Positions 1 to 64,000 of a stretch of 64,000 nt of DNA are shown one piece after another. The stretch lies in the NCBI RefSeq assembly GCF_017875765.1, contig NZ_JAGGNA010000001.1:829001-893000 (forward strand), given 5' to 3'. Source of the stretch: Flavobacterium sp. CG_23.5 (GTDB lineage Bacteria; Bacteroidota; Bacteroidia; Flavobacteriales; Flavobacteriaceae). The first letter of the stretch is position 1, and every line of letters begins with the position of its first letter. The position numbers and the translations under genes are program-made. The notes under the pieces are model-generated. The model was not told the origin of the DNA, made no database searches, and was given only the letters and a program-made list of their open reading frames with translations.

Positions 1-1
1 A

Positions 2-508
2 ATTGATAAATTCCCATCTTTAAATCCAGCATTTACTAAAGAAGGAACGGTAACAGCCGCAAATTCTTCTACCATTAACGATGGAGCTGCTGCAATAGTT
101 TTGATGAGTGAAGAAAAAGCATTGGCATTAGGATTGAAACCATTAGCATACATAAAAAGTTATGCTGATGCAGCTCAAGAGCCAAAATGGTTCACTACGA
201 GTCCTTCAAAAGCGATACCTAAAGCGTTAGAGAAAGCAGGACTATCCATCAGTGACGTTGATTATTTTGAATTTAATGAGGCTTTTGCTGTAGTTGGTTT
301 GGCTAATTCGAAAATCCTGGGACTAGAAGAAACCAAAGTCAATGTAAATGGTGGTGCCGTTTCCCTGGGACATCCGCTAGGTTGTTCGGGTGCAAGAATC
401 ATTGTAACCTTGTTAAATGTTTTAGAACAAAACAATGGTAAAATCGGTGCGGCTGCAATTTGTAATGGTGGTGGTGGTGCTTCGGCAATTGTTATTGAAA
501 GAATTTAA
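2..508 (+). CDS. Acetyl-CoA C-acyltransferase (thiolase), C-terminal part
   Basis: This is the 3' end of a thiolase gene cut by the window edge; the frame is open from base 2. Thiolases make or cleave acetoacetyl-CoA or 3-ketoacyl-CoA in the cytoplasm. The visible part carries three family signatures: NEAFA, the GGAVSLGHPLGCSGAR block with the catalytic His, and CNGGGGASA near the end with the catalytic Cys. The piece reads IDKFPSLNPAFTKEG at its start, typical of the loop before the C-terminal domain. Whether it is biosynthetic or beta-oxidative cannot be told without the N-terminus and upstream neighbours. A dyad-rich spacer separates it from the next gene. Confidence 0.93.
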   Translation: MDKFPSLNPAFTKEGTVTAANSSTINDGAAAIVLMSEEKALALGLKPLAYIKSYADAAQEPKWFTTSPSKAIPKALEKAGLSISDVDYFEFNEAFAVVGLANSKILGLEETKVNVNGGAVSLGHPLGCSGARIIVTLLNVLEQNNGKIGAAAICNGGGGASAIVIERI

Positions 509-572
509 ATAATTATGAGTTGTGAGTTATGAGTTTTGATACTTATAACTCATAACTCTTAACTCATAATTT
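508..572. repeat. Imperfect intergenic dyad built of TTATGAG-like words
   Basis: The left arm at about 508-533 and the right arm at about 547-572 pair over 26 bases with two mismatches. Both arms are tandem 7-mers such as TTATGAG and TTGTGAG. It fills the gap between the thiolase and NlpC genes. It has no strong U-tract, so it is better described as a structured spacer than as a terminator. Confidence 0.6.
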
Positions 573-579
573 AACATAG

Positions 580-1341
580 ATGTTTGGAATTTGTAATCTT
601 GCTATGATACCACTTCGGTTTGAAGCCAGTGATAAAAGCGAAATTGTTTCTCAAGTTTTATTTGGCGAACATTTTGAAATTTTGGAACAACTCAAGCAGT
701 GGTCTTTTATCAAAATGCAATATGATGGTTATGAAGGCTGGGTTGATTCTAAACAGTTTCAATTAATTTCTGAATCAAGTTTTAATCAATTATCCACAGA
801 GGCTATTATTCTAAATGCTGATTTAATAGAATACGTAACCGCTCCATCAAATTTATTGATTCCAATTCCTTTGGGCTCCTCTTTATCATTTATAAATCAC
901 AATGAGATCAATACTTCCAATTTTGATTTTGAAGGAACAAGGACCAGCGGAGAAAAAAACAAAGAACACTTGATTAACACTGCATTTATGTATTTAAATG
1001 CCCCATATCTTTGGGGAGGAAAAACTCCTTTTGGAATTGATTGTTCGGGTTTTACCCAAATGGTTTACAAACTAAACGGTTACAAATTATTACGGGATGC
1101 TTCACAACAATCAACCCAAGGAGAAGCTTTAAGTTTTATTGAAGAAAGTGAACCTGGAGATTTAGCTTTTTTTGACAATGAAGAAGGTAATATTATCCAT
1201 GTAGGAATAATTATGGATGACAATTATATCATTCATGCCAGCGGAAAAGTTAGAGTGGATCGATTGGATCATCTGGGAATATTTAATTCCGAAACAAACA
1301 AACACACGCATAAACTTCGAGTCATCAAGAAAATTATATAA
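580..1341 (+). CDS. SH3b-NlpC/P60 family cell-wall hydrolase
   Basis: A 253-residue C40 family peptidase, expected to cut peptide bonds in peptidoglycan stems. The first 60 or so residues resemble a bacterial SH3 domain (ending GYEGWVDSKQF). The C-terminal NlpC/P60 domain has the catalytic Cys in GIDCSGFTQ (C155), the His in IIHVGIIMDD (H207) and a second His in IIHASG. No clear signal peptide is visible, so the export route is unclear. The gene follows the thiolase after a dyad-containing gap and ends at a good terminator. The family is certain; the substrate is not. Confidence 0.9.
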   Translation: MFGICNLAMIPLRFEASDKSEIVSQVLFGEHFEILEQLKQWSFIKMQYDGYEGWVDSKQFQLISESSFNQLSTEAIILNADLIEYVTAPSNLLIPIPLGSSLSFINHNEINTSNFDFEGTRTSGEKNKEHLINTAFMYLNAPYLWGGKTPFGIDCSGFTQMVYKLNGYKLLRDASQQSTQGEALSFIEESEPGDLAFFDNEEGNIIHVGIIMDDNYIIHASGKVRVDRLDHLGIFNSETNKHTHKLRVIKKII

Positions 1342-1343
1342 CT

Positions 1344-1385
1344 AAAAAAACCTATCAAGAATTATTTTCAAGATAGGTTTTTTTT
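1344..1385 (+). terminator. Rho-independent terminator after the NlpC/P60 gene
   Basis: AACCTATC pairs with GATAGGTT around a 15-base loop and is followed by a long run of T. The A-run on the left also makes it usable from the minus strand, where the TPR gene ends at 1404. Confidence 0.8.
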
Positions 1386-1403
1386 ATTGTCTAATAATAA
1401 GAT

Positions 1404-2672
1404 TTACATCCTTGCTTTAAGTGCTTTTTTCTTATCAGTCATTTCTAAAGCACTATAAACACTTAAAAGTGTTGACGCTACTTCTTTATTTTTCGGATCT
1501 AATTCATTCGCTTTTTCTAAGTATGGCAACGCACCCATAAAAATTCCTTCTCTTTGTTTCTTCAGAACAAGGTAACGTTTATTATCTTTTTCAGAATTGG
1601 TAAGTTTATTCATTTCGTCAAAAATAACTTTATCACCATCTAATTTCATAATAGCCAAATTAAGATATGCATTGATGTAATCTGGTTTTATTTCAATTGC
1701 TCGTTTATAATACTTTTCAGCATCAACATAATTCTTCGCATTTCCACTGATTACTCCTAAGTTAAAAGTCAAATCTGCATCATTAGGATTTTTTGTTAAT
1801 ACTTCAGCGATTAACTTTTTATACATATCAAAATCCTTAGTATCTAAATATAAATTAGCTTCAGTCAAAGTTAACGAAACATCATCTGGATTTGCAATTC
1901 TGGCCGCTGCAATCGCTTTTTTAGCTTCTTCAGTTTTTCCTTTTTGTACTAAAATTAAAGCCATATTTTTATATATCTCTCCTCTTTTTGAAGGTATAAC
2001 CTCAGTTCTTGGTTTCTCATGTGTTCCCAATTTAACCATCCTGTCTCTTTCTTGAGCAGTTGCAAAAACATCTTCTTGACTACTCAACTTATTAACTGCT
2101 AAATAACTGGTTCCTTTTCCAGAATAATTTAAAGTTTTCAAATCGTCATATAACTTCAACGCCGTGTCATAATCTTTAGCATTTATATAAGTAGAAGCTG
2201 CATAATATAAATTGATAGTATCTTTTTTATCTAATAAATAAGCATCATATAACTTTTTAGCGCTATCCGCATGTTTTTCAACTTTAGAATCCGCTATGGC
2301 ATTATTTATTAATTTAAATTTTATTTCAGTAACAGAGGCTGCTGCTTGAGTAGAAAATTTTATTTTTCCAGAAGCTTTTTCAGCTGAAATTAAATCTTGA
2401 TATGCTTTTGCAGCTAGAGAAAGATTTTTATCTGTATCCACTTTTTTATTAGCTAGATCTAAATAAGCATTTCCTTTCACAAAGAAAAATTGTGCTTTTT
2501 CGGCATCAGGTGCAGTTGCGGAAGCTGATTCAGCCGCTTGCAAAATATTTACTGCCTCCTGCGAATTCCCACCTTTAAGTGCTTTTTCAGCTGCCTTTAT
2601 TTGATCTTTTTGAGCAAAAGTAGCTACTGATATCAATAATGCTGATGCAAGTATTACATATTTACTTTTCAT
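1404..2672 (-). CDS. Tetratricopeptide repeat protein, exported
   Basis: A 422-residue protein with a signal peptide (MKSKYVILASALLISVATFAQ) and TPR-type helical repeats through the rest, for example NLGVISGNAKNYVDAEKYYK and NAYLNLAIMK. TPR proteins are scaffolds for protein-protein contact; this one should lie in the periplasm or on a membrane. It starts 42 bases after the gyrA stop codon on the same strand, so the two may be co-transcribed, but nothing in it points to a role in DNA topology. The partner is unknown. Confidence 0.85.
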   Translation of the reverse strand: MKSKYVILASALLISVATFAQKDQIKAAEKALKGGNSQEAVNILQAAESASATAPDAEKAQFFFVKGNAYLDLANKKVDTDKNLSLAAKAYQDLISAEKASGKIKFSTQAAASVTEIKFKLINNAIADSKVEKHADSAKKLYDAYLLDKKDTINLYYAASTYINAKDYDTALKLYDDLKTLNYSGKGTSYLAVNKLSSQEDVFATAQERDRMVKLGTHEKPRTEVIPSKRGEIYKNMALILVQKGKTEEAKKAIAAARIANPDDVSLTLTEANLYLDTKDFDMYKKLIAEVLTKNPNDADLTFNLGVISGNAKNYVDAEKYYKRAIEIKPDYINAYLNLAIMKLDGDKVIFDEMNKLTNSEKDNKRYLVLKKQREGIFMGALPYLEKANELDPKNKEVASTLLSVYSALEMTDKKKALKARM

Positions 2673-2714
2673 AATATTCTGTTTTTGTTTAATAATTATT
2701 TTTTTTTTACGTTC

Positions 2715-5333
2715 CTATGCTTCATCATCAGAGTCGTCCTCTTCTGATTCTTCATCTTCTTCAGACTCCTCTTCTTCATCTTCGTCTTCTTCCTCAGCTC
2801 CTTCGTCTTCAAGAACTTCCAAAACTGGTTTTACTCTTTCGATAGCTTCAGTTTCAATTACATTTCCATCTTCATCCACTACAACTTCTGCAACATCGTC
2901 TTTCATAACTTTTGTAACAGCGGCAATTGAATCATTTCCTTTGATATTAATCAGTTTCACACCTTGTGTAGCACGTCCCATCACTCTCAAATCTTCAACA
3001 GCCATTCTAATAGTCAATCCAGATTTATTGATAATCATTAAATCATCCGCATCTGTAACTGCATTTATAGAGATAAGATTGCCTGTTTTTTCGGTAATAT
3101 TTAAAGTTTTAACTCCTTTACCACCACGATTTGTAATGCGATATTCATCAAGGCTTGAACGTTTTCCGTAACCATTTTCAGCAACAACTAATATCTCACT
3201 GCTCATATCGTTTACAGTAACCATGCCAATAACTTCATCGGTATCGTCTTTAAGTGTAATTCCACGAACTCCGGAAGCTGTTCTTCCCATTGGACGAGTT
3301 TTAGTTTCCTCAAAACGAACTAATTTACCTGATTTTACAGCTAATATAATTTGGCTTTCACCATTAGTTAATTTGGCTTCCAATAGTTCATCACCTTCTT
3401 TAATAGTAATAGCAGCGACACCATTTACTCTAGGTTTAGAATATTTCTCCAATGATGTTTTCTTAACCTGACCTTTTTTAGTTACCATAATCAAATTATG
3501 GCTTTTTATGTAATCTTGATCTTTTAAATCTTGCGTACAAATAAACGCTTTCACTTTATCGTCACTTTCTATGTTCACCAAGTTTTGAATCGCTCTACCT
3601 TTAGCTGTTTTACTTCCTTCAGGTATTTCATAAACACGCATCCAGAAACATTTTCCTTTTTGGGTAAAGAACATCATATATTGGTGATTCGTAGCCACAA
3701 ACATATGCTCTAAGAAATCTTGATCTCTTGTTCCTGCACTTTTTTGCCCTACTCCTCCTCTATTTTGAGTCTTGTATTCAGTTAAATTTGTACGTTTGAT
3801 ATATCCTGCATGAGAAATGGTAATTACTACATTTTCATCAGCGATTAAATCTTCAATACTTACATCTCCACCTGAATATTCGATTTGAGAACGACGCTCA
3901 TCTCCGTATTTATCTCTGATTTCCGTAAGCTCTTCTTTAATTAATGCAATTCTCAAGTTTACATCAGCCAATAAAGCTTTCAAATGCTCTATTAACTTCA
4001 TAATTTCTTCGTATTCTGTTCTTAACTTGTCTTGTTCTAGACCTGTTAATTGACGCAAACGCATTTCCACAATTGCACGAGATTGAATATCCGATAAATT
4101 GAATCTTTCGATTAATTTCTCTCTTGCTTCTTCGGTACTTTTTGAAGCTTTGATTAAAGCAATTACTTCGTCAATATTATCAGAAGCGATAATCAAACCT
4201 TCTAATATATGTGCTCTCGCTTCCGCTTTTTTCAATTCAAATTGCGTTCTACGAGTCACCACATCATGACGGTGTTCGATAAAATAATGAATCAAATCTT
4301 TCAGATTCAACATTTGCGGACGACCTTTTACAATTGCAATATTATTTACACTAAACGACGACTGTAATTGCGTAAACTTATAAAGCGTATTCAAAACCAC
4401 GTTCGGCGTTGCATCACGTTTCAAGATATATACGATACGCATCCCGTTTCTATCCGATTCGTCTCGGATATTAGCGATACCGTCTATTTTTTTATCATTC
4501 ACTAAATCAGCAGTACGTTTGATCATATCTGCCTTATTGACTTGATATGGAATTTCGGTAACGATGATACACTCACGACCATCCACTTCTTCAAAACCAA
4601 CTTTGGCACGCATTACAATACGTCCTCTACCGGTTTTAAAAGCTTCACGAACTCCTTCATATCCATATATTATACCTCCTGTAGGAAAATCAGGGGCTTT
4701 AATATAGTTCATCAACTCATCAATTTCGATATCATTGTTATCCATGAAAGCCAATGTACCGTTGATTACTTCGGTAAGATTGTGAGGTGGCATATTCGTT
4801 GCCATACCCACCGCAATTCCTGTCGCACCATTAATTAATAAAGTAGGAACACGAGTTGGCATTACTGTTGGTTCTTCTAAAGTATCATCAAAATTTAATT
4901 TAAAATCAACCGTTTCTTTATCTATGTCTGCCAATATTTCTTCCGAAATCTTACGCATTCTAGCCTCCGTGTAACGCATCGCTGCAGGACTATCGCCATC
5001 TACAGAACCAAAGTTACCCTGACCATCAATCAATAAATAACGCATGCTCCATTCTTGAGCCATACGAACCATCGCATCATAAACAGAAGTGTCACCGTGA
5101 GGGTGATATTTACCAAGAACTTCTCCGACAATTCTTGCTGACTTTTTGTGGGCAGATCTGGAATTAACTCCTAAATCATGCATTCCGTAAAGTACTCTTC
5201 GATGTACTGGTTTCAAGCCATCTCTGACATCTGGAAGTGCTCTTGATACAATTACCGACATCGAATAATCGATGTAAGCTGTTTTCATTTCATCTTCAAT
5301 GTTAATAGGAATTAACTTTTCTCCTTCAGACAT
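2715..5333 (-). CDS. gyrA: DNA gyrase subunit A
   Basis: The 872-residue breakage-reunion subunit of DNA gyrase, which with GyrB puts negative supercoils into DNA. The active-site tyrosine is Y121 in RYTEARM. The quinolone region reads [10 protein letters not shown], so T82 stands where E. coli has S83, and D86 is conserved. The C-terminal beta-pinwheel follows, with blades such as [12 protein letters not shown]; the GyrA-box QNRGGVGQK lies near residue 530. The last 45 or so residues are almost wholly acidic (Asp, Glu, Ser). It is divergent from clpC, with a 256-base shared upstream region. Confidence 0.98.
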
Positions 5334-5540
5334 AAGTTGTTATATTAAAAAATTATATTAGTTTCAAAACGTGCCAATATACAGCTTTTTGAAATTTTAT
5401 AGCCTGTTTTGCACTACTTATTTCAATGATTTATCAACAAAATTTTCTTCTCTTTTAGTTAATAAATTAAGTAAATTTTAACTCTAATATTAATACAATT
5501 TTTGTCTATTAGCTGACAGTAGTTGTTAAAGGAACGGTTT

Positions 5541-5571
5541 TTGTTTTTCAATCACTAATTCACTAAATTTA
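5541..5571 (+). promoter_or_regulatory. Candidate Bacteroidota promoter for clpC
   Basis: TTTTTG ending at 5543 and TAAATTTA at 5564-5571 are separated by 20 bases, close to the TTTG-N19/20-TAnnTTTG layout, although the last base of the -7 box is A rather than G. Transcription would start near 5578, giving a very short leader before the ATG at 5590. Confidence 0.4.
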
Positions 5572-5589
5572 CAGTATCAAATATATATT

Positions 5590-8136
5590 ATGGATGATAA
5601 TTTTTCACCAAGAGTAAAAGATGTTATTACTTATAGCAAGGAAGAAGCTTTGCGATTGGGTCATGACTTTATAGGAACTGAACACCTGATGCTGGGTATC
5701 TTAAGAGATGGTAATGGGAAGGCAATTCAAATTTTGAATAACTTATCTATTGATCTGGATTATTTACGCAGAAAGGTTGAGATTCTAAGTCCAGCAAGTC
5801 CTAGTCTTGAAGTCAATGTAGAAAAGAAAAATTTGCATTTAACCAGACAGGCAGAGCGAGCGTTGAAAACTACTTTTCTTGAAGCAAAAGTATTTCAGAG
5901 TTCGTCTATTAGTACAGCACACTTGTTGCTATGTATTTTAAGAAATGAAAACGATCCAACAACCAAGCTATTGAATAAACTTAAAATTGATTATGACATA
6001 GCTAAAGAACAATATATAAATATGACTCCAAACGATGAAGAATTTTTAGAAAACTTGCCAAAAAACGAATCTTATAATGATGATTCAGGACAAGATGACA
6101 GTCTTAAGGAAGGAACTTTTAACAACCCCGCCAATAAATCAAACAAAAAATCCAAAACACCAGTTTTAGATAATTTTGGGAGAGATTTAACAGAAATGGC
6201 TGAGGAAGGTAAACTTGACCCTGTTGTGGGTAGAGAAAAAGAAATTGAGCGTGTTTCCCAAATTTTGAGCCGTCGCAAAAAAAATAATCCACTACTTATA
6301 GGGGAACCGGGAGTAGGAAAGTCAGCTATTGCAGAAGGATTAGCTTTGCGAATTATTCAAAAGAAAGTGTCTCGAATACTCTTTAACAAACGCGTAGTAA
6401 CATTAGATTTAGCCAGCCTTGTAGCCGGAACTAAATACCGTGGACAGTTTGAAGAGCGCATGAAAGCGGTAATGAACGAATTAGAAAAAAATGATGATAT
6501 CATTCTTTTTATTGATGAAATTCACACTATTGTAGGCGCCGGTGGAGCTACAGGTTCTTTGGATGCTTCCAATATGTTTAAACCAGCTTTAGCTAGGGGT
6601 GAAATCCAATGTATTGGTGCGACAACCTTAGATGAATACAGACAATACATAGAAAAAGATGGTGCTTTAGAAAGACGTTTTCAAAAAATAATTGTTGAAC
6701 CAACATCGGTTCCTGAAACAATTACTATTTTGAATAATATCAAAAATAAATACGAGGACCATCACAATGTAACGTATACCCAAGAAGCAATTGAAGCGTG
6801 TGTAAAATTAACAGACAGATACATGTCGGAACGTTTCTTACCGGATAAAGCCATTGATGCTTTAGACGAAGCTGGTTCTCGAGTTCATATTACCAATATT
6901 GAAGTGCCTAAAGCAATTTTAGATTTAGAACGACAGTTAGATGATGTTCGAGAATTAAAAAATGTGGTAGTCAAAAAACAGAAATATGAGGAGGCTGCTA
7001 AACTTCGTGATGACGAAAAACGCATTGAGAAAGATTTAGCAATTGCTCAGGAACAATGGGAAGAAGATGCTAAAAATAACCGAATAGAAGTTACCGAAGA
7101 CAATGTTGCCGATGTAGTTTCGATGATGACAGGAATTCCTGTAAATCGTATTGCGCAAACGGAAAGTAATAAATTAGCAAAATTACCAGAACTTATTGAA
7201 GGTAAGGTTATTGGGCAAAAAGAAGCCGTAATGAAAATTGCGCGTTCTATCCAAAGAAATCGTGCGGGATTGAAAGATCCTAACAGACCAATTGGTTCGT
7301 TTATCTTCTTAGGACAAACTGGGGTTGGAAAAACACAATTAGCAAAAGTACTTGCCAAAGAATTATTCGATTCGGAAGATGCATTGATACGTATCGACAT
7401 GAGTGAATACATGGAGAAATTTTCAATCTCTCGACTAGTTGGTGCGCCTCCGGGATATGTAGGTTATGAAGAAGGTGGGCAATTAACGGAGAAAGTTCGC
7501 AGAAAACCATATTGTGTGGTACTATTGGACGAAATCGAGAAAGCACATCCTGATGTTTTTAATATGTTATTACAGGTTCTTGATGACGGTTATTTAACGG
7601 ACAGTTTAGGTAGAAAAATTGATTTCAAAAACACTATAATCATAATGACTTCCAATGTTGGAGCCAGACAATTAAAAGATTTTGGTCAAGGAGTTGGTTT
7701 TGGTACAGCTGCCAAAGTAGCGCAAGCCGATGATAATTCGAAAAGTATTATCGAAAATGCATTGAAAAAAACTTTTGCTCCTGAATTTCTTAACAGGATA
7801 GATGACGTAATTGTATTCAACGCATTGGAAAAACATGATATCGATTTAATTATCGAAATTGAATTAAAAAAATTATTTGCTCGTGTTGCAGAATTGGGTT
7901 ATCAATTAAATTTATCTGACAAAGCCAAAGCTTTTATTGCAGAAAAAGGTTTTGATAGACAATTTGGTGCCAGACCATTAAAAAGAGCGATTCAGAAATA
8001 TGTTGAAGATGCACTTGCGGAAGAAATTATCACTTCAAAAATTACTTCTGGAGACGAAATTTTTATGGATATCGAAGAGGGAGCGCAAGAATTAACAGTG
8101 CAAGTTCACAAAGCCGGAGAGGCAACTAACCTATAA
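5590..8136 (+). CDS. clpC: ATP-dependent Clp protease ATP-binding subunit ClpC
   Basis: An 848-residue Hsp100 unfoldase that feeds proteins to ClpP. Domains in order: two Clp N-terminal repeats (about residues 1-145), a charged linker, AAA module 1 with Walker A GEPGVGKS near residue 239 and Walker B ILFIDEIH, a UVR-type middle segment around 466 ([12 protein letters not shown]), then AAA module 2 with GQTGVGKT near 575, a Walker B in [13 protein letters not shown], and the C-terminal small domain. The UVR segment and short middle domain separate ClpC from ClpB. No clpP lies nearby. It stands alone on its strand with its own terminator. Confidence 0.97.
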
Positions 8137-8159
8137 TTATCTCATTCGAAATACTAAAC

Positions 8160-8192
8160 AAACCCGTTACGTTTTTATAACATAGCGGGTTT
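8160..8192 (+). terminator. Terminator after clpC
   Basis: AAACCCG pairs with CGGGTTT (with one G-U step further in), and a T-rich stretch follows. Confidence 0.7.
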
Positions 8193-8233
8193 ATTCTTTA
8201 TATAAATTTTCCATTTTTTTAAAAACAAATATT

Positions 8234-8241
8234 TACATTTG
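8234..8241 (+). promoter_or_regulatory. Candidate -7 box for the rimB-rimK fusion gene
   Basis: TACATTTG fits TAnnTTTG and lies 34 bases before the ATG at 8275. No clear TTG -33 element is seen at the right distance. Confidence 0.45.
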
Positions 8242-8274
8242 ATTCTTAAAAAATAGATTAAATAAAATCAATTT

Positions 8275-9645
8275 ATGTCTCAAAATAAAGTCATCCTGGG
8301 TAGCGAAGAATGGTGTTCATTTCCTGAATTAGGAATACCAACTATAAAAGCACGTGTCGATTCAGGTGCTAAAACATCTGCTTTACACGCAATAAATATT
8401 GCCCCATTTATTAAGAATGAAAATAATTGGGTTAAATTTGATATCAATCCTATTCAGAATAACCTAAAAACCGTTATTCATTGCGAGGCTCCTTTGGTAG
8501 ATAAACGTATTGTGAAAAGTTCAAGCGGGTTTAGAGAGCAGCGTTACGTTATTCAAACAAATCTACAGATTGGAAATTCAATATGGCCAATCGAAATGAC
8601 ATTGACCAATCGAGATTCCATGGGTTTTCGCATGCTTTTGGGACGAGAAGCAATGAGTGGTAGAGTTCTTGTTGATCCCGAGCAAAAATATCTTTTAGGA
8701 CAGCCGTCAGCTGAAAACCTGAAAGAACTTTATAAAAATTCTGAAAAAGCAAGCTCTGGTTTGCGAATTGGTCTTTTAGCCAGTAATCCAGAATTATACA
8801 GCAATAAGCGTATTATGGAAGCGGGTGAAATGCGTGGTCATGAAATGCATTTTTTAAATATCAAGGAATGTTACATGAAACTTGATGCAAAAACACCAGA
8901 AATTCATTACCGCGGTGGGAAAATATTAAATCAATTTGATGCGATTATTCCTAGAATTCGTCCTAGCATTACCTTTTATGGCTGTGCTTTGACCAGACAA
9001 TTTGAAGCTTTAAATGTATTTTGCTTGAATTCATCTAATGCAATTACACAATCGCGAGATAAATTATATTCTTTACAATTACTGCTTCATAGCGGAATTG
9101 ACATCCCCACCACAGGATTTGCAAATTCACCTTTAGATACGGATGACTTGATAAAAATGGTTGGAGGTTCCCCTCTAATTGTAAAATTACTGGAAGGCAC
9201 TCAAGGAAAAGGAGTGGTATTGGCAGAAACAAAAAAGGCTGCAGAAAGCGTTATTAACGCCTTCAAAAGTTTAAACGCAAATATATTAGTTCAAGAATTT
9301 ATTAAAGAAGCCAACGGGAAAGATATCCGTTGTTTTGTAATTGACGGCAAAGTGGTCGCCGCGATTCAACGTGAAGCTATGCCTGGCGAATTTAGAGCCA
9401 ACATTCATCTTGGGGGAACTGCGTCTATTATAAAAGTAACAAGCGAAGAAAAACGCATCGCGATAAAAGCGGCTAAAGCAATGGATTTAAAAGTTGCCGG
9501 TGTTGATATAATCCGTTCTTCAAAAGGACCTTTATTATTGGAAGTAAACTCCTCTCCTGGATTGGAAGGTATTGAAGGCGCTACCAATAAAGACATTGCA
9601 GGTGAAATGATAAGAGCCATTGAAAAGAATTTTAAATTGAAATAA
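8275..9645 (+). CDS. rimK: RimB-like retropepsin domain fused to RimK-like ATP-grasp ligase
   Basis: A 456-residue fusion. Residues 1 to about 150 match the RimB/DUF785 'ATP-dependent zinc protease' family, a retropepsin-like fold, with the aspartate signature [12 protein letters not shown] (D29). Residues from about 160 onward are a RimK-type ATP-grasp ligase: [10 protein letters not shown] opens the pre-ATP-grasp domain, and [19 protein letters not shown] and [14 protein letters not shown] are nucleotide and metal-binding blocks. RimK adds glutamates to the C-terminus of ribosomal protein S6; in pseudomonads rimA, rimB and rimK are separate genes. The fusion suggests that ligation and trimming are coupled here. 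The substrate is inferred, not shown. Confidence 0.88.
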
Positions 9646-9666
9646 TTAAATTTATTCGAATAAAAA

Positions 9667-10176
9667 ATGAGTGCATATATTGACATTATAGTCAGAAGCG
9701 TAGCAGTTTATATTTTTATGATTATAGCTTTACGGATTTTTGGAAAGAAAGAATTATCGCAACTCAATACAGCCGATGTAATTCTGATTCTATTAATCAG
9801 TAACTCCGTTCAAAACGCGATGGTAGGCAATGACACTACTCTTTGGGGAGGTTTGGCAGCAGCAACCATACTTTTTTTTATAAATTTTACTTTAAAAAAA
9901 CTGATGTACAAGTTCCCGGCTTTCAGTAAACTATTAGAAGAAAAACCGGTGATTCTAATCCATAATGGAAATTTAGATTTTAAATCATTAAGCAAACTAA
10001 ACATTACATCTGACGAATTAAGAGAAGCCATGCGAGAACACGGTGTTGAGAATTTTAAAGATGTAAAATTAGCAATTCTTGAAACCGACGGAAATATCAG
10101 TATCATTTCTGGCGATAAAAATCTAAGACAAACACATTATAAAAGAAAACTCAGACGAAAAAAAATTTTGATATAA
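9667..10176 (+). CDS. DUF421 (YetF/YcaP-like) membrane protein
   Basis: A 169-residue protein with two to three hydrophobic segments in the first 80 residues (YIFMIIALRIFGKKELSQL, VILILLISNSV, AATILFFINF) followed by a soluble DUF421 domain with KPVILIHNGNLDFKSLSKLN and LAILETDGNISII. The family is widespread and of unknown biochemical role. It starts 21 bases after the RimK fusion gene, so co-transcription is likely. The C-terminus is strongly basic (KRKLRRKK). Confidence 0.9.
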   Translation: MSAYIDIIVRSVAVYIFMIIALRIFGKKELSQLNTADVILILLISNSVQNAMVGNDTTLWGGLAAATILFFINFTLKKLMYKFPAFSKLLEEKPVILIHNGNLDFKSLSKLNITSDELREAMREHGVENFKDVKLAILETDGNISIISGDKNLRQTHYKRKLRRKKILI

Positions 10177-10217
10177 ACCTTTCTTTTAAAGCATTTAAGT
10201 TCAATTTTATTCATAAA

Positions 10218-10257
10218 AAAAGATCATCTGTCACAAAGCCAGATGGTCTTTTTTTTA
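10218..10257. terminator. Bidirectional terminator between the DUF421 and pit genes
   Basis: AAAGATCATCTG pairs with CAGATGGTCTTT with one G-U wobble, and T-runs lie on both strands. The flanking genes converge. Confidence 0.85.
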
Positions 10258-10276
10258 TGAATTTTAGCTTCTGAAC

Positions 10277-11599
10277 TTAAAGGAATAAACTAAGCATATA
10301 ATAAACTAAGGTTGCTAATAGTGCAGTAATTGGAATAGTAAGTACCCAAGCCCACAATAAGCTTACCGTAACACCCCAACGAACTGCAGAAACTCTTTTG
10401 GTTACTCCAACCCCAATAATTGACCCAGTGATTGTATGTGTAGTTGAAACTGGTATTTTAAAATGTTCTGTAAAAAACAAAGTTAATGCTCCGGCAGATT
10501 CTGCTACAACACCTTCAAAAGCGGTTACTTTTGTAATTTTAGAGCCCATTGTTTTTACAATTTTCCAACCTCCGCTTAAAGTTCCTATTGCTATAGCAGA
10601 ATAACACGCTAACGGTATCCAATCTGGCATTTCCGCTTTGATTCCTTTATCATCATTTGGAAGTACAACGTTCAACCAGCTTGGCATACTTGAAGCATCA
10701 ACGTGATTTGTATGTAAATAAACAGCGACTGCTGCTGCAATAATTCCCATAACTTTTTGGGAATCATTACCACCATGTCCTAAACTAAATGCTGCGGAAG
10801 ATAATAATTGCATTCTTTTTAAAATCCCTTCAGCTCTTGCAGTAGACAAACTGCTGAAAATTAAATTAAAAACAGAGATACTCATTATAATAAATCCAAC
10901 TAACAACCATTTAATATTTTTAGGATCACATAGTATGCTTAGGAAATTAGAATCAAATCTTGGTTTTTCTAATGGTTTATCAATCCCTTCCATCATCGAA
11001 TAGATAAAAAAGACCGTCAATATCATTATAAATCCTGTCAATAGTTTTGGATAAATGCTCTTTTTAGAGGAATACATCAGCCATAACGAAATGAAATACG
11101 AAATTAACATTCCTAATAAAGGCGCTAAAACAATAAAACAAATTACAACCAAAATACCGCTTGGTAAAAGTTCACCTTCTTTTGTTGCTTTGTACCAGTT
11201 TACGATTTTAAAACCATAATGGTCTGGATTAGTAACTGCTCCAGAGAATCCGTGAGCAATTGCAGCACCTGCAAAACCACCTATTAAAGTGTGTGATGAT
11301 GAAGATGGAATACCTTTCCACCAGGTAATTAAATTCCAAATTATCGCAGCAATAACTCCTGCAAGAATTACGACTAAATTAATCTCTTCTGTTTTGGCTG
11401 TTTTTGCAACAGTATCTGCAACTCCAAATCCAAAAACCCAAAAAGCAACAAAATTGAAAAATGCTGCCCAAACTACCGCTTGAAAGGGTGTTAATACTTT
11501 GGTCGCTACAACTGTAGCAATGGAGTTTGCTGCATCATGAAAACCGTTAATGTAATCAAACATTAAGGCTAGTGCTATAATAACTAAAAGTAAAGTCAT
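10277..11599 (-). CDS. Inorganic phosphate transporter, Pit family
   Basis: A 440-residue inner-membrane protein with ten or more hydrophobic segments. Both halves carry PiT signatures: GFHDAANSIATVVATKVLTP near the N-terminus and SLGHGGNDSQKVMG in the second half, plus PSSSSHTLIGG and PVSTTHTITGSIIGVG. Pit carriers take up phosphate as a metal-phosphate complex driven by protons or sodium. It lies 17 bases downstream of the DUF47 gene, a common pairing in which the PhoU-like partner modulates the carrier. The central insertion (about residues 190-260) is longer than in compact family members. Confidence 0.95.
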   Translation of the reverse strand: MTLLLVIIALALMFDYINGFHDAANSIATVVATKVLTPFQAVVWAAFFNFVAFWVFGFGVADTVAKTAKTEEINLVVILAGVIAAIIWNLITWWKGIPSSSSHTLIGGFAGAAIAHGFSGAVTNPDHYGFKIVNWYKATKEGELLPSGILVVICFIVLAPLLGMLISYFISLWLMYSSKKSIYPKLLTGFIMILTVFFIYSMMEGIDKPLEKPRFDSNFLSILCDPKNIKWLLVGFIIMSISVFNLIFSSLSTARAEGILKRMQLLSSAAFSLGHGGNDSQKVMGIIAAAVAVYLHTNHVDASSMPSWLNVVLPNDDKGIKAEMPDWIPLACYSAIAIGTLSGGWKIVKTMGSKITKVTAFEGVVAESAGALTLFFTEHFKIPVSTTHTITGSIIGVGVTKRVSAVRWGVTVSLLWAWVLTIPITALLATLVYYMLSLFL

Positions 11600-11616
11600 A
11601 TTTTATTTATCAGTTC

Positions 11617-12261
11617 TTAAGAATGTTTTACAGAAATAGATTCTAAAACGCTGGCTACACTTTTACATTTGTCCGTAGCAGATTCTAAAACTGATAATAC
11701 TTCCTTGTACTTGATTATATTTTTTGCATCTGTTTCATTTTCGAATATTTCAAATACTGCTTTATTATAAACCGTATCTGACTTATTCTCAAGTTTACTT
11801 ATTCGAGCACAAGCATCGGTGATGTTTTTTATTTTTTTTAAATTTCTCAATTCTTTAACCGCAACATCAATGTTTTGACAAGCTTCAAGATTAATTTCCG
11901 TCAGTTTTCTAATTGATTTAGTGATTTTATCCACTTGATATAATCTCATTCTACTAGCCGCTCCATGTAGATTATCAGCCACATTGTCTATTGAAGTTAT
12001 CAGGGAATGAATATCTTCTCGGTCAAATGGAGTAATGAAATTTCTGCTAAGCTCAAGATTCGTTTGGCGGGTAATATCTTCTCCTTTTTGCTCTAATGCA
12101 TCAATTTTTTGAAAAAGAACCTCACGTTCCTTCAAAGGAAGATTTACTGCTTCATGCAAATTGGAAGCCAATTCAATTAAATTACTAGATGCTTGTTCAA
12201 AAAGAGGAAAGAATTTTTTGTCTTTTGGAACTAAAAACTGGAAAATACTATTTATTGACAT
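11617..12261 (-). CDS. DUF47 family PhoU-like phosphate transport regulator
   Basis: A 214-residue helical protein of the DUF47/PhoU-like family, which typically pairs with Pit carriers. I place the start at the ATG at 12261 (MSINSIFQFLVPKDKKFFPLFEQ), because the only longer option begins with a TTG at 12282. The family's repeated helical pattern is visible in LIELASNLHEAVNLP and NVADNLHGAASRMRLY. The pit gene follows after 17 bases, so the two form an operon. hutH ends 47 bases upstream on the same strand, so read-through from it is possible. Confidence 0.92.
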   Translation of the reverse strand: MSINSIFQFLVPKDKKFFPLFEQASSNLIELASNLHEAVNLPLKEREVLFQKIDALEQKGEDITRQTNLELSRNFITPFDREDIHSLITSIDNVADNLHGAASRMRLYQVDKITKSIRKLTEINLEACQNIDVAVKELRNLKKIKNITDACARISKLENKSDTVYNKAVFEIFENETDAKNIIKYKEVLSVLESATDKCKSVASVLESISVKHS

Positions 12262-12308
12262 TTTATTAATTTTAGGCGACAAAATTACTTCTTTATTTTA
12301 TGCTAATG

Positions 12309-13823
12309 TTATGCTAATGTTAACAAATCATCTTCTATCTCAAAGCTATTTAAAAAAGACACTGATTTCTCTATATCATAATGCAAAATTCGGTCTTCTT
12401 TTACCAATGGAACTTCTTTGCGATACGATTTTAAAAACATTTCTATAAAATCACTAGATTGTAACGGACGTCTATATTCTATGGCTTGCGATGCATTCAT
12501 TAATTCAATAGCCAAAATTCGCTCTAAATTATCCATGACTCTCAAAGCTTTTGTCGCGGCGTTTGCACCCATACTCACATGATCTTCTTGTCCATTACTG
12601 GACACAATACTGTCGACACTTGCAGGTGTTGCTAACTGTTTATTTTGACTCGCGATGCTTGCAGCAGTATATTGTGGAATCATTAAACCCGAATTCAGTC
12701 CTGGATTATCTACTAAAAATGCGGGAAGTTTACGCAATCCCGAAATCAATTGATAGGTTCTTCTTTCGGAAATACTTCCCAATTCAGCCAATGCAATTGC
12801 CATGAAATCTAACGCCAATGCTAACGGTTGTCCGTGAAAATTTCCGCCGGAAATAATTTGATCACTTTCAGCGAATATATTCGGGTTATCGGTAACCGAA
12901 TTAACTTCAGTTTTAAAAACTTTTTTCACATAATCCATAGCATCTTTTGAGGCACCATGAACTTGAGGCATACATCTAAAAGAATACGGATCCTGAACAT
13001 GAGTTTTTTCTTGTTCGATAATCTCGCTCCCTTCAAGAAGTCCTTTTATACGATTGGCAGTTACAATCTGACCTTTATGAGGTCGTATATAATGTATTAA
13101 TTCATTAAAAGGTTCAATTCTCCCATCAAATCCCTCCAGAGAAATCGCTCCAATTAAATCCGCTAAATAGGAGAATTTATTAGCTTTCATCAATATATGC
13201 GCACCATAAGCACTCATAAATTGAGTCCCGTTCAATAAAGCCAAACCTTCTTTAGATTGCAAAACAATTGGTTCCCAATTGAAATGTTTTAATACCACAC
13301 TAGAATGCACTTTTTTGCCTTCAAAAAACACTTCGCCTTCACCCAATAAAGGCAATGACAAATGCGCTAGCGGCGCTAAATCACCTGAAGCACCAAGGGA
13401 ACCTTGCGTATATATTATAGGTAAAATATCATTATTATAAAATGCAATTAATCGTTCAACCGTTTGCAGTTGTATTCCTGAATGACCATAACTCAATGAT
13501 TGAATTTTGAGCAACAACATCAATTTTACGATTTCATTTGGCACTTCCTCCCCTGTCCCACAAGAGTGCGATTTTACCAAATTTTCCTGAAGTTTTGATA
13601 AATTTTCGTTTGATATTTTCACATTACAAAGCGACCCGAAACCAGTATTTATTCCATAAATGGGCGCTGAGTGCGTTGCCATCTTTTTATCTAAATAATC
13701 TCTGCATTTTTGAATATTAATTTTTGCTTCATCAGAGAGTTCCAAAGATTTATGGTGAGCTATAATTTCGTTTAAATCTTCTAGTGAAAGAACGGCTGTA
13801 CTTATATAATGTATGTTATCCAT
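12309..13823 (-). CDS. hutH: Histidine ammonia-lyase
   Basis: A 504-residue MIO enzyme that deaminates histidine to urocanate. The MIO prosthetic group forms from A145-S146-G147 in GSLGASGDLAPLAHL. Other family blocks are YGINTGFG near residue 56 and NPNIFAESDQIISGGNFHGQ. I chose the ATG at 13823 (MDNIHYIS); the longer frame would need a TTG 39 bases upstream. No hutU, hutI or hutG is adjacent. Tyrosine or phenylalanine ammonia-lyase activity belongs to the same superfamily and cannot be wholly excluded, but histidine is the best reading. Confidence 0.9.
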   Translation of the reverse strand: MDNIHYISTAVLSLEDLNEIIAHHKSLELSDEAKINIQKCRDYLDKKMATHSAPIYGINTGFGSLCNVKISNENLSKLQENLVKSHSCGTGEEVPNEIVKLMLLLKIQSLSYGHSGIQLQTVERLIAFYNNDILPIIYTQGSLGASGDLAPLAHLSLPLLGEGEVFFEGKKVHSSVVLKHFNWEPIVLQSKEGLALLNGTQFMSAYGAHILMKANKFSYLADLIGAISLEGFDGRIEPFNELIHYIRPHKGQIVTANRIKGLLEGSEIIEQEKTHVQDPYSFRCMPQVHGASKDAMDYVKKVFKTEVNSVTDNPNIFAESDQIISGGNFHGQPLALALDFMAIALAELGSISERRTYQLISGLRKLPAFLVDNPGLNSGLMIPQYTAASIASQNKQLATPASVDSIVSSNGQEDHVSMGANAATKALRVMDNLERILAIELMNASQAIEYRRPLQSSDFIEMFLKSYRKEVPLVKEDRILHYDIEKSVSFLNSFEIEDDLLTLA

Positions 13824-14264
13824 TTCAGGTTTTGTTTTATTGTCCAAAATTGAATAAATCAATATTAAAAAGCAACATATTTTGTTGATAATTTAAAATT
13901 CAAGTCTAAAAAAACCTAAATAATAAATTTCATCTAATTAATCTTATATTTTATTATTACTTAAAAATCTCTTTCTATTTTGTTATCAAATGATTGCAAA
14001 TTCAATTGAAAAAATATCCAATTTCTTTTATTTAAAATTAAAATAATTAAGTATAAAAACCTGAAAAGGATAAATTTAGAATTTAAACATAAAAAAAACC
14101 AGCTTAAATAATTCAACAATTATTTAAACATTTAGATTTTTATAGGAATAGATCGAAGAAATACGAAGTAAATTAAATAATCTATAATTTTGACCAATTA
14201 ATAGTTGGATTATTAAAATATTCGCAAAAAAGGAATTGGCTGTTTAGCTTTTTATAAAAAACTG
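13824..14264. other. AT-rich divergent spacer between hutH and the thr operon
   Basis: About 440 bases with no convincing reading frame, RNA gene or strong hairpin. It should hold the hutH promoter on the minus strand, but I cannot point to a clear box. Confidence 0.5.
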
Positions 14265-14272
14265 TACTTTTG
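14265..14272 (+). promoter_or_regulatory. -7 box for the threonine operon leader
   Basis: TACTTTTG matches TAnnTTTG exactly. The -33 element is weak (GTTTAG at about 14242). Initiation would fall at about 14277-14280, just before the leader peptide ATG at 14283, so the leader would be translated from an almost leaderless message. Confidence 0.6.
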
Positions 14273-14282
14273 ATATACAATA

Positions 14283-14384
14283 ATGGCAAACAACAGAACA
14301 ACATATCACTCTTCGATAACAACTCAATTTTGGGTTGATGCTTCTTTGACATTTACTGCTGCAACAACTACAACTACCCCTTAG
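14283..14384 (+). CDS. thrL: Threonine operon leader peptide
   Basis: A 33-codon frame directly before thrA with 11 threonines, including five in a row (residues 28-32) and a proline just before the TAG stop. It begins MANNRTTYHSSITTQFWVD. It lies between a consensus -7 box and a hairpin followed by T-runs, which is the layout of ribosome-mediated attenuation, as known for the E. coli thr operon leader. There is no sequence similarity to the E. coli peptide beyond threonine richness. Function is inferred from composition and position. The gene symbol is used by analogy. Confidence 0.8.
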   Translation: MANNRTTYHSSITTQFWVDASLTFTAATTTTTP

Positions 14385-14416
14385 GGGTATACATTTCACA
14401 TATAATCCTATTTTTT
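14382..14416 (+). terminator. Candidate thr attenuator hairpin
   Basis: TAGGGGTATA (14382-14391) can pair with TATAATCCTA (14401-14410), with one G-U and one mismatch, and six T follow at once. Its left arm starts at the leader stop codon. A competing small hairpin, TACCCC-TTA-GGGGTA (14375-14389), would use the same G-run. Confidence 0.55.
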
Positions 14417-14489
14417 ATACTTTTTTTCTAAAGAAAGACGGTTGATGGATATATATAAGAATTCGCATTTTTAAATTAAAACAGACAAA

Positions 14490-16937
14490 ATGAAAATATT
14501 AAAATTTGGTGGAACTTCGGTAGCCAATGCACAAAATATAAAACTAGTTCTAGATATAATAATTAATAAAGCTAACGAAGAAAAACTAGTCGTAGTGGTT
14601 TCTGCTTTTAGCAAAGTAACTGACTTGCTTCAGCTAGCCTCCATCAATGCGGCTTCAAATGATGAAAGTTATAAAGAAATTGTTGCCGAAATTGAAAAGA
14701 AACATCTTGACGCGCTAAAAGAATTAATTCCGGTCAGCGAGCAAAGTGGTTTATTAAGCCATATAAAACGAATCATCAATCATCTTGAAACTTTGTTAGA
14801 CGGCTGTTTTCTTTTGGGCGAACTATCCCCTCGAACTTCGGATACAATTTTAAGTTTTGGTGAATTATTGTCTTCTTATATCATTGCAGAAGCATTAAAA
14901 CAAAACCTAAAAAATAGCAGCTATAAGGACAGTCGCGAATTGATAAAAACAAATAATCATTTTGGAAAAGCAGCAGTAAATTTTGAAATTTCAAATCAAT
15001 TGATTGCTGATTTTTTTGCCTCGAATGAGAATCAAGTGGTAATCATGCCTGGTTTTATCGCTACTACATTAGACGGAATAAACACTACACTTGGTCGCGG
15101 CGGTTCCGATTATACTGCAGCAATTTTAGCGGGAGCTTTAAACGCAACTAATTTAGAAATATGGACTGATGTAAACGGTATGTTTACCGCTAATCCAAAA
15201 ATAGTAAAACAAGCCGTTCCAATCGCCAGCATTTCTTATCAAGAAGCGATGGAGCTATCGCATTTTGGTGCCAAAGTTCTCTATCCACCTACTATTCAAC
15301 CCGTTTTGAGAAAGAATATTCCAATTCTTATCAAAAATACATTCGAACCAGAAGCAGAAGGAACTTATATTTCGAATAATGTTACGCCAAACTCTTATCC
15401 TGTAAAAGGAATTAGCCATATTGACAACATTACTTTAATTACGCTTGAAGGTCCTGGAATGATTGGTGTTTCCGGTTCTTCCAAAAGACTTTTTGAGGTA
15501 TTATCACATGAAAATATCAATGTGATTTTTATTACTCAAGCTTCATCTGAGCATTCTATTTGTATCGGAATTTTAGATACTGATGCCGAGGTTGCTGAAG
15601 ATGCCATCAATAAAGCTTTTGAAATTGAAATTTTACAAAACAAAATTGACCGTTGTATTGTTGAAAAAAACCTTTGCATCATTGCTTTGGTAGGTGAAAA
15701 CATGAAGAACCATCAAGGTTTAAGCGGCCGAATGTTTAGTACTTTAGGGAAAAATAATGTTAACATCCGAGCGATTGCGCAAGGTGCTTCAGAAAGGAAC
15801 ATCTCAGCAGTGATTAATGAAAGAGATGTTAAGAAAGCATTGAATACTTTACACGAAAACTTTTTTGAAGAAAACACAAAACAGTTGAATTTATTTGTGA
15901 TGGGTGTTGGAAATGTAGGGGAAAAATTCATTGAACAAATTAACCAACAAAAGAAATTCCTGAAAGACAACTTAAAAATAAACTTGAGAGTTATTGCGGT
16001 GTCCAATTCTAGAAAAATGCATTTTGATGAAGAAGGAATTTCTTTGAAAGAATGGCAATCACTTTTAGAGAATGGAGAAACTGCAGATGCAGCAACTTTT
16101 ATTTCTAATGTAAAAGCATTGAATTTGCGCAACAGTATTTTTGTTGACATTACTGCTAATGAAAGTGTTTCTAAAACCTACGAACACTATTTAAAACAAA
16201 ATGTTGCCGTGGTAACTTGCAATAAAATTGCCTGTTCATCGGCTTATGATAATTACAAGAATCTAAAAAAACTATCGAGACAATATAACGCTCCATTCTT
16301 ATTCGAAACTAATGTTGGAGCAAGTTTGCCAATTATCGACACCGTAAAAAATTTAATTGCATCAGGTGATAAAGTGAATAAAATTCAAGCTGTTTTATCC
16401 GGAAGTTTAAATTTTATCTTCAACAATTTTGATGAAAACAACACTTTTCATGATGTTGTAAAAGAAGCTGGTGTACAAGGATTTACAGAACCAGACCCTA
16501 AAATAGATTTGAGCGGAATTGACGTAGCACGTAAAATATTAATTCTGATACGAGAAAGCGGTTACAAAATGGAAATTGACGAAATTGCCAATGAATCTTT
16601 CGTGCCTGCTGAATGTTTGGAAACAACATCGAATGAGGATTTTTTCGCCTCTTTAAATAGAAATGCTGCTCATTTTGAAGCTATTTACAAAGAAGCACTA
16701 AGCAAAGATTCAAGACTAAAATATGTTGCTCAATTCGAAAATGGAAAAGCTAATGTTGGCTTACGATTTATTCCTAAAGACCATCCTTTTTACAATCTGG
16801 AAGGAAAAGATAATATTGTATTATTTTTTACAGACCGTTATGTAGACCAGCCGTTATTGATAAAAGGTGCAGGTGCTGGAGCAGCAGTTACGGCTTCAGG
16901 AATTTTTGCTGATGTAATTAGAATTGGAAACGTGTAA
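14490..16937 (+). CDS. thrA: Bifunctional aspartokinase / homoserine dehydrogenase
   Basis: An 815-residue fusion catalysing the first and third steps from aspartate to threonine and methionine. The N-terminal aspartokinase domain begins MKILKFGGTSVANAQ and contains PGFIATTLDG and TTLGRGGSDYTAAILA. ACT regulatory domains lie around residues 310-460 (LEGPGMIGVSGSSKRLFEVL and LCIIALVGENM), consistent with feedback inhibition. Homoserine dehydrogenase begins near 468 with LFVMGVGNVGEKFIEQ (Rossmann GxGxxG). It heads thrA-thrB-thrC and lies 105 bases downstream of the Thr-rich leader. Confidence 0.98.
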   Translation: MKILKFGGTSVANAQNIKLVLDIIINKANEEKLVVVVSAFSKVTDLLQLASINAASNDESYKEIVAEIEKKHLDALKELIPVSEQSGLLSHIKRIINHLETLLDGCFLLGELSPRTSDTILSFGELLSSYIIAEALKQNLKNSSYKDSRELIKTNNHFGKAAVNFEISNQLIADFFASNENQVVIMPGFIATTLDGINTTLGRGGSDYTAAILAGALNATNLEIWTDVNGMFTANPKIVKQAVPIASISYQEAMELSHFGAKVLYPPTIQPVLRKNIPILIKNTFEPEAEGTYISNNVTPNSYPVKGISHIDNITLITLEGPGMIGVSGSSKRLFEVLSHENINVIFITQASSEHSICIGILDTDAEVAEDAINKAFEIEILQNKIDRCIVEKNLCIIALVGENMKNHQGLSGRMFSTLGKNNVNIRAIAQGASERNISAVINERDVKKALNTLHENFFEENTKQLNLFVMGVGNVGEKFIEQINQQKKFLKDNLKINLRVIAVSNSRKMHFDEEGISLKEWQSLLENGETADAATFISNVKALNLRNSIFVDITANESVSKTYEHYLKQNVAVVTCNKIACSSAYDNYKNLKKLSRQYNAPFLFETNVGASLPIIDTVKNLIASGDKVNKIQAVLSGSLNFIFNNFDENNTFHDVVKEAGVQGFTEPDPKIDLSGIDVARKILILIRESGYKMEIDEIANESFVPAECLETTSNEDFFASLNRNAAHFEAIYKEALSKDSRLKYVAQFENGKANVGLRFIPKDHPFYNLEGKDNIVLFFTDRYVDQPLLIKGAGAGAAVTASGIFADVIRIGNV

Positions 16938-17044
16938 ATAAGTCGTAAAGTCGAATGTCGTAATGTCTGAAAGTTATCAACTTGATTTTATATTCAATAC
17001 TAAGACTTTACCACTTTAAGACTTTAGACTTTAAGACTAAAATT
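16938..17044. repeat. Word-based imperfect dyad between thrA and thrB
   Basis: The left part repeats words like AGTCGTAAAGTC and the right part repeats AAGACTTTA. The two parts are imperfectly complementary, so the whole gap can fold on itself. It sits inside an operon, which makes it a possible processing or stability element. Confidence 0.5.
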
Positions 17045-17968
17045 ATGAATGAAATAAAAATATTTTGCCCCGCCACTATCGCCAATCTTTCCTGCGGATT
17101 TGATGTTCTTGGACTTTGCTTGGACAATGTGGGTGACGAAATGATTATTAAAAAATCAGACGTTAAAGGGATTCGTATTACTAAAATTGTTGGTGCCGAT
17201 TTGCCTTTAGAAACCGAAAAAAATGTGGCTGGTGTTGCCGGATTAGCGTTATTGAATGCGGTAGAAACCAACTTTGGATTTGATATAGAAATTTATAAAC
17301 ACATCAAAGCCGGAAGCGGAATTGGGAGTAGCGCTGCAAGTGCCGCAGGAGCAGTTTTTGGAATCAATGCCTTATTAGGGAATCCATTCGAAATAAAAGA
17401 TTTGGTGCAATTTGCGATGCAAGGTGAAAAATTGGCTTGTGGAAACGCCCATGCTGATAATGTTGCTCCAGCATTATTGGGCGGATTTACATTGGTTAGA
17501 AGTTACAGTCCATTAGATATTATAAAAATTAAAAGCCCATCAGAATTGTATGCAACTGTTGTTCATCCACAAATTGAGTTGAAAACATCAGACGCACGTT
17601 CCGTATTGAAACAAACCGTTTCTCTTAAAAGTGCTATTATGCAATGGGGAAATGTGGGCGGCTTAGTTGCCGGTTTATATACCAAAGATTACGATTTAAT
17701 AGGTCGTTCCCTTCATGATGAAATTGTGGAACCACTTCGAAGTGTGTTAATACCAGGCTTCGATTTAATCAAGAAAACTGCACTTGAAAACGGGGCTTTA
17801 GGTTCTGGAATATCAGGTTCTGGTCCTTCCATTTTTGCTTTAAGCAAAGGAAAGGAAACCGCAGACAAAATCGCCAAAGCCATGAGCGCTGTTTATGATG
17901 AAATGAATTTGCCTTATGAAATTCACGTCTCAAAGGTTAATCCGGATGGAATGAGAATAATTAGTTAA
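17045..17968 (+). CDS. thrB: Homoserine kinase
   Basis: A 307-residue GHMP kinase that phosphorylates homoserine with ATP. The start is the ATG at 17045 (MNEIKIFCPATIANLSCGFD); an upstream in-frame TTG at 16982 lies in repeat sequence and is unlikely. The GHMP ATP-binding loop is GSGIGSSAASAAGA, and the C-terminal glycine-rich block is GALGSGISGSGPSIFAL. It is the second gene of the threonine operon, 107 bases after thrA. Confidence 0.97.
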   Translation: MNEIKIFCPATIANLSCGFDVLGLCLDNVGDEMIIKKSDVKGIRITKIVGADLPLETEKNVAGVAGLALLNAVETNFGFDIEIYKHIKAGSGIGSSAASAAGAVFGINALLGNPFEIKDLVQFAMQGEKLACGNAHADNVAPALLGGFTLVRSYSPLDIIKIKSPSELYATVVHPQIELKTSDARSVLKQTVSLKSAIMQWGNVGGLVAGLYTKDYDLIGRSLHDEIVEPLRSVLIPGFDLIKKTALENGALGSGISGSGPSIFALSKGKETADKIAKAMSAVYDEMNLPYEIHVSKVNPDGMRIIS

Positions 17969-17972
17969 CAAT

Positions 17973-18004
17973 AACGAGATTGCTTCGTGCCTCGCAATGA
18001 CAAC
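17973..18004. repeat. Short ATTGC...GCAAT repeat between thrB and thrC
   Basis: GAGATTGCTTCGTGCCTC followed by GCAATGAC is a small inverted repeat (ATTGC/GCAAT). It extends the thrC frame upstream from a GTG, but it is better read as an inserted repeat. Confidence 0.45.
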
Positions 18005-18007
18005 AAA

Positions 18008-19297
18008 ATGAAATATTACAGTTTAAACCATAACGCGCCAAACGTTTCTTTTAAAGAAGCCGTAATACAAGGATTAGCAACTGATAAAGGATTGTATTTT
18101 CCTGAAACAATTACCCCTTTACCACAAGATTTTTTTGACAGCATCCAGAATTTAAGCAACGAAGAGATTGCTTATCAAGCTATACAACAATTTGTGGGCG
18201 ATGAAATTCCTGCAGCAGTACTCAAAGAAATTATTGACGAAACTTTATGTTTTGATTTCCCTCTTGTAGAAGTCGAAAAAGGAATCTATTCTCTTGAATT
18301 ATTCCACGGTCCGACTATGGCTTTCAAAGATGTAGGTGCGAGATTCATGTCTCGTTGTTTGGCGTACTTTAACAAAGATAAAAAAGACAGTAAAAATACC
18401 GTTCTCGTGGCGACTTCTGGAGATACGGGAGGTGCTGTTGCCAGTGGCTTTTTGGGTGTTAAAGGTGTCGAAGTAATTATTCTTTATCCATCGGGAAAAG
18501 TGAGCGACATTCAGGAAAAACAATTAACGACTTTAGGACAAAATATAAAAGCGTTAGAAGTCGACGGCGTTTTTGATGATTGCCAGGATATGGTAAAAAA
18601 AGCGTTCTTGGACGAAAGTTTGAAACATAAAAATCTGACATCGGCAAATTCAATCAATATTGCGCGTTGGTTGCCACAAATGTTTTATTTTTTCTTTGCT
18701 TACAAAGCCTTGAAAAAACAGAATGCAGCACTGGTTTTTTCTTGTCCGAGTGGAAATTTCGGAAATATTTGCGCTGGTATCATTGCCAAAAAAATGGGTT
18801 TGCCAATCGAACATTTTATAGCTTCTACCAATGTAAATGATACCGTACCAAGATTTTTAGAAAACGGAATTTACGATCCAAAACCTTCCATCGCCACGAT
18901 TTCTAATGCGATGGACGTAGGGAATCCGAGTAACTTTATTCGTATTCAGGAAATGTATCAAAATGATTTGGAGCAATTCAAAAAAGATTTTTCTTCTTAT
19001 ACTTTTACCGATGAAGAAACCAAAATAGCAATGAAAACCATTTTCAATGCCAACGGTTATATTGCTGAACCGCACGGAGCCGTGGGTTATTTGGGATTGA
19101 AAAAAGAGTTGAAAAACTACCCAAATGCGATTGGGATTTTCTTAGAAACTGCTCATCCGATCAAATTTTTGGATGTTGTCGAACCTGTTTTAAACGTAAA
19201 ATTGCCTATTCCTGCTCAAATAGAAAGCGTGATGAATAAGGAAAAAGTAAGTGTAAAAATCAAGAATTTTGAGGAATTGAAAGCGTTTTTAGGATAG
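18008..19297 (+). CDS. thrC: Threonine synthase
   Basis: A 429-residue PLP enzyme that turns O-phosphohomoserine into threonine, completing the pathway begun by ThrA and ThrB. The PLP lysine lies in HGPTMAFKDVGARFM and the phosphate-binding loop is VATSGDTGGAVASGF. The start is taken at the ATG at 18008 (MKYYSLNHNAPNVSF), the usual N-terminus; a GTG at 17987 would add seven residues read from an intergenic repeat. It is the last gene of the operon. Confidence 0.97.
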   Translation: MKYYSLNHNAPNVSFKEAVIQGLATDKGLYFPETITPLPQDFFDSIQNLSNEEIAYQAIQQFVGDEIPAAVLKEIIDETLCFDFPLVEVEKGIYSLELFHGPTMAFKDVGARFMSRCLAYFNKDKKDSKNTVLVATSGDTGGAVASGFLGVKGVEVIILYPSGKVSDIQEKQLTTLGQNIKALEVDGVFDDCQDMVKKAFLDESLKHKNLTSANSINIARWLPQMFYFFFAYKALKKQNAALVFSCPSGNFGNICAGIIAKKMGLPIEHFIASTNVNDTVPRFLENGIYDPKPSIATISNAMDVGNPSNFIRIQEMYQNDLEQFKKDFSSYTFTDEETKIAMKTIFNANGYIAEPHGAVGYLGLKKELKNYPNAIGIFLETAHPIKFLDVVEPVLNVKLPIPAQIESVMNKEKVSVKIKNFEELKAFLG

Positions 19298-19816
19298 GAC
19301 AATGTTCCTGTTTTTATGGAGGGAAACTACTCAATTGGTTTCTGGGTAATGAATGAACCTAAGAATTGAGTGTATTGCTTGTAACCAAATAGCAAATTTC
19401 TGTTTTCGTTTTTGTAAATCTAGAATTCGTTTTGAGATTATAATTTGTTTCATCCCCTTTTTTGGCTAAAAGTATTACTATTTAAAAAAAGTGTCGTGTA
19501 GCCCCGATAGTAGCGGCATCCTTTTGTCCCGGCTTTTCGGGACAAAAGATAAAGCGAATAGCGGGACGACTGGTCTTGAAAAACCGCAAAATTTGTGCTC
19601 CTAATGCAACTGCTGAAAGGTTGCGTTTAATCTACTTGTTTTCACTTAAAAAAAAGTCAATATAGCATTGGGAAATTAAATTGAACGATACTATTTCGCT
19701 TAATTATTTCCATTCCTGTTTTGTCCCAAAACATTATAGCTAAACCTTTAAAAATTAAAAATTTACATAGAAGTAAAATTGAGCAATCAGCAAAAAAAAT
19801 AATTTAAAAACACCTC
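19298..19816. other. Long spacer after thrC
   Basis: About 500 bases that hold one structured repeat (19499-19570) and no convincing coding frame. I see no strong U-tract terminator directly after thrC. Confidence 0.5.
19499..19570 (+). repeat. Flavobacterial hairpin repeat, copy A
   Basis: It begins TAGCCCCGATAG and ends near GAATAGCGGGA. The central hairpin ATCCTTTTGTCCCG / CGGGACAAAAGAT has one bulged base. Related copies occur at 32232, 50775 and 60972. Confidence 0.75.
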
Positions 19817-19847
19817 TTGATTTAGCCATAAATTTTATCTACTTTTG
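19817..19847 (+). promoter_or_regulatory. Consensus Bacteroidota promoter upstream of the amidoligase-like gene
   Basis: TTG at 19817-19819 and TACTTTTG at 19840-19847 are 20 bases apart, a near-ideal -33/-7 pair. Initiation near 19854 would give a leader of about 200 bases before the ATG at 20052. Confidence 0.65.
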
Positions 19848-19908
19848 CATTGAAATTGAGCGTCCAAATTCAGGTTTAAAACTCGTAACAAAAAGCTCGG
19901 TTTTCATA

Positions 19909-20022
19909 ATGCAAAATTGGCAGGTATCCAATACTGATTTACTCTTGTTAGAAACAAAAAATCTTCGGATTTATGCACTCCCTCAAGCATCACTACCTGA
20001 CACAGTAGTTACCCTATATTAA
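19909..20022 (+). CDS. Possible 37-codon small ORF in the leader of the amidoligase-like gene
   Basis: An ATG-to-TAA frame lying wholly inside the presumed transcript leader and ending 29 bases before the next start codon. The peptide begins MQNWQVSNTDLLLLETKNL. No good ribosome binding site is visible and I recognise no homolog, so it may be chance. It is listed because it sits between a consensus promoter and an otherwise unexplained gene. Confidence 0.22.
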   Translation: MQNWQVSNTDLLLLETKNLRIYALPQASLPDTVVTLY

Positions 20023-20051
20023 CAAATTTTTAGAAAAAGAGAAAGAAGTTT

Positions 20052-21476
20052 ATGACAGATCAAAACATGAATGAAGTTAGTTTTGAAATTGAGGTATTAG
20101 ATAAGCATAAAGAATATATGAGCCAATATCAATCAAATGATTTTTATTGGGGAGTAGGTATCGAAAATGAATGTTATTTAGAGTTTGACAATCAGCGTAC
20201 GGTAGACAAGAATTTCTTTTTAACAAATGGGATACGTGAAAAGTATAGTGTAAACCATTTTAATAATTACAAAGAAAACGTATTCGAAAATTCGTTGCAA
20301 AAAATATTAACTGATAAGGATTACAGTATTCCTGTTTTAATGAATTCCCATTCTTTTACAAAAACAGATGTAAACAATCAGCATAAAACTCTAGATGTAA
20401 TTGACAATGAACCAAACCCGGAGTACATTGGCGAAAGCATTTTTGAAAAATTACAAAAACACAATAGCTATTTTATTGACGAACATCAAAAAAAATTCAT
20501 TTTTGATGGCGATACAATTGAATTTGTTACGCAAGATTTTTATAAAAAAGATGTAGATACCGTTATTTCGGAGCTGTCAAACATTAAACGAGAATTCACA
20601 CTAAATTTGCAACAGCTATTGCAGAAAGAAAATATATTCTCACAATTTGGCAATATAAAGATCTGTTCGGAAAATCATCCTTTTGCCATATTTGTTTCCA
20701 ACAATGAGAACTATTCTGTTTTCAACAACATGACCTATCATTTTAATTTAACCATTCCAACGGAGTTGAACAAGGAAGGTGAAATTAAAGACAAAGTAGA
20801 TTTTATAAAAAAACATCAGCGCACGATTCGGTTATTTCAATGGTTGAGTCCGTTGTTTATGATCAAGTTTGGATCTTCTGACTATTTATCCCATAATGAC
20901 AGCAGTGTCAATTTAACCAAGGCATCACAACGATGTGCGATGTCAAGATACATCGGGGTTGGAACGTACGATACCAATGTGATGAAAACTGGAAAAATAG
21001 TGCAAATGGATTTCAATGCGCATCCCATGCATGATAATCCGTTATGGTGGGTGAATCGGTATTCAGAAATATCAGATTATGAGAAAATTGATAAAATTGG
21101 ACTTGACGTAAATTTTCACAAGCACAAAAATCACGGTATTGAGTTTAGAATATTTGATTATTTTAACGAAAAACACCTAAAGGAAGTTTTAAATTTTCTG
21201 ATTTTCATTATGGATCATGCCATATTAAACGAAATTGAAAATCCAATTTGCGATTTAGAATGGAATAACTTTGTCTATGAATCTATTGTACACGGAAAAG
21301 AAACTGCAGTCCCGGCAAACCTTATTGCTCTTTTAGAAAATATATTGGCTATTAAAATAGAATCGAATGATCCTATAGAAATCTACAATCAAATTTATTC
21401 AAGTTTACACAATAGGTATTATGAAAATGGTTTTTGTAGTTCGTTACTAATTACAAAAAATGCTATAGCAGTATAA
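20052..21476 (+). CDS. Glutamate-cysteine-ligase/amidoligase-like protein of unknown function
   Basis: A 474-residue protein that I do not recognise by name. Residues 34-45 read GVGIENECYLEF, resembling the first metal-binding strand (GxExE) of glutamine-synthetase-fold ligases such as GCS, YbdK and the amidoligases. HGIEFRIFD at 361-369 resembles the late strand that closes that active site. No signal peptide or membrane segment is seen. A ribosome binding site (AGAAAGAAG) precedes the ATG. If the reading is right, it joins a carboxylate to an amine with ATP. It faces, tail to tail, a gene for an SH3b and papain-like protein. Function is inferred from two motifs only. Confidence 0.6.
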   Translation: MTDQNMNEVSFEIEVLDKHKEYMSQYQSNDFYWGVGIENECYLEFDNQRTVDKNFFLTNGIREKYSVNHFNNYKENVFENSLQKILTDKDYSIPVLMNSHSFTKTDVNNQHKTLDVIDNEPNPEYIGESIFEKLQKHNSYFIDEHQKKFIFDGDTIEFVTQDFYKKDVDTVISELSNIKREFTLNLQQLLQKENIFSQFGNIKICSENHPFAIFVSNNENYSVFNNMTYHFNLTIPTELNKEGEIKDKVDFIKKHQRTIRLFQWLSPLFMIKFGSSDYLSHNDSSVNLTKASQRCAMSRYIGVGTYDTNVMKTGKIVQMDFNAHPMHDNPLWWVNRYSEISDYEKIDKIGLDVNFHKHKNHGIEFRIFDYFNEKHLKEVLNFLIFIMDHAILNEIENPICDLEWNNFVYESIVHGKETAVPANLIALLENILAIKIESNDPIEIYNQIYSSLHNRYYENGFCSSLLITKNAIAV

Positions 21477-21501
21477 TTCTAGATACGACTTAAATCCTAT
21501 A

Positions 21502-21543
21502 AAAAAAGACTTCTTGAGCATCGAGCTTCAAGAAGTCTTTTTT
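21502..21543. terminator. Strong bidirectional terminator
   Basis: AAAAAAGACTTCTTGA pairs with TCAAGAAGTCTTTTTT around a short loop, with A- and T-runs on both sides. It serves the convergent genes at 20052 and 21563. Confidence 0.9.
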
Positions 21544-21562
21544 ATTTAGAGTACATTTATAT

Positions 21563-22471
21563 TTAATCATGATAGTAAAAGATAGCAGAAGAATATCCCT
21601 TCTCAGGATCTTTACTATCCCACCATTCCTCTCTTATCTCTGAAAAATAATTATAATTATTCATTCCGGCTTGAGATTGCAACGGATAAATGACTTTGCC
21701 GTCTAATCGATATGCTTTCTCGGTTTCGGTTTCAGGAACGACCACGACAACGTGCCCTGATTTATTCAATATAAACCTTTTGGCACAGATGATTCCCACC
21801 CCACCGTTTTCATTTACCTTATTTTGAAGTCCATGAATATCTAAGATTCTTTCCCATCCAAAGGCATTAGACGATTGCAAAAACCAGTCATAGATATAGT
21901 TCGAATAAAAAGGCCTCACCGTATCTTCAAAAATTAATGGTACTTCGTTCCCCTTTTTGAGTTCTGCTATTGCTTTATCCGTCCATCTTAATCTGGGAAT
22001 ATACACTTTGGCAAAAAAACAATAATCAAAAGTGTAAATATTACAATACGTGTCGGATTCGTCTTTTTGATACCTGAAACTTTTTTCAACATCCAGTGCA
22101 TCAATTATCTTTCTAATTGACGATAGCTTTGACTCAACACTAGTTAAATCTCTAAACGGAATGGAAGAATTGCCAAGCGGCTTGTACGTCTCCTCTTTGT
22201 TATCCAGGCTTCCTTTCGAACCTGGTTCAAAATTAGGCACTTCAATGTCAGAAATATTTACAGTTGTTTCGTCAACATGTTCAATGTCTTTAGAAAAGAC
22301 AAAACCTTCTGTTTCCGTGTTTAAAAGCCTCACTTTCCACCAGTCTGCTGTTGTTTTCTCAATTAATTTGACGGTATGTCTAAAAGGGATTTGTGTTAAA
22401 ATTTTAGAATTATCATTCGCCGACGGAAAATCTCTCAGATTTAGTGACGAAGTTGCTACTCTATATTTCAT
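21563..22471 (-). CDS. SH3b-domain protein with a putative papain-like hydrolase domain
   Basis: A 302-residue protein. Residues 1-66 form a bacterial SH3 domain (VATSSLNLRDFPS through EGFVFSKDIEH). A linker follows, then a C-terminal domain with the order Cys-His-Gln/Asn seen in NlpC/P60 and related amidases: C143 in TYCNIYTFD, H240 in SGHVVVVVPE and SQAGMNNY at 266-273. This pattern suggests a peptidoglycan amidase-type fold, but overall similarity to a named family is not something I can claim. There is no obvious signal peptide. It converges with the amidoligase-like gene. Confidence 0.6.
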   Translation of the reverse strand: MKYRVATSSLNLRDFPSANDNSKILTQIPFRHTVKLIEKTTADWWKVRLLNTETEGFVFSKDIEHVDETTVNISDIEVPNFEPGSKGSLDNKEETYKPLGNSSIPFRDLTSVESKLSSIRKIIDALDVEKSFRYQKDESDTYCNIYTFDYCFFAKVYIPRLRWTDKAIAELKKGNEVPLIFEDTVRPFYSNYIYDWFLQSSNAFGWERILDIHGLQNKVNENGGVGIICAKRFILNKSGHVVVVVPETETEKAYRLDGKVIYPLQSQAGMNNYNYFSEIREEWWDSKDPEKGYSSAIFYYHD

Positions 22472-22706
22472 ATTAATCTAGTTTAATCTATAAAAATGAT
22501 TCGATGGCAAAATACTAAAAACAACCAACAAAGCATCACAGGAAACCATTATTTTACCATAATTTTATCAAAAAAAAGTGATTCCAAAAAATCAACAAAC
22601 AGCTTTTTAAAATCTACTTCAATACGAATCTATAAAATTCCTGTTAATAAATTATAGATTTTGCCCCAACACTTCGTTGAAAAGCTAAGATACCCTATAA
22701 AAAAAG

Positions 22707-23591
22707 TTAACTCATTGCCCTCGCAAAACCTACAGTATCACGATACATTTGAGGAGAAACGTCAGCATTATTTTTAAAGAAACGACTGAAATAATGCTCA
22801 TCCTCATATCCTAATTCGTACGCAATTTCTTTTACCGCTTTGTTCGTCAAATACAATTCTCTTTTGGCTTCAATGATAATGCGTTCCGAAATTAAATCGG
22901 TTAGGGTTTTATTGAAATGGGTCTTGGTTATTTTCGCTAATGCTTTCGGAGTCAGATTCAACAAGTCAGCGTAATCGCTGGCGGAATGTTTCGTCTTGAA
23001 ATGCACTTCAATGTAATTCTTTAAATTCTGAAGAATAAACGGTTCTTTGGCATCCAAAACCGCTTTGCAATCTTGGACTTGCATCTGATCTTTCAATCGA
23101 GAAGCTGTAATCAGAAAAATCTTTAGGTACGAAATCAATAATTCATATTGTGCCAATGCCGGATTTTGCATTTCCTTTTTGATTTGTTCCAAAACCATTT
23201 CCAATGTGTTTTTCGCGGCTTCATCAATCAAAATAAATGGTGGTTCGTAGATGTTATTGAACAAAATGCCATTGCACGCCACTTCGGCTTGATGCTTGTG
23301 AATACAGAAAAAGTCCGGATGAAAATTCAAAACTATCCCTTCTATTTTTTCGTTAGTTTGCAACATAAAAGGTTGGTACGGTGCAAAAGCAAATAAAGAA
23401 TTCTCCACAAAATCATATTCCGAGAAATCCACTTTTACACTTCCTGTTCCTTTTTTAATCCAAATCAACGAATAATAATTCAGCCGTTGCAGGTGATCAA
23501 AATGACTGTTATCCTCAAAAGTAAATAATTTGAAAGCCAGATTTCCATTTTGAGGATTGATTAAAGTATGTGTGTTTTTATCCGTCATCAT
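22707..23591 (-). CDS. AraC family transcriptional regulator
   Basis: A 294-residue protein with an N-terminal cupin-like sensing domain and two C-terminal helix-turn-helix units (LLNLTPKALAKITKTHFNKTL and VKEIAYELGYEDEHYFSRFFK). The second is the typical AraC signature. It starts 9 bases after the end of the SnoaL-like gene on the same strand, so the two share a transcript. The ligand and targets are unknown; the companion gene is the first place to look. Confidence 0.93.
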   Translation of the reverse strand: MMTDKNTHTLINPQNGNLAFKLFTFEDNSHFDHLQRLNYYSLIWIKKGTGSVKVDFSEYDFVENSLFAFAPYQPFMLQTNEKIEGIVLNFHPDFFCIHKHQAEVACNGILFNNIYEPPFILIDEAAKNTLEMVLEQIKKEMQNPALAQYELLISYLKIFLITASRLKDQMQVQDCKAVLDAKEPFILQNLKNYIEVHFKTKHSASDYADLLNLTPKALAKITKTHFNKTLTDLISERIIIEAKRELYLTNKAVKEIAYELGYEDEHYFSRFFKNNADVSPQMYRDTVGFARAMS

Positions 23592-23600
23592 AAAATTATA

Positions 23601-24014
23601 TTATCTAAACTTTCTGTCTTTTTCTTCTATAGCCAAATCATTAATACTGGCAAATCGTTTTCTCATCAAACCATTTTCGTCAAACTCCCAGTTTTCATTT
23701 CCGTACGCTCTAAACCATTGTCCTTCGGCATTGTGGTATTCATACTCAAAACGAACGGCCATACGGTTTTCGCGAAAGCCCCAAAGTTCTTTTTTTAGTG
23801 TGTAATCCAGTTCTTTTTCCCATTTATGTTTCAAGAATTCCTTCACCGCTTCTCGCCCGTTGATAAACTCCGTTCTGTTGCGCCATTGCGTATCTATTGT
23901 ATAAGCTGACGCTATTCGCTCCGGATCTTTGCTATTCCAGGCATCTTCGGCCAGTTGTACTTTTAGCAAAGCTTTTTCCATGTCAAATGGAGGAAGTGGC
24001 AGTTTCTGTTCCAT
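23601..24014 (-). CDS. DUF1348 / SnoaL-like (NTF2 fold) protein
   Basis: A 137-residue cytoplasmic protein with family signatures [18 protein letters not shown] and [23 protein letters not shown]2-fold proteins of this family are small alpha-beta cones, often enzymes or ligand binders, but no reaction is established for this branch. It is the first gene of a two-gene unit with the AraC regulator at 22707. Confidence 0.9.
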
Positions 24015-24485
24015 GAATTTATTTTTAGTGGTTATATTATTCCTTATTTTTATAATAACAAAGTTATCATATAATCATGATACAATAATGGAGAATGCAC
24101 GCAAAGGCATGGACAATTTTCACAATCATCGATTTAGGGATTTTTTAAAATGCGACTATCAAAAAAAATTTCGGATACACTAGAAAACTTCAGTAAATGT
24201 AAAACTGTCTAGACCAGCACAAATTGAATGCATTTTAAAGTGGGATGAATTAGCATAAAAATTAAAACTCACTAAGATTTAGAATCGTTTTTAGAATAAT
24301 AAACAAGTCCTGAATCTAATGCCCCATTTATGGTATGCATTTCAATATTTTATAAAACTTATTTTTCTGTACGATAAATCAACTATATTTACTCAAAATA
24401 AACATTCTAATGCAGCCTTCAAATATTTTTAGAAAAACTAATAGTGAAAGCAATGCTTTAAAATCAATTGAAAATAAACTACATA
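24015..24485. other. Spacer with no evident feature
   Basis: About 470 bases of AT-rich sequence. I see no convincing gene, repeat or terminator. CTATATTTAC at about 24378 is a possible degenerate -7 box for the next gene. Confidence 0.4.
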
Positions 24486-25580
24486 ATGATTAGATATCTA
24501 TTCGTACTGCTTTTGACTTTACGATCAATTACTTCTGTTTATTCACAACATAAAATAAAAGAAATTTTTTCCGAAAGATTAGTGCCTTTTGTCGAAATTT
24601 ATTCCGAAAATGGAGATTTAATAGGCATGTCCGATAACAATGGAATTATATCATCTGATTTAGAAAATAAAATTTACAACACCACAACAAAAAGTTTAAC
24701 TTTTGTAAATCCAATTTATAAAACCAGTGAAATAAGTATTGAAATATTTAAAAACACACCAATTATTTCGTTAAATAGGATTGTGACCGAACTTGAAGAA
24801 GTTGTAATAAAACCAAAACCTAAAGTATATGAATATCTAAAATTAAAAGGATATTTTAGAAGCATTCAAATTAATGAAGACAAACCCCATTATTTTATAG
24901 ATGGAATTGTTGAATATTATATTTCATCAAAATCTGACAAAATCAAAATGAAAATAATTTATAATCGTTCATTTGAAAACAAATCTATAAAACAAATAAG
25001 CCCTAATTATTGGTTTATGGTAGCGGGTGTTCCTTCTTTTAATGATTGTATAAAACATAAAAATCTCAAAAATGAATACAATTTAAAACTTACAAACAAT
25101 CAAAACATAATTATTTTAGACAAAGAAACTAATCTTGAAAAAGGAACAATAATAAATTTTAAGAACAACTTGAACTTACAATTGGAAATTATTTCCAATA
25201 AGAAACCTAAAGTTATGAAAATGTTTGGGATGGAAACGGATTATAATAATTATACAATCAATGCGATTTATAACAGTGATGATGCCCTTAAAATGAATTT
25301 AGAAAACCTTACTTACTTTAAAGAAATAAGAAGCTATGATATAAAAAGAAAACAAAAAGATAAATTTCAAAAAGTTGAAGCAACACACGAGTTTTTTCTA
25401 CTCGAAAAAAATTATGTAAATGAAATTAATTCTAAAGGATTTGATAATTTTTACACTTTTAAAAAACCAAGCGATTTTGAGGGAGATTATTGGAAAAATG
25501 TTGAAAACGAATATTTCCAACTTATGCCAAAATCATTAGAAAAATACATTCAAGAAAATTTAAAACTTATTGAAAAATAG
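24486..25580 (+). CDS. Carboxypeptidase-like regulatory domain protein, exported
   Basis: A 364-residue exported protein. The start is the ATG at 24486 (MIRYLFVLLLTLRSITSVYSQ, a signal peptide); the longer frame would need a TTG. The first 100 residues look like the CarboxypepD_reg-like beta-sandwich common in Bacteroidota surface proteins (VPFVEIYSENGDLIGMSDNNGII ... ELEEVVIKP, cut short here). The remainder is a Lys- and Asn-rich beta-type region of unknown role. Low GC content and isolation suggest an accessory gene. Confidence 0.7.
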   Translation: MIRYLFVLLLTLRSITSVYSQHKIKEIFSERLVPFVEIYSENGDLIGMSDNNGIISSDLENKIYNTTTKSLTFVNPIYKTSEISIEIFKNTPIISLNRIVTELEEVVIKPKPKVYEYLKLKGYFRSIQINEDKPHYFIDGIVEYYISSKSDKIKMKIIYNRSFENKSIKQISPNYWFMVAGVPSFNDCIKHKNLKNEYNLKLTNNQNIIILDKETNLEKGTIINFKNNLNLQLEIISNKKPKVMKMFGMETDYNNYTINAIYNSDDALKMNLENLTYFKEIRSYDIKRKQKDKFQKVEATHEFFLLEKNYVNEINSKGFDNFYTFKKPSDFEGDYWKNVENEYFQLMPKSLEKYIQENLKLIEK

Positions 25581-25705
25581 AAAATAAAACCTAATCAATC
25601 GGATAAACCATATATCTCTCGATTCAATAGCGAAGAAACTTTTTCCGGTATCCACCACAATGATACACAAAACAAAACGAAAGACAATTGTGATATTCTT
25701 TTTTT

Positions 25706-25713
25706 ACCTTTGA
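25706..25713 (+). promoter_or_regulatory. Candidate -7 box for the GNAT gene
   Basis: TACCTTTG matches TAnnTTTG and lies 30 bases before the ATG at 25744. The nearest upstream TTG is only 14 bases away, which is shorter than usual. Confidence 0.45.
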
Positions 25714-25743
25714 AAACTCATAACTACAACCCATCTATTTTTC

Positions 25744-26253
25744 ATGATTACAAAAGCAACATTAGAAGACGTTTCCTCCTTAAATAAATTAATAAATTCA
25801 GCCTATCGCGGTGAATCTTCTAAAAAAGGATGGACCACGGAAGCAAACTTATTAGAAGGACTAAGAACTACGGAGCAAGAACTAACGGAAACCATTGCCA
25901 ATCCTAAAAATACTATTCTAAAATTTACGGAGAACAATGCAATTATAGGTTGTGTACTATTGATTGAAAAAGAGCAGCAATTGTATTTAGGAATGCTGAC
26001 GGTTTCTCCTGAATTGCAAAATAGCGGCGTTGGAAAAAAATTATTGCAACAGGCTGAAATTCATGCTTTGACTTTAGGATTACCTAAAATTGTAATGACA
26101 GTAATTTCTGTTCGGGAGGAATTAATTTCATGGTATAAACGCAATGGTTATATCGATACAGGTGCAAGAGAACTGTTTCCCGCAAGCGATGTTCATATTC
26201 CAATTACCGAACAGCCTTTGGAATTTATTGTTTTAGAAAAAAGGATAGGGTAG
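25744..26253 (+). CDS. GNAT family N-acetyltransferase
   Basis: A 169-residue acetyl-CoA-dependent transferase. The acetyl-CoA loop is in MLTVSPELQNSGVGKKLLQQAE (the Q/R-x-x-G-x-G/A motif, here QNSGVG). The opening MITKATLEDVSSLNKLINSAYRG and the GWTTEANLLEG segment are common in a GNAT subfamily of unknown substrate. It has its own promoter-like box and stands alone, followed by a structured repeat. Confidence 0.9.
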   Translation: MITKATLEDVSSLNKLINSAYRGESSKKGWTTEANLLEGLRTTEQELTETIANPKNTILKFTENNAIIGCVLLIEKEQQLYLGMLTVSPELQNSGVGKKLLQQAEIHALTLGLPKIVMTVISVREELISWYKRNGYIDTGARELFPASDVHIPITEQPLEFIVLEKRIG

Positions 26254-26309
26254 TTTAAATCCTTCCATAACCCACTCACTCGAATCCTATTAAAGGTCTT
26301 TCAATCTTC

Positions 26310-26446
26310 GGGTAGGTCGCGTAAGGGATTGCGGCGATATCCTTTATTTTTTTCTTTTAAAAAAATAAAGATAAAGCCAAAAGCCCGACCCAAAAGTTGA
26401 AAACGAGGAAGGAACGACCGAAATTTTCAACTTTTGGGATACGCCC
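26310..26446. repeat. Structured intergenic repeat of a second type
   Basis: It contains GGTCGCGTAAGGGATTGCGG and a matching GCCCGACC, an A/T-rich hairpin around 26340-26372, and a perfect 15-bp dyad CCCAAAAGTTGAAAA (26389-26403) / TTTTCAACTTTTGGG (26424-26438) with a 20-base loop. It lies between a GNAT gene and the convergent FMN reductase gene. Confidence 0.65.
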
Positions 26447-26472
26447 AAATGAGGAGGGAAAACAATTTATTT

Positions 26473-27009
26473 TTAGTTTATACTTTCCAATAAAGCTGTA
26501 AGAACTGCTTTTAATTCCTGAAGTGTTTCAGGATTTGTGATCACTCCCAATTCATTCACTTTACTTTTGATGGTACCAATAGCCAGCGAAGAATTTTGGG
26601 GCGTGTTTGTCCCCAAGGCCGAAAGAGTCAGCATCAAGGATGCCAATGCCTTATCGCCCCCAGTGTGCATGGGCGACACGCTGATTGCAGCAACGGATTT
26701 ATCATTGAGTTCACCCGAAGAAACGAGCCAGTCCAACGCATTTTTTAACACGCCCGGCACTCCAAAAGCATATTCAGGAGTAGAAAATATAACACCGTCG
26801 GCAGCTTTAATCTGGTTTCTAAAATGGGTAACTGCCGGCATTTCTTCGCTGGTTTCCGGATTAAAATGTGGCAACTGGTCTAATCCTTCCACTATTTTTA
26901 CGATTACATTTTCAGGAGCGATTTTAGCCATTGCTCTTAAAATGTTGGTATTCGCCGAAGTTGATTTCAAACTTCCAGAAATAGCTATAATAGTGGTATT
27001 TTGTTTCAT
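26473..27009 (-). CDS. NADPH-dependent FMN reductase family protein
   Basis: A 178-residue flavodoxin-fold oxidoreductase. The phosphate-binding loop is ISGSLKSTSANTNILRA near the N-terminus, and the flavin-side motif TPEYAFGVPGVLKNALDWL is typical of the NAD(P)H-dependent FMN reductase / azoreductase-like family. It probably reduces FMN or quinones. A strong terminator separates it from the AhpD-like gene upstream, so they are separate units. Confidence 0.93.
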   Translation of the reverse strand: MKQNTTIIAISGSLKSTSANTNILRAMAKIAPENVIVKIVEGLDQLPHFNPETSEEMPAVTHFRNQIKAADGVIFSTPEYAFGVPGVLKNALDWLVSSGELNDKSVAAISVSPMHTGGDKALASLMLTLSALGTNTPQNSSLAIGTIKSKVNELGVITNPETLQELKAVLTALLESIN

Positions 27010-27030
27010 GTTATATATTTTTTCAAAAAC

Positions 27031-27073
27031 AAAAAAGTAAAAACCAATAAGACTAATTGGTTTTTACTTTTTT
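27031..27073 (-). terminator. Strong terminator between the AhpD-like and FMN reductase genes
   Basis: AAAAAAGTAAAAACCAAT pairs perfectly with ATTGGTTTTTACTTTTTT around a 7-base loop. On the minus strand it ends the AhpD-like transcript. Confidence 0.9.
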
Positions 27074-27142
27074 TAATTCAATGCTTTCATTTTATAAAAT
27101 TTCTGCTGTAGAACCTAGCGGGATAAAAATACCACTTATTTT

Positions 27143-27673
27143 TTATAAAGCCGGAGCCAAAGGAAAATCAACAGGAATTTGAGTCAAATTATGCAAATAA
27201 TTCATCGCGGTTTTATCGCTCACTTGCAGAATTAAATCTACCAAATTTTCGTTGGTATAACCCTGTGCGAAAAAACTATCTACTGACTCGGTGCTGGCAT
27301 TTCCCTTGTTTGCGGTAATATCAGCAGCTAATTGCACCAAAGAATTTAGTTTCGCATCGGTGCTTTTTCCTTTTCGGATGTCCAATAATTGGTCTTCGGA
27401 GAAACCATTCATTTTACCTAAAACGAGATGCGCACTTTGGCAATAAACACAACCGTTTACTTGGCTTACAATTAAGTTTACCGCTTCTTTTTCTTTGTTA
27501 GACAAAGACGTTTTAGCATTTTGATACGCTAAAAATCGAGATAAACCATTATCGGAATGAGCAATTGTGGCGTATAAATTTGGAACAAAACCCAATGCTT
27601 TTTGTAAGTTGTCGAAAATGTCTTGGTTAGCCGGTGCTACTTGATCTCTTGTTGGAACTGTAAATGTTGTCAT
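27143..27673 (-). CDS. Carboxymuconolactone decarboxylase family (AhpD-like) protein
   Basis: A 176-residue all-helical protein with the AhpD redox motif CVYCQSAHLVLGK (Cys-x-x-Cys and a His four residues later). Such proteins act as small peroxidases or thiol-disulfide partners. The first residues, MTTFTVPTRDQVAPANQDIFD, are typical of the 'peroxidase-related' branch. It lies on its own transcript on the minus strand, near an FMN reductase, which may reflect a general redox role. Confidence 0.9.
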   Translation of the reverse strand: MTTFTVPTRDQVAPANQDIFDNLQKALGFVPNLYATIAHSDNGLSRFLAYQNAKTSLSNKEKEAVNLIVSQVNGCVYCQSAHLVLGKMNGFSEDQLLDIRKGKSTDAKLNSLVQLAADITANKGNASTESVDSFFAQGYTNENLVDLILQVSDKTAMNYLHNLTQIPVDFPLAPAL

Positions 27674-27850
27674 TTTATTTTTGTTTAAATTGATTGTCGG
27701 TATTGACTTAGCAAAGATGCGACAGCTCTAAACAGTATAAAATGGACAATAAACGCCAGTTGATGGACTATTTTTCTTGATTAAATTAAATCTTGCTTGC
27801 TTTACCTCGATTAGCGAAACAAAAATTGCGATGACTTATTATGACACCTG

Positions 27851-28051
27851 CTATAGTTGTAACTCATCAATTTCAACAATACCAATTTCCATGAAAATTT
27901 CAGGCTCTCTGACCGTTTGCCAATAATCTGCAACTATGCTCAATACCACATCTTTTAAACCGCTCAAAGAACTCTCCATTTGATATTCTTCGTCTTTGAT
28001 TACTTCAATAAGCAATTCATTTACTTTTCTGATTTTTTCTGAATTTGTCAT
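27851..28051 (-). CDS. Small hypothetical protein
   Basis: A 66-residue acidic helical protein beginning MTNSEKIRKVNELLIEVIKD. I recognise no family. The frame has an ATG start and no competing gene. It may be a small regulator or partner protein, but the sequence gives no function. It stands alone between the AhpD-like and DUF3037 genes. Confidence 0.5.
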   Translation of the reverse strand: MTNSEKIRKVNELLIEVIKDEEYQMESSLSGLKDVVLSIVADYWQTVREPEIFMEIGIVEIDELQL

Positions 28052-28266
28052 CTTGCACTATTATTAGTTTCTTAACTGTTTTATCATTCCTTGATTGAGA
28101 CAATATTATTGATTATCTGACAATTATAAAAAGCTCAATACTTCAAAATTATAGGACGAAAAGTATTTTAAATAATAGTATTCAGCAATACCCACTTTTA
28201 GTGATATTTGATAAAAAAAGCGAATACAAACAAACGAACAATAGAATAAATTACTAATTATTAGAG

Positions 28267-28662
28267 TTACAAAACCATTTCTTCAAATAATCGTTGGATT
28301 GTTTGTTCCAAATCATTACACAATCCCGGATGTGGTCTTGATGTTTGTATGGCAGAACTTCGCAATGCAGTTAGCCAGCGAAAACGAGATGGAATATCAA
28401 ATTGTGCGATAGGTCCACCGTCTTTAGCACCACAACCTATTTTTTGGAAAGATTCCAGGTTTAATTGCAGTTGTTCCAAATCTAATTCGCTTGAAAACAG
28501 CTGCATTTTTTTTTCATTAATGGTATAAAGTACCTTTATAAATCTGGCTTGTTTACAAAAAAGAATAATCCCTACATTGAGGAATTCTTCGCGTTCTACC
28601 CTAGGTACAACCCGGATTACGGAGTACTCATATAAGTGTTTCTCTTGCATTTTGGGCTTCAT
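28267..28662 (-). CDS. DUF3037 domain protein
   Basis: A 131-residue protein with the DUF3037 signature EYSVIRVVPRVEREEFLNVGIILFCK at its start (shown here in parts). The family is of unknown function and often lies beside HipA-like kinase genes. Its start overlaps the last 35 bases of the upstream HipA-like gene, which strongly implies translational coupling. An alternative ATG four codons later still overlaps. Confidence 0.88.
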   Translation of the reverse strand: MKPKMQEKHLYEYSVIRVVPRVEREEFLNVGIILFCKQARFIKVLYTINEKKMQLFSSELDLEQLQLNLESFQKIGCGAKDGGPIAQFDIPSRFRWLTALRSSAIQTSRPHPGLCNDLEQTIQRLFEEMVL

Positions 28663-29422
28663 TTATAAAAATTTCAGAATGGTTCAATCGTATTAATAAA
28701 AACTGAAGATAGACTTCCCGAAGCGCTTCGGGAGCTTCATCGCTATCTTCCCAATTGAGCCATTCCTCAGGAATAAGATTAACAATAGATTGCAAAACTT
28801 CTTGCGTTAAAATGCTTTTGAATAAAACATCGGTTTCTTGTAGCATTGAAGCTTGCGGCAACAATACGTGATCTTTTATCAGTGCGAAGGGGCTATGGGC
28901 ATGTTTTTCCCAATTGGTCCAGGAATGATGAAAATACAAACAAGCGCCATGGTCAATCAGCCACAATTCCTTGTGCCAAATCAACATATTAGTATTTCTA
29001 AACGTTCGATCCACATTTGTAATATATGAATCTAGCCAAACAATCTCTGAAGCCTGTTTTGCATGAACGACTGTTACCACAGGATCATAATTAATGGCTC
29101 CAGATAGAAAATGCAAAGCCAAATTAAGTCCCTGACTGCCTTGTAACAAATCTTGAATTTCTTCATCGGCTTCAGTACGTCCAAAAGCTTCATCCAGATT
29201 GGCATACACTAATTCGGGGATTTTTAATTTTAAAACACGGGCAATTTCTCCGCCAATCAATTCGGCGATTAAAGCTTTTACACCATGACCAGCTCCTTTA
29301 AATTTTAAAACGTATTTAAAATCATCATCGGCTTCCGCCAATGCAGGCAAAGAACCGCCTTCTCGCAAAGGAGTAATATATCGGGTAACATTTACAGTTC
29401 TTAGATGGGGGTTATTTTCCAT
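28628..29422 (-). CDS. HipA-like kinase family protein
   Basis: A 264-residue protein of the HipA-like kinase family (HipA_2 type). Visible elements: DFKYVLKFKGAGHGVKALIAE (ATP-side Lys and glycine-rich turn), WLDSYITNVDRTFRNTNML (catalytic-loop-like Asp and Asn) and LWLIDHGACLYFHH (metal-binding Asp). Unlike classical HipA it lacks the HipB helix-turn-helix partner; its coupled neighbour is a DUF3037 gene. The pair may form a toxin-antitoxin-like or signalling unit, but this is inference. An 18-bp perfect palindrome lies inside the gene at 28716-28733. Confidence 0.85.
   Translation of the reverse strand: MENNPHLRTVNVTRYITPLREGGSLPALAEADDDFKYVLKFKGAGHGVKALIAELIGGEIARVLKLKIPELVYANLDEAFGRTEADEEIQDLLQGSQGLNLALHFLSGAINYDPVVTVVHAKQASEIVWLDSYITNVDRTFRNTNMLIWHKELWLIDHGACLYFHHSWTNWEKHAHSPFALIKDHVLLPQASMLQETDVLFKSILTQEVLQSIVNLIPEEWLNWEDSDEAPEALREVYLQFLLIRLNHSEIFINEAQNARETLI
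28716..28733. repeat. 18-bp perfect palindrome within the HipA-like gene
   Basis: TCCCGAAGCGCTTCGGGA reads the same on both strands. It is GC-rich against an AT-rich background. Confidence 0.6.
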
Positions 29423-29497
29423 AATCTAATTTTAATTACGCTTTTTGCGTTGATACAAACTTACAAATAACTGTGATGGACTTTATAGCCGCTATTG

Positions 29498-30352
29498 CTA
29501 TTTCTGAGCATTTTCTAAAGTCAAATACGCTTTCCCAATATTCGCAATAACATCGGAAGCTATAAAAGACTGATAACCAGTTTCCGGCAAAGCAATATCA
29601 GCGGTTAATCCGTGAAGGTAAACACCTAGAATTGCCGCATTCACCGGTTCATAGGATTGCGCCAATAAACTGGTAATCATTCCCGTTAAAACATCGCCGC
29701 TTCCTGCCGTTGCAAGCGCTGCGTTTCCAGTGGAATTTTCATAAATTGTTTCGCCATCAATAGTATGCGTTGGTGCGCCTTTCATGACTACAATCAAATT
29801 ATATTGTTTTGAAAAGGCTTTCGTTTTTTCAAATTTTTCTTCCTCCGAATTCCACTTTCCTATCAATCGTTCCAATTCTTTCGGGTGTGGCGTGATAATA
29901 GTTTTTGGAGCCAATAATGAAAGCCATGATTTGTTTTGAGATAAAATATTCAACGCATCGGCATCAATAACCAAGGAGATTGTATTGGTATTCAGGAAAT
30001 CATGTAAGGCATTTTGAGTAGCAAGTTCCTGTCCGATTCCAGGTCCAATTCCGATGGCTTGCGGTACAATATCGAAAGTGATATTCGAGATGAATTTTTC
30101 TTGAACATCTGTCAAAATCATCACTTCGGGAATGGAGATTTGCACAATTTCATACCCGCATTTGGGAATAAAAGCAGTGACTAAACCGCAACCAGTTTTT
30201 AGCGCTGATTTGGAAGAGAGACAAATAGCTCCTATTTTTCCATAGCTTCCGCCAATTAATAAAGCATGACCTTGAATACCTTTATGCGTATGTTTATCAA
30301 TGGGTTTATAGCGTTTTAGAATTTCTTTTTGGTCGATATAAATGGTATTCAT
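29498..30352 (-). CDS. nnrD: ADP-dependent NAD(P)H-hydrate dehydratase
   Basis: A 284-residue ribokinase-fold enzyme that repairs NADHX and NADPHX, using ADP. Family blocks are [37 protein letters not shown] and [18 protein letters not shown] with the catalytic Asp. It corresponds to the C-terminal half of the E. coli bifunctional NnrD/E protein; no epimerase (NnrE) domain is present in this gene. I use the ATG at 30352 ([17 protein letters not shown]); an upstream ATG at 30382 would add ten residues. Confidence 0.93.
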
Positions 30353-30509
30353 AGTAGGATTTGTTTGTCTAAAATTACACATTATAAATCAAAATCGTTT
30401 ATTCTAATTTAAAATTTGGGAATCAAAACATTTAAGATACAGCAGATTTGCTTCAACGATACATTTTAAATCGTAATTAATTCTGACAAATAGTTAGGAC
30501 ATTATTGTC

Positions 30510-30527
30510 ATTGTTTTAAAAAACAAT
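30510..30527. promoter_or_regulatory. 18-bp palindrome upstream of the S10 peptidase gene
   Basis: ATTGTTTTAAAAAACAAT is a perfect palindrome about 50 bases before the ATG at 30580. It could be an operator, but A/T-rich palindromes arise easily by chance here. Confidence 0.25.
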
Positions 30528-30579
30528 ACATTAGTAACTTCAAAATTTACTACTAAAACGAAACCAGATAAATTATCTT

Positions 30580-32118
30580 ATGAAAAAAACAGTATTCTTA
30601 TTATTACTCACCGCATTTATAAATCATTCGTACGCACAACAAACTGGTTCTGAATCTAAAGAAACAAAAGTGGTAACCAAAGAGGAAAAACCTTCTCCCG
30701 CTAATCTTGTATTCAATCCCGATCAAAATGTGGTTACAGAACACACAACGACCATAAAAGGACAGCGAGTTCCGTACAAAGCAACCACGGGTACGATGCC
30801 AGTTTGGGACGAAGATGGAAAAGCAATTGCAGGATTATTTTACACCTATTACGAACGCTCCGATGTTAAAGATCGCGCTTCACGCCCATTGGTGATTTCT
30901 TTCAATGGTGGCCCAGGCTCTGCTTCCGTTTGGATGCAAATTGCTTACACCGGTCCCAGTTTATTAAATATTGATGAGGAAGGATATCCTTTGCAACCTT
31001 ATGGAATCAAAGAAAATCCCTATTCTATTTTAGATGTGGCGGATATCGTTTTTGTAAATCCCGTTAACACTGCCTATTCTAGAGCCACAAGCAAAGAGAT
31101 ACCAACAACTAAATTTTTTGGCATAAATGCCGATATTAAATACTTAGCTGATTGGATTGGTGGATTTGTAACTCGCACGAACCGTTGGGCTTCGCCTAAA
31201 TATCTTATTGGCGAAAGCTACGGTACAACTCGTGTTTCCGGATTGGCGCTCCAATTGCAAAACAATCAATGGATGTATCTAAACGGAGTTATCTTAGTGT
31301 CCCCAACAACATTAGGAATTACTCGTGGCGTAGCTGCTGATGGAGCGCTAAAACTCCCGTATTTTGCAGCTACAGCATGGTATCATAAAATGTTACCTCC
31401 CGATTTACAGAATAAAGATTTAACTGATATGCTCCCAGAAGTCGAAGATTTTACCATCAATGAACTTCTTCCATCGTTAAGCAAAGGTGGTTCACTTGAC
31501 GAGCAGAAAAGAAAGGAAATAGCTGCGAAAATAGCGCGTTATTCTGGGATTTCGGAAAAAGTCGTTATGCAAAATAATCTGGACGTTCCTTATAATTATT
31601 TTTGGAAAGAATTGTTGCGCGATAAAGGTTTTACAGTGGGAAGACTCGATTCCCGCTATAAAGGAATTGATCGTAAAGATGCCGGTGAAGGTCCTGATTT
31701 TAATGCTGAACTCACTTCGTGGTTGCATTCCTTTACACCCGCAATCAATACCTATATTCGTAATGATTTGAATTTTAAAACCGACTTCAAATACAATATG
31801 TTTGGTTCCGTAAATCCTTGGGATAAATCAAATGATGAAACTGGTGAAAATTTACGTCAGGCCATGGCGCAAAATCCTTATCTAAATGTCATGGTTCAAT
31901 CCGGATATTATGATGGCGCTTGTGATTATTTCAATGCAAAATACAATTTATGGCAAATGGATCCCAGCGGAAAACTAAAAGACAGAATGAGTTGGAAAGG
32001 TTATCGTAGCGGACACATGATGTATTTAAGAAAAAAGGATTTGGAAACCGCAAATGAAGATATTAGAATGTTCATAAAAAATTCATTGCCAAAAGCAGGA
32101 CAATCAGCAAAGTATTAA
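30580..32118 (+). CDS. S10 family serine carboxypeptidase-like peptidase, exported
   Basis: A 512-residue secreted or periplasmic hydrolase with a signal peptide (MKKTVFLLLLTAFINHSYAQ). Alpha/beta-hydrolase landmarks are SFNGGPGSASVWM (oxyanion region), IGESYGTTRVSG (nucleophile Ser) and, near the end, SGYYDGACDYF and GHMMY with the catalytic Asp and His. Family S10 removes C-terminal amino acids at acid pH in eukaryotes; bacterial substrates are poorly known. It is monocistronic with a strong terminator. Confidence 0.93.
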   Translation: MKKTVFLLLLTAFINHSYAQQTGSESKETKVVTKEEKPSPANLVFNPDQNVVTEHTTTIKGQRVPYKATTGTMPVWDEDGKAIAGLFYTYYERSDVKDRASRPLVISFNGGPGSASVWMQIAYTGPSLLNIDEEGYPLQPYGIKENPYSILDVADIVFVNPVNTAYSRATSKEIPTTKFFGINADIKYLADWIGGFVTRTNRWASPKYLIGESYGTTRVSGLALQLQNNQWMYLNGVILVSPTTLGITRGVAADGALKLPYFAATAWYHKMLPPDLQNKDLTDMLPEVEDFTINELLPSLSKGGSLDEQKRKEIAAKIARYSGISEKVVMQNNLDVPYNYFWKELLRDKGFTVGRLDSRYKGIDRKDAGEGPDFNAELTSWLHSFTPAINTYIRNDLNFKTDFKYNMFGSVNPWDKSNDETGENLRQAMAQNPYLNVMVQSGYYDGACDYFNAKYNLWQMDPSGKLKDRMSWKGYRSGHMMYLRKKDLETANEDIRMFIKNSLPKAGQSAKY

Positions 32119-32135
32119 GAGCGAGACTTTTGGCT

Positions 32136-32175
32136 AAAAAAGACAAATCAAACCTATTTTTGATTTGTCTTTTTT
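32136..32175 (+). terminator. Terminator after the S10 peptidase gene
   Basis: AAAAAAGACAAATCAA pairs with TTGATTTGTCTTTTTT around an 8-base loop; perfect stem and T-run. Confidence 0.9.
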
Positions 32176-32231
32176 GTTTCGTAAACCAAGCTAAGTCTTA
32201 AAAAAAGATTGAATTGAAAAAACAAATGCCC

Positions 32232-32315
32232 TAGCCCAGATAGCAATGGAAAGCCCACAGTCACGCCTTTTGTTGGCGAGACGAGGACTTGAAATGGATA
32301 GCTGGAATTAGCTCC
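32232..32315 (+). repeat. Flavobacterial hairpin repeat, copy D (degenerate)
   Basis: It starts TAGCCCAGATAGCAATGG and ends GGATAGCTGGAATTAGCTCC, with a central CGCC...GGCG hairpin. It is the most diverged copy of the family and lies between the S10 gene and gcvT. Confidence 0.65.
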
Positions 32316-32448
32316 AAAAAACAATTATCTTGAAAAGTTATTTATGATTTTCGAAAACGTTTGAAACTTTAAACTTTGCTTGCCATCGCCTTTGTCACTC
32401 GGAATAAAAGCGATAAATTAGCGGCATCAAATTTTATACAAAATCACA

Positions 32449-33531
32449 ATGAAAAATACTGCGCTTACGCACATACATGAAAGTTTGGGAGCAAAAATGC
32501 TTCCGTTTGCCGGATATAATATGCCAATTTTATATGAAGGGGTGAATGCGGAACATGAAACGGTTAGAAATGCCGTGGGTGTTTTTGACGTGTCACACAT
32601 GGGAGAATTCTTGCTTACGGGTCCAAATGCATTGGCTTTGATTCAAAAAGTGACTTCGAATGATGCTTCCACTTTGACGATTGGAAAAGCGCAATATTCT
32701 TGTTTGCCAAACAATGACGGCGGAATTGTAGATGATTTGATTGTCTATAAAATGAAAGAGGAACAGTATTTACTAGTAGTAAATGCTTCGAATATTGAAA
32801 AAGATTGGAATTGGATTTCAGCTCATAATGATTTGGGTGTGGAAATGAAAAACCTTTCGGATGATTATTCTTTGTTGGCAATTCAAGGACCAAAAGCCGT
32901 TGAAGCAATGCAATCATTAACATCAAAAGATTTATCAGCGATTCCTTATTATCATTTTGAAGTGGGTGATTTTGCAGGAATTGAGAACGTAATTATTTCG
33001 GCTACGGGTTATACCGGTTCTGGAGGATTTGAAATTTATTGCAAAAACTCAGAAGTGGAACAAGTATGGAATAAAGTTTTTGAAGCGGGTGCTGCATTTG
33101 GTATTAAACCAATTGGATTGGCTGCCCGTGATACGTTGCGTTTAGAAATGGGTTTCTGTTTGTACGGAAATGACATTAACGATACTACATCTCCTCTTGA
33201 AGCTGGTTTGGGTTGGATTACAAAATTCAATAAAGAATTCACCAATTCAGAAAACTTGAAAAAACAAAAAGAAGCCGGAGTTACTAAAAAACTGGTTGCT
33301 TTTGAAATGCAAGAACGCGCGGTGCCAAGACATGATTATGAAATTGTGAATGCTGCAGGAAACGTAATTGGAATCGTGACATCGGGAACGATGTCTCCGT
33401 CAATGAATAAAGGAATTGGTTTAGGATACGTAACTGTTGAAAATAGCGCTTTAGATAGTGATATCTTTATAAGAATTCGTAAAAATGATGTATCTGCCAA
33501 AGTGGTAAAATTGCCTTTTTACAAGAAATAA
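32449..33531 (+). CDS. gcvT: Glycine cleavage system T protein (aminomethyltransferase)
   Basis: A 360-residue tetrahydrofolate-dependent enzyme that takes the aminomethyl group from the H protein and releases ammonia and methylene-THF. Family signatures: [15 protein letters not shown] near the start, [29 protein letters not shown] and the C-terminal [21 protein letters not shown]. gcvP and gcvH are not in the window. The S41 protease gene begins 7 bases after its stop codon, so the two are probably co-transcribed. Confidence 0.97.
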
Positions 33532-33538
33532 AATTTAA

Positions 33539-35569
33539 ATGAGAATTTTTTCACTCGCACTATTCTTAGCTACATTTTCCCTGTTTGGTCAAAATGATGC
33601 TGCAACTTGTGAAAAACTTACCAAAATAAATGCGTTAATTCAGCGTGAGCATGTTAATCCAAAACCGGTAGACGACAGTTTATCGGTTTTTGTTTTTGAT
33701 AGTTTTATTGACAAAATTGATCCTTCAAGGAACATCTTCCTGAAATCAGAATACGATATCCTTTCTAAAAAATACCGATTAAACATTGATGATCTCATCA
33801 AAAGCAACGATTGTTCTTTTCTAACGGAAATCTCGACTGTTTACAAAAACGACCTTTTGAGAAATAAAGTTATTTTAGAAAAAATTAATCGCGAAGCTAT
33901 CGATTATGAATTGAAAGATACGATTCGGTTTTATAAAAAAGCATTTCCTATTTATTTAATGGAAAGCCAGGTGGAGAAAGTTTGGCGAAAAAAAATTAGA
34001 TATGAAATTCTGGATGATATTTCTAATAGCAGCAAAAATCTGGATTCTATAAAATCCAATTTTAAGGCATTGGAATCCAAAGCAAAAAATACAATTATAC
34101 AAAACGAACTTTGTAAAATAAATACTGTTTTACAAAACGACATGGATTTCGAAGAAAGTCTTTACAATGACTTTTGCAATTATTTCGATCCACATACTTC
34201 TTATTTTAGTGATGATACTAAATCCAGTTTTGTCGCCTCCTTATCAAAAGAACATTTATCGCTGGGGCTAAACGTAAGCCTAAATGAAAAAAGTGAAATT
34301 ATAATAGATGAGTTAGACCCGAATGGTCCTGCATTTCTAACCGGAAAAATAAAAAAAGGAGATCAAATTGTGTCGATTTCAAACCAAAAGGAAACTTTAC
34401 TGGTTACCTGTGCTACGTTAGAATCTATTTCGAATATGATTTTATCAGAGACAAATAAAAATATTCTGTTAACCTTAAAGCGTAAAGCGGGAAAAAACTT
34501 TGATGTACTTGTAGAAAAGCAAGTTATCAAAGATGAAGAAAACACGGTTTACAGTTTTATCATTGAAAAAGATATCAAAATAGGATATATAAAAATCCCC
34601 AGTTTTTATTCTGATTTCGAAGGAAATAACAGCAAAGGTTGTGCTCAGGATGTTGTAAAGGAAATAATCAAATTACAAAAAGATAATATCAAAGGACTGG
34701 TTATTGATTTAATAGATAATGGTGGCGGTTCAATGGAAGAAGCTATAAAACTCGCTGGAATATTTGTTGATAAGGGTCCCATTTCAGTGGTAATTGACAA
34801 AAACAAAACCAAAACAGTAATAGAAGATCCATTTAAAGGAATGTTCTATAAAGATCCTATCGTAATTCTTATAAACGGAAATTCAGCGTCAGCGAGTGAA
34901 TTTTTCTCATCGATTCTTCAGGATTACAATAGAGCGCTACTAATAGGAAGTACGACTTTGGGAAAAGCGACTATGCAAACCATTATTCCATTGGAAGAAA
35001 ATGACAAGGAAAATTTTGTAAAAGTAACCATCAACAAATTTTATAGAATTACAGGAAAAAGCCATCAAAGTGTGGGTATATCTCCAAATGTAATCCTTCC
35101 TGAAATTTACGAAACCATCTTTCAAAAAGAAAGTAACTTTCCAACGGCTTTTAAAAACGACAGCATCGATACCTCTCTTAAATTCAGGACTTATTTTAAA
35201 AATAGTTTAATCGTAAAAATAACAAAAAACAGTAATCAAAGGATTGCAAACGATCCTTATTTCAATAGTATTAAGACTATCAATACGAGAATAGATAATT
35301 TAGTTAACCAACCAAAAACAGCGATAGTAGTTACAGTTGATGCTATTTTTGCTGAACAAAATAATGCAACGAGTTTGTGGGAAGATATTAGTGCGTTTAA
35401 CTCAAAGAGTATTGATTTGAATGTGTACAACTCCAATTTAAATCAATATCTTCTCGCTAATCACCCTTTAGAAAAAACCTACAATCAATTCCAATTAGAC
35501 GCTTTGAAAACAAATCATTATCTAAATGAAGCAATTACTATAATTGAAGATTTTAATACCTTAAAATAA
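33539..35569 (+). CDS. S41 family C-terminal processing protease, Prc/Tsp-like
   Basis: A 676-residue exported protease with a signal peptide ending SLFGQ. An N-terminal helical region with the Tsp-like FIDKIDPSRNIFL and YFDPHTSYFS motifs leads into a PDZ domain (LSLGLNVSLNEKSEIIIDELDPNGPA in part, about residues 240-320) and the S41 catalytic core. The nucleophile is in NGNSASASEFFSS and the general base is K in STTLGKATMQ. Such proteases trim C-termini of periplasmic proteins. It is coupled to gcvT by position only. Confidence 0.92.
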   Translation: MRIFSLALFLATFSLFGQNDAATCEKLTKINALIQREHVNPKPVDDSLSVFVFDSFIDKIDPSRNIFLKSEYDILSKKYRLNIDDLIKSNDCSFLTEISTVYKNDLLRNKVILEKINREAIDYELKDTIRFYKKAFPIYLMESQVEKVWRKKIRYEILDDISNSSKNLDSIKSNFKALESKAKNTIIQNELCKINTVLQNDMDFEESLYNDFCNYFDPHTSYFSDDTKSSFVASLSKEHLSLGLNVSLNEKSEIIIDELDPNGPAFLTGKIKKGDQIVSISNQKETLLVTCATLESISNMILSETNKNILLTLKRKAGKNFDVLVEKQVIKDEENTVYSFIIEKDIKIGYIKIPSFYSDFEGNNSKGCAQDVVKEIIKLQKDNIKGLVIDLIDNGGGSMEEAIKLAGIFVDKGPISVVIDKNKTKTVIEDPFKGMFYKDPIVILINGNSASASEFFSSILQDYNRALLIGSTTLGKATMQTIIPLEENDKENFVKVTINKFYRITGKSHQSVGISPNVILPEIYETIFQKESNFPTAFKNDSIDTSLKFRTYFKNSLIVKITKNSNQRIANDPYFNSIKTINTRIDNLVNQPKTAIVVTVDAIFAEQNNATSLWEDISAFNSKSIDLNVYNSNLNQYLLANHPLEKTYNQFQLDALKTNHYLNEAITIIEDFNTLK

Positions 35570-35620
35570 AAAAATAACAGACCAAATCATCTTTAATAGA
35601 TGAAAAGAATTTAAATTGAT

Positions 35621-35651
35621 TTTGGTAAAATAACTAATAACTGTATTTTTG
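35621..35651 (+). promoter_or_regulatory. Consensus promoter for yebC
   Basis: TTTG at 35621-35624 and TATTTTTG at 35644-35651 are 19 bases apart: an exact match to the Bacteroidota TTTG-N19-TAnnTTTG promoter, 23 bases before the ATG. Confidence 0.75.
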
Positions 35652-35673
35652 CAGTTCAAAATAACAAATAGAA

Positions 35674-36387
35674 ATGGGAAGAGCGTTTGAGTTCAGAAAA
35701 GGTAGAAAAATGAAACGTTGGTCTGCGATGGCTAAAGCATTTACCAGAATTGGGAAGGATATCGTAATGGCTGTTAAAGAAGGTGGACCAAATCCTGATG
35801 CTAATTCAAGATTAAGAGCAGTTATTCAGAATTCAAAGGCTGCAAATATGCCTAAAGAAAATGTGGAACGCGCTATTAAAAAAGCAACTGATAAAGATAC
35901 TGCCAACTATAAAGAAGTTTTATTTGAAGGATACGCACCTCATGGAATAGCGATTCTAGTGGAAACGGCTACCGATAATAATAACAGAACTGTTGCTAAT
36001 GTTAGAAGTTATTTTAACAAATGTAATGGAACAATGGGAACTCAAGGTTCAGTAGAATTTATGTTTGACCATACTTGTAACTTCCGAATTCCGGCTAACG
36101 GAATGGATCCAGAAGAATTAGAGTTAGAATTAATTGATTTTGGTGCTGAAGAAGTTTTTGAAGATGAAGATGGTATTCTAATTTATGCTCCATTTAATAG
36201 TTTTGGAACGATTCAAAAAGAATTGGAAAGCAGAGGTCTTGAAATCCTTTCTTCTGGTTTTGAAAGAATTCCTCAAATCACCAAAACTTTAACGGAAGCT
36301 GAAGTGGCCGATGTAGAAAAACTTATTGAAAAATTAGAAGAAGATGATGACGTAATGAACGTGTATCATACAATGGAAGAGGCATAA
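35674..36387 (+). CDS. YebC/PmpR family protein
   Basis: A 237-residue cytoplasmic protein starting MGRAFEFRKGRKMKRWSAMAK, the family's conserved N-terminus. FEGYAPHGIAILVE and NRTVANVRSYFNKCNGTMG are further blocks. YebC homologs have been described as transcription regulators and, more recently, as factors that help ribosomes through proline stretches. The gene has the clearest promoter of the window and is followed by a weak hairpin (AAACTC/GAGTTT with T-run, 36408-36436). Confidence 0.95.
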   Translation: MGRAFEFRKGRKMKRWSAMAKAFTRIGKDIVMAVKEGGPNPDANSRLRAVIQNSKAANMPKENVERAIKKATDKDTANYKEVLFEGYAPHGIAILVETATDNNNRTVANVRSYFNKCNGTMGTQGSVEFMFDHTCNFRIPANGMDPEELELELIDFGAEEVFEDEDGILIYAPFNSFGTIQKELESRGLEILSSGFERIPQITKTLTEAEVADVEKLIEKLEEDDDVMNVYHTMEEA

Positions 36388-36407
36388 ACTTCATTCCAAA
36401 TTATAAA

Positions 36408-36436
36408 TAAAACTCTGGCTCCGGCTGGAGTTTTTT
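36408..36436 (+). terminator. Probable terminator after yebC
   Basis: AAACTC with an inner CTCC pairs with GGAGTTTT, followed by a T-run. The stem is short. Confidence 0.55.
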
Positions 36437-36468
36437 GTCTCCAATTGTATGCATTTAATAGTAAGCCC

Positions 36469-37323
36469 ATGTTATTTCTTATTTTAAGTATTCTCTGTAG
36501 CGTAACTGTAGGGGTGATTTTCAAAGTAGGCCGAAAATACATTTTAAATACAACCCAAGTAGTTGCGTGGAATTATGTAGTTGCCCTATTGCTTTGTTAT
36601 TCCTTTTATAGCCCTGATTTAACCGCAATTAATACATCAGCACCCTGGAGTATTTATATTCCGTTAGGAATTTTATTACCCACCATATTTTTATTTTTAG
36701 CTGCTTCCATCAAGCACATGGGAATTGTAAAAACAGATGCTGCACAACGCCTTTCCCTCTTTATTCCTGTAATTGCAGCTTGGTTATTATTCAATGAAGA
36801 ATTCATCAATATCAAACTGATTGCCTTCTTGATAGCCCTACCCGCTTTACTATTAATACTTTCAAAAAAAACCGACAATCTAAATAACAAATGGATATAT
36901 CCAGCGGTCGTATTAGTGGGTTTTGGAGCAATAGACATCTTGTTCAAACAAATCGCTTTGGCGACAAGCTTACCTTTTACAACTTCGCTATTTATTGTTT
37001 TTGGCATTTCACTGATCTTAATTGTGGCAGTAGTTCTTTATGAAATAGCATTCAAAAAAGCCCCATTTAAAAGGACCAATTTTCTTTTTGGAGCACTTGT
37101 AGGAGTGTTTAATTTTGGAAATATTTTATTTTATCTTAAAGCACATCAGGCTTTCGCCAAAAATCCATCTACAGTATTTGCTGCAATGAATATGGGCGTA
37201 ATCATTATAGGAAGCATCGTAGGAATAGTTGTATTTAAAGAGAAAGTTAGCGGTTACAATTATTTTGGATTACTATTAGCCATAGTTGCTATTGTGCTTA
37301 TCACCTTTTCTCAGGTCCTTTAG
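36469..37323 (+). CDS. EamA/DMT superfamily permease
   Basis: A 284-residue inner-membrane protein with about ten hydrophobic segments in two halves, typical of the drug/metabolite transporter superfamily. I start it at the ATG at 36469 (MLFLILSILCSVTVGVIFKV) because the longer frame would begin with a TTG. The substrate is unknown. It lies 81 bases after yebC behind a weak terminator and may have partial read-through from it. Confidence 0.88.
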   Translation: MLFLILSILCSVTVGVIFKVGRKYILNTTQVVAWNYVVALLLCYSFYSPDLTAINTSAPWSIYIPLGILLPTIFLFLAASIKHMGIVKTDAAQRLSLFIPVIAAWLLFNEEFINIKLIAFLIALPALLLILSKKTDNLNNKWIYPAVVLVGFGAIDILFKQIALATSLPFTTSLFIVFGISLILIVAVVLYEIAFKKAPFKRTNFLFGALVGVFNFGNILFYLKAHQAFAKNPSTVFAAMNMGVIIIGSIVGIVVFKEKVSGYNYFGLLLAIVAIVLITFSQVL

Positions 37324-37700
37324 TTAATAAATCAATATACGTATTAGATACTATTTTTAATTGGTATATTACCACCTTTATAAATACAGTTTAAATAACA
37401 GACTAAAATTAAATGGGGGAGATTTTCAAACGAGTATCTTTTAATATTTTTTTTCATGGTTTGCAAGTTCAGTATATTTGTTGAATTTTTGATAAATGCG
37501 AAACCAAAAAAAAATTTGGAGCATCATTATTTTATAAATAGAACATTATCGCTTAAAATAAAAAATACAAAAGTGAAAAATCACGTTTTAATGATGATTT
37601 TTCTACAGAATATAGTCGTTGATTGAATTAGTTTATTTAATCAACGAAATATTGCTAATAAAGAATATCGTTCTAAGGAACGCTTTAAATTATAATACCT
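37324..37700. other. Upstream region of the PLP enzyme gene
   Basis: About 375 bases of AT-rich sequence with no coding frame. TATATTTG at 37473-37480 matches the -7 box but lacks a clear -33 partner and lies about 220 bases before the next start codon. Confidence 0.4.
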
Positions 37701-39773
37701 ATGACAAACAACATTCTAATTGAAAATCAATATAAAAGAACAAGTTTATTTGAAAAAGAAAATGTAAACTATTTAGTTCGCATTTTAAAAAGATTCAATA
37801 CCGTACCAAAGATAAATAACATCAATATTATCACCTCAACTAGTGAGCCAACTATTTTCAAAATTGTACCCAATAAATCGATTATAATTGGTTCGTCTTT
37901 TTTAGACAAGCCCATATTAGCGTTAGTTTATTTAAGATATGGTATCGAATGGCAGCTATGGTATAAAGCTTTGGACCACGAAAAAAAAGATACTGTATTA
38001 TGTGATATCGCGGCACTTGAAGTGCTTCGAATATTTTATAATTTACTACCTAAAGATGATAAAGAAAAATTAGAAAATCTTGATTATGTTTTAATTAATT
38101 TAATTAAAAATGATACTGATTTAAATAGAGAATATACATTAAAACACGAAGAGCTACAATCTTTTCATGGTTTAAAAAATTCAAACTATGAACTTAAAGA
38201 ATCTTGGAAACCTATTGTTGAAAATCTAGCAAAACCTACAGAATACTTATTGATGTCTGGAGGTGATCTCAGATTAAATATCGACGAAATTCATTTGCTA
38301 AATAAGTACGGATGCCGCCCATTTCCAAGACCTGATGCATTCACTTTTGCCTCGTCGACAGCGTCAAGCGTTTCGAATTTTGCTTTTGATAAAACAGATA
38401 AAGTTAGAAGTATATTAATTAGAAACAGTTTGAAAAATGGTTTTAAAAATACTACTATCGAGTTTTCTGAATTACTAAAAAACAACCTTAGAAAAATATT
38501 CAAATTAAATGAGGAATGCGAAATAATATTTTCACCATCAGGGACTGATTCTTCACTTCAAATAGCAGCTATAACGCAAATTATTTCCGACAAAGAAATT
38601 ACACATATTCTGGTTGCGTCTGATGAAACTGGTAGTGGTGTTGCTGCAGCCTTAAAAGGATATCATTTTGAAAACACAACAGCTTTAAATTATCCGATAA
38701 AAAAAGGCGATAAAATTGAAGGTTTTAGAGATGTTGATTTAATTAAAATCCCTTTTAGAGATGAAAATGGCGCGTTAAAATCTTCTGATCAATTAGATGA
38801 AGAGGTATTTAATGCCGTTTCCAGAACCAAAGATCTAGGCAGGCACGCAGTGTTGCATACAATGGATCAATCGAAATTAGGCTATCAATCTCCTAGTGAT
38901 GATTTTATTAAAAAACTAAATACACTTAAAGATTTATCAATTCAGATAATTGTAGATGGTTCACAGCTTAGATTAGATCCAAAAGACATACAAAATTATT
39001 TAAATAAAGGATATATTGTTACCATAACAGGGAGTAAATTCTTCACGGGTCCTCCATATTGCGGCGCATTAATCCTACCTGAAAGTGTCAATAAATTAAT
39101 TCATTCTGTAAAAACCACATTGCCAAAAGGTTTAATAGAATATTACAATCATTCTGATTGGCCAACTTCTTGGTTCTGTTCAAATGAATTATCTGATGGT
39201 TATAATTATGGTTCCTATATGCGCTGGAATGCTGCCGTAGTCGAAATGGAAAGGTATTACAAAACACCTATTTTATATCGAAATATGGGTATCGAGATGT
39301 TTTGCAATTTTGTTGACGAGTCAATAAAAGAAGCTACTTTTTTGCAGCCTATTTATGGTGATGAAACCAAAACGAAGTGTTACAGCAGTAAAGAGTTTGG
39401 AATAAGAAATATCCGCACCATTTTTCCCTTCCTTATTTTTAAAGATAATGAAGTCTTATCCGTTGAAAAAGTCAAAAAACTTTACACTTTATTAAATTCC
39501 GATTTATCCGATCAGTTTGTAGATTCCTCTTTAGAAATCATCCGACTTGCTGCCCAAAAATGTCATATTGGTCAAGCAGTTGATGTAAAATATACTAATG
39601 AAATTGAAAGCGCTATTTTAAGAATTAGTTTGGGTTCAAGAGTTATTTCTGAAAGTTGGGTCAATAGAGATATTAGTCTCTTTTTTAGAAATATAGAATT
39701 GCAAATGAGTCAGATCACAATCACTATTAAAAAGATAGAATTAATACTTAGTAATCCTGAATTACTAAAATAA
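37701..39773 (+). CDS. PLP-dependent (fold type I) enzyme with an unusual N-terminal region
   Basis: A 690-residue protein of unknown function. The C-terminal two thirds looks like a fold-type I PLP enzyme: SPSGTD at about 278-283 for the phosphate loop, D419 in IIVDGSQLR for the pyridine nitrogen and K446 in TGSKFFTGPPYCG for the Schiff base. RPFPRPDAFTFASSTAS before the core looks like a substrate-entry segment. The first 190 or so residues match nothing I know. No signal peptide is seen. It converges on a cysteine-synthase-like gene, so sulfur amino acid chemistry is possible but unproven. Confidence 0.72.
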   Translation: MTNNILIENQYKRTSLFEKENVNYLVRILKRFNTVPKINNINIITSTSEPTIFKIVPNKSIIIGSSFLDKPILALVYLRYGIEWQLWYKALDHEKKDTVLCDIAALEVLRIFYNLLPKDDKEKLENLDYVLINLIKNDTDLNREYTLKHEELQSFHGLKNSNYELKESWKPIVENLAKPTEYLLMSGGDLRLNIDEIHLLNKYGCRPFPRPDAFTFASSTASSVSNFAFDKTDKVRSILIRNSLKNGFKNTTIEFSELLKNNLRKIFKLNEECEIIFSPSGTDSSLQIAAITQIISDKEITHILVASDETGSGVAAALKGYHFENTTALNYPIKKGDKIEGFRDVDLIKIPFRDENGALKSSDQLDEEVFNAVSRTKDLGRHAVLHTMDQSKLGYQSPSDDFIKKLNTLKDLSIQIIVDGSQLRLDPKDIQNYLNKGYIVTITGSKFFTGPPYCGALILPESVNKLIHSVKTTLPKGLIEYYNHSDWPTSWFCSNELSDGYNYGSYMRWNAAVVEMERYYKTPILYRNMGIEMFCNFVDESIKEATFLQPIYGDETKTKCYSSKEFGIRNIRTIFPFLIFKDNEVLSVEKVKKLYTLLNSDLSDQFVDSSLEIIRLAAQKCHIGQAVDVKYTNEIESAILRISLGSRVISESWVNRDISLFFRNIELQMSQITITIKKIELILSNPELLK

Positions 39774-39798
39774 ATAGTGTTATCAATGGTCAAAAAAA

Positions 39799-39826
39799 AG
39801 TCCCACTTGCATCAGCAAATGGGACT
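39799..39826 (-). terminator. Terminator for the cysteine-synthase-like gene
   Basis: AGTCCCA and TTGC pair with GCAA and TGGGACT. On the minus strand a run of eight T follows, so it acts on the gene at 39847; no T-run lies on the plus side. Confidence 0.8.
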
Positions 39827-39846
39827 ATAAATCTATAATTTTAAAT

Positions 39847-40887
39847 TTATTTTATAAATTCTATTTTTTGTGCTTCTTCTTCATTGATGCTGTCAAAGAA
39901 ACCTTGTTCATTCATCCAGTCGTCACTAAATACTTTACTCATATAACGAGAACCATGATCCGGAAAAATAGCGATTACATTACTATTTTTGTCAAATTCA
40001 CCTTCTTCTGCATATTGTTTTATGGCCTGCATTACCGCACCTGAAGTATATCCTACAAATAAACCTTCTTTTTTTACAATCTCTCTGGCTGCATGAGCAC
40101 TTTCTTCATCGGTAACTTTGATGAACTTATCAATCATATCAAAATCGGTAGCTGATGGAATTAAGTTTTTACCTAAACCTTCTATTCTGTAAGGATAAAT
40201 TTCATCATTATCAAACTCTCCTGTTTCATGGTATTTTTTTAATACTGAACCAAAAGCATCAACACCTAAAACTCTAATATTTGGATTTTGCTCTTTCAAG
40301 TACTTTGCAGTTCCTGATATAGTACCACCAGTTCCGCTACAAGCGATAAGATGCGTAATTTTACCATTTGTTTGTTTCCAAATTTCTGGACCGGTAGATT
40401 TATAATGTGCGTCAATATTCAATTGATTAAAATATTGATTGATATATACAGAACCTTTCGTTTCTTCATGCAAACGTTTGGCAACATTGTAGTACGAACG
40501 CTCGTCATCGGCAGAAACATGAGCAGGACAAACATAAACTTTAGCTCCTAAACTACGAAGCATATCTATTTTATCTTTGGATGATTTTGAACTAACCGCA
40601 AGAATACAATTATAGCCTTTTATAATGCTAACCATTGCTAAACTAAAACCGGTATTCCCGGATGTCGTTTCAATTATGGTGTCGCCAGGAGATAAAATCC
40701 CCTTTTTTTCCGCCTCTTCAATTATGTATAATGCTATTCTGTCTTTAGAAGAATGTCCCGGATTAAAAGCTTCTACCTTAGCGTAGAAATTACCTTCTAA
40801 CTCTTCGGTGACTCTATTTAGCTTAATAAGTGGAGTATTACCTATTAATTCTAATACATTATTATAAGCGTTTATTTCTTCTTTCAT
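39847..40887 (-). CDS. PLP-dependent cysteine synthase / cystathionine beta-synthase family protein
   Basis: A 346-residue fold-type II PLP enzyme. The PLP lysine is in [14 protein letters not shown] and the substrate loop is [27 protein letters not shown] binds the phosphate. Starting at the ATG at 40887 ([23 protein letters not shown]) gives the standard N-terminus. The sequence GHSSKDR and the C-terminal [16 protein letters not shown] are closer to the CBS-like branch than to CysK, but there is no CBS regulatory domain. It could make cysteine or cystathionine. A -7 box lies just upstream (40935-40942). Confidence 0.9.
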
Positions 40888-40934
40888 AAAAAAATAGTTA
40901 ATCAAGATTCTTTTTATTTAACCTCGAAACATTG

Positions 40935-40942
40935 CAAATTTA
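40935..40942 (-). promoter_or_regulatory. Candidate -7 box for the cysteine-synthase-like gene
   Basis: On the minus strand the sequence reads TAAATTTG, matching TAnnTTTG, about 48 bases before the ATG. The gap after the upstream peptidase gene is short but holds this box. Confidence 0.5.
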
Positions 40943-40957
40943 ACAAAAAATTTTGAA

Positions 40958-43018
40958 TTACTTTTTAATTTTTTCTAAATCTAATAAAAAACTAAATTCT
41001 TTTGCCAATTCCTTTAGCGCCTCAAATCGTCCAGATGCTCCTCCGTGACCTGCATCCATGTTTGTATCAAGGTATAAAATAGTATCATTTGTTTTCATAG
41101 TTCGCAATTTAGCCACCCATTTGGCCGGTTCCCAGTATTGCACCTGAGAATCATGAAGACCTGTAGAAACATACATATTAGGATAATTTTGTTTTTTCAA
41201 GTTATCATAAGGTGAATAAGACAACATATACTTGTAATATTTCTTTTTATTTGGATTTCCCCATTCATCATATTCCCCGGTTGTAAGCGGAATACTATCA
41301 TCAAGCATCGTGGTTATCACATCCACAAAAGCAACTTGTGCTATAACACCCTTGTATAATTCTGGTGCCATATTTACTACAACCCCCATTAATAATCCTC
41401 CTGCAGAACCACCCTCGGCATATAAATGCTCCGGCGAGGTATATTTTTGATCTATTAAAAATTTAGAACAATCTATAAAATCAGTAAAAGTATTTTTCTT
41501 TTTTAATAATTTCCCGTCTTCATACCATTGTCTTCCTAAATCTTCACCTCCACGAATATGTGCAATAGCGTATATAAATCCTCTATCTAATAATGACAAC
41601 CTGGTAGAAGAAAAAGTGGCATCCATAGAATGTCCGTAAGAACCATAAGCATATTGCAGCAAGGGATTTTTACCGTCTTTTTTGATGTCTTTTCTATACA
41701 CCATTGAGATTGGCACTTTTGTACCATCAGCGGTAGTTGCCCAAACTCGTTCTTCGGTGTAATTATTTTTATCAAATTTACCACCAAGAACTTGCTGCTC
41801 CTTTTTGATTTCTTTTTCCTTAGTCCTCATGTTGAAATCAATGACCGAAGAAGGTGTCGCCAAAGATTGGTACCCGTAACGCAAAATTTCTGTGTCAAAA
41901 TCAACGTTGGTTGTACTATATGCCGTATAAGTTTCACTTTCAAAAGGCAAATAATACTCCCCTTCTCCACTCCAAGGCATAATTCGGATTTTATTCAAAC
42001 CATTAGAACGCTCTTCAACTACTAAATAATTGGCGAAAATTTCGATATCTTCCAACAAAACATCTTCTCGATGCGCAATAACTTCTGTCCAATTTTCTTT
42101 GGTTGTAGCTGTTTCCAGCGTTTTCATCAATTTGAAATTCTCCGCATCATCAGCATTGGTCATAATATAGAAACTGTCTTTATAATGATTAATGCTATAT
42201 TCTACTCCGCGAATTCGTTTTTGAAAAATTTCAAATTTCCCGTCAGGATTGTCGGCATTTAGGATTCTATATTCGGTTGTTAATGTACTACCCGATTCTA
42301 TTGCCAAATATTTTTTGGATTTAGATTTAGCAATTTCAACATTGTAAGTATCGTCTTTTTCGAAATAAACTAAAATATCTTCCGTAGTTTTTGTACCCAA
42401 TTTATGTTTGAAAATTTTATCAGAACGCAAAGTAACTTCATCCTGACTGGAATAAAAAATAGTTTTGTTGTCATTTGCCCAAACCGCAGTTCCGGTCACT
42501 TTTTCTATTTTATCTTCTAAAATTTCATTGGTCTCTAAATTTTTAACTTGAACAGTATATATTCTTCTTCCAATAATATCAAAACTAAAAACCGCTAATT
42601 TATTATCCATACTAATGCTCATCCCCCCAAATTGAAAGAAAGGTTGACCCTTGGCCATTTCATTGCAGTCGAACATGATTTCTTCTTTTGCCGAAAGGCT
42701 TTCCTTTTTTCGAGAATAAATAGGGTAATCTTTTCCTTTCTCAAAGCGAGAAATGTAGTAGTAACCATTATATAAATAAGGAACTGATTCGTCATCTTCT
42801 TTGATGCGGGCTTTCATTTCCTCAAATAAATCTTTTTGAAAATCTTTAGTATGCGCAGTCCTTTTTTGATAATACGCATTCTCCTTATTCAAGTAGTCAA
42901 TAACTTCCGGATTTTCTCTGTCGTTCATCCAAAAATAATTATCAGTTCTTGAATCTCCTAAATTTTCTAGTATTTTAGGAATTATTTTAGCGACAGGCGG
43001 TTGTATATTTTCTGACAT
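40958..43018 (-). CDS. ptrB: S9 family peptidase, oligopeptidase B-like
   Basis: A 686-residue prolyl-oligopeptidase family enzyme. A seven-bladed propeller region (about residues 75-410) precedes the alpha/beta-hydrolase domain, whose nucleophile is in YAEGGSAGGLLMGVV; DSQVQYWEPAKW and AGHGGASGRF supply the Asp and His. Oligopeptidase B cuts after basic residues in short peptides. No signal peptide is seen, so it is probably cytoplasmic. A -7-like box (TATTTTTG on the minus strand, 43048-43055) lies 30 bases upstream. Confidence 0.93.
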   Translation of the reverse strand: MSENIQPPVAKIIPKILENLGDSRTDNYFWMNDRENPEVIDYLNKENAYYQKRTAHTKDFQKDLFEEMKARIKEDDESVPYLYNGYYYISRFEKGKDYPIYSRKKESLSAKEEIMFDCNEMAKGQPFFQFGGMSISMDNKLAVFSFDIIGRRIYTVQVKNLETNEILEDKIEKVTGTAVWANDNKTIFYSSQDEVTLRSDKIFKHKLGTKTTEDILVYFEKDDTYNVEIAKSKSKKYLAIESGSTLTTEYRILNADNPDGKFEIFQKRIRGVEYSINHYKDSFYIMTNADDAENFKLMKTLETATTKENWTEVIAHREDVLLEDIEIFANYLVVEERSNGLNKIRIMPWSGEGEYYLPFESETYTAYSTTNVDFDTEILRYGYQSLATPSSVIDFNMRTKEKEIKKEQQVLGGKFDKNNYTEERVWATTADGTKVPISMVYRKDIKKDGKNPLLQYAYGSYGHSMDATFSSTRLSLLDRGFIYAIAHIRGGEDLGRQWYEDGKLLKKKNTFTDFIDCSKFLIDQKYTSPEHLYAEGGSAGGLLMGVVVNMAPELYKGVIAQVAFVDVITTMLDDSIPLTTGEYDEWGNPNKKKYYKYMLSYSPYDNLKKQNYPNMYVSTGLHDSQVQYWEPAKWVAKLRTMKTNDTILYLDTNMDAGHGGASGRFEALKELAKEFSFLLDLEKIKK

Positions 43019-43158
43019 TTTACGAGTTTATTATTTATGTGAATTTACAAAAATAATACAAAGTCATTTCAAAACGACTCCGTTTTTCATCTATTTTAAC
43101 ATTGGTTATTCCTTTGAATGTAGTAATTTCGTAATTCAATAATTTAAAATTTATCAAA

Positions 43159-43479
43159 ATGGATTTAATGGGAATGATGGGAAAACTTAAAGAAACCCAA
43201 CAAAAAATAGAGGATACAAAAAAACGTTTAGACACTGTTCTTATCGACGAGCAAAGTACAGATGGTTTATTGAAAGTAACTTTGACTGCCAATAGAAAAA
43301 TAAAATCAATTACAATTGACGATTCTTTACTGGAAGACAAAGAGCAACTGGAAGATTATTTGATTTTAACTTTGAATAAAGCAATTGAAAAAGCTACTAA
43401 AACAAATGAAGCTGAACTTGATGCTGTTGCAAAAATGGATATGCCAATGATTCCAGGAATGGATAATTTATTTAAATAA
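43159..43479 (+). CDS. YbaB/EbfC family nucleoid-associated protein
   Basis: A 106-residue small DNA-binding protein of the YbaB/EbfC family, which forms tweezer-like dimers. It starts [20 protein letters not shown] and shows the family core [19 protein letters not shown]. dnaX and recR, the usual neighbours in proteobacteria, are absent. It is divergent from the peptidase gene and ends at a perfect 20-bp dyad terminator. Confidence 0.92.
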
Positions 43480-43487
43480 AAAAAATA

Positions 43488-43540
43488 AAGTTTAAGGTTT
43501 AAAGTTGATTATTGCACAACTTTAAACCTTAAACTTTTTT
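43488..43540. terminator. Perfect 20-bp dyad acting as a terminator
   Basis: AAGTTTAAGGTTTAAAGTTG (43488-43507) is the exact reverse complement of 43517-43536, and a T-run follows. It lies between the convergent YbaB and aldolase genes. The stem is A/T-rich and word-based, like the other dyads of the window. Confidence 0.8.
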
Positions 43541-43543
43541 AAA

Positions 43544-44569
43544 CTAGAAGGTTAATTTCTCCAAAGTTTCTAGTACATACGTATGCATTACTTCTCGATA
43601 ATCAAGATGTGTAACGATTCTTAATTTTCCATGACCCATAGAACTAATGGAAATATTTTTCTGTTTTAATGTTTCTATCAAAACGGTATCATTAACGTTA
43701 CTTGCCAAAGAAAAAATTAAAATATTAGTTTCAACAGGCTCTACCGATGCTACCCAATTCACTTTTTTCAATACGTCGGCTATTTCTTTCGCTCTTCGAT
43801 GATCCTCGGCAAGACGCTCGATATTATGATCTAAAGCGTAAATTCCGGCTGCAGCCAAATATCCTACCTGACGCATTCCTCCTCCTAATATTTTTCTAAT
43901 TCGTAAAGCTCTGTGAATTGTTGCCTTATCAGCCAATAAAACGGAACCGATAGGCGCTCCAAGTCCTTTGGACAAACAAACAGAAATGGTATCAAACAAT
44001 TTCCCAAATTGTTTTGGATCTTGTTTTTTCACAACTAATGCATTCCAAATTCGGGCTCCATCCATATGAAACTTCAAATTATTGGCATCACAAACCTGTT
44101 TTATTTTTTGTAAATCTTCTAGTTCATAACAAGCACCTCCCCCTTTATTAGTTGTATTCTCCACACATACCAAACTAGTTAAAGGACTGTGATAAAACTC
44201 AGGATCATTAATGGCTCCGGCAACTTGCTCCGCAGTAATCATTCCGCGATTTCCGTCTAACAAACAACAAGAAACACCGCTGTTGAACGAAACACCACCA
44301 CCTTCGTAATGATACACATGCGCATATTTATCGGCTATCAATTGTTCTCCGGGTTGTGTATGCAATTTTATCGCCGTTTGATTCGCCATCGTTCCTGATG
44401 GAAAAAAAAGTCCGGCTTCCATACCAAACATTGCGGCAACTTTGGCTTCAAGTTCAATAACTGTAGGATCTTGTTTGTAGACATCGTCACCCACTTGGGC
44501 TTTAAACATATACTGTAACATTTCGTATGAGGGCTTGGTAATCGTATCGCTAACTAAATTTATTTCCAT
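43544..44569 (-). CDS. Low-specificity L-threonine aldolase (GntG-type PLP aldolase)
   Basis: A 341-residue fold-type I PLP enzyme that splits threonine or allo-threonine into glycine and acetaldehyde. The start is the ATG at 44569 (MEINLVSDTITKPSYEML). Signatures are FPSGTMANQTAI, FHMDGARIWNA with the PLP aspartate, and SVCLSKGLGAPIGSVL with the PLP lysine. It shares its upstream region with prfB in the opposite direction. It links to the threonine and glycine genes of the window metabolically, not by position. Confidence 0.93.
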   Translation of the reverse strand: MEINLVSDTITKPSYEMLQYMFKAQVGDDVYKQDPTVIELEAKVAAMFGMEAGLFFPSGTMANQTAIKLHTQPGEQLIADKYAHVYHYEGGGVSFNSGVSCCLLDGNRGMITAEQVAGAINDPEFYHSPLTSLVCVENTTNKGGGACYELEDLQKIKQVCDANNLKFHMDGARIWNALVVKKQDPKQFGKLFDTISVCLSKGLGAPIGSVLLADKATIHRALRIRKILGGGMRQVGYLAAAGIYALDHNIERLAEDHRRAKEIADVLKKVNWVASVEPVETNILIFSLASNVNDTVLIETLKQKNISISSMGHGKLRIVTHLDYREVMHTYVLETLEKLTF

Positions 44570-44593
44570 ATTCTTTTTTATTATTTTTGATAC

Positions 44594-44613
44594 GGACAAG
44601 TTGCGACTTGTCC
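44594..44613. repeat. Perfect inverted repeat overlapping the prfB promoter
   Basis: GGACAAGT-TGCG-ACTTGTCC. Its right arm contains the TTG of the prfB -33 element. Confidence 0.6.
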
Positions 44614-44638
44614 CTACGTAAAAAATTATCTATTTTTG
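44608..44638 (+). promoter_or_regulatory. Consensus promoter for prfB
   Basis: TTG at 44608-44610 and TATTTTTG at 44631-44638 are 20 bases apart. Initiation near 44645 leaves a short leader before the ATG at 44660. Confidence 0.65.
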
Positions 44639-44659
44639 TGCCACAAAATTACATAATTT

Positions 44660-45758
44660 ATGACAACTACCGAACAAATTAAAGGTATTGTAGAGCGCCT
44701 TGGTGCGTTGAGGAGGTATCTTTGACGTTGATGCCAAATTAATTGAAATTTCTAACGAAGAAGAGAAAACTTTTGCACCCGACTTTTGGAACAACGCAAA
44801 AGATGCTGAAATCATTGTAAAAAATCTTAGAAATAAAAAAAAATGGATTGAGGATTACAACAAAGCGGTCGAAATGACTGACGAGTTGCAGCTTGCCTAT
44901 GATTTTTATAAAGAAGGAGAACTTACAGCGGAGGAATTAGACGAACAATACGTATCAACTCAATCTCATATTGAAGCGATTGAATTCAAAAACATGCTTT
45001 CGGATGAAGGCGATACTTTGAGTGCAGTTGTTCAGATTACAGCTGGTGCCGGTGGTACCGAAAGTTGTGATTGGGCAGAAATGCTGATGCGCATGTACAT
45101 GATGTGGGGCGAAAAATATGGTTACAAAATAAAAGAACTGAATTTTCAAAAAGGCGAAGCAGCTGGTATAAAAACTGTTACACTCGAATTTGAAGGCGAT
45201 TATTCTTTTGGATATTTAAAAGGAGAAAATGGTGTACATCGTTTAGTTCGTATCTCTCCTTTTGACAGTAATGCCAAAAGACATACCTCGTTTGCTTCGG
45301 TTTATGTATATCCACTTGTAGATGACAGTATCGAGATTGACATTAATCCTGCTGATATTGAAATGACAACTTCACGATCCAGCGGTGCGGGGGGACAAAA
45401 TGTAAATAAAGTGGAAACCAAAGTACAATTAGTTCATAAACCTACAGGAATCCAAATTCAATGTTCTGAAACCCGATCACAGCAAGATAACAGACAACGT
45501 GCTATGCAGATGTTACGTTCTCAGTTGTACGAAATTGAATTAAAAAAACAGCAAGCACAACGCGCTGATATTGAAGCCGGAAAAATGAAAATAGAATGGG
45601 GTTCCCAGATTCGTAACTATGTCATGCAACCTTATAAATTGGTAAAAGACGTACGAACAGGCTACGAAACCAGCAATGTTGATGGCGTAATGAATGGCGA
45701 AATCGATGAATTCCTTAAAGCCTATCTTATGATGATGGGACAACGGGAAGAGGAATAG
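44660..45758 (+). CDS. prfB: Peptide chain release factor 2, programmed +1 frameshift
   Basis: Release factor 2 recognises UGA and UAA and triggers peptide release. Translation starts at 44660 ([21 protein letters not shown]) and meets an in-frame TGA at 44723-44725; after a +1 shift it continues in the main frame from 44724 ([10 protein letters not shown]) to 45758, giving about 365 residues. The stop-codon reading tripeptide SPF is in [15 protein letters not shown] and the catalytic GGQ in [16 protein letters not shown] frame starting at 44874 alone would lose the N-terminal 70 or so residues. Confidence 0.96.
44711..44726 (+). other. prfB programmed +1 frameshift site
   Basis: AGGAGG (44711-44716) acts as an internal Shine-Dalgarno sequence, followed by TAT and the slip sequence CTT-TGA-C. 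This is the classic RF2 autoregulation site: scarce RF2 lets the ribosome slip forward at CTT. Confidence 0.95.
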
Positions 45759-45808
45759 TAGTCAGTTTTCAGTGAATGTCATAAAACACAAACTAAATTA
45801 TATAAAAA

Positions 45809-45852
45809 TCCCCTCAACTTTCGTTTATCGAAATGTTTGAGGGGACTTTTTT
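45809..45852. terminator. Terminator between prfB and the L,D-transpeptidase gene
   Basis: TCCCCTCAA pairs with TTGAGGGGA, with an inner TTTCG/CGAAA stem, and seven T follow. Confidence 0.88.
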
Positions 45853-45895
45853 TAATTTTTAAAACTTATTTTTTAGACTAGTGCCATCGCAAAAT

Positions 45896-46612
45896 TTACA
45901 GACCATTTTTTAAATCATTAAAATTACCCATAATTATTATTGGGTTTAGTTTGGGATCCAACCAATTTACTATCAACTTCATATTTTCTTCATTAATTGC
46001 AACACAACCAGCAGTAAAATAAGGTTTTTTTACACCCAAATGAAGAAAGATAGCGCTACCTTTTCCTTTTACAACTGGGTTGGTATTGTATTCTATAACC
46101 ATACAATATTTGTAAGCATCATTATTTAGCAAAAGGTTTTCATACGATTTTGCATCGGTAGAGCCTCTTACGTATCTATTATAATCATCAGAATTTGGAT
46201 CATCAATCCATTTGTCGTCTTTAGTTGTTTGTTGGTTTTCCAGTAGTGTGCCGAACTGTTTTTCATAAGTAAATAATTTACCTAAACGAAATATACCAGT
46301 TGGGGACTTGCCGTCGCCTTCAAGTTTACTAAGCGGTGATGCAAAACCATTTTTCCCAATACCAACTTGTACCGGATCATATTTAACCATCCAATAGCCC
46401 TCTTTTCTCTCTAAGGCTACAAAAAAAGCGCTATAACTTTCTGGCTGATAATTATACACTACCAATAATTGTTCACTATTTTCTAATTTACTTTTATTTT
46501 GCTCTGCAATTAATAATGCATTTTTGACCGTACTATTTTTTGTTTGAGCCTGAAGGCTATTACAAAAAAACAGTACTGCGGGCAAAAACAAAAAACGGTT
46601 TAATACTTTCAT
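45896..46612 (-). CDS. L,D-transpeptidase-like (YkuD/YafK) exported protein
   Basis: A 238-residue exported protein with a signal peptide (MKVLNRFLFLPAVLFFCNSLQAQ). The YkuD-type catalytic region is FLHLGVKKPYFTAGCVAINEE in outline: a His and, after a short gap, the nucleophile Cys of the HxG...Cxxx pattern. The FASPLSKLEGDGKSPTGIFRLG segment is typical of the YafK-like branch. It may cross-link or trim peptidoglycan or attach envelope proteins. Convergent with prfB. Confidence 0.88.
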   Translation of the reverse strand: MKVLNRFLFLPAVLFFCNSLQAQTKNSTVKNALLIAEQNKSKLENSEQLLVVYNYQPESYSAFFVALERKEGYWMVKYDPVQVGIGKNGFASPLSKLEGDGKSPTGIFRLGKLFTYEKQFGTLLENQQTTKDDKWIDDPNSDDYNRYVRGSTDAKSYENLLLNNDAYKYCMVIEYNTNPVVKGKGSAIFLHLGVKKPYFTAGCVAINEENMKLIVNWLDPKLNPIIIMGNFNDLKNGL

Positions 46613-46761
46613 TTTAATAATGGATTTATTATTTAAAAACTAGTAAAAACTCACGGTAGTATTTTAAACGCACTTTTACTTTCATTAACAAATCTAGCCA
46701 ATTTATCGCAACACCATTACAATGTTTGAGCACAGATTTTTTAAAACAGTAATTTTAAAAC

Positions 46762-47673
46762 CTAAAGCCATTCAATTAATGAAACTCCAAGACCAACTGT
46801 AGTTTGAGAGTGATTATAATCTATCAATGATTCCCCGTAACCATGTGAAACCTGAAAAAAACCTTTTAAATTATTTTTAATTGGGTACGACCAGGAAAAT
46901 GAAGCACCACCTTTTGATTTTGAATTAAAATTCAAATTATGAGTTCCAATAAATGATAATATATTTCCGTTTTTAGCATAAATTATATTTAAATCTCCTC
47001 GTCCAATGTATTCCGCAATATCAGGATTATCGTTTTTTGCGGCTGGCAATATAAACCATGGTCTAACATATATACTCCAATTATTACGCTCAAATCCGGC
47101 ATGAAGTATAACTCTGTTCCAGCTACGAGAAAAGGGATCACTTTTTCCGTTTGATTGATGATTTACGGCCATACCAATCATTCGAGTATTAAAACCAAAA
47201 AGTTTAAATTTTACAGGAAAGTTTAGAATCAATTCCGGTTCATAATTCACTTCTCTAAAAGGGCGCGATAATTTAGTATTATAAATCTGCCAGTGGGATA
47301 TTTGAGTGTAAGCAACCCAAAAATCCCCATGCCCCCAAAAAAAGTTTTGTAATACTTTTGTCTTAAAACTCAATTGAAATTTTGTCTCAACGTTATTATA
47401 ATCAACTCCTGCAGGCGCAACATAGTCAGGATCTACATTTCCTGAAGTCGGTCTTTCATTAGATGAACTGGTCCATTGAACCGGTAAAACGTACATGGGT
47501 TTATAAGGAGTGACTAAAAAAGTTCCTCTGACTGCAGTTGTATCTAATTCCTAGCGTTCCGTCATATTGCAGAGCTAGGTTCTATTATTAAATAAAGCTT
47601 GAATCTGAGCATTTGCAATAAAAGAAGAAGAAAGAACCAAAAAGAAAGAAATTTATAGTCGAGGAAATCTCAT
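46762..47673 (-). pseudogene. pldA: Outer-membrane phospholipase A1, broken by three in-frame stops
   Basis: Read from an ATG at 47673, a 304-codon frame encodes a signal peptide (MRFPRL, stop, ISFFLVLSSSFIANAQ) and an OMPLA barrel. It is interrupted without any frameshift by TAA at 47653-47655 (codon 7), TAG at 47575-47577 (codon 33) and TAG at 47551-47553 (codon 41, where family members have the Trp of RWELD). The rest is intact, including the catalytic VNHQSNGKSDPFSRSWNR. A 244-residue piece could start at the internal ATG at 47496 (MYVLPVQW), but it would lack a signal peptide and probably cannot reach the outer membrane. Confidence 0.8.
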
Positions 47674-47843
47674 AGTAACGTATATAAATTAAACGGCAAA
47701 CATGGGATAAAATATTGCATTTTAGAATCATAACTTAAATTCGACCCGTTTTTATCTTGTTAAGAAATTATGAAAGATTTGGAATTATAACTGTAAATTG
47801 TTTTATTTGGTGAAAATTCCAAAACAAATTCATTACACACACC

Positions 47844-48842
47844 ATGAAATCCTATACTGTACAAGAAATAAATGAAGTTTTAAAAGGAATTCTTGTAGGG
47901 AATACTTCCCAAAATATTACTTCTCCTGAACAACTTGAAGTTGCTAATGATACGGAAATTTCATTTATTGGAAACAAAAAATACGAGAAATTTTGGGAAA
48001 AATCCAAAGCTTGCGTCGCCATTGTAAATGAAGATATTTCAATCCCACCGGGAGAAAATAGGGCTTTCATAAAAGTAAAAAATGCGGATTTAGCAATGTC
48101 GCAAGTATTAGAACTTTTTGCACGTCCAATGCCTCAATTCTATGTAGAAATTCATCCGACTGCTTTAGTTGATAAATCAGCGCTTATTGGTGTTGGCTCA
48201 AAAATTGGAGCAGGATCCTATATTGGACCAAAGGTCAAAATTGGAGAAAACACGACAGTATATCCAAATGCAACTATTCTTGACGAATGTACTATTGGAA
48301 GAAATACTATCATTTGGTCAGGAGCTGTGATTAGAGAACGTTCCCAAATTGGAAATGATTGTATCATTCACCCAAATGCAACAATTGGTGCAGATGGCTT
48401 CGGATTTAGACCTTGCGCCCAAAAAGGTTTAGTGAAAATTCCACATATTGGAAATGTAATTATAGGTGATGGTGTCGAAATTGGAGCAAACAGTTGTGTT
48501 GACAGAGGAAAATTCAGTTCTACAATAATAGGAGATGGCTGCAAAATTGACAATTTAGTCCAAATTGGGCACAACAGTAAATTGGGTAAATTTTGTATTA
48601 TGGCCGGAAATAGTGGATTGGCAGGTTCAGTTACTTTGGGAAATGGTGTTATTATTGGCGGAAGCGCTTCTATAAAAGACCATGTAACTATTGGTGATGG
48701 AGCTGTGATAGGCGCTGGTTCTGGGGTAACTGGAGATATTCCCGCGGGAAAAACAATGCTAGGATACCCGGCTGTAGAAGCACGTGATGCATTAAGACAA
48801 TGGGCTATTTTAAAAAGAATGGTTACTGATTCAAAAAAATAA
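47844..48842 (+). CDS. lpxD: UDP-3-O-(3-hydroxyacyl)glucosamine N-acyltransferase
   Basis: A 332-residue lipid A enzyme that adds the second hydroxyacyl chain from acyl-ACP. The N-terminal uridine-binding domain (about 1-100) precedes a left-handed beta-helix of hexapeptide repeats ([20 protein letters not shown] onward). The catalytic His region is [15 protein letters not shown]. The C-terminal helix ([14 protein letters not shown]) is typical. Other lpx genes are not in the window. A short hairpin with T-run ends the gene. Confidence 0.93.
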
Positions 48843-48867
48843 ATATCAAGTTTATTATTAAATTCAT

Positions 48868-48897
48868 AAAAAAACAGGATTTAGGTTCTGTTTTTTT
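48868..48897 (+). terminator. Terminator after lpxD
   Basis: AAAAAAACAG pairs with CTGTTTTTTT around a small loop. Confidence 0.65.
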
Positions 48898-49007
48898 GCT
48901 TTAATATCAAAAATATATTCGATTCTCTTTCTAAACTAACTAATTTTATGAAATTTATTTCAGTAATTTTTTTAATTTAGCACTAATTATTTAACAACTA
49001 TTTCATC

Positions 49008-50636
49008 ATGGATTTGAACTTCAATAAAAACGAGGACCACAATAAACTTTTACTTTCTGCATTACGACAAAAATTGAGCATCGTTAAATTGGGAGGTGGC
49101 GAAAAACGCATCCAAAAATTACATGGCGAAGGCAAAATGACTGCCCGAGAACGCATTGATTATTTGCTTGACGCCAAAGCTAAAAGTATAGAAATTGGAG
49201 CCTTTGTTGGTGAAGGAATGTATGCAGAACATGGTGGCTGTCCTTCCGGTGGAGTTGTAGTAAAAATAGGATACATCAGAGGAAAACAATGCATTGTCGT
49301 GGCCAATGATGCCACGGTTAAAGCAGGCGCTTGGTTTCCTATTACCGCCAAGAAAAATCTACGTGCGCAAGAAATCGCGATGGAAAATAGACTGCCAATC
49401 ATCTATTTAGTGGATAGTGCTGGAGTCTATTTGCCTTTGCAAGACGAAATTTTTCCAGACAAAGAACATTTTGGAAGGATTTTTAGAAATAACGCGCAGA
49501 TGAGCAGCATGGGAATTACTCAAATTTCCGCAGTTATGGGAAGTTGCGTTGCTGGTGGAGCTTATCTTCCAATTATGAGCGATGAAGCGCTTATCGTTGA
49601 AAAAACAGGAAGTATTTTCCTGGCAGGAAGTTATTTAGTCAAAGCAGCCATTGGCGAAAGCATCGATAATGAAACATTGGGCGGAGCAACTACGCACTGT
49701 GAAATTTCGGGAGTTACCGATTATAAAGCGAAAGATGATAAAGACGCATTAGACAAAATAAAAAATATAGTTGACAAAATTGGTGATTTCGACAAAGCAG
49801 GTTACAGCCGAATAAAAGCGGCAAAACCAGCTTTAGACGAAAATGACCTGTATGGTATTTTACCAAAAGCTAGAAATGAACAGTATGATATGATGGAAAT
49901 CATCAATCGTTTGGTTGATAATTCCGAGTTTGAAGCTTACAAAGACGGTTACGGACAAACTATTATTACCGGTTATGCCAGAATCGATGGTTGGGCCGTG
50001 GGCATCGTTGCCAACCAACGAAAAGTGGTGAAAACCAAAAACGGCGAAATGCAATTTGGGGGCGTTATCTACTCTGATTCAGCTGATAAAGCAACCCGTT
50101 TTATAGCCAATTGCAACCAAAAGAAAATCCCTTTGGTTTTTGTGCAAGACGTTACCGGTTTTATGGTTGGATCCAAATCAGAACATGGCGGTATCATTAA
50201 AGATGGTGCCAAAATGGTGAATGCGGTTTCTAACTCGGTAGTTCCAAAATTCACCGTAATTGTTGGAAATTCTTATGGAGCCGGAAATTATGCCATGTGC
50301 GGAAAAGCGTATGACCCAAGATTAATTTTCGCCTGGCCAAGCGCGGAACTAGCCGTTATGGGCGGAACACAAGCGGCAAAAGTATTGGCACAAATTGAAG
50401 CTTCTTCGCTTAAAGCAAAAGGAGAAATCGTTGATGAGGCCAAAGAAAAAGCACTATTTGACAAAATCAAAGCAAGATACGACGAGCAAACTTCTCCGTA
50501 TTACGCCGCTTCCAGATTGTGGACCGATGCTATTATTGATCCGTTGGACACTCGAACTTGGATATCTATGGGTATCGAAGCGGCGAATCACTCCCCTATT
50601 GAAAAGAAATTTAATTTAGGTGTGATTCAGGTGTAA
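49008..50636 (+). CDS. Acyl-CoA carboxylase carboxyltransferase (beta) subunit
   Basis: A 542-residue crotonase-fold subunit that moves a carboxyl group from biotin to an acyl-CoA; 3-methylcrotonyl- or propionyl-CoA are likely substrates. Visible blocks: KMTARERIDYLLDAKAKSIE, SAGVYLPLQDEIFPDKEHFG, GSCVAGGAYLPIMSDEALIV and GNSYGAGNYAMCGKAYDPR, the paired oxyanion-hole regions of the two halves. PLQDEIFPDKEHFG favours the methylcrotonyl-CoA branch (leucine breakdown). The biotin-carrying alpha subunit is not in the window. Confidence 0.92.
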   Translation: MDLNFNKNEDHNKLLLSALRQKLSIVKLGGGEKRIQKLHGEGKMTARERIDYLLDAKAKSIEIGAFVGEGMYAEHGGCPSGGVVVKIGYIRGKQCIVVANDATVKAGAWFPITAKKNLRAQEIAMENRLPIIYLVDSAGVYLPLQDEIFPDKEHFGRIFRNNAQMSSMGITQISAVMGSCVAGGAYLPIMSDEALIVEKTGSIFLAGSYLVKAAIGESIDNETLGGATTHCEISGVTDYKAKDDKDALDKIKNIVDKIGDFDKAGYSRIKAAKPALDENDLYGILPKARNEQYDMMEIINRLVDNSEFEAYKDGYGQTIITGYARIDGWAVGIVANQRKVVKTKNGEMQFGGVIYSDSADKATRFIANCNQKKIPLVFVQDVTGFMVGSKSEHGGIIKDGAKMVNAVSNSVVPKFTVIVGNSYGAGNYAMCGKAYDPRLIFAWPSAELAVMGGTQAAKVLAQIEASSLKAKGEIVDEAKEKALFDKIKARYDEQTSPYYAASRLWTDAIIDPLDTRTWISMGIEAANHSPIEKKFNLGVIQV

Positions 50637-51017
50637 TTCATTATTAAAAACGTCGATTCGAGTGTTTTTTTGTGCAATGAAATGCAACAAAAAATTTATC
50701 GAGAAACCTTCAGACTCAACGAAGTTAATCGTTTTTATTTCTAGGAGCAGAAACACCTATTTCCATAACAACATCCCTCCCGCTATCCGCTGTATTCCCG
50801 CCAAAAAGGCGGGAGATGCCGCTGCTATCGGGGCTACATGACTACGGACTATTTTCACAACAATTTCATTTAAAAAACAATAGGATTCCTACTTTTTTCT
50901 TGTAGTTTATTTCTTTATATTTGAGAAATAAAACAAAACAAAGTTTCGTAGATTAATTTATTTTAGATTAGAAATATGAAGGTTTTTCACGAATAATTAA
51001 GAGTTAGAAGTAATTTT
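50637..51017. other. Spacer holding repeat copy B and a candidate promoter
   Basis: The first part has no feature beyond the repeat. TATATTTG at 50916-50923 matches the -7 box and is the best candidate promoter for the HEPN-like gene, about 95 bases before its ATG. Confidence 0.45.
50775..50836 (-). repeat. Flavobacterial hairpin repeat, copy B
   Basis: On the minus strand it reads TAGCCCCGATAGCAGCGGCA..., then the hairpin TCCCGCC-TTTTT-GGCGGGA, then AGCGGATAGCGGGAGGGA. The hairpin is shorter than in copies A and C but is perfectly paired. Confidence 0.75.
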
Positions 51018-51635
51018 ATGAAAAACGAAATCAAACATACTCCTAGAGGATTAGTAATAGAGTTATCTGTAAAAACAGAAGAAGCAATCAATCTTGTACT
51101 TGCAAAACTACTTGGGATAATACCGGAAGAATCTAAATCTTTTGGTATTACGACCCAAGCTCTAAGCTTTAATGCCAAAGCAAACTTGTTATTAGATTTG
51201 AATCAACTTGACAAATTACATAGGGAAAAATTCCAAATATTCATGGAGATTAGAAACAAATTTGCTCATATAAACTCTATTGATACGTTTGAAAAATGTT
51301 TCACTGTTACAAATAATTATAAAAAACTAAAAAAAATATTTGAAGTTGACGAAGATGGAGAAAATTTAGAAGAAGATATGGAAACAATGTTTTGCATTTT
51401 ATCACTGGATATAAGTGCTACTTTGAGAATAATAAAAGAAAATCTTTATAAAGACATGGCAGTTAAGTATACACAAAGAAGATGGACCCAAATAATAAAG
51501 GAAAAAAGAGAAGAATATATAAAAATAAATCCCTTGAATGCTCAAGCTGTTGAAGATTTTATAACTTATATCAAAAACATACTTCAACAAGAAGTTGATG
51601 ACAAAATCGAAAACAGAATTACTCCTCATATTTAA
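51018..51635 (+). CDS. HEPN-like (MtlR/DUF4145-like) orphan protein
   Basis: A 205-residue helical protein. IRNKFAHINSI at residues 78-88 holds the HEPN ribonuclease-type motif R-x4-H (R79, H84), also found in mannitol repressor (MtlR)-like proteins. The N-terminus (MKNEIKHTPRGLVIELSVKTEEA) and the acidic VDEDGENLEEDMETM stretch are unremarkable. HEPN proteins act as RNases in toxin-antitoxin, CRISPR and phage-defence systems, or as regulators. No antitoxin-like partner (for example a nucleotidyltransferase) is next to it. Assignment rests on one motif and helical content. Confidence 0.6.
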   Translation: MKNEIKHTPRGLVIELSVKTEEAINLVLAKLLGIIPEESKSFGITTQALSFNAKANLLLDLNQLDKLHREKFQIFMEIRNKFAHINSIDTFEKCFTVTNNYKKLKKIFEVDEDGENLEEDMETMFCILSLDISATLRIIKENLYKDMAVKYTQRRWTQIIKEKREEYIKINPLNAQAVEDFITYIKNILQQEVDDKIENRITPHI

Positions 51636-51732
51636 AAAACTACCTGCAAAGCTAGCTAGCGCGAGCGTCCCACTTATGCCCACTAACATAAAATAACCAA
51701 AACAATCCTCCAATAAAAAACTTATCTTACTA

Positions 51733-52254
51733 ATGACCTACCAATTTAGAAAAGCCATACCATCAGAACTTCCTCAAATATGGGCTATTTTACAGCAGGC
51801 AATAGCACGTAGAAAACAAGACGGGAGTAATCAATGGCAAGACGGTTATCCAAATCCGGAAGTGATACAAAACGACATTGACAAAAATGCGGGATTTGTT
51901 TTGATAGAAGGAGATACTATCATCGGCTATAGTGCGCTGTTAATCAATGACGAACCTGCTTATAAAAAAATAGAAGGGAAATGGCTAACGAACGATGATT
52001 TTGTAGTAGTTCATCGTATAGCGATTTCAGAAAATCATTTGGGTAAAGGCTTAGCAACAAAATTAGTGGGATTCATAGAAGAATTTGCGAAAATCAACAA
52101 CATTTTCAGCATCAAAGCAGATACTAATTTTGATAACTTTGCCATGATGAAAGTTTTTGAAAAATTAGGGTACACCTATTGTGGCGAAGTGTATTTTAGA
52201 GGAAGCAGCAGAAAAGCATACGAGAAAGTAATAACTAAAGAAGAAATAAGATAA
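51733..52254 (+). CDS. GNAT family N-acetyltransferase
   Basis: A 173-residue acetyltransferase with the acetyl-CoA motif IAISENHLGKGLATKLVGFIE and NFAMMKVFEKLGYTYCGEVYF at the C-terminus. The N-terminal QAIARRKQDGSNQWQDGYPN is typical of a Bacteroidota subfamily of unknown substrate. It precedes the S41 lipoprotein gene by a short gap, so they may be co-transcribed. Confidence 0.92.
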   Translation: MTYQFRKAIPSELPQIWAILQQAIARRKQDGSNQWQDGYPNPEVIQNDIDKNAGFVLIEGDTIIGYSALLINDEPAYKKIEGKWLTNDDFVVVHRIAISENHLGKGLATKLVGFIEEFAKINNIFSIKADTNFDNFAMMKVFEKLGYTYCGEVYFRGSSRKAYEKVITKEEIR

Positions 52255-52330
52255 ATTTAAGTTGAAAAACAAAATAGCTGCTCGGTTGCATGCTAGAATA
52301 ACAAAAGACAAAAAACTTTTTTCAAAAAGC

Positions 52331-53905
52331 ATGAAAAAAATTACTCCATACGTTTTTATCCTTTTATTTTTTGCCCAATGCAGTTCTGTAAAAAAACACA
52401 ACGAACAGTTAACTGCTTTAATACCCGTGGATAAGCTGAAATCGGATGTTGATTTTACTTATAAAAAATTACAGCGTTTACACCCTAATTTATATTGGTA
52501 CATATCTAAAAAAGATTTAGATTATAAATTTGACAGTCTAAAATCCACTATTGCTGTACCCCTCACTCCTCTTGCTTTTTACAAAAAATTGGGTCCCTTA
52601 GTTTCAGCAGTAAGGCAAGGACATACCTTTTTATATCCTCCTGAAAAATTATTGACAAAAAAGGAAACTAAAGCACTTCTTAAAAAAGGAACAGGGCCAT
52701 TATCTCAATTTGATTTCGATTTTATAGATGACAAATTGTATGTTATCAAAAATAAATCTTATAATAAAACCATAAAAGCGGGAACAGAAGTTGTTGCGGT
52801 AAACGGAACAAAACCTGCAGATTTAATTCAAGAATACAATCTGTACTATAGTTCAGACGGCTATAATTCTACTTTAAAAAGCCGTAGTTCTGGCAGGAGA
52901 TTTTCTTCATTCTTTAGCACTCAAAATGGTATAAAAGATAGTCTTACCTATAGTTTTAAATTTAACGATAGCTTAAAAGTAATTACAATCAGAAGACTTA
53001 AAGAAGACACAACTAAAAAACGGGTTAAAAAAATTCCAATCAAGTTAACTGCGGTAGAGAAAGCAAAATCAAAGGCAATTAAAAAGAAGAAAAGAGTTAA
53101 TGGTTATGACTCCGTTTCAAAAAATTATAGTCGGAACATACGCTTTGCGGAGAATGACAGCAGTGTTGCGGTAATCAAAATCAGAGGCTTTAAGAACGGA
53201 GATTTTAGAACTTTTTACAAAGAAAGTTTTAGAAAAATTGAAAAGAATAAATCTAAAACAATTGTTCTTGATTTGAGAAATAATGGAGGTGGCCGTTTGA
53301 GCGAAATCGTTAATTTATACTCCTATTTATCAGACTCAACTTTTGTGTTTTTGGACAAATCTGAAGTAGTTTCAAAATCAAGTTTGTTTGAAGGAGCTTA
53401 TTTTAATGGAGGTTCCTTTGCTGTAAAAACGATAAAAACTATTTTTTCTCCTTTACTATATTCGTATTTATTTTTGACGGTGCACAAGGATAAAGAAGGA
53501 AAAAATAGTTACGCAACGCAGACAAAACATCATAAAGTGAATAAAAATTCCTTTAAAGGAAAAATTTATGTTCTTATTAATGGCGTTAGCTTTTCGGCAT
53601 CTAGCATCATTTCCTCGAATCTAAAAGGTTCAAAAAGAGCCACTTTTGTGGGTGAAGAAACCGGAGGAGCGTATAACGGAACCGTCGCTGGGTTTATGCC
53701 TGTTATAAAACTACCCAATTCCGATTTAAAAATTAGAATAGGATTAATGAAAATGGCTGCTCATTATAAAACAGATATTGTAGGCAGAGGGATTTTTCCT
53801 GATGTACCAATCTCGCCAACACTTCAAGACCGAATAAAAGGAAACGATCCGGAAATGGATTGGATTATAAAAGATATAAAATCCAATAAGCTCAAGAATT
53901 TTTAA
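52331..53905 (+). CDS. S41 family peptidase, lipoprotein
   Basis: A 524-residue lipoprotein with the start at the ATG at 52331 (MKKITPYVFILLFFAQC), whose signal ends at a lipobox Cys. A PDZ-like segment (TVVAVNGTKPADLIQ in outline) lies in the middle. The S41 core shows VLDLRNNGGGRLSEIVNLYS and the nucleophile in NGVSFSASSIIS; the expected Lys region is FVGEETGGAYNGTVAG, where a Glu/Gly-rich loop replaces the usual K of Tsp enzymes. This fits the tricorn-like or CtpA-like S41 branch found in Bacteroidota. It may be surface-exposed. Confidence 0.88.
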   Translation: MKKITPYVFILLFFAQCSSVKKHNEQLTALIPVDKLKSDVDFTYKKLQRLHPNLYWYISKKDLDYKFDSLKSTIAVPLTPLAFYKKLGPLVSAVRQGHTFLYPPEKLLTKKETKALLKKGTGPLSQFDFDFIDDKLYVIKNKSYNKTIKAGTEVVAVNGTKPADLIQEYNLYYSSDGYNSTLKSRSSGRRFSSFFSTQNGIKDSLTYSFKFNDSLKVITIRRLKEDTTKKRVKKIPIKLTAVEKAKSKAIKKKKRVNGYDSVSKNYSRNIRFAENDSSVAVIKIRGFKNGDFRTFYKESFRKIEKNKSKTIVLDLRNNGGGRLSEIVNLYSYLSDSTFVFLDKSEVVSKSSLFEGAYFNGGSFAVKTIKTIFSPLLYSYLFLTVHKDKEGKNSYATQTKHHKVNKNSFKGKIYVLINGVSFSASSIISSNLKGSKRATFVGEETGGAYNGTVAGFMPVIKLPNSDLKIRIGLMKMAAHYKTDIVGRGIFPDVPISPTLQDRIKGNDPEMDWIIKDIKSNKLKNF

Positions 53906-54148
53906 AATAATCTTGTAGAATTTTTCACGGGTTATATTTAGTGCTCGATTATAAATAAAAGAGGGTCAAAAATAAAAATGCGCCATATATAAAAATGGTA
54001 AACATCTTCCCTATTGTGTAAAAAAGTAATTTCTGGATATTGCGATTTTAGTAATCAGGATTTCCTTTTTACCAGCTTATTTTTATAAAAAAAATCAATA
54101 TATATTTTACAAAAACCTGATTAATAACTAATTATTAATTGTTGTTTG
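53906..54148. other. Spacer after the S41 lipoprotein gene
   Basis: No gene or strong hairpin seen. It leads into the promoter region of the barrel protein. Confidence 0.4.
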
Positions 54149-54156
54149 TATCTTTG
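54149..54156 (+). promoter_or_regulatory. Candidate -7 box for the barrel-protein gene
   Basis: TATCTTTG matches TAnnTTTG. The implied leader of about 100 bases contains nested stems CGATAAA/TTTATCG (54165-54205) and GTAAT/ATTAC inside them. Confidence 0.45.
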
Positions 54157-54264
54157 TTTATAGCCGATAAACGTAATACCCCAAATTACAGCTGATTATT
54201 TATCGTCATTTTTTTTTATTAAATAAAATTCTTAACTAAAAGTTAAATTTAATTCCAAGAAAAA

Positions 54265-54876
54265 ATGAAAAAATTTTCAACGGATATTACAATCATAATG
54301 CTATTTCTACTTGTGCAGTTTGCTTCTGCCCAAAAAGATCGTGACAATTCACTTATAGTAGAATCCGGAATTAATCTTTCTTTACCTGTACATATTGAAA
54401 TGTATCGATCACATCGGTTAGGAATTGGCGTCAATTTAAGAGTGGCGGAAAAGATTTCACGCAGAACTGATTTTGGGATTAGGGCTGAATATGATTACAG
54501 GTTTACCAAAAAAAATCATCCTGCTATACCGCGAGAAAGTACTGTGGCAGAAAGAGCCTTGTATAGGAATTTTAGTCTATTTGCGCTAAAGCCGAGTGTT
54601 CAATTTAATTTAAATTCACATTGGTGTTTTGGTGCTGAATCCGGTGTGGGTTACGCCATTTCAGACGAAGACCCTCATATTGGATTAGGCTTTGTATCTG
54701 AATTTAATGGTCCTACGCGTTTTGGCTCTTGTTCCGGCATCTACCTCGGGAAATATTTAGTAAAGAACAAACTGAACGTTTCGTTGAATTTAACAAATTA
54801 TGTATCGCATGCTCATGCTGAAAATACGCTTGGTCTAAAATTTGTTTATTGTTTTAATAAAGGAATCGTAAATTAG
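54265..54876 (+). CDS. Small outer-membrane beta-barrel-like protein
   Basis: A 203-residue exported protein with a signal peptide (MKKFSTDITIIMLFLLVQFASAQ). The rest alternates in the way of a small beta-barrel, and ends in an aromatic strand (LGLKFVYCFNKGIVN). I know no specific family. It stands alone behind a possible structured leader. Confidence 0.65.
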   Translation: MKKFSTDITIIMLFLLVQFASAQKDRDNSLIVESGINLSLPVHIEMYRSHRLGIGVNLRVAEKISRRTDFGIRAEYDYRFTKKNHPAIPRESTVAERALYRNFSLFALKPSVQFNLNSHWCFGAESGVGYAISDEDPHIGLGFVSEFNGPTRFGSCSGIYLGKYLVKNKLNVSLNLTNYVSHAHAENTLGLKFVYCFNKGIVN

Positions 54877-55015
54877 AATTAATCACTTTAAATTTCACAA
54901 TTGTACCATCCCTACAATAAAAAGAAAAAATATACTACATTTTGGTAGACATAAAATACCATCTATGTCGCTAAAAATTAGTAACTTAGTATGTAATTTT
55001 TTAACACATAGTATC

Positions 55016-55438
55016 ATGGACACTGTAAAAAACTTGAATAAGTGGGCGAATGCTCATACTTATTTTCCAATTGATTTATTACGAGTAGCGCTTGGTGTAT
55101 TTTTGTTCATGAAAGGGATTTCCTTTATAACAAATATTCAATACTTGGCTGATTTAATTTCTCCAATTGACAGGATTGGCGGTGGAATGTTTCTCATTCA
55201 TTATATTGCTCCCGCACACATGGTAGGCGGCATAATGATTATGTTTGGTTTACTGACTAGATGGGCAATTATAGCGCAATTACCTATATTAATAGCAGCG
55301 ATTATCATAAATTTCATGGGTGAAATGCATTCCCAAAATTTATTTTTAGCAATAGTAACCTTGGCAATTTGTAGTTTTTTCTTGTTTTATGGTAGTGGAA
55401 AACATTCTGCTGATTATTATTTTAAAATGCAAAAATAG
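55016..55438 (+). CDS. DoxX family membrane protein
   Basis: A 140-residue inner-membrane protein with four hydrophobic segments, matching the DoxX family (LLRVALGVFLFMKGI; GGIMIMFGLLTRWAIIAQLPI). I use the ATG at 55016 (MDTVKNLNKWANAHTYFP); an ATG at 54965 would add 17 residues without family resemblance. DoxX proteins are linked to oxidative stress responses or thiosulfate oxidation, but the role here is open. Confidence 0.85.
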   Translation: MDTVKNLNKWANAHTYFPIDLLRVALGVFLFMKGISFITNIQYLADLISPIDRIGGGMFLIHYIAPAHMVGGIMIMFGLLTRWAIIAQLPILIAAIIINFMGEMHSQNLFLAIVTLAICSFFLFYGSGKHSADYYFKMQK

Positions 55439-55446
55439 CACCCCAT

Positions 55447-55481
55447 AAAAAAAGCATCTGAATATAACAGATGCTTTTTTT
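55447..55481. terminator. Bidirectional terminator between the doxX and menE genes
   Basis: AAAAAAAGCATCTG pairs perfectly with CAGATGCTTTTTTT around a 7-base loop. The flanking genes converge. Confidence 0.92.
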
Positions 55482-55498
55482 AAGGTTTCGAAAATAAT

Positions 55499-56545
55499 CT
55501 AAATATTTTCTATAATTTCTTTTCTTTTGATTTTCCCGTTATCAGTTTCGCTAAATTTTGAAACGTAAAAGACTTCTTTTGGTTTTTCGTATTTATCTAA
55601 TTCATCAAAAGTATTTTCATCTAATGTTTGTTTCTCTCCTTCGATAATAAGCACTAATTTTTCTCCTAATATCGCATCTTGAATCCCTGTTACAAAAAAT
55701 CTTGAATGAATTTTCCCTGAAAGCTTATCCTCAATTTGCTCTGGAATTAATTTGATTCCACCGCTATTTATAACATTGTCAATTCGGCCTACATAACAAA
55801 ATTGAGTGTCATTTATTAATTCTACGATATCATTAGTAACAATTGTATCTTCTGCAATTTGTGGCGCATCAATGACTAAACAATTCCGTTCATCTTGAGA
55901 AATTTTAATATTAGGTAAAACAGAAAAAGCCTTTTCGCCTATTTTTTTGGCGGCAATATGCGTAATTGTTTCTGTCATCCCATACGTTTCGTAGGTTTGC
56001 GTTTTCAACTTTGCAAGACTTTTTTCTAAAGATTTACTGATTTTAACACCGCCAACAATCATTTTTTTTACATTTTTTAATTCTGATAAAGAATTCTGAA
56101 CTTGCAACGGAACCATGGCAACAAAATCATATTTTTTATCATTATACAACAGCGGATGCGAGTTGGGCGCTACAAAATCCATATCAAGACCCAAAATAAA
56201 ACTTCTAACAAACATCATTTTTCCAGCAATATATTTAGTTGGCAAGCAATGTAATGCTTTATCTCCCGGGCTCAATTTGAAAAAATCACCAGTTGCTAAC
56301 GCTGAATTTACCATTGCTTGTTTTTCGATTCTAATAATTTTTGGAGTTCCGGTAGTTCCAGAAGTATTGAGGTCAATATATGTTTTTTTATCAAACCAAT
56401 CCAGAATAAAATCGCCAACGGATTTCTCGTACTCATCTCCTTCTTTAATAAAACTGTAAGCTACTCGGCATAAATCTTTTTTACCCAAATGAAATCCATT
56501 CAGTTTAAAATGATTGTTTACGTTATTGTATGTGATTGTATTCAT
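55499..56545 (-). CDS. menE: o-Succinylbenzoate-CoA ligase, short form (AMP-binding)
   Basis: A 348-residue adenylate-forming enzyme, shorter than the 450-residue E. coli MenE but typical for Bacteroidota. The ATP loop is NTSGTTGTPKIIRI; YGMTETITHIA is the acyl-adenylate motif, and the C-terminal lid shows GRIDNVINSGGIKL and the catalytic Lys in NGKIKRKEI. It activates o-succinylbenzoate in menaquinone biosynthesis. No other men genes are in the window. A CPBP protease gene precedes it by 33 bases on the same strand. Confidence 0.88.
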   Translation of the reverse strand: MNTITYNNVNNHFKLNGFHLGKKDLCRVAYSFIKEGDEYEKSVGDFILDWFDKKTYIDLNTSGTTGTPKIIRIEKQAMVNSALATGDFFKLSPGDKALHCLPTKYIAGKMMFVRSFILGLDMDFVAPNSHPLLYNDKKYDFVAMVPLQVQNSLSELKNVKKMIVGGVKISKSLEKSLAKLKTQTYETYGMTETITHIAAKKIGEKAFSVLPNIKISQDERNCLVIDAPQIAEDTIVTNDIVELINDTQFCYVGRIDNVINSGGIKLIPEQIEDKLSGKIHSRFFVTGIQDAILGEKLVLIIEGEKQTLDENTFDELDKYEKPKEVFYVSKFSETDNGKIKRKEIIENI

Positions 56546-56578
56546 GATACTTAAATTTAAATCATTAATAGATTATTG

Positions 56579-57493
56579 TTATGCTATTTTTCCAGTTAAT
56601 TTTTCTTTCCAATTAACCCATTTGTATTTTTTACTAAAGATAAATAAAAGTATCGGGTAAATAATAACAACCGGGAATATAACATCTAATCCTGCTGAAG
56701 GTTGCGAAATATCTTTAAAAATGGAATTTGTTTGAAATGCAGACCAATCTGAAGTTACTAATAAAGCACTTACCAAATTGTTAGCGGCATGAAATCCTAA
56801 AGCTAATTCCATCCCTTCATCCATTAAAGTAATTACCCCCAAAAATAATCCAGTTCCTACATAGTAAACTAAAATGATATTACCGATTTTAGAAACTTCT
56901 GGATTTGAAATATGCATGACACCAAAAATAACAGAAGTCATAATTAAAGGAAACCATCTGTTTTTTGCCAGATTAGCGAATCCTTGCATCAAATAACCTC
57001 TAAAAACATATTCCTCGGTGCTGGTTTGAATTGGAATCAACAGTGTTCCTATCACCACTAAAATAAAAAACGGGATGGGTTTAAAATTGATTACAAAGTC
57101 ACTTGGATTAGACAAATAGAATGCTAAAGTCGTTACAATGGTAAAAATTGCCCAAATTGAAAATGAATAAAGTACTCTATTCCAATCCATTTTAGATCTT
57201 GAAGTTGTAATAGAAAGCATCGTTTGATTGTGCAAATAACGCACCACGAAGAAAATTCCGAGCATCGCAAAAACGAATGAAATCAGGATTAAAAATAATG
57301 TCATATTGGGTTCAAAAAAACTCATAATTGCATCATTAGAAGTAGGGTATGGTTTCCCATTCACATAGGTTTCATAATACAAAGCAAGTAATAAAGGAAC
57401 CTGACCGACAAAAGAGGCGAAAATAATCAATATGGAACCCCCAATATATTTCCAAAAATTATTTTCTGGTCTTATTCCTTGTTCTATAAACAT
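56579..57493 (-). CDS. CPBP family intramembrane metalloprotease
   Basis: A 304-residue membrane protein with about eight hydrophobic segments. The CPBP/ABI motifs are EEYVFRGYLMQG (Glu-Glu-x3-Arg), FGVMHISNPE (first His) and FHAANNLVSALLV (second His). Family members include Rce1-like prenyl proteases and bacteriocin self-immunity proteins. It lies just upstream of menE on the same strand; a functional link is not evident. Confidence 0.9.
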   Translation of the reverse strand: MFIEQGIRPENNFWKYIGGSILIIFASFVGQVPLLLALYYETYVNGKPYPTSNDAIMSFFEPNMTLFLILISFVFAMLGIFFVVRYLHNQTMLSITTSRSKMDWNRVLYSFSIWAIFTIVTTLAFYLSNPSDFVINFKPIPFFILVVIGTLLIPIQTSTEEYVFRGYLMQGFANLAKNRWFPLIMTSVIFGVMHISNPEVSKIGNIILVYYVGTGLFLGVITLMDEGMELALGFHAANNLVSALLVTSDWSAFQTNSIFKDISQPSAGLDVIFPVVIIYPILLFIFSKKYKWVNWKEKLTGKIA

Positions 57494-57536
57494 AGATTTT
57501 TGTTTTTTATATTATTAAAATTAGAGTAACGAATTG

Positions 57537-57544
57537 TACTTTTG
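57537..57544 (+). promoter_or_regulatory. Candidate -7 box for the ArsC-like gene
   Basis: TACTTTTG matches TAnnTTTG, 52 bases before the ATG. No clear -33 element is seen. Confidence 0.4.
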
Positions 57545-57595
57545 TTACACTTATAGAATGAATTGAATTTACAATTTCCTTTCTAAAAAAATTAG

Positions 57596-57937
57596 ATGAT
57601 ACAAATATACCATAATCCACGTTGTGGAAAATCAAGAAACTGCTTAGCTCTGATTAAAGAATCTGAAAAAGAATATGAGATCATCAATTACCTTGAAAAT
57701 GGTCCCACTTTTATTGAATTAACAGCAATTCTCAAAAAATTACACTTTGAACCTATTTCATTGGTTCGTCAAAAAGAGAAAATTTGGATAGAAAATTTCA
57801 AAAATATAGAAATGAGTCCTGATGAAATTATCCAAGCAATGGTCGATTATCCTATTCTTATCGAAAGACCAATTGTCATCATAGGAAACAAAGCAATATT
57901 AGGCAGAGAACTGGACAAAGTCTCCGGTTTCATTTAG
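57596..57937 (+). CDS. Arsenate reductase (ArsC) family protein
   Basis: A 113-residue thioredoxin-fold protein with the ArsC catalytic Cys in NPRCGKSRN (C10). The C-terminal RPIVIIGNKAILGR is the family's anion-binding segment. ArsC of this glutaredoxin-linked type reduces arsenate to arsenite; Spx and YffB relatives have other roles. No ars efflux gene is near, so the arsenate role is uncertain. Confidence 0.9.
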   Translation: MIQIYHNPRCGKSRNCLALIKESEKEYEIINYLENGPTFIELTAILKKLHFEPISLVRQKEKIWIENFKNIEMSPDEIIQAMVDYPILIERPIVIIGNKAILGRELDKVSGFI

Positions 57938-57971
57938 CGGTATCGCAATAATTTAATTAACATTTTATTGT

Positions 57972-57993
57972 GATTTGGCTTTTAAACCAAATC
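57972..57993. promoter_or_regulatory. Inverted repeat upstream of the TonB receptor gene
   Basis: GATTTGG-CTTTTAAA-CCAAATC is a perfect 7-bp dyad 41 bases before the ATG. It lacks a T-run, so it may be an operator or a leader hairpin. Confidence 0.35.
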
Positions 57994-58033
57994 CACTTTT
58001 AACAATCTAAAAAGAATATCTAAAATTAATATA

Positions 58034-60496
58034 ATGCCAACAAAATTAAAACAACTCTTAACCTTTGCATTCCTTTTTTCTACTCTAATAAATTTTGCTC
58101 AACAAGGACCTAATTCAAAACCTAAAATTAAAATTACAGGAAATGTAATTGAAAAAGTGAGTAAACAACCGCTTGAATATGCTACAGTTACTTTTCTATA
58201 TCCCAATAATCCAAAGCCTGTTGCAGGTGGAATTACAAATGCAAAAGGAGAGTTTGATATCGACCTCGTTCCTGGAATTTATGATATAAAAATTGAGTTT
58301 ATCTCTTTCAAATTGAATCAAATTAAACAAAAAAGCCTTCAGACAAGTACAAATTTGGGTCAAATAGCTTTAGACGAAGATGCAAATCAATTAAATGAAG
58401 TTGTTATTAGATCGGAAAAAACTACGGTCGAAATTAAATTAGACAAAAAAGTTTATAATGTAGGTAGTGATTTAATGGTAAAAGGAGGAACTGTAAGTGA
58501 TGTTCTTGACAATATTCCATCCGTTTCCGTAGATGTTGAAGGAAATGTAAGCCTTCGTGGCAACGATAATGTGAAAGTCCTTATTGACGGAAAACCTTCA
58601 AATGCTATTAATATCGCCGAAGCTTTGCGATTAATTCCCGCTGATGCTATTGAAAAAGTAGAAGTTATTACCAATCCATCAGCTAGATATGACGCTGAAG
58701 GTGGTGGTGGTTTACTAAATATTATTTTGAAAAAAGGAAAAAACCTTGGTTTAAATGGAACTTTTATTGCTTCAACCGGTTATCCAGATAATCACGGAAT
58801 AAGTGGAACGCTTAACTATAAGTCGACCAATTTTAACCTTTTTACAAATCAAGGATACAATTATAGAAACAGTCCCGGAAATGCAATTACTAATTCAAGA
58901 TATTTAAATTCTGATAACACAACGAGAAATTACATCAACGAATCTAGAAAAAACGACCGATATAGTAAAGGCTATAATGGAAACTTTGGTATGGAATGGT
59001 ATTTAGACAAAAGCACTTCGTGGACTAATACCTTCAATTATAGAAAGAGCACCGGAGACAATACTGATAATGTGTTCCAAAATAATTACGACGCAAACAA
59101 TGTCTATACTTACACAAGAAATCGGATAAATAATGAAGGAAGCGATAGTGAAAACGTAGAGTTTGCTACAAATTTTACTAAAAACTTCAAAAAAGACGGT
59201 CATAAATTAACTATTGACGGTTCATTTTCTACAAATGATGATACAAACCTTGCGTTAATAAGTGACTCGGCAACAAATTCAAACACGATAAAATTTGATA
59301 ACACCATTAATAATCAAAGTCAAGGCCGAAATTTAATTCAAACGGATTACGTATTACCCCTAGGAAAAGGAAGTCAGTTTGAAGCAGGATATCGTGGAAA
59401 TTTTATAAAATTGCTTACTGATTATCAAGTCCAAAATGATGGCGTAATCAATAGTAACTTCACCAATACATTAGAATATAAGGAGAAAACAAACGCAATT
59501 TACACTCAGTATGGATTTAAAGTGAATAAATTCTCAGCACTTTTTGGTTTACGTTGGGAAGATTCTAATATTGATATTAATCAGCTTGCCACTAATGATT
59601 TCAATAATAAAAAATACAATAGCTTTTTCCCTAGTGCATTTTTTACATACGAAGTCTCTGATAAAAGCAGTGCTTCCATTAGTTATAGCCGAAGAATTCA
59701 AAGACCAATGGGAAGAATGTTGAATCCTTTCAGCAACTTGTCCAGCAACATCAATATTTTTGTTGGAAATCCTGATTTAAACCCCGCATATACTGATGCT
59801 ATCGATTTAGGATATATTAAACGCTGGGAAAAGTTGACCTTTAATACTTCATTATATGTCAATAAGACAACCGATGTTTTCCAATTCGCAAGAAGAGAAT
59901 CAGGAGATTTTGTAAATGGAACACCGGTAATTATTAGTTCCCCAATTAACTTGGCTACAGAATACAGAACAGGATTTGAATTTACTTTAAATTATTCTCC
60001 TTACAAATGGTGGAAATTAAACGGTAATTTCAATTTCTTCCGTAACCAAACTCAAGGTAATTACGTGTACACTGATTTCAATAATATGCTGATAACACAA
60101 AATTTTGACAACACAGCAACATCTTGGTTTACAAGAATAACATCAAAAGTTACTTTGCCATACAAAATAGATTGGCAAACTAATGCAACTTATAACGGTC
60201 CGCAAAACAATGCGCAAGGAAAAAGTTTAGGTGTTTTCGCAGCAAACTTAGCTTTTAGCAAAGACGTCATGAAAGACAAAGGAACGCTGTCATTCAACAT
60301 CAGCGATGTATTCAATTCCAGAAAAAGAATCATGGAAACCTATCTTCCAGGAATTGTAAGTTCTTATTCAGAAATGCAATGGAGACAAAGACAGTTCAGT
60401 TTATCCTTTACCTACCGTTTCAACAAACAGAAAAACGAAAAGGAAAAACAACCTAAGAAGAACATGAATGAAGGTGAAGGAGACTTCCAAGGATAA
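58034..60496 (+). CDS. TonB-dependent receptor family outer-membrane protein
   Basis: An 820-residue outer-membrane protein with a signal peptide (MPTKLKQLLTFAFLFSTLINFAQ). A carboxypeptidase-regulatory-like domain (ITGNVIEKVSKQPLEYATVTF, about 37-115) precedes the plug (LDKKVYNVGSDLMVKGGTVSDVLDNIPSV, here in parts) and an OMP_b-brl_3-type barrel. The plug end reads ITNPSARYDAEGGGGLLNIILKK. Barrels of this type import iron complexes, vitamins or peptides; no substrate genes lie near. The very C-terminus is charged and loop-like (KQPKKNMNEGEGDFQG). Confidence 0.9.
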   Translation: MPTKLKQLLTFAFLFSTLINFAQQGPNSKPKIKITGNVIEKVSKQPLEYATVTFLYPNNPKPVAGGITNAKGEFDIDLVPGIYDIKIEFISFKLNQIKQKSLQTSTNLGQIALDEDANQLNEVVIRSEKTTVEIKLDKKVYNVGSDLMVKGGTVSDVLDNIPSVSVDVEGNVSLRGNDNVKVLIDGKPSNAINIAEALRLIPADAIEKVEVITNPSARYDAEGGGGLLNIILKKGKNLGLNGTFIASTGYPDNHGISGTLNYKSTNFNLFTNQGYNYRNSPGNAITNSRYLNSDNTTRNYINESRKNDRYSKGYNGNFGMEWYLDKSTSWTNTFNYRKSTGDNTDNVFQNNYDANNVYTYTRNRINNEGSDSENVEFATNFTKNFKKDGHKLTIDGSFSTNDDTNLALISDSATNSNTIKFDNTINNQSQGRNLIQTDYVLPLGKGSQFEAGYRGNFIKLLTDYQVQNDGVINSNFTNTLEYKEKTNAIYTQYGFKVNKFSALFGLRWEDSNIDINQLATNDFNNKKYNSFFPSAFFTYEVSDKSSASISYSRRIQRPMGRMLNPFSNLSSNINIFVGNPDLNPAYTDAIDLGYIKRWEKLTFNTSLYVNKTTDVFQFARRESGDFVNGTPVIISSPINLATEYRTGFEFTLNYSPYKWWKLNGNFNFFRNQTQGNYVYTDFNNMLITQNFDNTATSWFTRITSKVTLPYKIDWQTNATYNGPQNNAQGKSLGVFAANLAFSKDVMKDKGTLSFNISDVFNSRKRIMETYLPGIVSSYSEMQWRQRQFSLSFTYRFNKQKNEKEKQPKKNMNEGEGDFQG

Positions 60497-60570
60497 ATAT
60501 AAAATGTAATCAGTAAAAGCTGCTTCAAGTTGAACTTTACATTTTACAGGACTAATTATTATTTCAAACA

Positions 60571-60600
60571 AAAGGATTCATGAAAATGAGTCCTTTTTTT
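60571..60600 (+). terminator. Terminator after the TonB receptor gene (first of two)
   Basis: AAAGGATTCAT pairs with ATGAGTCCTTT, with one wobble, and a T-run follows. Confidence 0.75.
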
Positions 60601-60620
60601 GTAATTATAAAATCAAGCAC

Positions 60621-60655
60621 AAAAAAAAGGACTCGTAAAAACGGGTCCTTTTTTT
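60621..60655. terminator. Second, bidirectional terminator
   Basis: AAAAAAAAGGACTCGT pairs with ACGGGTCCTTTTTTT. It resembles the first hairpin (AAGGAnTC / GAGTCCTT) and serves the convergent small membrane-protein gene too. Confidence 0.85.
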
Positions 60656-60669
60656 ATGTCACAATCAGA

Positions 60670-60843
60670 TTAAACTGATTGTTGTTGTTGCTTCTTTTTA
60701 GCTCTTTTCTCTTTAAACGCTTCCCAAGTTGCTCCACCTATCCAATAAGATACGAAACCAACTAAAAAAAACATCAACCAGAATCCTATAGTAAGAACGG
60801 TTAAGAAAAGTAAAAAGCCTAAGTACTGTGAAAATTCAAACAT
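60670..60843 (-). CDS. Small membrane protein
   Basis: A 57-residue protein with one long or two short hydrophobic segments (FLLFLTVLTIGFWLMFFLVGFVSYWIG, shown in part: FLLFLTVLTIGFWLMFF) and a basic, Gln-rich C-terminus (KEKRAKKKQQQQSV). I take the ATG at 60843 as start; a GTG at 60870 would add nine residues. Function unknown. It lies between two strong terminators and the divergent fumC region. Confidence 0.6.
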   Translation of the reverse strand: MFEFSQYLGFLLFLTVLTIGFWLMFFLVGFVSYWIGGATWEAFKEKRAKKKQQQQSV

Positions 60844-60951
60844 GTTTTCCGGAATTTTGAATGTAGCCACAAATGTAAGTTTAATTCCTTTTCATACCAA
60901 TAAAAAACAACAAAAACTACGAATCAATTTTTATAAAAAGGGAATTATCCG

Positions 60952-60959
60952 TATTTTTG
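60952..60959 (+). promoter_or_regulatory. Candidate -7 box for fumC, just upstream of repeat copy C
   Basis: TATTTTTG matches TAnnTTTG. No clear -33 TTG is seen. Initiation near 60966 would place the whole repeat (60972-61060) in the fumC leader. Confidence 0.45.
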
Positions 60960-60971
60960 GGCTGAGAATTT

Positions 60972-61060
60972 GGAGCTATTTCCCGCTATCCGTTATAATC
61001 TTTTATGTCGTCCCGAAGTTTCGGGACGGCATAAAAGGATTTCCACTTCTATCGGGGCTA
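60972..61060 (-). repeat. Flavobacterial hairpin repeat, copy C (most complete)
   Basis: On the minus strand it reads TAGCCCCGATAGAAGTGG..., a long hairpin with CTTTTATGCCGTCCCGAA paired to TTCGGGACGACATAAAAG, then CGGATAGCGGGAAATAGCTC. It is the fullest copy in the window and lies between the small membrane-protein gene and fumC. Confidence 0.8.
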
Positions 61061-61103
61061 GTTTCAAACAAAAAGCGAACACACACAATTTAACATCATA
61101 AAA

Positions 61104-62501
61104 ATGAAATTCAGAATAGAAAAAGACACGATGGGTGAAGTGCAGGTTCCTGCAGACAAATATTGGGGAGCACAAACAGAACGTTCCCGAAACAATTTCA
61201 AAATAGGATCTTCGGCTTCCATGCCTAAAGAAATTATTGAAGGATTTGCTTATTTAAAAAAAGCAGCTGCTTACGCTAATTGTGATTTAGGCGTTTTACC
61301 AATCGAAAAACGAGATGCAATCGCTGCTGTTTGTGACGAAATCCTAGCTGGTAAATTAGACGACGAATTTCCATTGGTAATTTGGCAAACTGGTTCAGGT
61401 ACGCAAAGTAACATGAACGTAAATGAAGTAGTTGCTAATCGTGCCCAAGTATTAAAAGGATTCAACATTGGCGAAGGCGAACAATTTATCAAAGCCAATG
61501 ATGATGTCAACAAATCCCAATCATCTAATGATACTTTTCCAACAGGAATGCATATTGCAGCGTATAAAGCAGTAGTAGAAATTACGATTCCAGGTGTTGA
61601 AAAATTAAGAGATACACTTCATGCAAAAGCGGTAGAATTCAATACTGTAGTTAAGATTGGTCGTACCCATTTAATGGATGCCACTCCACTTACCTTAGGG
61701 CAAGAAATTTCAGGATATGTAGCACAATTGAATTATGGTTTAAAAGCGGTTAAAAATACATTGGCACACTTATCAGAAGTGGCTTTGGGTGGAACTGCAG
61801 TAGGAACAGGTTTAAATACTCCTGAAGGTTATGATGTAAAAGTAGCTGCATATATTGCTGAATTCACTGGACATCCATTCGTAACTGCCGAAAATAAATT
61901 TGAAGCTCTAGCGGCTCATGATGCCATTGTTGAATCTCATGGCGCATTAAAACAATTAGCAGTTTCATTAAATAAAATTGCAAATGACGTTCGTATGTTG
62001 GCTTCTGGACCACGTTCAGGAATTGGTGAAATCATCATTCCAGAAAACGAACCAGGTTCATCCATTATGCCAGGAAAAGTAAATCCTACTCAATGTGAAG
62101 CATTAACTATGGTTTGCGCACAAGTTATGGGGAACGATGTTGCTATATCTGTTGGTGGAATGCAAGGTCATTATGAATTGAACGTATTTAAACCGTTGAT
62201 GGCGGCTAACTTCTTGCAATCAGCCAGATTATTAGGTGATGCATGTATGTCTTTTGACGAACATTGCGCACAAGGAATCGAGCCTAACTACAAACGAATC
62301 AAAGAATTAGTTGATAATTCTTTAATGCTTGTTACTGCATTGAATACTAAAATTGGATATTATAAATCGGCTGAAATTGCTCAAACAGCGCATAAAAACG
62401 GGACAACTCTAAAAGAGGAAGCCGTTCGTTTGGGTTACGTAACGCCAGAAGATTTTGATGCTTGGGTTAAACCGGAAGACATGGTAGGAAGCTTAAAATA
62501 A
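61104..62501 (+). CDS. fumC: Fumarate hydratase class II
   Basis: A 465-residue iron-free fumarase of the fumarase/aspartase superfamily that hydrates fumarate to malate in the TCA cycle. Signatures are [19 protein letters not shown], the active-site [13 protein letters not shown], and [16 protein letters not shown], the superfamily loop. Length is standard. It is preceded by a structured repeat in the probable leader and followed by a strong terminator. Confidence 0.97.
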
Positions 62502-62502
62502 T

Positions 62503-62533
62503 TATGAGTTATAAATTATAAGTTATAAATTGG
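62503..62533. repeat. Word-based dyad arm after fumC
   Basis: ATTATGAGTTATAAATTATAAG is built of the same TTATGAG/TTATAA words as the dyad at 508-572. A partly complementary arm lies at 62620-62658 beyond the terminator. Confidence 0.45.
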
Positions 62534-62567
62534 AAAACCCTGAAATGTAAACATTTCAGGGTTTTTT
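62534..62567 (+). terminator. Strong terminator after fumC
   Basis: AAAACCCTGAAATG pairs perfectly with CATTTCAGGGTTTT, and a T-run follows. Confidence 0.92.
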
Positions 62568-62660
62568 GTTTTTAGTTTAGTCCGTATTTTAAACAGCCTT
62601 ACTGTTCCCTAAGAATCATTGGAGATTCATAATTTACAATTCATAACTCATAACTCAAAT

Positions 62661-63863
62661 CTATTTTCCATCTACATAATCTTGTAAATAACTGAATCTT
62701 GGCGTCAGTTTTCCTTTTTCGGTGATTTTGGCTCTTTGGAGAATTCCGTCTTTATCTCCATTAAAAAAGGCTGGAATAACATGTTCCATAAACATTTCTC
62801 CAAAACCTTCGCTGGCATCTTTTGGCAATTCACATGGTAAATTATCAACAGCCATTATGACAATTGCCGCAGGATGAAATACATCTACTTCTTTATTTTC
62901 ATTAGGTAAATATCCATACAAAGGTTCTGCAATAGTTGATGATCTAAGCGTACACGCAATTGGACCATTGACATCACAGGAAATATCACCTACGACTTTT
63001 ATTTTACAATCTTTGGCTTGAAGCATTTCCTGAGTTAGAATAACTGGCGCTTCATTACCATAAAAATGTCCTGCAATAAAAATCTCTGTTACCTTTGTGA
63101 ATTTTTCAAAATCAGAAACATATTCCGTTGGATTTTGATAAAAATCAGTAAAATCTAATACTTGCCCATCTTTACGTTTGTTGTAATCCAACACGTCAAT
63201 TTGAGTGTAAACAGGTTGAGAATAATTCTTTGTCAAGTAATTTTCCACTGAAACTTCTTTTACTTTAATGGCATCCAAAACTTCTTTGGCTCCATTACCT
63301 ACTTTTCCAGTACCGGTAATCACAAATTTTAATGGAGGCAAAACCAAACGCTTTAAATGAGTAATTAATGCTTCTTTACCCGAGAGTGTTTCCGCTTTTG
63401 GAATTTTAAACAATCCGAATTTTATTCCAAAGGCTCTAATGCTATTATAAGCACCAACAATTCCTGCATATCTTCCAAAACCGATTAACCTGCGGTTGTT
63501 AGCATCTACTATCGTTTCATGATCGTATAAATCAATGTTTTTATCAAGAATGGCTTGCAGTAACTTTCTATTATAAGGCTGTTTTTTTATAGTATGCGAA
63601 AAAAAGAAATAAGATTTATTAGGAATTAAATCTTCTGTTGGGACTTCTTTTACACCAAATAAAACATCACAATCACTAAGATCATTTGTTATTTCAATCC
63701 CCAATTCTTTGTATTGCTCATCTGTAAAAATTCGAATATCAGAACTTTCCACTTTTATAGAAGCGTCTTGGTAAAGCTGCTTTATTTTTGCCAATTCATC
63801 TGGTGAAAAAACAACTCTTCTGTCTGGTGGGTTTTTTCTTTCTTTAATAATTCCGAATTTCAT
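62661..63863 (-). CDS. Saccharopine / alanine dehydrogenase-like NAD(P) oxidoreductase
   Basis: A 400-residue protein of the alanine dehydrogenase/PNT superfamily. The N-terminus MKFGIIKERKNPPDRRVVFSP in outline (KERK..DRRV.F) is the substrate-binding segment and FVITGTGKVGNGAKEVLDAI is the nucleotide-binding loop; GDISCDVNGPIACTLRSSTIA resembles the lysine-forming saccharopine dehydrogenase. The exact substrate is uncertain in Bacteroidota. It is on the minus strand with its upstream region at the window edge. Confidence 0.8.
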   Translation of the reverse strand: MKFGIIKERKNPPDRRVVFSPDELAKIKQLYQDASIKVESSDIRIFTDEQYKELGIEITNDLSDCDVLFGVKEVPTEDLIPNKSYFFFSHTIKKQPYNRKLLQAILDKNIDLYDHETIVDANNRRLIGFGRYAGIVGAYNSIRAFGIKFGLFKIPKAETLSGKEALITHLKRLVLPPLKFVITGTGKVGNGAKEVLDAIKVKEVSVENYLTKNYSQPVYTQIDVLDYNKRKDGQVLDFTDFYQNPTEYVSDFEKFTKVTEIFIAGHFYGNEAPVILTQEMLQAKDCKIKVVGDISCDVNGPIACTLRSSTIAEPLYGYLPNENKEVDVFHPAAIVIMAVDNLPCELPKDASEGFGEMFMEHVIPAFFNGDKDGILQRAKITEKGKLTPRFSYLQDYVDGK

Positions 63864-64000
63864 TTTTAAATACTTTTATTTTGATTTAATATAACTTAAT
63901 AGTTTTAATTTGTTACAAATATAACAAATTAAGGTAAATTTAATTTCTTTTTTTAATAAAATAAAATGGCTAATTTCTTTAAAAGCTGATGTCCACAAAG
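63864..64000. other. Upstream region at the window edge
   Basis: AT-rich sequence with no visible coding frame. It should hold the promoter of the dehydrogenase gene, but no clear -7 box was found. Confidence 0.35.

What the first reader, a model, noticed from the sequence alone, without database searches (positions are those of the whole stretch)
14265..14489. Threonine leader peptide with a candidate attenuator upstream of thrA in a Bacteroidota genome
A -7 box TACTTTTG (14265-14272) is followed by a 33-codon frame with 11 threonines, five of them in a row before Pro and stop. A hairpin TAGGGGTATA/TATAATCCTA followed by six T begins at the stop codon. I infer that a ribosome stalled on the Thr codons covers the left arm and prevents termination, while a ribosome that finishes and leaves lets the terminator form. 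This differs from the E. coli design with a separate antiterminator. The near-leaderless start is also notable.
Basis: partly seen in the sequence, partly recalled or inferred. Interest (0 to 1): 0.75.

Follow-up and report, generated by a model that had tools for sequence, protein, structure and literature searches.

The report
Threonine leader attenuator lacking a terminator
A tiny threonine-rich gene in front of the threonine-making genes is a widely conserved, probable sensor of threonine supply in flavobacteria, but it lacks the usual stop signal for transcription, so it probably switches those genes off by a different route from the textbook one.

Summary
Box, 33-codon Thr-rich frame, stop and drawn hairpin lie where stated, upstream of thrA-thrB-thrC. 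The frame is conserved: 84 of 84 Flavobacterium loci and 78 of 86 examined loci of other Flavobacteriaceae, preceded by a TAnnTTTG box in 84 of 84 and 71 of 77.

The proposed terminator is not supported. H1 is more stable in 81 of 81 Flavobacterium sequences; a U run follows H2 closely in 9 of 81. H1 recurs at the leader's end across the family and in six other families.

One detector finds an intrinsic terminator in 29 of 29 his leaders and 28 of 29 trp leaders of the family, but in 0 of 78 thr leaders, and in 4 of 84, all weak, in Flavobacterium.

Best reading: a Thr (partly Ile) leader-peptide attenuator built around a stop-codon hairpin, without intrinsic terminator; transcription is probably ended by Rho at a paused polymerase. 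The Rho step is inference. New variant of a known kind.

The parts
14265..14272 (+). TACTTTTG, -7 box (TAnnTTTG consensus); start of transcription inferred at about 14277
   Evidence: box present upstream in 84 of 84 Flavobacterium and 71 of 77 family loci; consensus and position from PMC9723704
14283..14384 (+). Thr-rich leader peptide gene, 33 codons, stop TAG at 14382-14384
   Evidence: conserved in 84 of 84 Flavobacterium and 78 of 86 other family loci
14375..14389 (+). Hairpin H1, TACCCC-TTA-GGGGTA, spans the last Thr and Pro codons and the stop codon
   Evidence: -7.5 kcal/mol, more stable than H2 in 81 of 81; core pairs invariant in 81 of 81; hairpin of score 12 or more at the frame end in 83 of 84 and 70 of 78
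14398..14408 (+). Conserved element ACATATAATCC, ATAT 10 nt after the edge of H1; candidate polymerase pause or pairing site
   Evidence: edge to ATAT 10.4, sd 0.7, n = 82 in Flavobacterium
14382..14410 (+).
   Evidence: -2.1 kcal/mol; pair counts
14419..14442 (+). A/U-rich hairpin H3 enclosing the U-tract; weak in this species (-3.4 kcal/mol), stronger in many other Flavobacterium; no U-tract after it
14490..16937 (+). thrA, bifunctional aspartate kinase/homoserine dehydrogenase I
   Evidence: NF006959, 1050 bits
17045..17968 (+). thrB, homoserine kinase (start chosen by me)
   Evidence: TIGR00191
18008..19297 (+). thrC, threonine synthase (start chosen by me)
   Evidence: TIGR00260

Best explanation
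It is a ribosome-sensing attenuator of thrABC that works without an intrinsic terminator. Transcription starts about 6 nt before a Thr-rich leader gene (inferred). With enough charged tRNA-Thr the ribosome reads through the Thr run, reaches the stop codon inside hairpin H1 and leaves; H1 closes behind the polymerase, which stands about 10 nt further on at the conserved ACATATnnTCC element (pause inferred), and transcription is ended before or early in thrA by a factor, most likely Rho acting on the now untranslated RNA (inferred). When Thr is short, the ribosome parks on the Thr run, holds the left arm of H1 and covers the RNA; H1 cannot form and the polymerase goes on into thrABC. Shown here: leader, its conservation, single upstream promoter box, H1, steady spacing between H1 and the element, and absence of a detectable intrinsic terminator in contrast to his and trp. 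Inferred: stalling, pausing, Rho. Confidence in the parts: Thr leader attenuator 0.93; no intrinsic terminator 0.8; Rho as the ending step 0.45. The figure given is for the whole chain.
For: Leader conserved in 84 of 84 Flavobacterium and 78 of 86 family loci; box upstream in 84 of 84 and 71 of 77, but between leader and thrA in only 2 of 84 and 6 of 77. H1 -7.5 against H2 -2.1 kcal/mol. Intrinsic terminator in 0 of 78 family thr leaders against 29 of 29 his and 28 of 29 trp leaders. Element tied to H1, not to the stop codon. thrA start equally open in three modelled states. RNA after H1 has C over G in 70 of 70 family loci, C/G 2.35. rho gene present.
Against: No bench data. C over G also holds in 27 of 30 regions before trpE (C/G 1.39), so it is a weak sign, and in Flavobacterium C/G after H1 is only 1.36. 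Covariation of H1 is modest: 30 to 122 of 500 shuffles reach the observed measures, and the outer pair shows a signal in the family only. The element is not recognisable as ATAT in 14 of 70 family loci with H1. The H1 model R1 found no match in 4 of 15 other genomes of the genus and matched in only 26 of 120 family genomes under strict filters. A pause or a rut site cannot be read from sequence.
Confidence: 0.42

Rival explanations
1. One reading: H2 plus U6 is an intrinsic terminator, blocked when the stalled ribosome covers its left arm.
For: Arms and U6 are present in the window; four H2 pairs are kept in 76 or more of 81 Flavobacterium sequences.
Against: -2.1 kcal/mol; H1 more stable in 81 of 81; close U run in 9 of 81; pairs broken in 39, 14 and 13 of 81; no terminator in 78 of 78 family leaders.
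Confidence: 0.08
2. Classical three-way attenuator reduced in Flavobacterium: H1 is the 1:2 pause hairpin, H2 the 2:3 antiterminator, and an A/U hairpin of AUAUAAU with the stretch before the second U-tract is a weak 3:4 terminator.
For: Order of elements and stop-codon position fit the trp and his leaders of the same genome; by eye, some species have AUAUAAU/AUUAUAU followed by U7-8.
Against: Predicted pairing of the two arms averages -0.69 kcal/mol; swapped partners average -0.89 in one direction and -0.53 in the other, where 62 of 80 real pairs beat the mean but 82% of swapped partners are as good. Not applicable to other genera, which lack the U-tract.
Confidence: 0.13
3. Translational control: leader occupancy opens or closes the thrA start, with polarity following.
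For: No terminator found; a leader ORF that acts on initiation followed by Rho is known, toiL-topAI in E. coli (PMC12121999, abstract and passages).
Against: Predicted openness around the thrA start is the same in three states: 0.63, 0.63, 0.65 in 50 Flavobacterium and 0.54, 0.54, 0.56 in 62 family sequences.
Confidence: 0.15
4. H1 itself is an unusual U-poor terminator that fires when no ribosome covers it.
For: Strong compact hairpin, conserved, with a fixed site about 10 nt downstream; in L004, L005 and L050 it is followed by TTCATTTT and the detector calls it.
Against: In most family loci the tract after it is not U-rich, e.g. TAAGCAACTACATAT.
Confidence: 0.14

Closest known systems
E. coli thr leader (thrL; Rfam Thr_leader, RF00506; features recalled)
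   Same: Leader peptide rich in Thr and Ile in front of thrA; sensing by ribosome stalling presumed.
   Different: No Rfam match at gathering score or among matches to E 10; no intrinsic terminator detected; stop codon inside a conserved hairpin.
his and trp leaders of Flavobacteriaceae
   Same: Same family, same kind of leader peptide, leader to gene distance of the same order.
   Different: They carry a terminator in 29 of 29 (his) and 28 of 29 (trp) leaders; thr in 0 of 78.
Classical thr attenuators of another family of the class (f3: L186, L296, L297, L299)
   Same: Thr/Ile leader in front of thrA.
   Different: Strong terminators of -15.7 to -21.2 kcal/mol with U-tracts.
tna and mgtL leaders of enterobacteria (Rho-dependent; as described in PMC5021804, passages)
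   Same: A leader ORF whose stalled ribosome prevents Rho termination; no intrinsic terminator needed.
   Different: Other signals and genes; Rho not tested here.
cys leader peptides of Actinobacteria without obvious terminators (PMC1262725, passages)
   Same: Amino-acid runs near the leader stop, no terminator, Rho proposed.
   Different: Different amino acid and phylum; that paper reports no conserved hairpin there that could serve as terminator, whereas H1 is conserved here.
Structured 5' regions of Flavobacterium psychrophilum (PMC9723704, section 19 and part of section 15 read)
   Same: States strong clues for leader-peptide attenuation upstream of amino-acid operons and names conserved 5' elements at pheA and hisG.
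   Different: 'thrA' and 'threonine' do not occur in its main text; its supplement could not be read.

Membership tests
Thr_leader (RF00506, E. coli type) | Thr/Ile-rich leader peptide in front of thrA | tested here: met
   Ile is rare in Flavobacterium (7% of the last 16 residues)
Thr_leader (RF00506, E. coli type) | Match to the Rfam model | tested here: not met
Thr_leader (RF00506, E. coli type) | Intrinsic terminator with U-tract before thrA | tested here: not met
   0 of 78 family and 4 weak of 84 Flavobacterium; H2 -2.1 kcal/mol
Thr_leader (RF00506, E. coli type) | Alternative antiterminator pairing | tested here: inconclusive
   H2 could serve in Flavobacterium; no common partner in other genera
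Ribosome-mediated attenuator (wide sense) | Leader gene co-transcribed from one upstream promoter, with regulatory codons before its stop | tested here: met
   co-transcription itself inferred
Ribosome-mediated attenuator (wide sense) | Response to the amino acid | not testable with these tools
   needs a reporter or RNA ends
Rho-dependent leader (tna/mgtL-like) | Rho present in the organism | tested here: met
   PF07497, E 2.8e-33
Rho-dependent leader (tna/mgtL-like) | C-rich, G-poor untranslated stretch | tested here: inconclusive
   C/G 2.35 in family, 1.36 in Flavobacterium, 1.16 before hisG, 1.39 before trpE
Rho-dependent leader (tna/mgtL-like) | Readthrough rises when Rho is inhibited | not testable with these tools
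   needs bicyclomycin or Rho depletion

The most novel reading that the evidence does not exclude
Bacteroidota carry a second class of amino-acid-operon attenuator: a Thr/Ile leader peptide whose stop codon lies in or beside a conserved hairpin that sets a polymerase pause about 10 nt downstream, with factor-dependent instead of intrinsic termination. It coexists in the same genomes with classical his and trp attenuators and stands in place of the classical thr attenuator kept in another family of the class.
Probability: 0.4. Interest if true: 0.75.

Novelty: new variant of a known kind. Interest (0 to 1): 0.6.

Why it matters
As far as I recall, the textbook attenuators of amino-acid biosynthetic operons end in an intrinsic terminator. 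Here, within one bacterial family, his and trp obey that rule and thr does not, by one and the same detector. That makes a clean natural comparison for asking how a stalled ribosome can control transcription without an intrinsic terminator, and how transcription and translation are coupled in Bacteroidota, whose mRNAs lack Shine-Dalgarno sites. It also warns against naming a terminator from a weak hairpin and a U-run in an A+T-rich genome.

Tried and rejected
H2 as terminator: rejected on energy, relatives and U-run. A/U-only 3:4 terminator in Flavobacterium: no clear signal (the window's own row there used the first U-run). H3 as terminator: by eye no U-tract follows it in the listing; in Flavobacterium it encloses the U-tract, and 29 of the family loci listed there gave no hairpin or a very weak one by my reading. 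Its stem B beats the mean of swapped partners in 61 of 80, stem A in 42 of 80. Structure after H1 in general: mean z -1.03 (83 Flavobacterium), -0.26 (70 family), -0.40 (5 phylum). Pairing of the G-run of H1 with one fixed downstream site when the left arm is masked: partners differ between genera, often inside thrA codons. Translational occlusion of thrA: no state-dependent change. A second promoter between leader and thrA: box in 2 of 84 and 6 of 77. Same element at other genes: model R1 finds thrA (E 4.5e-7) plus one site at E 3.97 in the own genome. In 120 family genomes it gave 27 matches in 26 genomes; by my comparison with the places listed, 21 lie beside thrA, 5 are in genomes whose thrA place was not printed, and 1 (G054, E 0.29) lies elsewhere. 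No Thr/Ile/Met leader was noticed in the stretches looked at before ilvD (not first in its operon), the second AK-HSD and lysC. The GUCCY-hairpin of Weinberg 2010, whose name recalls the GUCC of the element, was seen only in that paper's table and not compared. One search picked an internal ATG in 20 of 80 loci; 15 of these 20 were re-read, with 2 others, and all show an ATG right after the box. Of the 8 family loci without a Thr-rich frame, L087, L135 and L151 still show an H1-like hairpin after an Ile-rich stretch; the detector calls nothing in the last 200 nt before thrA in 7 of the 8, and in L087 a stem whose tail lies inside the leader.

Full report
What is there. The window lies in a Flavobacterium genome (one contig, 3.67 Mb; nearest named relatives are Flavobacterium). 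thrA, thrB and thrC follow each other up to 19297. Upstream lie a TACTTTTG box (14265-14272) and a 33-codon frame (14283-14384) with 11 Thr. Only this one of 686 small ATG frames in the window has 7 or more Thr in 12 residues. In 80 related loci 67 of 6317 do, and all 67 are in front of thrA.

Conservation. A scan of genome contigs gave 327 stretches that encode a relative and kept the best 80, nearly all labelled Flavobacterium; 80 of 80 have a Thr-rich frame in front of thrA. In 20 of them the script had taken an internal ATG; 15 of the 20 were re-read and have an ATG right after the box. A family search found thrA in 247 of 299 genomes. I examined 88 of these (29 loci from the tool and 59 stretches I chose from the ranked list); 2 of the 88 are Flavobacterium. 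With one rule set a Thr-rich frame is found in 84 of 84 Flavobacterium loci, 78 of 86 other family loci and 7 of 25 loci of a wider set (one of the 7, L198, looks spurious, and one of the 25, L174, is a family locus without a leader). Content of the last 16 residues: Thr 48%, Ile 7% in Flavobacterium; Thr 31%, Ile 12% in the family. So Ile joins Thr outside the genus.

H1, the missed hairpin. The end of the frame forms TACCCC-TTA-GGGGTA. In Flavobacterium four pairs hold in 81 of 81; the loop-closing pair is C-G in 70, U-G in 9 and U-A in 2; the outer pair is U-A in 75. Outside the genus the frame ends differently (T-P-L-G, T-P-F-G-V, T-L-W-G-C) but the hairpin stays, in 70 of 78 at score 12 or more, with replaced stems such as CAACCC/GGGTTG and, in two loci of another family, ACGGG/CCCGT. 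Formal covariation is modest because the core hardly varies: on the model alignment 30 to 122 of 500 shuffles reach the observed measures. For the outer pair 39 of 74 family sequences pair against 30.2 expected (25 of 2000 shuffles reach it), with no signal in 83 Flavobacterium or 5 phylum loci.

The element after H1. ACATATnnTCC follows. In Flavobacterium the distance from the edge of H1 to ATAT is 10.4 (sd 0.7) and from the stop codon 14.6 (sd 2.4), n = 82; in the family 8.8 (sd 2.2) against 7.6 (sd 4.1), n = 56 of 70. It is tied to H1 rather than to the stop. A hairpin about 10 nt behind a fixed site resembles a pause hairpin; this is inference.

H2 folds at -2.1 kcal/mol, H1 at -7.5, and H1 is more stable in 81 of 81; a run of 5 or more U lies within 8 nt after H2 in 9 of 81, the window among them. 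Three pairs of H2 fail in 39, 14 and 13 of 81. If H2 forms at all, in classical logic it would rather be an antiterminator, because it becomes possible when the left arm of H1 is covered.

Control with his and trp. The same genome has a His leader (MFTNQLHHHHFHYCSQAMC) and a Trp leader (MKTILNNTWWWNNLRQSS), each followed by a strong hairpin and U-tract. In the family 29 of 30 hisG loci have a His leader and 29 of 29 of those a terminator; 29 of 30 trpE loci have a Trp leader and 28 of 29 a terminator. The same settings find a terminator in 0 of 78 family thr leaders, in 4 of 84 Flavobacterium (three are H1 followed by TTCATTTT; one, in L067, scores -6.7) and in 2 of 7 wider loci, of which L186 is real and L198 follows what looks like a spurious frame (repeating, which used a slightly shorter hairpin limit). 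The sets overlap in part: by my comparison, 9 of the 30 his and 11 of the 30 trp genomes are also in the thr set, the window's own among them. In the 12 of these that are not Flavobacterium no terminator is called in the last 200 nt before thrA; in one of them, L151 of G040, no Thr-rich frame was found.

Wider spread. Of 38 loci of the class and phylum sets looked at, 17 were flagged as Thr/Ile frames (L292 and L303 look spurious to me). Family f3 (L186, L296, L297, L299) has the classical design with terminators of -15.7 to -21.2 kcal/mol. L188 (f4) has a strong hairpin after its frame that the detector does not call, for lack of a U-run. An H1-type end without a strong terminator after it occurs in nine loci of six other families: L175 (f4), L181, L185, L300 (f8), L176, L178 (f21), L289 (f46), L294 (f47), L306 (f63); for L289, L294, L300 and L306 this is by eye from the printed sequence. 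In L289 the detector calls H1 itself, in L306 a weak stem (-6.3) further down; the terminator called for L178 lies upstream of its leader. f21 belongs to another class. The remaining 21 loci show no Thr/Ile leader by the script; L307 among them seems misplaced.

How it may work. One promoter box serves the unit (upstream in 84 of 84 and 71 of 77; between leader and thrA in 2 of 84 and 6 of 77). The thrA start is equally open in three modelled ribosome states, so a translational switch has no support here. After H1 the RNA is G-poor in the family (C/G 2.35; C over G in 70 of 70) against 1.16 before hisG (15 of 30) and 1.39 before trpE (27 of 30); Flavobacterium shows 1.36. A rho gene is present. 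I therefore favour stalling on Thr, H1 as a gate at the stop codon, a pause at the element and Rho-dependent ending, in the manner of tna and mgtL as described in PMC5021804 (passages). The leader and the missing terminator are well supported; Rho is a guess at a little under even odds.

Specificity and Rfam. No Rfam family matches the leader at gathering score or, below E 10, with any plausible member. A covariance model of H1 with its flanks (R1) finds thrA and one site at E 3.97 in the own genome, and matches 11 of 15 other genomes of the genus at E below 0.005; the other 4 gave none, and I did not check whether they have thrA.

Prior work. PMC9723704 (section 19 and part of section 15 read) reports strong clues for leader-peptide attenuation upstream of amino-acid operons in F. 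psychrophilum without naming thr in the main text; its supplement was not available. PMC1262725 (passages) describes cys leader peptides without terminators in Actinobacteria and suggests Rho. PMC7366714 (passages) mentions leader-peptide-like small ORFs in B. thetaiotaomicron. Ten full-text searches listed no paper that I could recognise as describing a Thr leader in Bacteroidota; most subscription papers are not held, and long hit lists were cut.

Noticed in passing
19496-19572 (+), 26311-26394 (+), 32229-32312 (+), 50772-50839 (-), 60975-61063 (-): Five Flavo-1 RNA motifs (RF01705) in 64 kb, one right after thrC; function unknown.
   Followed up: no
L225 (minus strand) and L227: His and Trp leader peptides with strong terminators in front of hisG and trpE of the same genome, conserved in the family. 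The Trp antiterminator GTCGTGA overlaps the stop codon.
   Followed up: partly
L186, L296, L297, L299: Family f3 keeps a classical thr attenuator; in L296 GGAGGAAG near the leader end could pair with CTTCCTCC of the terminator.
   Followed up: partly
L176, L178, L181, L188: Some leaders mix Met with Thr and Ile (TMTITITP, ITMISTITP, TTTGMMTTTITG), as if sensing several products of the aspartate pathway.
   Followed up: no
L006, L008-L011, L014-L016, L020, L021, L023-L027, L058, L060, L061 and others: Part of the Flavobacterium species have 150-270 nt instead of about 105 nt between leader stop and thrA; the added DNA was not examined.
   Followed up: no
L039, L045: Contigs labelled Klebsiella pneumoniae (MAG) and Lentimicrobium carry Flavobacterium-like thrA (87% and 86% identity) and leader: probably mis-binned or mislabelled.
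   Followed up: no
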